Assembly: GCA_016936115.1 (NCBI GenBank)
Contig: JAFGPQ010000006.1
Coordinates: forward strand, 1-34,148
DNA length: 34,148 bases
DNA from: Spirochaetales bacterium
Lineage (GTDB): Bacteria; Spirochaetota; Spirochaetia; DSM-2461
Direction of reading: 5' to 3'
Of the stretch, positions 1 to 34,148 are shown piece after piece. A program made the position numbers and the translations under genes. Position 1 is the stretch's first letter. The number at the start of each line of letters is the position of its first letter. A model generated the notes under the pieces. It was given only the letters and a program-made list of their open reading frames with translations. It ran no database searches and had not been told where the DNA came from.

Positions 1-147
1 ATTGATCTCCGCCTCGTACATGGCCACGGCGGTGCGCTTCATGATTGAGGAGGGTACGTTCAGCTGTTTCAGCTTCTTTTTGATATCGCTTGAGGCAAAT
101 CCGGCCTGGGAGAAATCGTCTCCGGGCACCTCATAGGTAAATTTCAC
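1..147 (-). CDS. Anti-sigma-factor-like ATP-binding protein (5' part, cut by window edge)
   Basis: Only the first 49 codons lie in the window; the gene runs off the left edge. The start is GTG at 147, preceded by TAAGGA (155-160) at 7-base spacing. The visible protein begins with a short beta segment, then a lysine-rich helix (around IKKKLKQL), then AVAMYEAEIN, which matches the E...N box of GHKL ATPases. This arrangement is typical of stand-alone anti-sigma regulatory factors (RsbT/RsbW-like serine kinases). Such proteins bind ATP and control partner-switching modules in the cytoplasm. The family call is from recalled resemblance of the N-terminus only; G boxes and length cannot be checked. 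A good promoter lies directly upstream (167-194), so it is probably transcribed on its own rather than by read-through from the phosphatase gene behind it. Confidence 0.6.
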   Translation of the reverse strand, partial: MKFTYEVPGDDFSQAGFASSDIKKKLKQLNVPSSIMKRTAVAMYEAEIN

Positions 148-166
148 TGTTTTTTCCTTAGAGACT

Positions 167-194
167 ATAATACCGGGCTCGGGAGCTTTGTCAA
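167..194 (-). promoter_or_regulatory. Sigma-70-type promoter for the anti-sigma-like gene
   Basis: On the minus strand a perfect TTGACA (189-194) is separated by 16 bases from TATTAT (167-172). The expected transcript start, near 160, leaves a short leader that holds little more than the AAGGA ribosome site before the GTG at 147. It sits in the 57-bp gap after the phosphatase stop codon. Confidence 0.7.
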
Positions 195-204
195 GGAAAA
201 CTTT

Positions 205-1395
205 CTATCGGGCGGAGTAAAAAAGCACAGGCACTTCCAGTTCCTCCGGGGTCATACCCGCATGGTGCCCTTTGAACAGGGGCATGGAACCCTTCGAGCC
301 TTCCGCCTCCACCTTGATGCCCCGGTGCCCCCGGGCGACGGCCACAAAGTCCCCTGCAAGCTTTGCCAGCCGTTCGTTAACCTTTAGACCGGGGATTTCC
401 GGTCCCAGCCATCCCCCGGACAGAAAATCCGCCGCCTCCATGAGCAGAAAGTCCTTGCCCAACAGCTCGATGAAACGCTCCCGGAACCGCTCTTTTTCTC
501 CCTCTTTCACATGAAAGAACAGGGTGCGCGCTTCGGGAAAAGGGGGCCGTTTAAGAAGGGAGTAGAGCTCTTCCCCCTTTTTCATTATGTAATAATTCTC
601 CATGCCGATCATGCCGTGATCCGCCGTGACCAGGAGCAGGGTATTCGTCCCCTCTATCCGGCGGATCAGTTTCCTGAGCTGCTCCCCCAGATTCCCCATG
701 AAATCCCGAAGATGGTTGGTTTCCACCCCCTCGGGATGGATGAATTTGTCCGGCTCCATATGATAGACCATGGTATAGGACCGGCCCTGTTTATTCTTCC
801 TGACCGAGGAGGCGGCGGCCCGGATCATATCCTTGAACTTCTTGTAATGAACGCTCTTGGCCGGTCCGCAGGCAGCCCCGTTGTAGCGGCTCTCCCGAAA
901 AGCCCGGGGTGATATGAAATAGAGGGGCAGATCCGGATCGGCCCTTCTGAGCTTGGCCATGAAAGAATCCAGGGGAAGGATATCGTAAATATCCCGGGGA
1001 CTTCCGTAGTAGGCCCTATTCGACGGGTTCTCCGTTCCGGGAAGAACATTGATATATTTGTCCTCCAGCTCGTCGAACCACATGCTCCAGCCCATATAGC
1101 CGTGCTCCCGGGGAGAATCCCCCGTATAGAGGCTGGTCATGGCCGCGGCAGTGGTGGGGGGAAACACCGTGAAGAGGGGGATATTGCCCGTACCGGCGGG
1201 AAGGTTCAGCTCCTTTTCGTATTTTTCGACAAAGGACTGGCCCAATCCGTCAAATACCATGAGTATCACATGATCGTAGGGAGTCCCGCACAGACTGTCC
1301 AGTTCGTCCAGGGTGGGATGGATTCCCTTTCCCCCGAAATTCTTCAGAATCGAAGCCATCATGTTCAAGGTGCATCTGCTGTAATCGACGATCAT
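205..1395 (-). CDS. Alkaline-phosphatase-superfamily hydrolase (nucleotide pyrophosphatase/phosphodiesterase type)
   Basis: A 396-residue cytoplasmic protein of the alkaline phosphatase superfamily, close to the type I phosphodiesterase/nucleotide pyrophosphatase family. Visible motifs are a metal-binding Asp in VILMVFDGLG near the N-terminus, the nucleophile region FPPTTAAAMTSLYTG with a catalytic Thr, a second metal site LLLVTADHGM in the middle, and GHHAGMTPEE near the C-terminus. Together these supply the two-metal site expected for hydrolysis of phosphoesters. No signal peptide is seen, so it probably acts in the cytoplasm; the substrate cannot be told. I chose the ATG at 1395 over an upstream ATG at 1413 because a G-rich ribosome site (GGGGGG) lies 5 bases before it. 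It is transcribed divergently from the MFS gene at 1475. Confidence 0.82.
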   Translation of the reverse strand: MIVDYSRCTLNMMASILKNFGGKGIHPTLDELDSLCGTPYDHVILMVFDGLGQSFVEKYEKELNLPAGTGNIPLFTVFPPTTAAAMTSLYTGDSPREHGYMGWSMWFDELEDKYINVLPGTENPSNRAYYGSPRDIYDILPLDSFMAKLRRADPDLPLYFISPRAFRESRYNGAACGPAKSVHYKKFKDMIRAAASSVRKNKQGRSYTMVYHMEPDKFIHPEGVETNHLRDFMGNLGEQLRKLIRRIEGTNTLLLVTADHGMIGMENYYIMKKGEELYSLLKRPPFPEARTLFFHVKEGEKERFRERFIELLGKDFLLMEAADFLSGGWLGPEIPGLKVNERLAKLAGDFVAVARGHRGIKVEAEGSKGSMPLFKGHHAGMTPEELEVPVLFYSAR

Positions 1396-1462
1396 TTTTA
1401 CCCCCCGCCCCATTCTAGCATATTTTTTTTCCTATGACATAGCATCGGCGGGGAAAAAACTC

Positions 1463-1468
1463 TATTAT
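1463..1468 (+). promoter_or_regulatory. -10-like element just before the MFS start
   Basis: TATTAT ends 6 bases before the ATG at 1475, and no clear ribosome site precedes that ATG. The position is what a leaderless transcript would need. No good -35 was found at 16-18 bases, so confidence is low. Confidence 0.3.
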
Positions 1469-1474
1469 GGATCT

Positions 1475-3679
1475 ATGAAGCAGACCCATTTTCTGACAGC
1501 GGAAGAGAAGGAGACCGGTTTTTCCTATATTCTCAAACACAGCATCTGGAACGGCCTGGGATACAGTTTTCTCACGGAGACCATCATCTATCTCATGGCG
1601 ATCCATTTCAACGCCACCAACGTGCAGCTGGGATACATCTCGTCGGCCCTTTTCCTCTCCGGACTGGTCCTCCTCGTGGTGCCTCACCTTTTCGGGGGCG
1701 GGGATATGAAGCAGATTTTTTTCTGGGGCTGGTTTCTGAGGGGTCTCTTCGGCCTGGCTTACCTGTCCCTCTTCTTCGTTACGGGAAAACCGGCTGTCTG
1801 GATCATCATGATCGCCTACTCCCTCTTCTGTATATTCCGTACCCTGGGGGTAGCCGCCTACCAGCCGGTGGTGAAGAACCTGATGAGCTCTTCCAGCGAA
1901 GGAAGCCGCCTGCTCCATATCAACTCCAAGGGCAACCGATCCGCCCTGATATCCCGGGCCATCAGCTTCGCCTTCCTCTCTGTGGCCTTTCTGTCCGGAC
2001 TGCGGGGACTGATACTCATTACCATGCTGGGGGTCATCACCAATACGGTGGCCAGTCTCTTCATTCTGAAGATTCCCTCCCGGGAAAAGGTGGAGAAAGT
2101 GACCCGGTCCCAGGGGCTTCTGAAAATAATGGCGCAGAGCCTGAAGGACCGGGATACGGCGCTTCACCTTACCATACTCTGGCTTTACATGGCCGTATCC
2201 GTTCTGAACGGCTTCATCATTCCCTTCCTTCAGAAATCCGCGGGGATTCCCTCCAATCTGGTCTTTCTCTATGCGGTGATTACCGTGGCGGGAAGCCTGA
2301 TTTCGAACGGCTTCATCAGACCCTACATAGACAAGACGGGGAGCAAGCCGCTCCTGATCATGGCCGGACTGATTCTGGGAGTCTTTTTTATTGTCTGGGC
2401 CCTGATTCCCGCAGCGTCGGCCCTCGTCCTTTTTCTGCTTCTGGGCCTGGCGCACAGTTTTTTCATGAACCTGGGTTTCAACCTGACCAACCGCCTGCTT
2501 TACAAGATCATCCCCAAGGATAAAAACCGGCTTACCTTCTCATCCATGACCAGCTTCGCCGGAGCCCTGGTGGCTCTTCTTACCGGACTGGCGGCGGGAC
2601 AGATCGCCGATTACGCCACGGTTAACCCAACCGGATTCCCCCATGCCTACTCTATCGTTTTTCTCATCGCCGGCGGACTGGCCCTTCTCATCTCCCTGGC
2701 CACGGCCTTCATAAGCGATCAGGAGAGCATCTCCCTGCGGGAAGCCTCGGAACTTCTCTACAGCAGGAACAGGAAGGTTTTTCTCTGGACCTACCAGCTG
2801 GCCACCACGGAGGATCCGGAAGTACGGGAATCCACCCTGCTCTCATTGGAGAAAAGCCAGTCCAATCTGGCTACAAAGGAGATGGAGAATCAGCTGAACA
2901 GCCCCTACAGTTGGGAGAGGGAGAGGATACTCCGGTCCCTTTACAAATACCCCCGCCCCGACCTGGCGGAACAGGTTCTTTCCGAAGCGGACGATCCCCA
3001 CTCCTACAACCGTCAGGACGCCCTCTTCGCCCTGGCCAGCTATCCAGGAGATGCGTCGGAGAAAGTCCTTTTGCGGGCCCTGGAGGATCGGGATCCCTGC
3101 ATCGCCAGTGTGGCCCTGAAGAGCCTCGTCCGTCTGGATAAACAGAAATTTGCTTCCCTTCCCGAGGAAATCTATCCCCGCATCAGCCCTTCCAGCCGGG
3201 CCCGGACCGACTGGTTCATCGCCCAGTGCGAACGGGAGGGCAGCCACAGCCATCTGAAAAATCTCTTTTCCTTTGCCTCCCCGGAGATGGGCTTCCGCTA
3301 TCAGCAGCTCATCTTCTGCCTGGCCGCCCGGTACTATGCCCGGGGGATCCTCCTGGCTCCCTACTATCAGCTTGCCAACGCCTCTCCCGGAACGGGAATC
3401 GCCGCTCTTCTCGAGGAATTCCGGGACCAGCCCCTTTTTCACAGTCACGAGCAGGAGATACTCCGCTGGTCCGATGGTGAGGAGAATACTCCGGAAATAC
3501 TCGCCCTGATGAAAGAGAACATTCCCGCCTCACGGGGAGAGGAGCCCCTGGATTACATAAGAGAAGCCATAGAGGATTTGCGCCCGGAACTGATCAACCG
3601 CTCCTCCTTCCTGGCTCTGCTCTTCTTCTCCTATCAGATCCTCCATTATGGAAATGAGAACAGGGAGGAAAGCCGATGA
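1475..3679 (+). CDS. MFS transporter with C-terminal HEAT-like repeat domain
   Basis: A 734-residue protein in two parts. Residues 1 to about 415 form a 12-helix major facilitator permease: long hydrophobic segments, a mid-protein cytoplasmic loop near residue 200 and a second bundle ending at FISDQESISLREASELL. Residues about 430-700 are soluble and made of amphipathic helix pairs (for example around PEVRESTLLSLEKS, RQDALFALASYP and IASVALKSLVRL), resembling HEAT/armadillo repeats. Ordinary MFS proteins are 400-500 residues, so the tail is an extra cytoplasmic module, probably for protein binding. The substrate cannot be inferred. Its stop overlaps the NUDIX start by 4 bases (ATGA), so the two are translationally coupled. 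Confidence 0.8.
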   Translation: MKQTHFLTAEEKETGFSYILKHSIWNGLGYSFLTETIIYLMAIHFNATNVQLGYISSALFLSGLVLLVVPHLFGGGDMKQIFFWGWFLRGLFGLAYLSLFFVTGKPAVWIIMIAYSLFCIFRTLGVAAYQPVVKNLMSSSSEGSRLLHINSKGNRSALISRAISFAFLSVAFLSGLRGLILITMLGVITNTVASLFILKIPSREKVEKVTRSQGLLKIMAQSLKDRDTALHLTILWLYMAVSVLNGFIIPFLQKSAGIPSNLVFLYAVITVAGSLISNGFIRPYIDKTGSKPLLIMAGLILGVFFIVWALIPAASALVLFLLLGLAHSFFMNLGFNLTNRLLYKIIPKDKNRLTFSSMTSFAGALVALLTGLAAGQIADYATVNPTGFPHAYSIVFLIAGGLALLISLATAFISDQESISLREASELLYSRNRKVFLWTYQLATTEDPEVRESTLLSLEKSQSNLATKEMENQLNSPYSWERERILRSLYKYPRPDLAEQVLSEADDPHSYNRQDALFALASYPGDASEKVLLRALEDRDPCIASVALKSLVRLDKQKFASLPEEIYPRISPSSRARTDWFIAQCEREGSHSHLKNLFSFASPEMGFRYQQLIFCLAARYYARGILLAPYYQLANASPGTGIAALLEEFRDQPLFHSHEQEILRWSDGEENTPEILALMKENIPASRGEEPLDYIREAIEDLRPELINRSSFLALLFFSYQILHYGNENREESR

Positions 3680-4068
3680 CAACTCCCCTAGCGGTTAGCG
3701 CCGCCTGGCTGGAAGACGAAAAAGGCCGGGTTCTCCTGTGCCGCCGGAATGACGACAAGGCCCGGGGCGGCCTGTGGGAGTTCCCCGGAGGCAAGCTGGA
3801 GGATGGAGAAACCCCGCAGGAAGCGGTAGAACGGGAGATCGGGGAGGAGCTGGGACTGACCGCTGAAGCCGGGGAGATCCTGGCCCGGACGGTTCATGAT
3901 TACGGGGATATCCGCATTGACCTGATACTGGTGCGGATGGGGAATCCCCGGGGGACTATGGTGCTTACGGATCACTCGGAAGTGCGGTGGTGTGATCCGC
4001 TGGAGATAGAAGAGCTGGATCTGGCGCCGGCGGACCGGGAGCTGCTTGAGAAAAGGAGAAAGCCATGA
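3676..4068 (+). CDS. NUDIX hydrolase, MutT-like (8-oxo-dGTP diphosphatase family)
   Basis: A 130-residue single-domain NUDIX pyrophosphohydrolase of normal family length. The Nudix box is complete: G(x5)E(x7)REIGEELGL, preceded by WEFPGGKLEDGE, which is the MutT-style context. It probably hydrolyses oxidised or otherwise non-canonical nucleoside triphosphates in the cytoplasm, although NUDIX specificity is not readable from the box. The start ATG overlaps the MFS stop (ATGA), giving a two-gene operon. The gene ends at the edge of the palindrome-rich island; a weak ATGAT/ATCAT hairpin followed by TTTT sits at its stop codon. Confidence 0.88.
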   Translation: MTTPLAVSAAWLEDEKGRVLLCRRNDDKARGGLWEFPGGKLEDGETPQEAVEREIGEELGLTAEAGEILARTVHDYGDIRIDLILVRMGNPRGTMVLTDHSEVRWCDPLEIEELDLAPADRELLEKRRKP

Positions 4069-4616
4069 TGAATCATTTTCGCGTCGCGAGACATAGAAAT
4101 AGTCTTGGCGAGATGAAAAATGAAGAAGAGTGATTCTCCAATTTCTATATCTCACGATGTTATAATGGGTAATTGGTAGTGGAAGAAACTGACACCCCCG
4201 TTAACCTGACCGGACGTAAGGACGGTTCAGGTTCAACGGCTTCGTTAGTTTCCCCATTCTCCCCGCTGACGGGACAATCGCCCCTGCGCCTGTCCCACAC
4301 ATAATTCACGCTAATCGAAACCCTTCGGGTCGGCTCCAGCCGTCCTGGCCTCCGCCTTTCGTTTAGCTTCGTATTATGTGCCATTGGCCCTCCTGGCCAA
4401 CGGCTGTCTCAGGCCGTACCGGGTCGTAGCGTTGTGATTTTCCCGGCGGTTAACAGAAAACCCTTTTCTATTGACCTTTGGCGTGCGGAGCGACGGTTCA
4501 AGCAGGATGCATGGCGGTCTGTCTGCAAAGCAGACGGGTGAACCGGAGGGGAGCCGCCGCCGGAGGCGGGAGGGGTAACAGCCTGGAATGCAACTATACC
4601 CATTATCGCCCAGAAG
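4069..4616. other. Palindrome-rich non-coding stretch
   Basis: No convincing gene is present in these 548 bases; the two short minus-strand reading frames inside have biased, low-complexity translations. There are many inverted repeats. Imperfect long ones lie at 4083-4158 (18-base arms with two mismatches), 4198-4239 (CCGTTAACC.../...GGTTCAACGG) and 4298-4380 (CACATAAT.../...ATTATGTG, 23-24-base arms). Short perfect hairpins lie at 4271-4296, 4384-4400, 4401-4416, 4455-4469 and 4521-4535. The long ones have unequal spacers and bulged bases, as in integron attC sites or decayed mobile-element ends. The stretch lies between the NUDIX gene and the Rhs module. Confidence 0.6.
4298..4380. repeat. 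83-bp imperfect palindrome
   Basis: The left arm 4298-4320 (CACATAATTCACGCTAATCGAAA) pairs with the right arm 4357-4380, whose complement reads CACATAAT-ACGAAGCTAAACGAAA. The outer 8 bases are perfect and the inner part has small bulges. The 36-base centre holds further small hairpins (CCC/GGG and GGCT/AGCC). It is the largest of the palindromes between the NUDIX gene and the Rhs module. Confidence 0.65.
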
Positions 4617-4901
4617 TTACCATGCCCAAGTTAAGATCTGAGCTATGATAGTACCAACTAAGAGAATGAATGATGGAATGGCTGAAAGAAAAAAACCACG
4701 ATCATAATTCCGTTCTCTAATACTTGGCAAAAGATTGACAAAAAAAACAATGAGAAGGCCAGGTACTGCTATTACGGTCAATGGACTGATATTATATTCA
4801 TTTTGAATCATCTGCAGATATGGATATATTTTGTCAACAAATTTGTCGATCCAATATGATCTACTTAAATATTCAGGAAGTTCAAAATGTGAAAGAATCA
4901 T
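4617..4901 (-). CDS. Small two-TM membrane protein, candidate partner of the Rhs module
   Basis: A 94-residue protein with two hydrophobic segments: about residues 40-58 (PLTVIAVPGLLIVFFVNLL) and 70-93 (FFLSAIPSFILLVGTIIAQIL), after an amphipathic N-terminal half. Its ATG overlaps the stop of the Rhs fragment (ATGA at 4898-4901), so the two are coupled. I do not recognise a family. In Rhs loci the gene directly after the variable toxin tip usually encodes its immunity protein, which makes immunity the leading guess, but that is inference from position only. Base composition is clearly more AT-rich than the flanking core genes, as for the Rhs fragment, which suggests joint acquisition. Confidence 0.6.
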   Translation of the reverse strand: MILSHFELPEYLSRSYWIDKFVDKIYPYLQMIQNEYNISPLTVIAVPGLLIVFFVNLLPSIRERNYDRGFFLSAIPSFILLVGTIIAQILTWAW

Positions 4902-5788
4902 CTCCCTAGTCCATGCCTTCTACTCGATGATTGGTCATCTTTTTCTGCATTTTTATCACGTTCTTCATGATCGCTAGATCTTGAACTATCCTGAGTTGGT
5001 ATATCCCTTTCATCATCCTGTTTTCTAATTTGATCAACGATATCTTTTGCCCAAGCACTTAAACTTCTACTCGCCCCAACAGAGCCAGCGATACCAAGTC
5101 TTCCACGCTTATTGGTAGTTATTCTTCCTACAACTCCATCCTTAGCCCTTCTATATTTTGTAAAGAATTTTCCTGATGCTTGGTCATATGGAATAAGGGC
5201 TTTACCTATCGCACCATCAACCAATAGAGCAGTACCTGATGAAATTGTATCTGAGGATAATGAAAACCTCTGATTTGGGTCAAATCTAGACTCAAGGGTA
5301 TCAGCTGTCAAATTAAGGCCGAAACTCACACCATCAGCTATTGTTGATGTAGTTGCCGCTGCTGCAGCAATGGGTTCAGCACCTACAGCTGCAGAAACGA
5401 CAGCAGTTCCTATAGCTGCATCTCCAACATTCCCAGCTGTATCAGCACCATCCCGCAATGTATCAACAACAGCATCTCCAACGACAACCTGAGATCGTCC
5501 ATCCCCATTAATTGCTTTCCCGATTGTAATCCATCCAGAATTACTACTTTCAATTGCATATGGAAGAAAATCAGAGAATGAAGGTAAAGTTTGAAGCCCC
5601 GTCGGATCAGTAAACTTCATGGGGTTATTATTGGCATAGGCGTACCATAATAGGCCGTCCTTTACCGGATCCTCTGTGATAAACCGCCCCGTATCCGGAT
5701 CATACCACCTTGCATTGAAGTAATACAGTCGAGAATCAGCATAAACAGACATCCCATAAGAACAGATCATCCATTCATTATAGCCCAA
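4898..5788 (-). CDS. Truncated Rhs protein: core C-terminus plus variable tip (orphan module)
   Basis: A 296-residue reading frame whose first about 65 residues are the end of an Rhs/YD-repeat core: LYYFNARWYDPDTGRF, then ITEDP, then WYAYANNNPMKF, then DPTGL. Full Rhs proteins have more than a thousand residues before this point, so the whole shell is missing. After DPTGL the variable tip has an Ala/Gly-rich hydrophobic stretch (about residues 105-165), a basic segment (KYRRAKDG...TTNKRGRLG) and a charged Ser/Asp/Lys tail. No toxin active site could be recognised. The true start is unclear (several early Met); the upstream sequence no longer encodes Rhs repeats. It is probably an orphan or displaced tip module rather than a secreted working protein. 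Confidence 0.75.
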   Translation of the reverse strand: MGYNEWMICSYGMSVYADSRLYYFNARWYDPDTGRFITEDPVKDGLLWYAYANNNPMKFTDPTGLQTLPSFSDFLPYAIESSNSGWITIGKAINGDGRSQVVVGDAVVDTLRDGADTAGNVGDAAIGTAVVSAAVGAEPIAAAAATTSTIADGVSFGLNLTADTLESRFDPNQRFSLSSDTISSGTALLVDGAIGKALIPYDQASGKFFTKYRRAKDGVVGRITTNKRGRLGIAGSVGASRSLSAWAKDIVDQIRKQDDERDIPTQDSSRSSDHEERDKNAEKDDQSSSRRHGLGR

Positions 5789-6102
5789 CTACCACTAACC
5801 TAAAAGTCATTTACCACATACCCGGATTTTATAGTAATAAAACAGCCTTTCCTCGGTAAGGAAACAAACGATTCCCGGTAATACTTTTGTCTCACTGTGG
5901 TAAGGGAAAAGCCTGACTCAGCCGCTGAACTGAACTAACTCAGCCCCTGGCCCTGCCAAAACCAGCCGCTGACTTTTACGAACTCAGGGGCTGACTTCAT
6001 GAAACTCAGGGGCTGACTTCACAAAACCCAGCCGCTAAGTTCCTCAAAACCAGCCCCAAAGCCGCTTTCAAACTTCCGCCTTCAACTTTAAGCTGTCAAC
6101 TC
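5789..6102. other. Non-coding gap between Rhs module and gcvPB
   Basis: These 314 bases hold no gene. The right half contains the 22-bp phased repeat array (5919-6060). The left half is AT-richer, with short inverted repeats such as TTTCCT.CGGTAAGGAAA near 5850. No clear terminator for the gcv genes was found. Confidence 0.6.
5919..6060. repeat. Seven-unit degenerate tandem repeat with exact 22-bp phase
   Basis: A core beginning CAGC/CAGG starts at 5919, 5941, 5963, 5985, 6007, 6029 and 6051, always 22 bases apart. Cores in order are CAGCCGCTGA, CAGCCCCTGG, CAGCCGCTGA, CAGGGGCTGA, CAGGGGCTGA, CAGCCGCTAA and CAGCCCCAAA. The spacers are A/C/T-rich and partly conserved (for example ACTTCAYRAAACT). 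CAGCCCCTG and CAGGGGCTG are reverse complements, so non-adjacent units can pair. The period is two helical turns and not a multiple of three, so it is not protein coding. It lies 3' of gcvPB. Confidence 0.85.
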
Positions 6103-7560
6103 TCAACCTTTGCTCTGATTCCACGTCAGAATAGGCTTCCGCGCGGCGGTAACCTCATCCAACCGGCGTACAGGCGTGCTGTGGGGGGCATTCCGCAAGA
6201 GATCGGGCTCGGTTTTAGCCTCTTCGGCGATCCGCTTCATCACTTCGATGAATCCGTCAAGGGTCTCCCGGGATTCGGTCTCCGTCGGCTCGATCATGAT
6301 CGCTTCCTCAATAGTGAGGGGGAAATAGATCGTGGGGGGGTGGTAACCGAAGTCCAGAAGCCGTTTAGCAATGTCGATGGTGTGAATCCCCTCGAAGTTC
6401 TTGCTGTTCAGAACGAATTCGTGCATGCAACGCTTATCGATGGGCAGATTATAAAACTCCTTGAGCTTCACCTGCAGGTAGTTGGCGTTCAGAACCGCCG
6501 TCTCCCCCACCATCTTCAGACCGTCCGCTCCCATAATCAGGATATAGGCGTAGGCCCGGACGAGAACGCCGAAGTTGCCGTACCAACGGCCCACCGAACC
6601 TATGGAGAGCTCCCTCTCCCAGTCCAGATCATAGGCATCGTCCTTACGGATGACCACGGGAACGGGCAGAAAGGGTTCCAGATGGGCTTTGACACCGACC
6701 GGACCGCTTCCCGGACCTCCGCCGCCGTGGGGGGTGGAGAAGGTTTTGTGCAGATTCAGATGGACCACGTCGAAACCCATGTCCCCGGGACGGCAGTGTC
6801 CCAGGATGGGGTTCAGATTGGCCCCATCGTAGTAGAGAAGTCCCCCCGCGGCATGAACCAGGGAAGCCACTTCCAGAATATCGTCTTCGAAGAGGCCGAA
6901 GGTGGTGGGATTGGTGAGCATCAGGCCGGCGGTCTCTTCGCTCAGGGCCTCTTTCAGGGCATCCAGATCCACCATTCCCTCGGGAGTGGAGGTAATCTGC
7001 ACCACGTCGAAGCCGCAGACCGCTGCGCTTGCCGGATTGGTGCCGTGTGCCGAATCGGGGACGATGATCTTATTACGCTTACTGTCGCCCCGGCTTTCAT
7101 GATAAGCCTTGATGATCATAAGGCCGGTCAGTTCTCCGTGGGCTCCGGCGAAGGGGGCCGTGGTGACCGCATCCATGCCGGTGATGGCGCAGAGATCCTG
7201 TCCCAGATTATAAATCAGTTCCAGGGCCCCCTGACTGCTCCGGACATCGCCGGCGGGATGGAGCCGGGTGAACTCGGGAAGCCGGGCGAGAACCTCGTTG
7301 ATCTTGGGATTGTATTTCATGGTACAGGAACCCAGGGGATAGAACCCCGTATCCACACCGAAGTTCTTGTTGGACAAATTCGTATAGTGCCTGACTATGT
7401 CCACTTCGGCCACTTCGGGAAGTTCCGCGTCGCTCTCCCGGCGCAGTCCGGGGGGAAGCATCTCATCAAGGGACTCTTCGGGAACGTCGCAGGGGGGCAG
7501 GGAATAGCCCCGGCGGCCGGGACGGGAAATTTCCTTTAACAGCTGATCGTACTCTCTCAT
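6103..7560 (-). CDS. gcvPB: Glycine dehydrogenase (decarboxylating) subunit 2
   Basis: A 485-residue protein carrying the PLP site of the glycine cleavage P-protein ([18 protein letters not shown], Lys is the Schiff-base residue), with [12 protein letters not shown]-type and AHGTNPASA motifs as expected for the C-terminal half of P-protein. With gcvPA it decarboxylates glycine and passes the methylamine group to lipoylated GcvH. The start at 7558-7560 is chosen from the family N-terminus (MREYDQLL); the longer reading frame upstream only overlaps gcvPA. The start codon shares one base with the gcvPA stop (TGATG), so translation is coupled. Last gene of the gcvH-gcvPA-gcvPB operon. Confidence 0.96.
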
Positions 7561-8903
7561 CACAGGGCCTCTCCCATTATTTTCACCAGCCGGTCCATCT
7601 CTTCCCGGCTGCGTTTTTCGGTGACGCTGATAAGGCGGGCGGGAGAATCGTATCCCTCGGGGGCCATCCCCCCCAGAATGCCCTCCTCCTCCAGCTTCAT
7701 ATCCAGCTTTTCCAGGGCTGACTTGTCCCCGTTCTTGGGCCGTACCAGGAATTCCCTGAAAAAAGGACCGGGGAAAACCGCTTCCCACTTTCCCGTCTTC
7801 TCGAGCTCCTTCAGAACATAGCGGGCCTTGCGCAGGGACTGACCCGCCGCGTCCTTGAGTCCCTCTTTTCCCATGGTGGCCATATACACGGCGGCGGAGA
7901 GGGAACAGAGGCTTTGATTGGAACAGATGTTACTGGTGGCCTTTTCCCGGCGGATATGCTGTTCCCGGGCCTGAAGGGTCAGGACGAAGGCCCGTTTCCC
8001 GTCCCGGTCCAGGGTCTGCCCGCAGATGCGCCCGGGCAGCTTGCGCATGAGTTTCTTCGTGGTGCCGATGAATCCCAGATAGGGGCCGCCGTAATTCAGG
8101 GAGAGCCCCAGGGGCTGAGCCTCGCCCACGGCAATATCCGCTCCCGCTTCCCCGGGCGACTTTAAAAGGGCAAGGGAAAGGGGATCGGCGATCTGAACGA
8201 AAAGCCCCTTATTCCCGTGAACACTCTCGGCCAGGGCGGCCGTATCCTCGATTAGCCCGAAATAGTTGGGGCTCTGAACCAGAAGAGCCGCCGTATCCCC
8301 GTCGCACATTTTCCCCAGGGTGTCCCCGTCGGTCACCCCGTCTTTCATGGGAACCGTTTCCAGTACAACCCCGTGAAACCGGGCGTAGGTATCCAGAACC
8401 CGGCGGACGCCCGGATTGATCGTCCCGGAAACGAGAACCTTCGGACGGCGGGCGGCATGCATGGCCATGATCATGGCCTCGGCGGCCGCGGTGGCCCCGT
8501 CGTAGAGGGAGGCATTCACCGTATCCATACCGGTCAATTCGGCGATCATGCTCTGATACTCAAAGATATACTGGAGCGTTCCCTGGCTGATCTCGGGCTG
8601 GTAAGGGGTATAAGCCGTATAGAATTCGGACCGGGAGACGACCGAATCCACCAGGGCGGGGACGTAGTGATCGTAAACCCCGCCGCCCCGGAAACAGACA
8701 AGCCGGGCGGAACTGTTCTTCCCGGCCAGATCTTCGATCCGGCGGGAGGTTTCCCATTCGGACAGGCCCGGAGGCAGGGCCGATTCTTTCTGCACCGCCG
8801 CCGGGGGAATGTCCCGGTAGAGTTCATCCGCCGAAGCCGCTCCCACCGCGGAGAGCATGGCCTCCCTGTCCTCGGGGGTATGAGGAATGTAGGGATGGAT
8901 CAT
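7560..8903 (-). CDS. gcvPA: Glycine dehydrogenase (decarboxylating) subunit 1
   Basis: A 447-residue protein, the normal length for the N-terminal-half subunit of two-part P-protein. Typical opening [17 protein letters not shown], the [15 protein letters not shown] motif, and the central [10 protein letters not shown] and [13 protein letters not shown] stretches are present. It forms an alpha2beta2 enzyme with gcvPB, which holds the cofactor lysine. It starts immediately after the gcvH stop with no gap and overlaps gcvPB by one base, so the three genes form one transcription unit. Split P-protein is common in Firmicutes, Thermotoga and spirochaetes. Confidence 0.96.
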
Positions 8904-9290
8904 TTAATCCTGTTCCTTCTCACAGAACTCCCGGTACTCCCGGGCCGAAAGCAGACCGTCCAGATCATCCTCGTTATTGACTTTGACCTTGACGATCCAG
9001 CTGCCGTAGGGATCCTCATTGATATAGGCGGCGTTATCCTCCAGGTCACCGTTCACCTCGACAACGGTGCCGGCCACGGGCATGAAAATGTCGCTGGCCG
9101 CCTTGACCGACTCGATGGTGGAAAAGGACTCGTCCCCGTCGAATTCGCTGTCCGTCTCGGGAAGCTCCACATAGACGATGTCCCCCAGTTCGCTCTGGGC
9201 GAAATCGGTTATGCCGATGGTAACCACATCCCCGTCAATCTTGACCCATTCATGCTCTCTCGTATACTTGAGATCCTCAGGAATATTCAT
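8904..9290 (-). CDS. gcvH: Glycine cleavage system H protein
   Basis: A 128-residue lipoyl-carrier protein of usual length. It opens with MNIPEDLKYTREHEWVK and carries the lipoylation site in STIESVKAASDIFMPV, where the Lys is modified. It shuttles the aminomethyl group between P-, T- and L-proteins. I chose the ATG at 9290 over 9317 because GGAGGAG lies 5 bases upstream and the family starts here. It is the first gene of gcvH-gcvPA-gcvPB; gcvT is 8 kb away on the same strand. Confidence 0.96.
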   Translation of the reverse strand: MNIPEDLKYTREHEWVKIDGDVVTIGITDFAQSELGDIVYVELPETDSEFDGDESFSTIESVKAASDIFMPVAGTVVEVNGDLEDNAAYINEDPYGSWIVKVKVNNEDDLDGLLSAREYREFCEKEQD

Positions 9291-9318
9291 CACTTCTCCT
9301 CCATATTTTACGGGCACT

Positions 9319-9347
9319 ATTGTAGCCTATCCTCTCCAAATAATACA
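9319..9347 (-). promoter_or_regulatory. Possible promoter for gcvH-gcvPA-gcvPB
   Basis: On the minus strand TACAAT (9319-9324) is a fair -10; the -35 at 17 bases (TGTATT, 9342-9347) is poor. The space between the terminator at 9358-9391 and gcvH is only about 70 bases, too short for a glycine riboswitch, and no such motif is seen. Confidence 0.35.
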
Positions 9348-9357
9348 CCTCTACGGG

Positions 9358-9391
9358 AAGAAAAAAGCGGATATCCCGAAGGATATCCGCT
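9358..9391 (-). terminator. Rho-independent terminator of the efflux operon
   Basis: A perfect 11-bp stem (AGCGGATATCC / GGATATCCGCT, 9366-9391) with a four-base TTCG loop read on the minus strand, followed by a T-rich run (9358-9366). It lies 21 bases after the stop codon of the PII-like gene and separates the efflux operon from gcvH. Confidence 0.93.
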
Positions 9392-9412
9392 AGGAGAGAT
9401 TAAAAATCAGCG

Positions 9413-9706
9413 CTAGATCGTTTCCTGGGGGCCGTCCCCCAACCAGCACTTGATACCTTCCTGGGGAAACTTTTTCTTCAGCTCGCCCATCTTCGTCATA
9501 ATCTGCGCAGCATGTTCACTGTCTATATAGATGAGAAACATGACATTTGTTTCCGGCCAGACAGCCGAACCTTCCCGGCGTCCCTTCCTGCCTCTTCCGA
9601 AAACAGGATGAAGATAGGTAAATGACTCGCCGTAGCCCGATGAATCCAGAACATCAATAATGTCCTCTTCAATGGCCTGATTAGCGATTATCTCAAGTCG
9701 TTTCAT
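9413..9706 (-). CDS. PII-like protein associated with the RND transporter (PG0541-type)
   Basis: A 97-residue soluble protein of PII/CutA-like size and pattern: MKRLEIIANQAIEEDIIDVL at the start (first strand and helix), SFTYLHPVFGRGRKG as a variable T-loop-like region, then VMFLIYIDSEHAAQIMTKM. It resembles the small transporter-associated PII-like proteins encoded after RND pumps in Bacteroidetes and spirochaetes; assignment is from recalled similarity. Its ATG overlaps the RND stop by 4 bases (ATGA), so it is made with the pump and may sense a ligand or gate pump activity. Last gene of the operon, followed by a strong terminator. Confidence 0.75.
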   Translation of the reverse strand: MKRLEIIANQAIEEDIIDVLDSSGYGESFTYLHPVFGRGRKGRREGSAVWPETNVMFLIYIDSEHAAQIMTKMGELKKKFPQEGIKCWLGDGPQETI

Positions 9707-12700
9707 GCGGTGGCCTCCTCTGCCCGGGCGATTTCCTTACTTTTTTTATCCCTGTTTACTAAAGAGTATATCACAGGTGTGACAAAAAGGGTAATGAATG
9801 TGCTACCCGCCAGACCGCCCACGATGGTCTGCCCGATGGGCTGGATCATCTCCGTACCGTCTCCGGGGAAAAAACCCATGGGAACCATGCCCAGGATGGT
9901 GGTGAGGCTGGTCATGAGGACCGGCCTCAGGCGGCTCCTGGCCCCTTCGAGCACCGCTTCGGTCACCGTGGCCCCCCTCTTCCGTAGAAGGTTCATATAG
10001 TCCACCATGACGATGCCGTTGTTGACGACGATGCCCGTGAGGACCACCATGCCTATGAGGGAGAAGAGGCTGAGCGCCGCCCCGGTTATGGTGTAGACCA
10101 GCACCACCCCTATTACCAGAAGAGGAATGGAGAAGAAGATGATGAAGGGGTCCACCAGGGATTCGAACTGGCTCGCCATGACCGCGAAGATCATCAGGAT
10201 AGCCACGATGACCACCGTAATCAGGGTGGGGATCATGCCCGCCATGCTCCTCCGGTCTCCGGCGAAGTCGTAGGTGACCCCGTCGGGAAGGATCAGCTTC
10301 TCCTCCAGCATGGACTGGATGAGGGGCTGCACCTGGTTGGAGGCCATGCCCGCGGCCAGATCGGCGGTGACGTGGATGGTCCGGGTCTCGTTCTCCCGGT
10401 TGACCGTGAGGGGGCCCGTGCTGAGTTCGTAGCCGACCAGGTTGGAGAGGGGGATCTTCTCGCCCCCCGAAGCGATGACGAAGATGGCGTCCAGGTCCAG
10501 AAGGTCGGTCCTCTCATCCTCCGCGAGCTGGACGATGATATCCAGCTCGGTGGACTCGTCCCAGTAGGAGGTGGGAGTGGAGCCGTCCACAAGGGAATTG
10601 ATCACATTGCCGATTTCGGAGACGGTGAACCCGTAGGCGGCGGCCCGGTCCTTGTCTATGGAGATCTTATACTCCGGCGTTCCCTCGTCCAGATCGGTGA
10701 CCGGGTCCACGGCCTGGAGGATGTTGGCCCGGATCAGGTCACGGATCTCGTTGGCCGTCTGTTCCCCCAGTTCGGTGTTGTCCGAATAGACCACCACGTC
10801 GATGGGCGAGTCGGCCCCCCAGGACCGGCCGGAGCTCATGGTGATCTCCGCGTCGGGGAACCGGTTCGCGTATTGTCTGAGAATCGTCTGCGCCTCACTG
10901 GGCGTCACGGTCTGATCCACCAGATCGGGAAAAGAGATCTCAATGGAACCGGAGTTGCTGCCCGAGGTGTTGGGGCCTCTCTGTCCGCCCACGCTCATGC
11001 TGATGTGGGTATAGCCTGTGATTTCCTCTTCCACGATCTTCACGTAATTGGTGAGAATCTTCTGGGTATATTCCATACTCGTTCCCACGGGGAGAGTAAT
11101 ATCAACGGTAAGACTATCGTCGGAAGTGCCTTGGGGCATCATGTTCAGGCCCATGTTGGAAATCTTGAGAACGGACATGACCAGGATGACCATGACCAGG
11201 GTCAGAACGAGGAACCGGTTTCTGAGGGAGAAGGCTAACATGTTCCGGTAGGTGTTCTCCACCCCTCTCAGAACCCCCTCGCCTAAGGCATCGAGTTTTT
11301 TCAAAGTGCCGTTCCGGATAGGTCTCTGCTTATGGGTGTAGAGCTTGATGAGCTTGCTACACAGGGCGGGCACCAGGGTGACGGCGATGAAGAAGGAGAC
11401 CGTAAGGGAGATGACCACCGTAAAAATCATATCGCTGAACAGCTCGCCGATCATCTCCAGACCGTCCTGCCAGATAATCATGGGCACGAATACGCACAGG
11501 GTCGTCAAAGTGGAGGCGATGATGGCGTTGAGCATCTCATGGGACCCCAGAATGGCGGCGGGCTTGAGCTTGGCGCCCCGTTCCCGGTACTGATGGATAT
11601 TCTCCAGGATAACGATGGAGTTGTCCACAATCATTCCCAGGCCCAGGATGAGACCGGTCAGGGACATCATGTTAAGGGTGATTTCGAAGAAATACATGGC
11701 CATGAGGGTGATCATGATGGAGATCGGTATGGCTATGCCGATGATGATCGTACTCCTGAAGCTCCTCAGGAACAGGAAGAGGACCAGCATGGCCAGGATG
11801 ATCCCCTGCCAGGCGGATTTGTAAACCTGCCCCATGACGGAGTTGATATAGGTTGTGCTGTCGGAGAGAAGCTCCACGGTCACCCCGTTAGGCAGATCGG
11901 CGTTGATGTCGTCCAGGGAGGCGATGACCTCCTCGGCGATCTGGACTGAGTTCGTATTGCTTTCCTTGGAGATGGCTATGGAAATGGCCGCCTTACCGTC
12001 TATGTAGTAGATGCTTTCCACGTCTTCGGTCCCTTCGTACACGTCGGCCACGTCTTCCAGGCGGACCACGTTGGACCGGTTTACCGAGGAGGTGGCGTCG
12101 GCGGCGCTGACCGTGGCCACCACGGTCCGGGCGATGTCCTCCAAAGATTCGTACCGCTCGTCGATGCGCAGGTCGTAGTCGGTGCCCTCCGCGGTCAGAC
12201 TTCCCCCGGAGATCTGCAGATTCCGGGAAGAGAGGGCGCTGACCACGGTGCCGGCGGTAAGGCCGTAGGCTTCCAGCCGGTTCGTGGAGAGGTCCACCCG
12301 CACCGCCCGGGTTTCTCCGCCGGAAACGTCCGCCGAGGAAACCCCCTCGATCCGCTCCAGCCGGGGCTGGACCTTGTCCTCGGCTAGACGTTTCAGGGTG
12401 TCCGCCGTCTCGTCGCCCTGCATGATGAGGGTCATGATGGCTTCGCTGTTCATGTCAAATTTCATGATAACGGGGGAACCGGCGTCGTCGGGCAGGGAGT
12501 TCTTGACCTGGTCCAGGGAGTCCCGGATGTCGTTGGTCGCCTCATCCATGTCCTTGTCGTAGCCGAATTCCATCATGACCACGCTCCGTCCTTCGCTCGA
12601 AGTGGAGGAAAGATCCTCAAGCCCCCCCACATTGGAGAGCTGCTTCTCCAGAAGTTCCGTGACGCTCTGTTCCACTTCCTCCGGGCTGGCGCCGGAATAA

Positions 12701-12849
12701 GTCGTCATGACGATAATCATGGGCATATCCATATCGGGGGTCATCTCCACCGCGATATGGGGCACCATGAAGGCGGCTATGCCCAGGAAAAGGGCGACGA
12801 TAACCGCTATGGTTACGGGTCTGTTAACCGATAATTCGGATAAATTCAT
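9703..12849 (-). CDS. RND efflux pump, inner-membrane permease (AcrB/SwrC-like)
   Basis: A 1048-residue resistance-nodulation-division transporter of full length, with two halves each of one TM, a large periplasmic loop and five further TMs. It opens MNLSELSVNRPVTIAVIVAL. The TM4 proton-relay region reads GLGMIVDNSIVILENI: Asp-Asn instead of the Asp-Asp of AcrB. The TM10 region reads GIVVNNGIVMVDYMN without the AcrB Lys, a pattern typical of the SwrC-like RND branch. It should export amphiphilic drugs or lipids by proton motive force together with the adaptor (12859-13821) and the TolC-like channel. It starts 9 bases after the adaptor stop and overlaps the PII-like gene. Confidence 0.93.
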   Translation of the reverse strand: MNLSELSVNRPVTIAVIVALFLGIAAFMVPHIAVEMTPDMDMPMIIVMTTYSGASPEEVEQSVTELLEKQLSNVGGLEDLSSTSSEGRSVVMMEFGYDKDMDEATNDIRDSLDQVKNSLPDDAGSPVIMKFDMNSEAIMTLIMQGDETADTLKRLAEDKVQPRLERIEGVSSADVSGGETRAVRVDLSTNRLEAYGLTAGTVVSALSSRNLQISGGSLTAEGTDYDLRIDERYESLEDIARTVVATVSAADATSSVNRSNVVRLEDVADVYEGTEDVESIYYIDGKAAISIAISKESNTNSVQIAEEVIASLDDINADLPNGVTVELLSDSTTYINSVMGQVYKSAWQGIILAMLVLFLFLRSFRSTIIIGIAIPISIMITLMAMYFFEITLNMMSLTGLILGLGMIVDNSIVILENIHQYRERGAKLKPAAILGSHEMLNAIIASTLTTLCVFVPMIIWQDGLEMIGELFSDMIFTVVISLTVSFFIAVTLVPALCSKLIKLYTHKQRPIRNGTLKKLDALGEGVLRGVENTYRNMLAFSLRNRFLVLTLVMVILVMSVLKISNMGLNMMPQGTSDDSLTVDITLPVGTSMEYTQKILTNYVKIVEEEITGYTHISMSVGGQRGPNTSGSNSGSIEISFPDLVDQTVTPSEAQTILRQYANRFPDAEITMSSGRSWGADSPIDVVVYSDNTELGEQTANEIRDLIRANILQAVDPVTDLDEGTPEYKISIDKDRAAAYGFTVSEIGNVINSLVDGSTPTSYWDESTELDIIVQLAEDERTDLLDLDAIFVIASGGEKIPLSNLVGYELSTGPLTVNRENETRTIHVTADLAAGMASNQVQPLIQSMLEEKLILPDGVTYDFAGDRRSMAGMIPTLITVVIVAILMIFAVMASQFESLVDPFIIFFSIPLLVIGVVLVYTITGAALSLFSLIGMVVLTGIVVNNGIVMVDYMNLLRKRGATVTEAVLEGARSRLRPVLMTSLTTILGMVPMGFFPGDGTEMIQPIGQTIVGGLAGSTFITLFVTPVIYSLVNRDKKSKEIARAEEATA

Positions 12850-12858
12850 CTCTTCCTC

Positions 12859-13821
12859 CTATTCGACGATGGATACGGTGGATCCGTCGGATATGCTGGA
12901 TAGACCCCTGACCACGATCGTCTCTCCCTCTTCCAGGCCTTCGGTGATCTGCACCGTATCGGAGGAACTGAGGCCGACGGAGACAGTGCGCCTTTCGGCG
13001 GTGTTATCCTTTATCACGTAGACCACCTGGTCTTCGTAATAGGTGGTCAGGGCCAGTTTGGGAATGGTAATGACGTTTGCCTCTTCCTTGACCACAAGCT
13101 TGACCGATGCGAACATTCCCACCTTGACCCGGGAATCGGCGTCCACCAGGGAGAGGGAAATCTCCTGGGAACGGGAATCGCTGTCCAGGACGGGACTGAT
13201 CTCGGTAACCGCCGCATGGTAGGTTTCGCCGGGGTAGGCGTCAAAGGAGACCTCAGCGGTAAGCCCTTTGCGGACGGAAGCCACATAGCGCTCGGGGATA
13301 TAGGTGACGATTTCCAGTTCGTTCAGATTCCCCACCACAACCGCGGCGGAACCGGTGCTGACCGTTTCCCCCTCGTCATAATTGATGGCGGTAACCGTAC
13401 CGCTGATGGTTGACTTGACGGCGCTGCGGCTGTAGACCTGTCCCGGCTGGGAGGGATCCACCATGGCCAGGGTCTGCCCCTTCTTCACCAGATCGCCCAG
13501 AGCCACATCCACAGATACCAGCTTGCCCGCCATATCGGGATAGATGTTGACCGAGGAGGCGGAAGCCACGTCACCGTTCACCTTGATATATTCCCGGACC
13601 GTATCCCGGGTTACCGCAGCCGCTTCCACGGCGATGCCTTCGGTTTCTTCGGACGCTCCGTCCATTCCGGGCATACCGCCTGCCATACCGGGGGGACCTC
13701 CCGCGGCGCCGGAACTCTTATTTCCCAGCATGACGGGAAAGGTAGCAATTCCCGCCCCTATTAGTACAAGCAGAATAATCTGCACGATTCGGTCACCTCT
13801 GTTTTTTCCATTATCTTTCAT
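12859..13821 (-). CDS. RND periplasmic adaptor subunit (membrane fusion protein)
   Basis: A 320-residue adaptor with one N-terminal TM anchor (about residues 12-32, VQIILLVLIGAGIATFPVML), a Gly/Pro/Met-rich linker, and the barrel-sandwich lipoyl-like halves around residues 70-165 (GKLVSVDVALGDLVKKGQTL and the STISGTVTAINYDEGE return strand). The helical hairpin between the halves is very short, as in many adaptors of this group. A beta-barrel and membrane-proximal domain follow (VSFDAYPGETYHAAVTEISP, then EEGETIVVRGL). It links the RND pump to the outer-membrane channel. It lies 19 bases after the TolC-like gene in the same operon. Confidence 0.92.
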   Translation of the reverse strand: MKDNGKNRGDRIVQIILLVLIGAGIATFPVMLGNKSSGAAGGPPGMAGGMPGMDGASEETEGIAVEAAAVTRDTVREYIKVNGDVASASSVNIYPDMAGKLVSVDVALGDLVKKGQTLAMVDPSQPGQVYSRSAVKSTISGTVTAINYDEGETVSTGSAAVVVGNLNELEIVTYIPERYVASVRKGLTAEVSFDAYPGETYHAAVTEISPVLDSDSRSQEISLSLVDADSRVKVGMFASVKLVVKEEANVITIPKLALTTYYEDQVVYVIKDNTAERRTVSVGLSSSDTVQITEGLEEGETIVVRGLSSISDGSTVSIVE

Positions 13822-13840
13822 GGGTATTTACTCCTATAGC

Positions 13841-15145
13841 TTACTTGAGCAGATCGTCGAGACTTTCCAGTCCCAGGGCGTCGCGAAGGTCGATCAGACC
13901 GGCCAGATAACTATACTGACTCTCCAGATAGTCCTGTTCCGCGGTGAAGTAGTTCTGCTGGGCATCTTCCAGATCCAGCCGTTCCATACCCCCCTGGACA
14001 AAACTCTCTTCGCTCTTTTCATAGGTCGATCTGGTCAGCTCTACATTCAGTCCGGAGAGGTCCAGCTTGGCGGAGGCAGTCTCCAGCTGGGAAACCAGAT
14101 TGATGATTTCCGTGCGCCCGTCATCCATGAGCTTTTCCAGGGTCAGTTTGGCCGACCGGATCTGATCATCGATTTCCTTAATCGCCGTATCAGTAGAGGA
14201 TCCGGGGATAAACCCGTCCAGGGGGACGGATAGGGTAACCCCCACGCTAAGGGAATCGGTCAGGGAATCAGCGGCCCAGGACGATCCTTCAAGGGCGTCT
14301 CCCACGGTAGTGCCCCATTTCCCCGAAAGGCTCAAGGAAGGCACGTAGGACGTGGCCACGGACAGGGCGCGGTTATTCTCGAGTATATCGATATTTTTCT
14401 TCTGGCTGCGAATGTCGCTCCTGTCCATAAGATAGAGACCGATGAGCTCCTCCCCGTCAAGATCCGCTGCGGGTACGGAGAGATCCCCTTCCAAAAGGAC
14501 ATCCTCCTTGGGATCCATTCCAATGGCGGACAGAAACTCTCTCAGGGCGATGCGGTAATCGGAGACAGCCTGGAGATAGGTTGGTTTCAAGGTGGCCGCG
14601 GTCACTTTGGCCTGCAGTACGGCCAACTCCGTTTCCAGGCCCAGATTGAAATTGTTCAAGGTCTGTTCATAGTGTTTCTCCGCCAGATCCATATTGGCCT
14701 TTTCGATCTCAATATCCGCCTTACCCGCCAGAAGAGAGTAAAAATTCTTTTCCACTTCACTCTTCAGATTCCGCAGGGTCGTATCATAGGTAATCAGCTC
14801 ATTCTCATAGGCCAGACGAATTCCATCCAATGAGGCGGAAAGGCCCGCGTTAAGGGGCAGGCTCAGGGAAAGCGATCCCGTAGCGGTCCAGCTCAGGGGC
14901 GCCGCATCGGCAAGGGATGTGTTTCCGGTCAATCCGGCGCTGCCGCTCAGGGATGGAAGAAAGGCATTCCAGGCGGTATTCTCGCTCCTCTGGGCCGTGT
15001 CCAGGGAAATCCGGGATATCTGAAGACTCAGATTCTTCTCCATAGCCGAATCCAGACTCTTCTCCAGAGTCAGAACAGTCTGCTCTGCGAACAGACCGGT
15101 TATGACAAGCAGGAAAGAAAGGACGGCTGGTACGATTCTCTTCAT
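13841..15145 (-). CDS. TolC-family outer membrane efflux protein
   Basis: A 434-residue protein with a signal peptide (MKRIVPAVLSFLLVITGLFAEQ) and two long helical repeat halves typical of TolC/OEP channels: LEKSLDSAMEKNLSLQISRI opening, then tandem coiled regions ending in DYLESQYSYLAGLIDLRDALG. The start at 15145 is chosen for the signal peptide and the AAGGAG site 7 bases upstream; a longer reading frame to 15250 has no such signals. It gives the pump its outer-membrane exit duct. First gene of the four-gene operon tolC-like/adaptor/RND/PII-like, divergent from the sensor kinase at 15308. Confidence 0.92.
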   Translation of the reverse strand: MKRIVPAVLSFLLVITGLFAEQTVLTLEKSLDSAMEKNLSLQISRISLDTAQRSENTAWNAFLPSLSGSAGLTGNTSLADAAPLSWTATGSLSLSLPLNAGLSASLDGIRLAYENELITYDTTLRNLKSEVEKNFYSLLAGKADIEIEKANMDLAEKHYEQTLNNFNLGLETELAVLQAKVTAATLKPTYLQAVSDYRIALREFLSAIGMDPKEDVLLEGDLSVPAADLDGEELIGLYLMDRSDIRSQKKNIDILENNRALSVATSYVPSLSLSGKWGTTVGDALEGSSWAADSLTDSLSVGVTLSVPLDGFIPGSSTDTAIKEIDDQIRSAKLTLEKLMDDGRTEIINLVSQLETASAKLDLSGLNVELTRSTYEKSEESFVQGGMERLDLEDAQQNYFTAEQDYLESQYSYLAGLIDLRDALGLESLDDLLK

Positions 15146-15211
15146 GGATAGCTCCTTTACCCTATGATTCCTCCATAAAAGAGAAAAAAGAAGTGCCCAG
15201 GGAAAGGAATT

Positions 15212-15251
15212 GTCATGCCGATTATCATAACTTTTTGTGACGCAAGTCATG
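15212..15251. promoter_or_regulatory. Candidate operator between efflux operon and two-component system
   Basis: GTCATG occurs at 15212-15217 and again at 15246-15251, 34 bases apart, inside similar surroundings (TTGTCATGCCGATTA and AAGTCATGGGAATTG). The second copy is part of TGACGCAAGTCA (15238-15249), an inverted repeat of four-base arms. This is the divergent control region for pump and sensor, where a NarL-type regulator would be expected to bind. No consensus for this regulator is known to me. Confidence 0.3.
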
Positions 15252-15294
15252 GGAATTGGTGAGACTCTTCCTGTACGGGAAAGTTGAGAACTGC

Positions 15295-15300
15295 TATACT
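15295..15300 (+). promoter_or_regulatory. -10-like element before the histidine kinase
   Basis: TATACT ends 7 bases before the ATG at 15308, and no ribosome site is present between them. If used, the transcript would start at or next to the start codon (leaderless). The -35 side is weak. Confidence 0.35.
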
Positions 15301-15307
15301 TGTCCCG

Positions 15308-16606
15308 ATGACGGACACAAAGGAAAGAAAACTGGAACTCAATGAGGGGATCAGACTGATCACTGTCCTCCTCTTCTTCCTCTTTCTCACCCCCGGCCTC
15401 CTGCTGCCGCCGAAAAAGCCCTTTAATCCTTCGGGAACCTTCCTCTACTATCTGGCGAACGGACTGGTCTGTCTCTTCTTTATAGGCCTGGAATTTATCG
15501 AGTATTCCCGGTGGTCCTACCGTTACGCTAACAGCCGGATTCCCCGGATCTTCTTTTTCCTGCGGCTCCTGGTCATTCTGCTGCCGCCTCTGCTGATCCT
15601 GACCCTTTCCTCCCGGGAGTTATTCCTCTGGGGCTTCCCTATAAACCAGACCTTTATGTTTCTGGGACTGCTGCCCTTCTATGCCTACTTTGCCTTTCCC
15701 CGGCGCATCAGCCTCTATTTTCTTGTGGTGTCTTCCCTCTTCCCCCTGATTTACGAAATAGCTCAGAGAGGAACCGGAGAATGGGACCTGGTCAAGCTGG
15801 GTTTTATCATGTACCGAACCCTGACCTTCGTCTTTTTCTATGTTCTGGCCTGGCTTCTGGACCGGCAGTACCGCAATGGGGAGGAGAATAAAAAACTGAT
15901 GGAAGAGCTCCGCCTATCCGAGTCACGGCTCAGGGATTATGCCGAGAGAATTGCCCATACGGTGGCCCTTGAGGAACGTACCCGCATCGCCCGGGATATC
16001 CACGACAGCCTGGGCCACTCCCTTACGGCGATTAAAATTCAGCTTACCAAGGCCATGGCCTACTCCGAAGTGGACAGGGAAGAAGCGGACCGGGCCGTCA
16101 AGGCGGCGAAGGCCACGGCGGACGATGCCATAAGCGATGTGCGGGAATCCCTGAAGGGTCTGAACGGCAGGGAAGCCATCATATCCCTTAAGGAGTCCTA
16201 TCCCCTCTTCGTCAAAAGACTGGAGGAAAACGGCATTACCGTGGAATACAGCTTTTCCGGAGAAGAGAAAAACTATAACTACTCCGTTCTGATGGGACTT
16301 TACCGTTTTGTACAGGAAGGGATAACCAATATTCTCAAGCATGCCTTTCCCGGAAAGGTCTCCCTGACGGTCTCTTTCGGAACGGAAGAAGCGGAGATTC
16401 GCCTGAGCGATGACGGAAAGGGCTTTCTCCTTGACAAGGAGATGCTCTGGAATGATGAAACGGACCATTACGGCCTCAAGGGGCTTATCCGCAGGATTGA
16501 ACTGGTCCGGGGCAGCATGACCGTCGAATCGACTCCGGGAAAGGGTACGACCCTCTCCGCCTCGGTTCCCCGGGATCCCGTTTCTCTACTGGGAGAAAAA
16601 AAATGA
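15308..16606 (+). CDS. Sensor histidine kinase (DesK/NarX-like, HisKA_3)
   Basis: A 432-residue kinase. About six TM helices (residues 15-195) form a membrane sensor without a large periplasmic domain. A short coiled linker leads to a HisKA_3 dimerisation domain with ERTRIARDIHDSLGHSL (phospho-accepting His at about residue 232). The ATPase domain has an N box (QEGITNILKHAF), a G box (DDGKGF) and a final STPGKGTTLSASVP. I chose ATG 15308 because the upstream TTG at 15284 is not supported by a ribosome site. The stop overlaps the response regulator start (ATGA). The DesK-like layout suggests it senses membrane state or lipophilic compounds, which fits the divergent efflux operon. Confidence 0.9.
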   Translation: MTDTKERKLELNEGIRLITVLLFFLFLTPGLLLPPKKPFNPSGTFLYYLANGLVCLFFIGLEFIEYSRWSYRYANSRIPRIFFFLRLLVILLPPLLILTLSSRELFLWGFPINQTFMFLGLLPFYAYFAFPRRISLYFLVVSSLFPLIYEIAQRGTGEWDLVKLGFIMYRTLTFVFFYVLAWLLDRQYRNGEENKKLMEELRLSESRLRDYAERIAHTVALEERTRIARDIHDSLGHSLTAIKIQLTKAMAYSEVDREEADRAVKAAKATADDAISDVRESLKGLNGREAIISLKESYPLFVKRLEENGITVEYSFSGEEKNYNYSVLMGLYRFVQEGITNILKHAFPGKVSLTVSFGTEEAEIRLSDDGKGFLLDKEMLWNDETDHYGLKGLIRRIELVRGSMTVESTPGKGTTLSASVPRDPVSLLGEKK

Positions 16607-17274
16607 AACCGATCCGGCTAATCGTTGTGGATGATCAGCATCTGGTCAGGGAGGGAATCGCCTCTCTCCTGGCCCTTCAGGAAGGCATCGAAGTGGTGGG
16701 AACCGCAGAGAACGGCCAAAAGGGGATCCTCCTGGCCGAGGAGACGCAGCCCGATATCATACTCATGGATATACGTATGCCCCTCATGGACGGTATTGCC
16801 GCCGCACGGCAGCTGACCGAACGGGGAACGACAGCAAAGATTCTCATGCTCACCACCTTTGACGACGAGGAGTACGTGGTGAAATCCCTCACGGCGGGGG
16901 CCCGGGGGTATCTGATGAAAGACATTCCCATAGAGGATCTCGCCCGGGCCGTCGCCATGGCCCACAACGGCCTTTATCAGATGGACAGGGAGATTATGGG
17001 TTCCCTGATTGAACGGCTTGGGGACGATAAAAAGGAAGCCGCCCCGATCGACCCGGAACATCAGATTCTCTGGGATAGCCTCTCCGACAGGGAACAGGAT
17101 ATCCTGCGCTATCTGGCCCGGGGGGATACGAATCGGGAAATTGCCGAAGAAGTGCACCTGTCCGAGGGCACCGTCAAGAATTACATATCCAGTATTCTCA
17201 CGTCCCTGGGCCTGCGGGACCGCACGAAGGCAGCCCTACTGGCCCAGCATTACGGGTGGACAGTCGAAGGCTGA
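16603..17274 (+). CDS. NarL/FixJ-family response regulator
   Basis: A 223-residue two-domain regulator of normal length. The receiver domain (residues 1-120) has the acidic pair in VVDDQH, the phosphorylated Asp at about residue 56 in IILMDIRMPLMDG, and the Lys of RGYLMKDIP. A LuxR-type helix-turn-helix follows at about 160-220 (LSDREQDILRYLARG, then NREIAEEVHLSEGTVKNYIS). Overlapping the kinase gene by 4 bases, it is its partner. The likely target is the divergent efflux operon and its own promoter. It converges on gcvT with only 17 bases between stop codons and no strong terminator. Confidence 0.94.
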   Translation: MKPIRLIVVDDQHLVREGIASLLALQEGIEVVGTAENGQKGILLAEETQPDIILMDIRMPLMDGIAAARQLTERGTTAKILMLTTFDDEEYVVKSLTAGARGYLMKDIPIEDLARAVAMAHNGLYQMDREIMGSLIERLGDDKKEAAPIDPEHQILWDSLSDREQDILRYLARGDTNREIAEEVHLSEGTVKNYISSILTSLGLRDRTKAALLAQHYGWTVEG

Positions 17275-17291
17275 AAGCCGAAAGATGAATT

Positions 17292-18398
17292 CTATTTTTT
17301 GTACTTCTTCGAGTAAAACCTTTTGCTGCAGACCAGGGCCTCCGCTTTTTTCGCGCGAATGCCGATCCGGATCTCCGTTCCCAGGGCCGCTGAGCCCGCA
17401 TCAATAAGGGCCAGGCCGACCGTTTTTCCCACGGTGGGTGCCGCATAGCCCGTGGTCACCACGCCGATTTCCTTATCCTGTCCGTCAAAAACGGGATACC
17501 CGTGGCGGGGAATGCCCTTGCCGGTCATCTCAAAACCGACGATTTTCCTTTTAAGCCCCTCGTCTTTCTGTTTGAGGAGCGCCGCCCGGCCGATAAAGTC
17601 CTCCCCCTCAAGCTTCACAAAGATCCCCAGTCCCGCTTCCAGGGGAGAGATGTCGTCCCCCAGCTCATTTCCGTACAGGGGAAGGGCCGCCTCAAAACGC
17701 AGGGTATCCCGGGCCCCGAGCCCGCAGGGCAGAATCCCCTTACCCGAACCGGCTTCCATGAGGGCTTTCCAGAGAGCCGCCGCCTTTTCCGCGGGGCAGT
17801 AAAGCTCGAATCCGTCCTCCCCGGTATAGCCGGAACGGGAAAGAATGACCTCTATGCCTGCAACGGAGACCGTTCGGAAGGTGAAGAAACCGATATCCCC
17901 CGGGGGAAAATCAACAAGATCTGATAGGATCGTCTGAGCCTCCGGTCCCTGAAGGGCCAGCTGCCCCCACTGGGGAGATTCATCGGTTACGGTCACATCG
18001 TAGCCCTTGGTATGTTCCCTGATCCAGGCCACATCCTTGTCCGTATTCGAAGCATTAATAACCAGAAAAAAGTTCTCCCGGTCCAGACGGTACACAATAA
18101 GATCGTCAACGGTTCCGCCCTGTTCATTGCACATGGGACTGTACATGATCTGACCGTCCGTCATGAGGGATATATCATTGGTGACAAGCCGGTTCACAGC
18201 CCTCTCGCTGTCCTTTCCGGTAAGACGGCACTCCCCCATATGGGACACATCGAAAAGGCCCGCCCTTTCCCTGACAGCCCGGTGCTCGTCGGTCAGACCG
18301 GAATACTGGACGGGCATGTCCCAGCCTCCGAAATCTATCATGCGGGCGCCCGCTTCCCTGTGAATGCCGTTCAGCGGGGTTTTCTTAAGTTCGGCCAT
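17292..18398 (-). CDS. gcvT: Aminomethyltransferase (glycine cleavage T protein)
   Basis: A 368-residue T-protein of usual length. Typical motifs are IDFGGWDMPVQYSG, AGLFDVSHMGE, the folate-site NASNTDKD region, SRSGYTGEDGFELYC and GARDTLRFEAALPLYGNEL. It transfers the methylene group from GcvH-bound aminomethyl to tetrahydrofolate, releasing ammonia. AGGAGAG lies just before the ATG at 18398. It sits on the same strand as gcvH-gcvPA-gcvPB but is separated from them by 8 kb of efflux and sensor genes, so it needs its own promoter (18429-18457). The final residues (FYSKKYKK) are Lys-rich. Confidence 0.96.
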   Translation of the reverse strand: MAELKKTPLNGIHREAGARMIDFGGWDMPVQYSGLTDEHRAVRERAGLFDVSHMGECRLTGKDSERAVNRLVTNDISLMTDGQIMYSPMCNEQGGTVDDLIVYRLDRENFFLVINASNTDKDVAWIREHTKGYDVTVTDESPQWGQLALQGPEAQTILSDLVDFPPGDIGFFTFRTVSVAGIEVILSRSGYTGEDGFELYCPAEKAAALWKALMEAGSGKGILPCGLGARDTLRFEAALPLYGNELGDDISPLEAGLGIFVKLEGEDFIGRAALLKQKDEGLKRKIVGFEMTGKGIPRHGYPVFDGQDKEIGVVTTGYAAPTVGKTVGLALIDAGSAALGTEIRIGIRAKKAEALVCSKRFYSKKYKK

Positions 18399-18428
18399 AT
18401 TTCTCTCCTGGTAGTAATACTTTTCCCT

Positions 18429-18472
18429 ATACTAATCTCCTTTCCCGACTTGGGCAACGGCCCGGGAAGGAG
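18429..18472 (-). promoter_or_regulatory. gcvT promoter overlapping a long palindrome
   Basis: On the minus strand TTGCCC (18452-18457) and TAGTAT (18429-18434) are 17 bases apart. An inverted repeat, CTCCTTTCCCG (18437-18447) with CGGGAAGGAG (18463-18472), encloses a nested GGGC-AACG-GCCC hairpin (18452-18463). The palindrome covers the spacer and the -35, so it could be a repressor site; it is not followed by a T run on either strand, so it is not a terminator. Confidence 0.45.
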
Positions 18473-18528
18473 CGCCCCTTTTGCAGATAAAATTCTTCTC
18501 GATTCCCCGTTTTTCACATATATTCCTG

Positions 18529-18572
18529 TATAATAGATCGGCAGGAGGAAAGGGATCGTCCCCAGCCCTCCT
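18529..18572 (+). promoter_or_regulatory. -10 element and structured leader before the VOC/GNAT pair
   Basis: A perfect TATAAT lies at 18529-18534, but the -35 side has no good match. Shortly after, AGGAGG (18543-18548) pairs with CCTCCT (18567-18572), and GGGA (18552-18555) pairs with TCCC (18559-18562), making a two-step hairpin in the leader about 30 bases before the start at 18603. Confidence 0.4.
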
Positions 18573-18602
18573 TAATCGATGGGAAAAGAAGAGGATTTTA
18601 TT

Positions 18603-18791
18603 ATGAAACGTGTAACAGGCATAGGCGGCGTTTTCTTCAAATGCAAGAATCCGAAGACCATTAATGAGTGGTATAAAGCTCACCTGGGGCTGGAAACAGG
18701 TGAGTACGGGAAATTCATACACATCCTTGATCCGGAAGGCAACAAAATAGAGCTATGGGAACCGGCTGAGGAAAATCAGCATGGAGTATAG
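18603..18791 (+). CDS. Shortened VOC (glyoxalase/bleomycin-resistance) family protein with internal deletion
   Basis: Only 62 residues, about half the usual 120-130 of this family. The N-terminus (MKRVTGIGGVFFKCKNP, then NEWYKAHLGL) matches the first strand and helix of a VOC protein, and the end (GKFIHILDPEGNKIELWEP) matches the last strands with the metal-binding Glu. They join directly at GEYG, so the middle 55-60 residues are missing while the frame is kept. In intact relatives EYG-like sequences occur at both sites (recalled), which would explain a recombination deletion. The start at 18603 has a GAGGA site 8 bases upstream. It may be a remnant or a dimer-forming half module. The stop overlaps the GNAT gene. 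Confidence 0.7.
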   Translation: MKRVTGIGGVFFKCKNPKTINEWYKAHLGLETGEYGKFIHILDPEGNKIELWEPAEENQHGV

Positions 18792-19248
18792 GGAAATCAG
18801 GATAGATCCGATTGAGGACGAACGGGTCATCCGTTTAATAAGCGGGCATCTGGAAAGCATGAAGGAGGGGTCGCCGAAGGAGAGCGTTCATGCCCTGGAG
18901 ATTGAAGAACTCAGGGCAAAGGATATTACCTTCTGGACCCTGTGGATAGGAAATGAACCGGCCGGATGCGGCGCCCTGAAGGAGCTGAATCCCCTGCACG
19001 GGGAAGTCAAATCCATGAGGACCGGGGAGGGATACCTGAGAAAAGGGGTAGCCCGGGAAATACTGGGGAAAATCATTGAAGAGGCCCGCACCAGGGGGTA
19101 TGAGAAAATCAGCCTGGAAACGGGATCGGCTCCCTCCTTTTATCCCGCCCATGCCCTGTACCGGGCTTGCGGTTTTCTCCCCTGCGGCCCCTTTGAAGGA
19201 TACCGGGAAGATCCCCACAGCATATTCATGTCCAGAGCGCTTAAGTAA
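18781..19248 (+). CDS. GNAT family N-acetyltransferase
   Basis: A 155-residue single-domain acetyltransferase. The acetyl-CoA loop is GYLRKGVAREILGKIIEEAR, in the R/Q-x-x-G-x-G/A position, and the C-terminal half has ISLETGSAPSFYPAHALYRACGF followed by YREDPHSIFMSRAL. This pattern belongs to the small PhnO/YafP-like GNAT group acting on small molecules or amino acids; the substrate is unknown. The start overlaps the end of the VOC gene by 11 bases, so they are coupled. It is one of five GNAT genes within 5.7 kb. Confidence 0.88.
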   Translation: MEYREIRIDPIEDERVIRLISGHLESMKEGSPKESVHALEIEELRAKDITFWTLWIGNEPAGCGALKELNPLHGEVKSMRTGEGYLRKGVAREILGKIIEEARTRGYEKISLETGSAPSFYPAHALYRACGFLPCGPFEGYREDPHSIFMSRALK

Positions 19249-19279
19249 GAGTTCTCCAAGGGAATGAAGGGGGGATCAC

Positions 19280-19308
19280 TTGACATATTTATAACACTGT
19301 TATATTTT
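19280..19308 (+). promoter_or_regulatory. Strong promoter with TetR-type operator in its spacer
   Basis: A perfect -35 TTGACA (19280-19285) and TATTTT (19303-19308) are 17 bases apart. The spacer contains TAACACTGTTA (19292-19302), an 11-bp palindrome with a central C. A repressor bound there would block the polymerase. The same palindrome family occurs three times before the second TetR gene at 33087. Transcription would start near 19315 and read the membrane-protein remnant, the TetR gene and the Nudix/GNAT genes. Confidence 0.8.
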
Positions 19309-19315
19309 ATTGATT

Positions 19316-19452
19316 ATTGATTCGCCGCGGGTTCCATGCCCCAGGGCTCTGCCCTGATCGAACGAATCAATCGAAGTGCTGCCATAGGCGGCGGCCATAG
19401 CGAACAAAAATATCCCGTAACCTTGGGTCGGGGATTTTTATTATCCCGGAGG
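19316..19452 (+). ncRNA. Structured leader RNA with alternative hairpins (candidate attenuator)
   Basis: The expected transcript begins with ATTGATTCG (19316-19324), which pairs perfectly with CGAATCAAT (19363-19371) and encloses CAGGGC-TCT-GCCCTG (19342-19356). Further on, ATCCCG (19412-19417) can pair with CGGGGAT (19429-19435), followed by TTTTT, like a terminator. The same GGGAT can instead pair with ATCCC at 19443-19447, right next to the GGAGG ribosome site (19448-19452). Two exclusive folds are therefore possible. No known riboswitch class was recognised. Confidence 0.45.
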
Positions 19453-19458
19453 TTTCCT

Positions 19459-19933
19459 GTGAGAAACGAATACAAACCCCTGATTACCCTCTCCGCCTGG
19501 GCGTTTGTCCTGAAGCTGATAGCCCTCTTCTCTGCCGGGACTGTGGCGGCCCTTTTACTGGTGATCGCTGCGGAATTTACGGAGATTCTGTTCTTTCTGT
19601 TCCTGTCGACGGGCCTGGAAAAGATGCCTGCCCAGGGGATTGTCACCTTTTCGCCCTATTCCCACAGTCTGGTTTCCGGAGTTCTGGCTTCCCTTCTCTT
19701 TTTTGCCATTGTCAGCCTCATCTACGGAAAGCGTCTTTCCCAATGACGGCCCTATTCCTATTTTCCTGAATCCGGATTATAACATAGGTCTGGGGCTCTG
19801 GCGGTACAGGATTCCCGCGCTGATACTGGAGTATGGAGGGACCGCCGCCGGATTGTGGCTTTGCCTTTCCACGATAAGGCGGAACAGAAAGAAGGGCATA
19901 AGGGGAAAGAATGGATCCGGAGAAACAGAATAA
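19459..19933 (+). pseudogene. Disrupted small integral membrane protein
   Basis: The start is GTG 19459 with GGAGG 6 bases upstream. The first frame (95 residues, ending 19746) has hydrophobic helices and the segment AAEFTEILFFLFLSTGLEKM, then FSPYSHSLVSGVLASLL. A second frame, shifted, continues with NIGLGLWRYRIPALILEYGGTAAGLWL to 19933. In the family I recall, a PYSHSL motif and a GLGLW motif belong to one protein of four to five TM helices with a conserved HW..D stretch between them, which is absent here. A frame-breaking deletion near 19740-19760 is the simplest reading. The 3' end overlaps the TetR start by 23 bases. Family assignment is tentative; sequencing error would give a frame shift but not the missing segment. 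Confidence 0.6.
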
Positions 19934-20510
19934 GAAATCGGAGCGGCTGAAACTCCATTTCGCCCAGACCGCCCACGATATGATTTTAAGGGACGGGATG
20001 GATGGTCTGTCCGTTCGGAAAATAGCCAGGGAAGCGGGATATACCTATGCCACCATCTACAACCACTTCGGCTGTCTCGATGAGCTTTTGTGGCACAGCC
20101 GGTCTCTCTTCATAGAAGATATCGCCCGTCACATGGCCCCGGCGGAATCCCAAAAGATCAACTCCCTCGACGAACTGACAGGGATATTCCGCCTCTATGC
20201 GGAATACTTCCTGGCCCATGGGGATGTATTCCGCTTTCTCTATTGCTACCCCCTTGATAAAGAGGCGAAGCGCATCGCCAGTCGGAATGAATCGGACCAG
20301 TTCCGCCGGCAGTTCATGGAAACCTTTCAATTCCTCATGGGAACGGGGCAATATACCTTTGAGGAGATCGGGTCCCTCTCCCGCACTCTGCTCTATACGA
20401 TTCACGGGTATCTGACCATGGCCCTGACCGAAAACGACAACCTCCAGAGCAGTCAGGTGGCGGAGGGCATCGGTACGGCGGTGAAGCAGCTCTTCAGTCG
20501 GGCCGTTTAG
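19911..20510 (+). CDS. TetR family transcriptional regulator (copy 1)
   Basis: A 199-residue regulator with an N-terminal TetR helix-turn-helix at about residues 14-60: LSVRKIAREAGYTYATIYNHFG, where the recognition helix is YTYATIYNHF. The rest is all-helical ligand-binding domain (about 70-195). It probably represses its own operon through TAACACTGTTA at 19292. The recognition helix is almost identical to that of the second TetR (33087), which has three such boxes. It lies 20 bases before the Nudix-Imm5 gene and is likely co-transcribed with it. Confidence 0.92.
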   Translation: MDPEKQNKKSERLKLHFAQTAHDMILRDGMDGLSVRKIAREAGYTYATIYNHFGCLDELLWHSRSLFIEDIARHMAPAESQKINSLDELTGIFRLYAEYFLAHGDVFRFLYCYPLDKEAKRIASRNESDQFRRQFMETFQFLMGTGQYTFEEIGSLSRTLLYTIHGYLTMALTENDNLQSSQVAEGIGTAVKQLFSRAV

Positions 20511-20530
20511 GGGATTCAGGAAGGATCATT

Positions 20531-21463
20531 ATGGACAGATCATACGGAGCGGTCGTCTTCAGACGTAGTGACGCGGAATATCAATTCCTCCTGGTGCAGC
20601 ATGAGCACAATCGCCATTGGGATATGCCCAAGGGACACGCCGAGAAGGATGAGACACCACAGGAAGCGGCCCTGCGCGAGATTCAGGAGGAGACCAATTA
20701 CCGGGTAAGGCTTATTGAGGGGTTTTCTGAAGACATCCATTACGTTCTGCCCAGGGGAGAAGCGAAAAGGGTGACCTTCTACCTGGGGGAATCTCTCGGA
20801 GAGGGTACCATGGAGATTGACAGAAATGAGATCCGAGACGTCCGTTGGTTCTCCTTTGAAGATGCAAGGGAGATGATTACCTATGAGAATTCCCGGCAGG
20901 TGTTGACGGCCGCCGGGGTATTTCTGGAAAAGAGCAGGATTTATTTCGAAATCGACATCAAAGATCTCCAATCCGTAGCCTATTGGGCGGCGGAAAACGC
21001 CGAAAGGGCACTTTTCCTATACGAAAGAGACAGAGATGATGACCGCCCGCGAAAGGCGACTGAAGCCGCCTTGGCATTTGCCCGGACGGGTAAGCGCACG
21101 AACCGCCTGCGTAAAATAGCCATGGATGCCCATCGGGCCTCTACGGAAGCGAAGGATAATCCCGCCGCATCGGCGGCAGCCAAAGCCGCCAGTCTTGCCG
21201 CGGCTTCCGCCTATACCCATCCGTTCAGGGACAAAGATCAGGCCGTACATATTTTGGGCCCAGCGGCCTATTCTGCCCTGGCTATCGAAACAGGGAATGA
21301 AAACGACCCGCAGAAGGGAGACCGGGAGATCTCCCGGGCGGTGGAGAAAGCTGGAAAGGAGATACAGAATCTCCTTGAGAACTATCCGGAGCGGACTGAA
21401 GGGAAGACTGAAATAGACCGGCTCCTTTACCGGCTTGATCGTGATATACGGAATAAATCATGA
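20531..21463 (+). CDS. Nudix hydrolase fused to an Imm5-like helical domain
   Basis: A 310-residue two-domain protein. Residues 1-140 are a NUDIX domain of the Ap4A-hydrolase-like type: SYGAVVFRR, WDMPKGHAEKDE, and the box G35-x5-E41-x7-REIQEETN, where the usual Gly after EE-x is Asn. Residues about 148-265 are a separate Ala-rich helical domain: VAYWAAENAERALFLYE, then DDDRPRKATEAALAFAR, then AAASAYTHPF. This matches, from memory, the Imm5-like putative immunity domain, which often occurs alone. The fusion is unusual. The start has AGGAAGGA 6 bases upstream. Its stop overlaps the next GNAT start by 4 bases. Confidence 0.8.
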   Translation: MDRSYGAVVFRRSDAEYQFLLVQHEHNRHWDMPKGHAEKDETPQEAALREIQEETNYRVRLIEGFSEDIHYVLPRGEAKRVTFYLGESLGEGTMEIDRNEIRDVRWFSFEDAREMITYENSRQVLTAAGVFLEKSRIYFEIDIKDLQSVAYWAAENAERALFLYERDRDDDRPRKATEAALAFARTGKRTNRLRKIAMDAHRASTEAKDNPAASAAAKAASLAAASAYTHPFRDKDQAVHILGPAAYSALAIETGNENDPQKGDREISRAVEKAGKEIQNLLENYPERTEGKTEIDRLLYRLDRDIRNKS

Positions 21464-21999
21464 ACCGGGATCCTTCGGAAAAGACCTCTTATCCGGTGAG
21501 ACTCGAATCGGACAGGCTGCTATTGAGAAATATGTGGGCTGAGGACGGGAAATTCCTGATCCGCCTGTGGACGGATCCCAAAGTAACCCGCTTTATGGGC
21601 GGTCCCCGGGAAAATTCCTTCATGGAGGAAACGGTACGGGAAATGACGGAAGATCCCTTTCGAGAAGAGTATGACCTGTGGATACTGGAAGAGAGAAAAT
21701 CGGGAAAGCCCGTCGGCCATTGCGGGCTGCTGCAAAAGAAAGTGGAAGGGAAAGAAGAGATCGAACTGATCTATGTTATGGACAGAAGTTTCCAGGGCTT
21801 CGGCTATGCCACAGAAATATCCCGGATGCTGTTAGCTTTTGCTTTTAAGATTAAGAAAATCGATTCGGTCATTGCTCTCATTGAGCCGGAAAACGGGGCA
21901 TCGGAAAAAGTCGCGGTCAAAGCGGGTATGACACTTGAAAAAACAGTGATTAGGGATGAGAACAGTCAGATGCACCTGTATCGGATCAGCCATGCTTGA
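21460..21999 (+). CDS. GNAT N-acetyltransferase, RimJ/RimL-like
   Basis: A 179-residue acetyltransferase. It opens with RLESDRLLLRNMWAEDG, typical of the RimJ/RimL branch, has the central GHCGLLQKK strand, and an acetyl-CoA region QGFGYATEISRMLLAFAF followed by IEPENGASEKVAVKAGM. These enzymes acetylate N-terminal amines of proteins or small amines. It overlaps the Nudix-Imm5 stop by 4 bases and the following GNAT by 8, inside the TetR-headed operon. Confidence 0.9.
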   Translation: MNRDPSEKTSYPVRLESDRLLLRNMWAEDGKFLIRLWTDPKVTRFMGGPRENSFMEETVREMTEDPFREEYDLWILEERKSGKPVGHCGLLQKKVEGKEEIELIYVMDRSFQGFGYATEISRMLLAFAFKIKKIDSVIALIEPENGASEKVAVKAGMTLEKTVIRDENSQMHLYRISHA

Positions 22000-22600
22000 T
22001 AAATCAATACCCTATTACAATATCATCATGACGAGAATTGGGGGGACGCCCCTCCGGGAATATAATTTGCCGAAAGGTTTCCGTTTTACCCGTTTCCAGC
22101 CCGGAGACGAACGGGAATGGGCCGACATCGAAACAAGGGTTCTGGAATTCTCCGATGAAGAGGAAGCTCGGACCTACTTTCAGAAAGAGTATCTGCCCTA
22201 TGGGAAGGAACTCTCCGAACGCTGCTATTTCGTCTCCACCGCAGAGGGCCGAAAGATTGCAACGGCAACGGCCTGGTGGAGCCACAGGAATCAGGTCCGG
22301 GTGCCCTCCCTTCACTGGATTGCGGTCAGTCCGGACTTTCAAGGCCTGGGACTGGGAAAGGCCCTGGTCGCCAAAGCCCTTTCTGCTTCCATCGTCCTTG
22401 ACGGGGACAGGGACAGCTTCATCCATACGCAGACCTGGAGTTATTCCGCCGTAGGAATCTATCTGAAAGCGGGCTATAATATTCTCAGGGAAGGGACCTT
22501 TGCCCGTTACCCCAATGATTACGGCCTGGCTCTCCCCTATCTTAACGAGAAAATGGGCCGCCGCTTTTCCGAAGAACGGGATAGCATAATTCTCACCTGA
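21992..22600 (+). CDS. GNAT family N-acetyltransferase
   Basis: A 202-residue acetyltransferase of a group that begins IPYYNIIMTR...LPKGFRF, here from ATG 21992 inside the end of the previous gene. The acetyl-CoA loop is GLGLGKALVAKAL, preceded by VPSLHWIAVSPDFQ, and the end has IYLKAGYNIL. The substrate is unknown. The alternative start at 22028 would remove the conserved opening. Thirty-four bases separate it from the methyltransferase gene. Confidence 0.88.
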   Translation: MLDKSIPYYNIIMTRIGGTPLREYNLPKGFRFTRFQPGDEREWADIETRVLEFSDEEEARTYFQKEYLPYGKELSERCYFVSTAEGRKIATATAWWSHRNQVRVPSLHWIAVSPDFQGLGLGKALVAKALSASIVLDGDRDSFIHTQTWSYSAVGIYLKAGYNILREGTFARYPNDYGLALPYLNEKMGRRFSEERDSIILT

Positions 22601-22634
22601 CCTGACCGATATAAAAGAGAAAGGAAGAATACCC

Positions 22635-23441
22635 ATGGATGCAAAAGATCTGTTCTCATCAAAAAGCGAAACCTACGACAGGTACAGACCTGAATATTCT
22701 CCCGCTCTAATAGAATATGTAAGAAAGCACTACCATGTTTCTTCTGAAACAACTATAGGCGATATTGGAGCGGGGACGGGAATCCTCACAAGGCAGCTGC
22801 TTGAACTGAACTGTCCCCTATTCGCAATAGAACCGAATGGGGGAATGCGCTCCCGAATGATCGAGAAAATGGGACAGGCTCCGAACTGCCGGATTCTGGG
22901 AGGTTCGGCGGAAGAAACCGGACTGCCGGATCACTCCATAGATATCATGTTCTCCGCCCAGGCCTTTCACTGGTTCGATGCGGATTTGTTCAGAAAGGAG
23001 TTCCGCCGTTTTACGAAAACTGGACAGGCGATGCTCATATGGAACAGCAAAAACCCTTCCCAGCCCTACCTGCGGGAATTGGAGAGGCTCAACAGGGAAT
23101 TTTGCCCCCGATTCCGGGGATTCAGCGGCGGATACACCGGGGAGGGAATCTCCTATTTCTTTGAAAACCGTTTCACCAGAATCAGCTTTGAGAACAATCT
23201 TCATCTGAACCGGGAGGAGTTTGTGCAGGGGATTCTCACCGCCTCCTATACACCCGACCCTGACGATGAGAATTACGAAAGATATGTTATGGGGATTGAA
23301 GAGATCTTTATGAAATTCGGGAACGGCAGGGAAATCGATATAGAAAACGAAACAGAGGCCTATCTGAACTGCACTGGGGGACAATGTGAGAATAATCATC
23401 GAAACGGAAAGACTTTACCTCAGGGAACTGGAGAGAGATGA
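22635..23441 (+). CDS. Class I SAM-dependent methyltransferase
   Basis: A 268-residue methyltransferase. The SAM site is IGDIGAGTGILTRQLLE (motif I), with an acidic residue ending strand 2 (FAIEPN), and motif IV/post region MFSAQAFHWFD, as in the UbiE/methyltransferase-11 type with an added helical C-terminal domain. Substrate unknown. The last about 18 codons overlap the next GNAT by 56 bases and look unlike a family end. A one-base insertion in the GGGGG run at 23376-23380 would bring in a TGA at 23387-23389, giving a normal GTGA overlap. It may thus carry a recent or sequencing frame shift at its very end. Confidence 0.87.
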   Translation: MDAKDLFSSKSETYDRYRPEYSPALIEYVRKHYHVSSETTIGDIGAGTGILTRQLLELNCPLFAIEPNGGMRSRMIEKMGQAPNCRILGGSAEETGLPDHSIDIMFSAQAFHWFDADLFRKEFRRFTKTGQAMLIWNSKNPSQPYLRELERLNREFCPRFRGFSGGYTGEGISYFFENRFTRISFENNLHLNREEFVQGILTASYTPDPDDENYERYVMGIEEIFMKFGNGREIDIENETEAYLNCTGGQCENNHRNGKTLPQGTGER

Positions 23442-23907
23442 CCGGATGGAACTGGCGAAAATCCTAAGCGATCCCGAATCCATGGCGTACTACCCCGCCC
23501 CCTTCAGCCGGGAAAAGGTGGAGAAATGGATTGACTGGAGCCGGGATAATTACAGAGAGTACGGCCACGGCCTCTGGGCGGTCATTCTCAAAGAGGGCCG
23601 GGTTTTTCTGGGAGACTGCGGGATAACCTATCAGGATATCGATGGGGAACGTCTGCCCGAACTGGGCTACCATATCAGGAAAGAGTTCTGGAACAGGGGA
23701 TATGCCACGGAAGCAGCCAGAGCCTGTATGGATTACGCCTTTGAGACCCTGAAATACGGGGAACTCTATACCTACACCAAATTTGACAACCGTCCCTCCG
23801 CCCGGGTGGCGGAGAAAAACGGCATGATTTTCGTTAAATATTTTGATAAGGTAATAATGGGAGAAACGGTCAGGGAAATGCTGTACCGCAAGGGGAGTAA
23901 TGAATGA
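23386..23907 (+). CDS. GNAT N-acetyltransferase, RimJ/RimL-like
   Basis: A 173-residue acetyltransferase starting at GTG 23386 (G-rich site 5 bases upstream). It opens RIIIETERLYLRELERDD, has a middle strand VFLGDCGITYQDI, an acetyl-CoA region FWNRGYATEAARACMDYAF, and NRPSARVAEKNGMIFV near the end. These are standard features of the RimJ/RimL or AAT3 group. It overlaps the methyltransferase reading frame by 56 bases and the next GNAT by 4 bases (ATGA). Confidence 0.9.
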   Translation: MRIIIETERLYLRELERDDRMELAKILSDPESMAYYPAPFSREKVEKWIDWSRDNYREYGHGLWAVILKEGRVFLGDCGITYQDIDGERLPELGYHIRKEFWNRGYATEAARACMDYAFETLKYGELYTYTKFDNRPSARVAEKNGMIFVKYFDKVIMGETVREMLYRKGSNE

Positions 23908-24452
23908 GAAGATACGAGACGGAAAGACTCATCCTGAGGGGACTGGAGAGGGAAGAATGGGACAAACTGCAGGATTACATCATCAGAAACAGGAATTTTC
24001 TTAAAGAATGGGAACCTCTTCGGGAGGAATCCTATTACCAGAGGGAATCCCTGGAAAAAACCATCAACTCGGAAAATGAGTCCTACGAGAGCAGAAGCAG
24101 CCTGTGCCTGTATATCTTCAACAAAGGGGAAGACCGGATTATCGGAAGCGCCTCCCTCACGAATATGGTTTACGGTGTCTTCCAATCCTGTTTTCTCGGA
24201 TACAAGCTGGATGAAAGGGAAATCAATCGGGGAAAAATGACCGAAGCCCTGGGAAAACTCATTGATATTGCCTTTACCGAGTACGGATTGCACCGGATCG
24301 AAGCCAATATCATGCCCCGGAATATTCGTTCGGTCAGAGTGGCGGAGAAACTGGGCTTCATGAATGAAGGGCTGAGCAGAAAGTACCTGAAGATTATGGG
24401 AACCTGGGAGGATCACATCCACTATGTTCTTCTGAACGAAAAGGCGGAATAA
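23904..24452 (+). CDS. GNAT N-acetyltransferase, RimJ-like
   Basis: A 182-residue protein of the RimJ (ribosomal-protein-alanine acetyltransferase) type: TERLILRGLEREEWDKLQDY, FLKEWEPLR, LGYKLDEREINRGKMTEAL, HRIEANIMPRNIRSVRVAEKLGF and a C-terminal GTWEDHIHYVLL. RimJ-like family members acetylate N-termini of ribosomal proteins or related amines, but the specificity of this copy is unknown. Last gene of the operon; a gap of 87 bases follows before the K+ channel, with only a weak GC-rich hairpin near 24463. Confidence 0.92.
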   Translation: MRRYETERLILRGLEREEWDKLQDYIIRNRNFLKEWEPLREESYYQRESLEKTINSENESYESRSSLCLYIFNKGEDRIIGSASLTNMVYGVFQSCFLGYKLDEREINRGKMTEALGKLIDIAFTEYGLHRIEANIMPRNIRSVRVAEKLGFMNEGLSRKYLKIMGTWEDHIHYVLLNEKAE

Positions 24453-24503
24453 TAAATCTGACCCGTTGGGTTCCTGCGGGGCGGGAAACTTTAAAAACTA
24501 TCC

Positions 24504-24532
24504 TTGAGATTCATTACGGGAACATCGATAAT
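24504..24532 (+). promoter_or_regulatory. Promoter for the K+ channel, placed for a leaderless mRNA
   Basis: TTGAGA (24504-24509) and GATAAT (24527-24532) are exactly 17 bases apart, each one base from consensus. The expected start, 7-8 bases after the -10, falls on the A of the ATG at 24540, and there is no ribosome site. The TTG at 24504 should be read as the -35 element, not as a start codon. Confidence 0.7.
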
Positions 24533-24539
24533 ATATACT

Positions 24540-26279
24540 ATGAAACTGATTAGTCCCGAAAATCCGAAGAAAATTTACTGGGAGCTGTTTATTCTGGCTC
24601 TCACCGTAGTATGTACCTTTGTTCTTCCCCTGGCCGTCATTTTCCGATGGGAATCCCAGGGTTGGCTATTCATTTTTGACGTGGTTATCACCGTTTTTTT
24701 CTCCGTGGATATTTTTCTGAACTTCCAGACCGCCTACGAGGAAAAACGGAGGATGGTTACCGACCGAAAGCTCATTGCCAAGCGGTATTTGAAGGGGTGG
24801 TTTTTCTGGGATCTGGCCGCCACCATTCCCTTCGCCCTGCTGTTTTCCGGGTTTTCAGGGCTTATGCTCTCCCGGCTTTTCCGCCTTTTCCGACTGACCC
24901 GTCTCTTCAAGCTCTTCACTTCCAACAAAACCCTTCTGCGCATCAACGAATTGAGCAATGACATCAACCCCAGCGTTGTGCGCATGATCCTCATGATTTT
25001 CTGGATCATTATCGCCTCCCATCTGGTCTCCTGCGGCTGGATCTCCATCGGGGGCATCGAGCCGGACCAATCCCATCAGGATACCTATCTTCAGGCTTTC
25101 TACTGGACGATCACCACATTTACCACCATCGGCTACGGGGACATCTCCCCGGACCTGCAGAACCGGATCCAGGTGATATTCACTATCATCACCCAGCTCC
25201 TGGGTGCGGGTATGTACGGTTTCATCATTGGTAACATATCCAACCTGCTGGCCAATATGGACCTGGCCAAGACCGCCCACAAAGAGAAGGTGGAGCGGAT
25301 CAACACCTTCCTCAAGTACAAGAACATTCCCCCCGCCCTGCAGCGCCGGGTGGGAAACTACTACGAATATCTCTGGGAGAGCCGCCGGGGATACAATGAA
25401 GCGGCGGTTATCGCCGAATTGCCCCGTTCCCTCAAGACTCTCATCACCATCCAGATGAACCGGGATCTGATAAGGAAAGTGCCTATCTTCGAGCATGCTT
25501 CGGACCTCTTTCTCAAAGAGGTGATTCTGAATCTGGAACCGGTTATCTTCACCCCCGGCGACTATATCATGGAAGCGGGGGACATGGGTTACGACATGTT
25601 CTTCATCTCCCAGGGAAAGGTGGATATCCTCTCCGCCGACGAATCGATCACCTACGCCACCCTTACGGGGGGCGCCTTCATCGGGGAGATAGCCCTGCTC
25701 CTTAGTATGCCCCGAACCGCCACGGTCAAGGCGGTGGAATACTGCGACCTCTACCGGCTGACGAAGGAAGTCTTCGATTCCGTTCTGGAACGCTATCCCG
25801 ACGTGGCGGAAACCATGTCCCAGGAGGCGGAGAGACGGCGAAAAGAAAACGAGGAGAAGCTTAGAAAGGAAGCGGAAGAGGCGGCGAAGAAGAAGGACAG
25901 CACGGAAGAAGAGCCCGCCCCGGAGCAGGAGGTTGACCCGGACGAGGAACCGGATAAGGAGAATAATCTCATTCTTGACGGCAAGCCGATACCCATGGTG
26001 AAGGAAGCGGAGTTCACCCAGATCGAGGATGAGGAGATAATCAAGATGCGGTGGAAGGAGCTGGATAACGTGAACCACTACCAGGTTATCAAGAAATCCC
26101 CGGACAGTGACAAATGGACCTACTCCGCGACTCAGCTCTACATCAGCGAATTCGTGGATCTTCATCCCTTGATGGAGGGGAGAAACATCTATAAGATCAG
26201 GGGAGTGAACGAAAACGGAAACGGCCCCTGGAGTACGGGTTTCTACTTCTCCTTCGAAGAGGGAGCCGGTTCGGAATAA
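24540..26279 (+). CDS. Cyclic-nucleotide-gated-type potassium channel with C-terminal FN3-like domain
   Basis: A 579-residue channel. S1-S6 span about residues 12-235, with an Arg-rich S4 (SRLFRLFRLTRLFKLF) and the K+ filter TTIGYGD (Gly 198 starts GYGD). A C-linker follows, then a cyclic-nucleotide-binding domain at about 314-430 with the phosphate-binding cassette GGAFIGEIALLLSMPRTATV, whose Glu and Arg are intact. A charged segment (about 430-485, EAERRRKENEEKL...) follows, and a last domain (about 495-575) with the strand pattern of fibronectin type III, ending YKIRGVNENGNGPWS. The domain after the CNBD is unusual. It should pass K+ in response to cAMP or cGMP. The exchanger gene follows at 14 bases. 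Confidence 0.9.
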   Translation: MKLISPENPKKIYWELFILALTVVCTFVLPLAVIFRWESQGWLFIFDVVITVFFSVDIFLNFQTAYEEKRRMVTDRKLIAKRYLKGWFFWDLAATIPFALLFSGFSGLMLSRLFRLFRLTRLFKLFTSNKTLLRINELSNDINPSVVRMILMIFWIIIASHLVSCGWISIGGIEPDQSHQDTYLQAFYWTITTFTTIGYGDISPDLQNRIQVIFTIITQLLGAGMYGFIIGNISNLLANMDLAKTAHKEKVERINTFLKYKNIPPALQRRVGNYYEYLWESRRGYNEAAVIAELPRSLKTLITIQMNRDLIRKVPIFEHASDLFLKEVILNLEPVIFTPGDYIMEAGDMGYDMFFISQGKVDILSADESITYATLTGGAFIGEIALLLSMPRTATVKAVEYCDLYRLTKEVFDSVLERYPDVAETMSQEAERRRKENEEKLRKEAEEAAKKKDSTEEEPAPEQEVDPDEEPDKENNLILDGKPIPMVKEAEFTQIEDEEIIKMRWKELDNVNHYQVIKKSPDSDKWTYSATQLYISEFVDLHPLMEGRNIYKIRGVNENGNGPWSTGFYFSFEEGAGSE

Positions 26280-26293
26280 ACGGAGTTACCCCC

Positions 26294-27340
26294 ATGAGCA
26301 CCCTATGGCAATACCTGATAGAAGACGAACTTCTCGCTGAACTGATTTCCCGGTTCCCCCTGTGGGGACTGCTGCTGACCACGGTGGCGGGGATCCTGCT
26401 CCTTTCCAAGGGAGCCGATTACATGATAGACGGCGTGGTGGACCTGGCGGAGAGAACGGGACTTCCCAAGGTGGTCATCGGCGCCACCATCGTCTCCCTG
26501 GGCACCACCATGCCCGAAGCTTTCGTTTCGGTTCTGGCCGCCTTCGAAGGCGACCCCGGATTGGCTCTGGGAAACGGGGTGGGATCCATCATCGCCGATA
26601 CGGGGCTGATCTTCGGACTCACCGCCCTGATTTCTACAGTACCCCTGAACAGGTATATTCTCAACAGAAACGGCTGGTGGCAGGTCGGATCGGCCACCCT
26701 GCTGGCTCTGCTCGCCTCACTGCTGCTTTTCCTGCCCCTGGAGAAACGCTTCATCGGCCGCCCCATGGGTATCGGCCTTCTGATTCTCCTGGGCATTTAC
26801 ATGTACATGAATTTCCTCTGGTCCCGGGGCCATTCGGAAGAAGAGATAGGAACCGATACGGAAGGCCATGAAAAGGGGGCTCCCCTCTGGCTCTGCTGGG
26901 TGAAGATCGCCGGGGGCATCGTCATGGTTATCTTCGGAGCGAAGATTCTGATTCCGGCCGCGTCGGAGATCGCCCTGCGCCTGGGGGTGCCCCAGGACAT
27001 CATCGCCGCCACCATGGTCGCCTTCGGCACATCCCTCCCGGAGCTGATGACCGCCATCACCGCCGTCCGCAAGGGTCACCCGGAGATCACCGTGGGAAAT
27101 GTGGTCGGAGCCGATGTACTGAACTGCCTTTTCGTTATCGGCGCCGCCGCCACGGCCCGTCCCCTGAGCGTTCCGCCCAACTTCTACCTGATCCATTTCC
27201 CCGTCATGCTTCTGACCCTCTGGTCCTTCCGGGTTTTTGTCACCGCCAACCGGGGCAAGACCTTTCCCCGCTGGCAGGGGCTCTGGCTCCTGGCGATCTA
27301 TCTGGGGTACGTGACTTTTCAATATACCGTTCTGAACTGA
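26294..27340 (+). CDS. Calcium/sodium exchanger (CaCA superfamily, YrbG-like)
   Basis: A 348-residue inner-membrane antiporter of about ten TM helices. Both inverted alpha repeats are present: VSLGTTMPEAFVSVLAAF with GNGVGSIIADTGLI, and VAFGTSLPELMTAITAV with GNVVGADVLNCLF. The paired Glu residues bind the cations. It is 14 bases behind the K+ channel, with GGAG before its ATG, so the two ion transporters are one operon. It converges on the large cNMP-domain gene; only 9 bases separate the two stop codons. Confidence 0.92.
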   Translation: MSTLWQYLIEDELLAELISRFPLWGLLLTTVAGILLLSKGADYMIDGVVDLAERTGLPKVVIGATIVSLGTTMPEAFVSVLAAFEGDPGLALGNGVGSIIADTGLIFGLTALISTVPLNRYILNRNGWWQVGSATLLALLASLLLFLPLEKRFIGRPMGIGLLILLGIYMYMNFLWSRGHSEEEIGTDTEGHEKGAPLWLCWVKIAGGIVMVIFGAKILIPAASEIALRLGVPQDIIAATMVAFGTSLPELMTAITAVRKGHPEITVGNVVGADVLNCLFVIGAAATARPLSVPPNFYLIHFPVMLLTLWSFRVFVTANRGKTFPRWQGLWLLAIYLGYVTFQYTVLN

Positions 27341-27349
27341 CGGGACTGA

Positions 27350-29872
27350 TCAGGAAGACACCTCTTCGGAAAAACACTCAAGGTAGACGGTCAGATAATC
27401 CTTAAGCTCCCGGGGAGTCTCATCCCCCAGTTTCTTCAGCTTCGATTTGACCCGCAGGATCTCCTTCTGCCTTCTGTTCTGAAACTTCATCTCCGCTTCG
27501 GCGAACAGGGGCTTCTGGGCCATTTCGCTTCTCATGTCCCAGGGGAAGGGGCAGTAACGGTAAAAAATGCCCCGGATATAGGGATTCAGCTTGGGCCTGC
27601 CCTCGTATTCATGGATAATCCAGCTGATGTAATCCCGGGCGAAGCGGTCCTTGTCGGACTTGGTCTTCTTAATGAATTCGGTGATCCTCTGTTTCGCTTC
27701 GGCGGATATCTCCGGGTTTTTCCTGAAGAACTGGATATAGTCGTAATAAGCGCCCACCACGCCCCCTTCCACGGGATCGGTCCACTGGTAACCGGCGATG
27801 CTCTTCTGCAGTTCCCATCGATATTCTCCCAGCAGATAGGGGAGAGTCTCCTCTCTTTTTCCCGTAAAGAATAGGGGAATGAAAAGCCGTCCCGGGGTAT
27901 TCTTTTTCCCGTCCATCTCCTGCCACATAACGGCTCGACTTCCGAACTGGGGATAGAGAACGAAACAGGGGAAAACCTCGCTCTGAATGATCTCGCGGCC
28001 CGATCCGTGGGTAAACAGAACCTCCCGGTAAAAGAGGGTATAGTCCCTCTTGCGATAGGAATTCACGATGCCGGCTGTCTGATCCGGGTGCAGGAAGCTG
28101 TTTGCCGGTATTCCCTCCATGGCGGTGCTGCACAGGAAGGGGAGAAACCGCTTCTTGTTGCCCGAAAGCATTTGTGCCACCTCTCCGGTTATATTCATCA
28201 GCTCGAAATGGATACGGTCGGCGGGAACGTCCTTGTAGATGTGGTCTGCGGCACTTCTTTCCTTGGGAGTCATTTTCTCCTGTCTCTTGAGGATATCCTC
28301 GAAGGAATCCCCCATTTCGGAAAGGGAGGGCTTGAGGGAGGAGTTGTAGATTTTCTCTAGATAATAGGGCAGAGTCATCACGGGAATGGGATCCTGGGAA
28401 TAGAGATTGGAAGCGTAAAGCCTGTCCACTTCAATCAGATCCTCCGTGGAGAGGAACCGTTCATCCAGGAGCCCAAAATGCAAAAGGATTCCCGGCACAA
28501 AACCTTTCAGGTCCGTTCCTATGACCTTGAGGAAACAGCTCTTATACAGCTTCCAGTACATCCGGTTTGCCTGTTCCCTCAGCTGGGCGACTTCCCGATC
28601 CGGGGACAGGATATCCTCGCAGCCGAGCAGCCTGTCCATCAAACGGGAAAACTCCTCCTGAAATTCCGCAGAAAGACCGGAGAATGTGAGGATTCGGTCC
28701 AATAACCCCTGATACTTGGCCAGTTTTTTCCGGGCCCCCGGGGGTATCGCCGCTTTTTCCTCTCTTTCGGGCGCAGTTTGCTCTTCTTCCGTTTCCGTCT
28801 GGGGGGTATAGTTTTTGTACTTCTTCAAATCATCGAACATGCTGCTGTATTCTGTGAAAATATCCTTTCCCAGAAGATTCATGGAGTCCTTGCGGCAGCG
28901 GGAACTGAAAATAAAAAGATAGTAGAGGAACTGCTCCGCCTCGGAACCGCTGGCGGCTCCCTGCCGGCAGATCTCCTTCACCCAACCCTCGTCGCCGAAA
29001 ACCTGATTCATGAGCAGCCAGATTTCACGGGACAGATCGGCGACCACAAGCTGTACTTCATTCTGAACCTGGGATAGGAACTCGAAAATATAGAAATTGA
29101 GCGGCTCATCCCTCTGAAACAGGGCGGACAGGATTTTCCTGTCCTTCTCGGCAATTCTCTTGATGAACAGGTACTGACGATAATCGAATCGGTCCTCCGC
29201 CCTGAGATCGTCATGGTCGGCATAGAGTTTGAGAGATTCCTGGATTTCCCCCTGAAAGAGATTGGCATCCCACTCGCGGGGCTCGGCACAGTCCTCGCCC
29301 TCCTTTGTCTGATTATGAAGAAAATGCCCGTACGCCGTGAAATCGGACCCTATGCGGGGGACAGAAATATCCTCTCCCTCCGGCTTTCCCTCTGCCGGGG
29401 GAACCGGGCTGGACAGGGCTATGGTATCGGCGATAAAGGCTACCTTATGCCAGAGATACTTGTAGTTCCGGTAAAGATAAAGCCCCGACTCTATCTGAAC
29501 CACCATATTTCTGAGAATCCTCAGGTTAAAGGACATGTTCCTCTGCACTCTCCGGGCCATCTCTTCCGAATCGACAGGGGCGGAACTGATAATGCAGTCG
29601 GAGACAGTTCGCAGGGAGTAGGGGCTGGGTTCATGACCATCCAGAAGGGTGGATGCCCCCAGAATCGCCTCCCCCTTAACCAGGCCTATGCGCAGGCTTC
29701 TCTTAAGAATATCCGAACCGGATTCGTCGGGAAGGGGATTATCGCAATAGAGAATCTCCACCAGGCCGGAGTGGAGGACCACGAAGGTTTTGTTCTGACT
29801 CCCCTGCAGCAGGATCAGAGTCTCCCTGCTGAAGGGCTCCTTATCATACTTCCTGGTACCCACAATAGACAT
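27350..29872 (-). CDS. Large protein with N-terminal cyclic-nucleotide-binding-like domain
   Basis: An 840-residue soluble protein. Residues 1 to about 130 look like a cNMP-binding (Crp-type) jelly roll: TLILLQGSQNKTFVVLHSGLVEIL, then LVKGEAILGASTLLDG and SLRTVSDCIISSAPV; the phosphate-binding cassette is degenerate (no clear E...R pair). The remaining about 700 residues are mostly helical, with an acidic/Glu-rich segment around 360-395, and match no family I know beyond similar spirochaete cNMP-domain proteins. The start at 29872 is chosen for AAGGAGA upstream and the promoter at 29894-29922; the longer frame to 29962 would run through that promoter. Function unknown. Confidence 0.75.
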   Translation of the reverse strand: MSIVGTRKYDKEPFSRETLILLQGSQNKTFVVLHSGLVEILYCDNPLPDESGSDILKRSLRIGLVKGEAILGASTLLDGHEPSPYSLRTVSDCIISSAPVDSEEMARRVQRNMSFNLRILRNMVVQIESGLYLYRNYKYLWHKVAFIADTIALSSPVPPAEGKPEGEDISVPRIGSDFTAYGHFLHNQTKEGEDCAEPREWDANLFQGEIQESLKLYADHDDLRAEDRFDYRQYLFIKRIAEKDRKILSALFQRDEPLNFYIFEFLSQVQNEVQLVVADLSREIWLLMNQVFGDEGWVKEICRQGAASGSEAEQFLYYLFIFSSRCRKDSMNLLGKDIFTEYSSMFDDLKKYKNYTPQTETEEEQTAPEREEKAAIPPGARKKLAKYQGLLDRILTFSGLSAEFQEEFSRLMDRLLGCEDILSPDREVAQLREQANRMYWKLYKSCFLKVIGTDLKGFVPGILLHFGLLDERFLSTEDLIEVDRLYASNLYSQDPIPVMTLPYYLEKIYNSSLKPSLSEMGDSFEDILKRQEKMTPKERSAADHIYKDVPADRIHFELMNITGEVAQMLSGNKKRFLPFLCSTAMEGIPANSFLHPDQTAGIVNSYRKRDYTLFYREVLFTHGSGREIIQSEVFPCFVLYPQFGSRAVMWQEMDGKKNTPGRLFIPLFFTGKREETLPYLLGEYRWELQKSIAGYQWTDPVEGGVVGAYYDYIQFFRKNPEISAEAKQRITEFIKKTKSDKDRFARDYISWIIHEYEGRPKLNPYIRGIFYRYCPFPWDMRSEMAQKPLFAEAEMKFQNRRQKEILRVKSKLKKLGDETPRELKDYLTVYLECFSEEVSS

Positions 29873-29893
29873 AGGACGTCTCCTTATCCCTCC

Positions 29894-29922
29894 ATTATAA
29901 GGGGGGAACGGCTTCCTTGCAA
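29894..29922 (-). promoter_or_regulatory. Promoter for the large cNMP-domain gene
   Basis: On the minus strand TTGCAA (29917-29922) and a perfect TATAAT (29894-29899) are 17 bases apart, just upstream of the AAGGAGA ribosome site and the ATG at 29872. Confidence 0.75.
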
Positions 29923-29946
29923 TTCCTTTGCTTTCCGAAAATTCCG

Positions 29947-29975
29947 TTGACCCGAACCTCACCTCCCCTTATGAT
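29947..29975 (+). promoter_or_regulatory. Promoter for the aat-like gene
   Basis: TTGACC (29947-29952) and TATGAT (29970-29975) are 17 bases apart; the expected transcript starts about 12 bases before the ATG at 29994, with AGGA in between. It is divergent from the promoter at 29894-29922, with 24 bases between the two -35 boxes. Confidence 0.7.
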
Positions 29976-29993
29976 AATGGGAATAGGAATAAA

Positions 29994-30761
29994 ATGGCGG
30001 AAACGGACAGGGAATCAGAAAAAAAGGAAACCATCCCCCATATCTCACCGGATTTGCTGCGGAGCCCCGATTATCTTGAAGCATCCGTATATCCCACCCG
30101 TGATATCCGCTACTACTGGTCCGATGCCTGGGATCCCCTGTTTTATGCGGATCTGGCCCGGGCGGGCTTCATTTCAGTTGCCATGGATATAGAAAGATTC
30201 GGCCCCGTCCTTCTGCCCGAGATACAGTCCGCCTATGCGGTCCTGGACTGGGAGAATCTTCACATATCGGGTCACATTCGGAAAATTCTGAATCGGGGCG
30301 CCCTGGAGAAACAGGGATTTTCCCTGATTCTGTCCGATGATCCCGAAAGGGTGACCCATGCCATCCGGGATCAGTTCGGCGAAGAAAACTGGCTCATCCC
30401 CCGCTACGGGGATCTTCTTCGGGAGCTGGCTTCCTTTCCCTTTCCGGAGGGGTATTTCCGACTGGTGGCGACGGAGCTTTACGAGGAGAATTCTCTGGTG
30501 GCGGGGGAGCTGGGCTATGCCATCGGCGCCACCTATACGAGCCTGACCGGGTTCTCCTCCCGATTAAGGGAACATCGGAACCGGGGCACCCTGCAGCTGG
30601 TTCTCCTGGCCCGTTTCCTTAGGGAGGGGGGATTTGCCTTCTGGAATCTGGGCCATCCCCATATGGATTATAAATCACAGCTCGGATGCTGCATCCTGAA
30701 ACGAGAGGAGTTCCTGCAGAGATGGCTCAGAGAGAGCAATCGGAAACTTGAACCGGGCTAA
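29994..30761 (+). CDS. aat: Leucyl/phenylalanyl-tRNA-protein transferase-like protein
   Basis: A 255-residue protein resembling Aat: RYYWSDAWDPLFYADLARAGF at about residue 35, a central HISGHIRKILNRG strand and helix, SLVAGELGYAIGATYTSLTGF at the acceptor site, and GFAFWNLGHPHMDYKSQLG near the end. Aat attaches Leu or Phe to proteins with basic N-termini and so marks them for ClpAP. The usual FFGESMFS motif is replaced by TYTSLTGF, so this is a divergent branch and the activity is uncertain. The start at 29994 follows the promoter and an AGGA site. It converges on the four-Cys gene with overlapping stop codons. Confidence 0.72.
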   Translation: MAETDRESEKKETIPHISPDLLRSPDYLEASVYPTRDIRYYWSDAWDPLFYADLARAGFISVAMDIERFGPVLLPEIQSAYAVLDWENLHISGHIRKILNRGALEKQGFSLILSDDPERVTHAIRDQFGEENWLIPRYGDLLRELASFPFPEGYFRLVATELYEENSLVAGELGYAIGATYTSLTGFSSRLREHRNRGTLQLVLLARFLREGGFAFWNLGHPHMDYKSQLGCCILKREEFLQRWLRESNRKLEPG

Positions 30762-30988
30762 ACCTTGCCTGCCTTCACATCGGCAATGACAGCGTCGAGA
30801 TTCTCATTCTGATTGGGCATGAGAGAGGGATGGGCGACTCCCGTGGCCTGCTTCACGATATACCTGGCGCAGTTTTCGAAATTGTCGTCATTGTTGCAGA
30901 ACTTTTTCTTAAAGATGTTCGCCATAGAGGGCATAGCACCCATTTTGTCATTAAAAACCGCACAACCGCCGACCATTGGACAGGACAT
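30758..30988 (-). CDS. Small four-cysteine protein of unknown function
   Basis: A 76-residue protein with Cys at about residues 3, 9, 30 and 39 (MSCPMVGGCAVFNDKM, then KKFCNNDDNFENCARYIV). The pattern resembles a family of short CxxxxxC...C...C proteins seen in anaerobes, which may bind a metal or an iron-sulfur cluster; no function is established to my knowledge. The ATG at 30988 has AAGGAGT upstream; the longer frame to 31054 has no such site. It lies 73 bases after the methyl-accepting gene on the same strand, so co-transcription is possible. The stop overlaps that of the aat-like gene. Confidence 0.7.
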   Translation of the reverse strand: MSCPMVGGCAVFNDKMGAMPSMANIFKKKFCNNDDNFENCARYIVKQATGVAHPSLMPNQNENLDAVIADVKAGKV

Positions 30989-31061
30989 ATGACACTCCTT
31001 ATAAAACAAAGGTTTATTTACAGTATAGGAAACGCCGCGGGAGAATGCAAACATTTCCCGG

Positions 31062-32912
31062 CTATTTCAGCACGAAACCGGACAGGGCGTTCTCAACAGA
31101 CTTCAGAGAATTATCCGTACTCCTGTTCTTGCTCATCATATCGGCGGACAGAGCCGAAATCTCCCCGGAAACGAGAGTGATATCGTTGACAGCCCCCATG
31201 ACGATCCGGCTGATATCCCTGAGACTTGTGATGGATTCGAGCATTTTCCTATCTCCCGTCCTCATATCACCTGCCCCCGTCAGAACGAGGTGGGAAAGGG
31301 ACTGCATCCGTTCCAGAGCAACTTCCAGTCTGTCGTTGAACTCCTTTACATTTCCCGTGAATTCATTCATGGATGTGACCGCTTTGCCCACTTCCTCCAC
31401 ATGGCTGTTAATTTCGACAAAGGAAGATCTCACGTCCAGGGATTCACTGCCCACTTGATCAATGCCGGTGATAACGTCTCTGAGATTGACTGTAATGCTT
31501 TTTGACTGCTCCGTGGATGTCTCCGCCAGTTTGCGGATTTCATCGGCAACGACAGAAAATCCCTTCCCCGCCTCTCCCGCATGGGCCGCTTCTATGGCGG
31601 CGTTCATGGCCAACAGATTCGTCTGCGCCGCCACGTTGGCAATAAGATCATTGGCGCCGATGAGATGCTCCGTCTTCTCCATAATGGATTTAACCCTTTC
31701 GGCCATGGCAACCAGCTTGATTTCGCTCTCTTTTGAAACACGGGCCAATTCCTCGGTCTTCTCCCGGTTCTGCCTTGTAAGCCCGTCCAGGCTGCTATTG
31801 GCATCGGAAAGCCGGTTGAGCGCCAATCCTGACTCATCGATGATATTGTTCAGATCGCTTATATGGTTTCCCAGTGCTTCAATGCCCGATGCCATCTCTT
31901 CGATGCCTGCTGTGGTCTCCGTAACATTGGCGCTATGCTCCTCCATCTGCTCCTTGGTAAGCTTAAGACTCATTTCGATCATTTCGAGAGAACCGGACAT
32001 AAGCTGAATCTGCTCACCAAGGGTAATCTTATCGGTCTTGAGAATATCGATCGAATCGACAAAGGAGTGCAGACTGGCATTAAGTTTGTTAAAAAGGAGA
32101 TTCGTCATAGCGGCCAGCTGTCCGATTTCATCACTTGTCATGACGCTTACCGAATCCCTGAAATCGCCGTCCGAACCGGCCTTCACACTTTCAAGCATTT
32201 CCCGAATCGGCCCGATTTCTCTCTTCAGGATGATCTTGAGAGAAATGACAAACAAAGTCAGGGCAAAGATAGTTGCCGCGGCAAAGAGGAAAGTCTCAGG
32301 AACGGGAGAGATGATTCCCAGCTCATCGATAATCCGATTTATCTTTGCCAGTCCGCAGTACATGGACGACAATCCCAAAAAAGGAGAAAGGATAATGAAA
32401 TAAAGCCTCGTACTGAGATTGACCGCGGAAAGGGGTTCGGAATTACGGGAACGGATCAGAATATCTACCCCGGAGAGCAGGAAAATAAGAGCCGGTATAT
32501 TGATTATAAGCTGGAACGCCAGAATAATCAGGAACGCGACGAAGACCAGAGTGGAGAGATTACGCCCCAGGAGGAGATACATTTCGACAGTCTGAAGAAT
32601 CGTTTCGACGGCCATGAGTACCAAGGGCAGTTTTCCATAAAGGGATACCCCTTTCCTGATAGAATCCCAATGCGAACCGGAGAGATAGGTGCCGGTCAAT
32701 CGCCTGAGGAGAAAACACATGCCGGCGGCCGGCAGCAGATTCATGAAAAGCCCCCCCAAAAAGACAGGCTGCATAAGCATATTAAGAAAATCCGCTCCGG
32801 AAATGATTCCCGAAGAATTGGCCAGCAGGAAAAAGAGAACGAGAGGGGAAAGGGTAATGGATAGGCTTATAAGAATCGTGACGCGGCGGACATATCCGGA
32901 TGGGGAATCCAT
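31062..32912 (-). CDS. Methyl-accepting chemotaxis protein with multi-TM input region
   Basis: A 616-residue chemoreceptor. The first about 245 residues have around six hydrophobic helices with short loops, so there is no periplasmic ligand domain. A HAMP-like segment follows ([22 protein letters not shown], then [17 protein letters not shown]), then the signalling domain with the conserved tip [23 protein letters not shown]. It should bind CheW/CheA through the tip. The start has AGGAG 7 bases upstream. The six-TM input is like that of intramembrane or redox/energy sensors. It is divergent from TetR copy 2, with 174 bases between. Confidence 0.9.
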
Positions 32913-32941
32913 AAAGTACTCCTATCAGGGTTATTACCACA

Positions 32942-32970
32942 AGTATTGTCTCTAAAGATTCATTTTTCAA
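32942..32970 (-). promoter_or_regulatory. Possible promoter for the chemotaxis gene
   Basis: On the minus strand TTGAAA (32965-32970) and AATACT (32942-32947) are 17 bases apart, 30 bases before the ATG at 32912. No flagellar-type (sigma-28) promoter was seen. Confidence 0.45.
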
Positions 32971-33015
32971 TAAGAATTTAGTTTGATATTATAATTAATA
33001 GCAACATCGGGGCTC

Positions 33016-33044
33016 TTGACTAACACTGTCAACATCATTAACAT
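33016..33044 (+). promoter_or_regulatory. Promoter of TetR copy 2, overlapped by operator boxes
   Basis: TTGACT (33016-33021) and TAACAT (33039-33044) are 17 bases apart. The -35 touches operator box 1 and the -10 lies inside box 2, so binding of the boxes would shut the promoter. An AAGGAGA ribosome site at 33071-33077 precedes the ATG at 33087. Confidence 0.5.
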
Positions 33045-33067
33045 TGTTAATATTATTAACAATGTTA
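33021..33067. promoter_or_regulatory. Triple TetR-type operator array, TAACAnTGTTA at 18-bp steps
   Basis: Three 11-bp palindromes start at 33021 (TAACACTGTCA), 33039 (TAACATTGTTA) and 33057 (TAACAATGTTA), each 18 bases from the next. Boxes 2 and 3 together make a perfect inverted repeat with 13-base arms around a 3-base centre (33039-33067). The same box occurs at 19292-19302 in the promoter of the other TetR operon. Autoregulation by the adjacent TetR protein is the obvious role. Confidence 0.88.
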
Positions 33068-33086
33068 TTACAAGGAGAGACAAGAC

Positions 33087-33611
33087 ATGTCACCATCCCT
33101 GAAAGAAGAAAGAATAAGAGAGTATTTCATTAGGGCCGCCGAGGAGATTATCCGGGGCGAAGGAATCCGGGCCGCCTCGGCCAGGACCATTGCGGAGAGG
33201 GCCGGCTACAGTTACGCCACCATTTACAATCATTTTGAGGATCTGAACGATCTTTACACCCAGGTAGGCCTATCCATCCAGAGTGAGTGCCGGGAATTCG
33301 TTCAGAAACAGTCCCGAAAAAGGGAGACCGCCGCCGAGAGTGTTCAGGAGAAAGCCCGGTGGTACGTCACCTATTTTATTCAGTACCCCACACTTTTTCA
33401 TCTGTTTTTTGATAAATCGGTCCGCTTCAAACAGGAAGAGATCGGGCTGGACCGTTTTTTTACTTCTCTCATGGGTGATGACACCCGGGGAAGAGCCGGT
33501 TTCGAAGAGTATCTTTACGCCGTCCACGGGCTGATGCTCTTTGCTTTGAACCGATTCTCTCCCCTGGGTTATGATGAAGTGATGAGGAAGCTCGAAAAGC
33601 TTACAGCCTAA
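33087..33611 (+). CDS. TetR family transcriptional regulator (copy 2)
   Basis: A 174-residue regulator. The N-terminal helix-turn-helix is at about residues 15-50 (ASARTIAERAGYSYATIYNHFE), with recognition helix YSYATIYNHF, one residue different from copy 1 at 19911. The rest is a helical effector domain. It has three operator boxes immediately upstream and so should repress itself; with copy 1 sharing the same DNA motif, cross-regulation is likely. No target gene follows on its strand: galK converges with only 2 bases between stop codons. Confidence 0.92.
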   Translation: MSPSLKEERIREYFIRAAEEIIRGEGIRAASARTIAERAGYSYATIYNHFEDLNDLYTQVGLSIQSECREFVQKQSRKRETAAESVQEKARWYVTYFIQYPTLFHLFFDKSVRFKQEEIGLDRFFTSLMGDDTRGRAGFEEYLYAVHGLMLFALNRFSPLGYDEVMRKLEKLTA

Positions 33612-33613
33612 AG

Positions 33614-34148
33614 CTAAATCACCCGGCAGGTGGGCCGCTGGCGGATCTTGAGTACCGTGGCGGCCCCTTCGCCGAAAAAGCTTTCCATGAAGTTCCGATA
33701 GTCTCCGGTTCTCTCATTGGGCACGAAGACCTGAATCGTACCGGCGAAACCGCCACCGTGAACCCGGCTGGCCCCTTCCCCGTTCAGAAAACCTTCGGTC
33801 AGGGCCAGGGCGAGAGAGAGTCCCTGCTCTTCGGGATGACTCGAAGCGTAAACATTCTGCAGGTACTTGTAGGAGGAGTTCCCCGAATCATTGACACCCT
33901 TAAGGTAGGCTTGGATATCATCATCCTTAAGGGCCTTCTCCATGGCGCTGACCCGTTCATTTTCCCGCAGGAAGTGCAGTCCCCGCAGAAAGGCCCGATC
34001 TCCCTTCTCTTTTCGGATCGTTTCAAAGGCCGCCAGCAGGTCCACTTCCGACCTCTCCCGGCACACGTCGGCCCCCATGGCCTGGGCGGCCCCCTTCATT
34101 TCCGCTGGTACCGCAGCGTATTCCGGGGTCAGATCCGCATGGTTTCCC
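33614..34148 (-). CDS. galK: Galactokinase, 3' part (cut by window edge)
   Basis: The last about 178 codons of a GHMP kinase; the 5' part lies beyond the right edge. The visible piece opens NHADLTPEYAAVPAEM and later has RVHGGGFAGTIQVFVP, the third GHMP motif as found in galactokinases (GxGFGG/GGGFAG). The enzyme phosphorylates galactose at O1 in the Leloir pathway. The frame continues to the window edge, upstream of the Met at 34099, so that Met is internal. Galactokinase is the best fit, although another sugar kinase of the same group is possible because the substrate-binding N-terminus is not visible. Confidence 0.85.
   Translation of the reverse strand, partial: GNHADLTPEYAAVPAEMKGAAQAMGADVCRERSEVDLLAAFETIRKEKGDRAFLRGLHFLRENERVSAMEKALKDDDIQAYLKGVNDSGNSSYKYLQNVYASSHPEEQGLSLALALTEGFLNGEGASRVHGGGFAGTIQVFVPNERTGDYRNFMESFFGEGAATVLKIRQRPTCRVI

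Follow-up and report, generated by a model that had tools for sequence, protein, structure and literature searches.

A palindromic box before a TetR gene of a Spirochaetales bacterium as the predicted self-operator of a widely conserved TetR subfamily

The stretch of DNA analyzed here (the window, 34,148 nucleotides) contains two genes for TetR-family regulators, 14 kb apart, and the promoter regions upstream of both carry the same palindromic 11-mer. This raises the question of whether the boxes join the two regulators in one small cross-talking regulon, as an original prediction made from these letters proposed, or whether each gene has an operator of its own. We favor the second answer, and place a probability of about 0.88 on the reading that a deeply conserved TetR subfamily has its self-operator in these boxes, through which the TetR encoded at 33087 would repress its own gene by clamping its promoter. 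The features of the two loci are as follows.

19280..19308, + strand: sigma-70-type promoter, TTGACA-17-TATTTT, 10/12
19292..19302, no strand: predicted operator box TAACACTGTTA in the promoter spacer
19459..19746, + strand: membrane-protein-like ORF of 95 codons, located between the promoter and the TetR gene
19911..20510, + strand: 199-aa regulator of the TetR family, the second of the two, with recognition helix GYTYATIYNHF and placed in another clade
33016..33044, + strand: promoter candidate TTGACT-17-TAACAT, an arrangement common to the sister species G002
33021..33031, no strand: predicted operator box 1, TAACACTGTCA, one mismatch, overlapping a −35-like TTGACT at 33016
33039..33049, no strand: predicted operator box 2, TAACATTGTTA, with its 13-bp form TTAACATTGTTAA at 33038-33050
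33057..33067, no strand: predicted operator box 3, TAACAATGTTA, immediately 5' of the ribosome-binding site
33039..33067, no strand: boxes 2 and 3 as a perfect 29-bp palindrome, 14+1+14
33087..33611, + strand: 174-aa regulator of the TetR family with recognition helix GYSYATIYNHF, PF00440 (5e-9), predicted autorepressor

The box starts at 33021, 33039 and 33057 lie 30, 48 and 66 bp upstream of the 33087 start codon, with the coordinates and the exact 18-bp steps that had been predicted. Three copies of the box had been claimed; those at 33039 and 33057 are exact matches to TAACANTGTTA, and that at 33021 has one mismatch. In G002 the equivalent of box 1 is exact, giving three exact boxes in 18-bp steps. 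Boxes 2 and 3 do form a perfect palindrome, with arms of 14+1+14 rather than the 13+3+13 first given. The 7-bp gap between them (33050-33056) is ATATTAT, and TATTAT at 33051-33056 provides an alternative −10 element for the promoter. Under either −10 assignment the boxes would cover the −35, the spacer or −10, and the predicted start region.

The window contains four matches to the box with up to one mismatch, compared with 0.21 expected from shuffles, and none of 100 shuffles reaches four. A scan of the assembly (3.93 Mb in 368 contigs, 91% complete) for exact matches gave only four, of which three lie in the window, and none for a letter-reversed control pattern. Allowing up to one mismatch gives 39 sites genome-wide and 71 for the control, so that on this scale only exact sites are informative.

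Both proteins score 36.2 bits against Pfam PF00440 (TetR_N), where the curated cut-off is 24. The AlphaFold2 model of the 33087 protein has a pLDDT of 93, its top PDB fold matches are TetR proteins with 3cjd the best, and it is thus predicted to have the all-helical TetR fold. The cut-offs of the named NCBIfam equivalogs (RefZ, MtrR, BetI, FabR and others) were not reached, with best scores of 23.6 and 26.7 bits against 118-330. The recognition helices are as originally described, GYTYATIYNHF for the 19911 TetR and GYSYATIYNHF for the 33087 TetR; no other TetR of the genome resembles these two closely, and the helix is confined to them. They are 31% identical over 179 columns, chiefly in the DNA-binding half. 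The label 'copy 2' in the original prediction gives a misleading hint of recent duplication. The 33087 protein and its 81%-identical G002 orthologue (L082 1564-2061) are short, at 174 and 166 aa against ~196 in other members, and lack ~20-25 residues of the ligand-binding domain that those members have.

The association of box and gene was approached from the DNA and from the protein. When 395 genomes of the class were searched by DNA alone for a pair of boxes 18 bp apart, with up to two mismatches, 20 gave matches, and in eight of these (G000, G002, G048, G068, G098, G109, G129 and G167) the pair lies directly 5' of the orthologous TetR gene. The remaining matches look like AT-rich coincidences, two having been inspected in detail. 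Five come from small genomes of family f20; these were set aside, the one inspected (L077) lying inside an RND gene in an AT-rich genome and being taken as chance. From the protein side alone, 84,980 species genomes were searched by selecting on the recognition-helix peptide, so that the link from helix to box is not an independent variable within this search, and 80 loci were obtained, 67 of them non-redundant. They come from Bacteroidota, Ignavibacteriota, Neomarinimicrobiota (Fidelibacterota), Fibrobacterota, Balneolota, KSB1, Margulisiibacteriota, Kapaibacteria and Spirochaetota.

An exact box lies within 120 bp 5' of the TetR start in 46 of the 67 loci (shuffles 0.06). With up to one mismatch in these last 120 bp the number rises to 60 (shuffles 1.6), and with up to two to all 67 (shuffles 15.5). 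There are 49 exact boxes in the 7,967 bp of upstream sequence, and the remaining 490,426 bp of these loci have none. The 18-bp pair is found in 32/67 loci, where shuffles average 0.04; the next commonest spacings are 19 and 27, in seven loci each, and six of the 67 have three boxes in step. The median distance from box to TetR start is 49.5 bp. The exact box is absent from 21/67 loci, the 18-bp pair from 35/67 at the tolerance used, and some proteins of neighboring branches (L019/G051 and L021/G005) have no box. When more distant TetR genes with other helices were checked in the relatives, an exact box was found in L032 only; there an unrelated TetR gene in G059 is flanked by two box pairs, each with 14-bp spacing (1438-1462 and 2152-2176). 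The motif thus accompanies the 33087-type subfamily across at least eight phylum-level lineages, close 5' of the start and at a fixed 18-bp pitch, and from this distribution the boxes are very probably TetR operators. The 33087 TetR has both marks of the subfamily, the GYSYAT[LI]YN[YH]F helix and, no more than ~100 bp 5' of the start, a box that is exact or nearly so and often repeated at 18 bp.

Alignment of the loci on their best box gives the consensus TTAACANTGTTAATTATAT, followed by a second box of TTGCA/TAACA type, often TTGCANTGTTA. The T and A flanking the box are 98% conserved, and the operator is therefore taken as the 13-bp palindrome TTAACANTGTTAA. Of the 60 anchored loci, 24 have ATTATAT as the 7-bp gap, and the gap in the window aligns with this conserved sequence, which in relatives contains the −10/−7 element. 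In 16/60 the gap carries TATATTTG, into which it often runs in Bacteroidota. Flavobacterial sigma-A promoters have a −7 box TAnnTTTG (PMC9723704), with which TATATTTG is consistent; a gap running into such a −7 box would explain why the second box of Bacteroidota starts with TTG. In the Spirochaete G048 the gap position holds TATATT, 17 bp after TTGACA. We infer that the 18-bp pitch is the sum of an 11-bp box and a 7-bp gap containing the −10/−7 element. Helical phasing explains the conservation of the pitch less well, because 18 bp is ~1.7 helical turns and would place adjacent boxes on non-identical faces of the DNA, a geometry that also bears on the cooperative binding proposed in the original prediction. 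An apparent 9-bp lattice around the boxes was set aside as largely a by-product of their common TTA/TAA ends at 18-bp pitch. Cases were too few for co-variation of a helix residue with the outer base of the box (Y/F with T/G).

The sequence and spacing of the boxes, their conservation and their association with the subfamily suggest a scheme of binding, repression and induction. One TetR dimer would bind each 13-bp palindrome. In the canonical layout the first box fills the −35/−10 spacer and the second, 18 bp on, would cover the start-site side, so that the −10 element (in Bacteroidota the −7 TAnnTTTG) would be clamped between two dimers and RNA polymerase excluded. At the 33087 promoter a third box would additionally lie over the −35 region. 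A ligand that loosened the dimers would relieve the repression.

Such a system would resemble the autorepressors TetR, AcrR, MtrR and RamR in its TetR_N domain, all-helical fold and operator overlapping its own promoter. It differs in having no NCBIfam equivalog, mostly no conserved partner gene, and an operator kept across phyla. Like the dimer-of-dimers TetR proteins (QacR, CprB, CgmR and SlmA) it probably places more than one dimer on a promoter; of these proteins, QacR and CprB are known to bind cooperatively (PMC4150764). In QacR, CgmR and CprB two dimers share one site of 22-32 bp, whereas the window boxes are separate 13-bp palindromes at 18-bp pitch and do not form a single operator of that kind. 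Among solved structures the best match by both sequence and fold is 3cjd, a TetR from Jannaschia, with 21-22% identity. The SmcR/LuxR/HapR group is among the closer sequences and aligns over most of the length, with E-values of only ~5e-6; the SmcR operator is different and longer. In the freely accessible literature covered, the motif was not found in any paper and the subfamily was not recognized. The subfamily is apparently undescribed, though of known type, and what is new is the depth of conservation and the interleaving of operator and promoter. Autorepression operators usually drift fast, and it is unusual for such a site to be recognizable in at least eight phylum-level lineages. As the operator is predictable from the protein alone, regulator and operator make a ready-made pair, usable in Bacteroidota and Spirochaetota, where such parts are few. 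They also raise the question of the role of a widespread regulator whose sole conserved target is itself.

The second TetR gene presents a less direct arrangement. The 11-mer had been placed in a promoter at 19280-19308 leading to this gene. The box does lie between TTGACA and TATTTT, in a 17-bp spacer, but it is single, the TetR gene is 608 bp away, and a terminator-like hairpin and the 95-codon ORF intervene. Given that distance and the ORF, the 19292 box may govern the ORF, the TetR gene, or both. No relative of the ORF was found among 60 kin genomes. Within 19459-19933 a possible membrane-protein tail follows the ORF out of frame; the gene may have been frameshifted or have decayed, or it may be short and novel. 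A riboswitch between box and gene was considered and rejected; shuffled versions of the leader fold as well as the leader itself (z = −1.03), and neither the window nor the leader (19260-19920) has an Rfam match.

A tree of 80 proteins assigns the 19911 TetR to a clade of six rows (100/100), separate from the group of 68 rows to which the 33087 TetR belongs and outside the clade of 18-bp-pitch proteins, its exact placement being uncertain as the deep branches are long. In its relatives G013, G137 and G108 a pair of boxes with 20-bp spacing lies directly 5' of the gene, and the G013 box shares its right flank, TGTTATATTTTA, with the 19292 box. The 19911 TetR would then represent a sister clade that inherited the box, usually as a 20-bp pair and here as a single copy in the promoter spacer. 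Each of the two genes looks like an independent autorepressor with an inherited operator.

The strongest competitor is that the two TetR proteins are an evolved cross-regulating pair, each repressing the other's promoter through the common box. The same 11-mer, near-identical recognition helices and a separation of 14 kb in one genome speak for it, and the shared motif and helix do make cross-binding plausible, though that need not mean mutual regulation. The two proteins nevertheless belong to separate, fully supported clades with different pitch (18 and 20 bp), and the relatives of the 19911 TetR carry their pairs before their own genes. Among the genomes searched both types were found in this one only, G002 having the 33087 type alone and G013, G108 and G137 the 19911 type alone, and apart from the site on contig C65 described below this genome has no exact box outside these promoters. 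We consider a cross-regulating pair improbable, and the regulon is not supported in the form originally proposed.

A little less probable again is that control by the boxes extends equally to the TetR gene and to the divergent gene for a methyl-accepting chemotaxis protein (31062-32912, minus strand). The two start codons are <200 bp apart, a distance at which, in streptomycetes, the divergent gene is usually repressed by the TetR-family regulator (PMC3511530). In G002, however, the divergent gene is a different one, an ABC-permease-like ORF; upstream neighbors of the TetR loci are divergent or tandem about equally (36 to 39), and the boxes keep close to the TetR start, as the median distance given above indicates. 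Neighboring genes are not conserved in general, with 40 convergent, 24 co-directional and distant, and 12 co-directional and close. The commonest partner is a small GIY-YIG-like protein (11 loci), a possible functional partner of the TetR in Bacteroidota and Ignavibacteriota. Its gene is found just 3' of TetR in L102 (4771-5112), L107 (4584-4934), L110, L120, L133, L135, L137, L147 and L097, and in seven loci only a few bases separate the two genes. The TetR proteins of L103, L113, L124 and L138 are 359-367 aa long, with an extra C-terminal domain of ~165 aa; in L124, which was scanned, this gave only a weak match to DUF5846.

It is very unlikely that the boxes are bound by another, global regulator with further target genes. 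AT-rich palindromes do have binders other than TetR proteins, and the fourth exact box (C65:808; L001 799-818, G000 contig C65) lies in the leader or promoter region of an ABC solute-binding-protein gene. Yet a global regulator should have many sites. Double-box searches of 26 further genomes of the FCB group and related lineages recovered the TetR promoter, with other matches scattered and near control frequency; ten Spirochaete genomes have only two to seven 12-mer matches each, counting both strands, and no other recurrent target was found in these searches. The C65:808 box lies within a 20-bp palindrome with imperfect arms, TAACACGGGTAACAGTGTTA, adjoining a different TetR with the helix FTRSNIYKYY. 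We dropped it as a third regulon member, and from this arrangement it is probably an operator of the adjoining TetR itself. The promoter of the RND efflux operon near 15250 was likewise rejected as a target, no box-like site being found nearby. Chance palindromes in an AT-rich promoter, for which the base composition of the region and the symmetry of the box would speak, are refuted by the shuffles, the genome counts and the conservation across phyla.

The conserved output of the subfamily is, as far as these comparisons of sequence indicate, autoregulation. A bolder proposal, which we offer tentatively and think rather doubtful, is that regulators of this pan-phylum subfamily have almost no target but their own gene, the operator-promoter unit having been frozen since before the split of Bacteroidota and Spirochaetota or transferred as one unit. 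If true, the regulator would act on its own as a ligand-sensing switch, with an output other than classical repression of a neighboring gene.

Two further observations were made at other TetR genes. At the end of its contig, L001 has a GCAGAA-type hexamer repeat (1-85) running into the start of a TetR gene. In genomes of family f25 (L253-L265) several other TetR genes are preceded by TTGACANTGTAAAGAT, repeated at ~30 bp in L259 and L260, a different and apparently conserved TetR operator.
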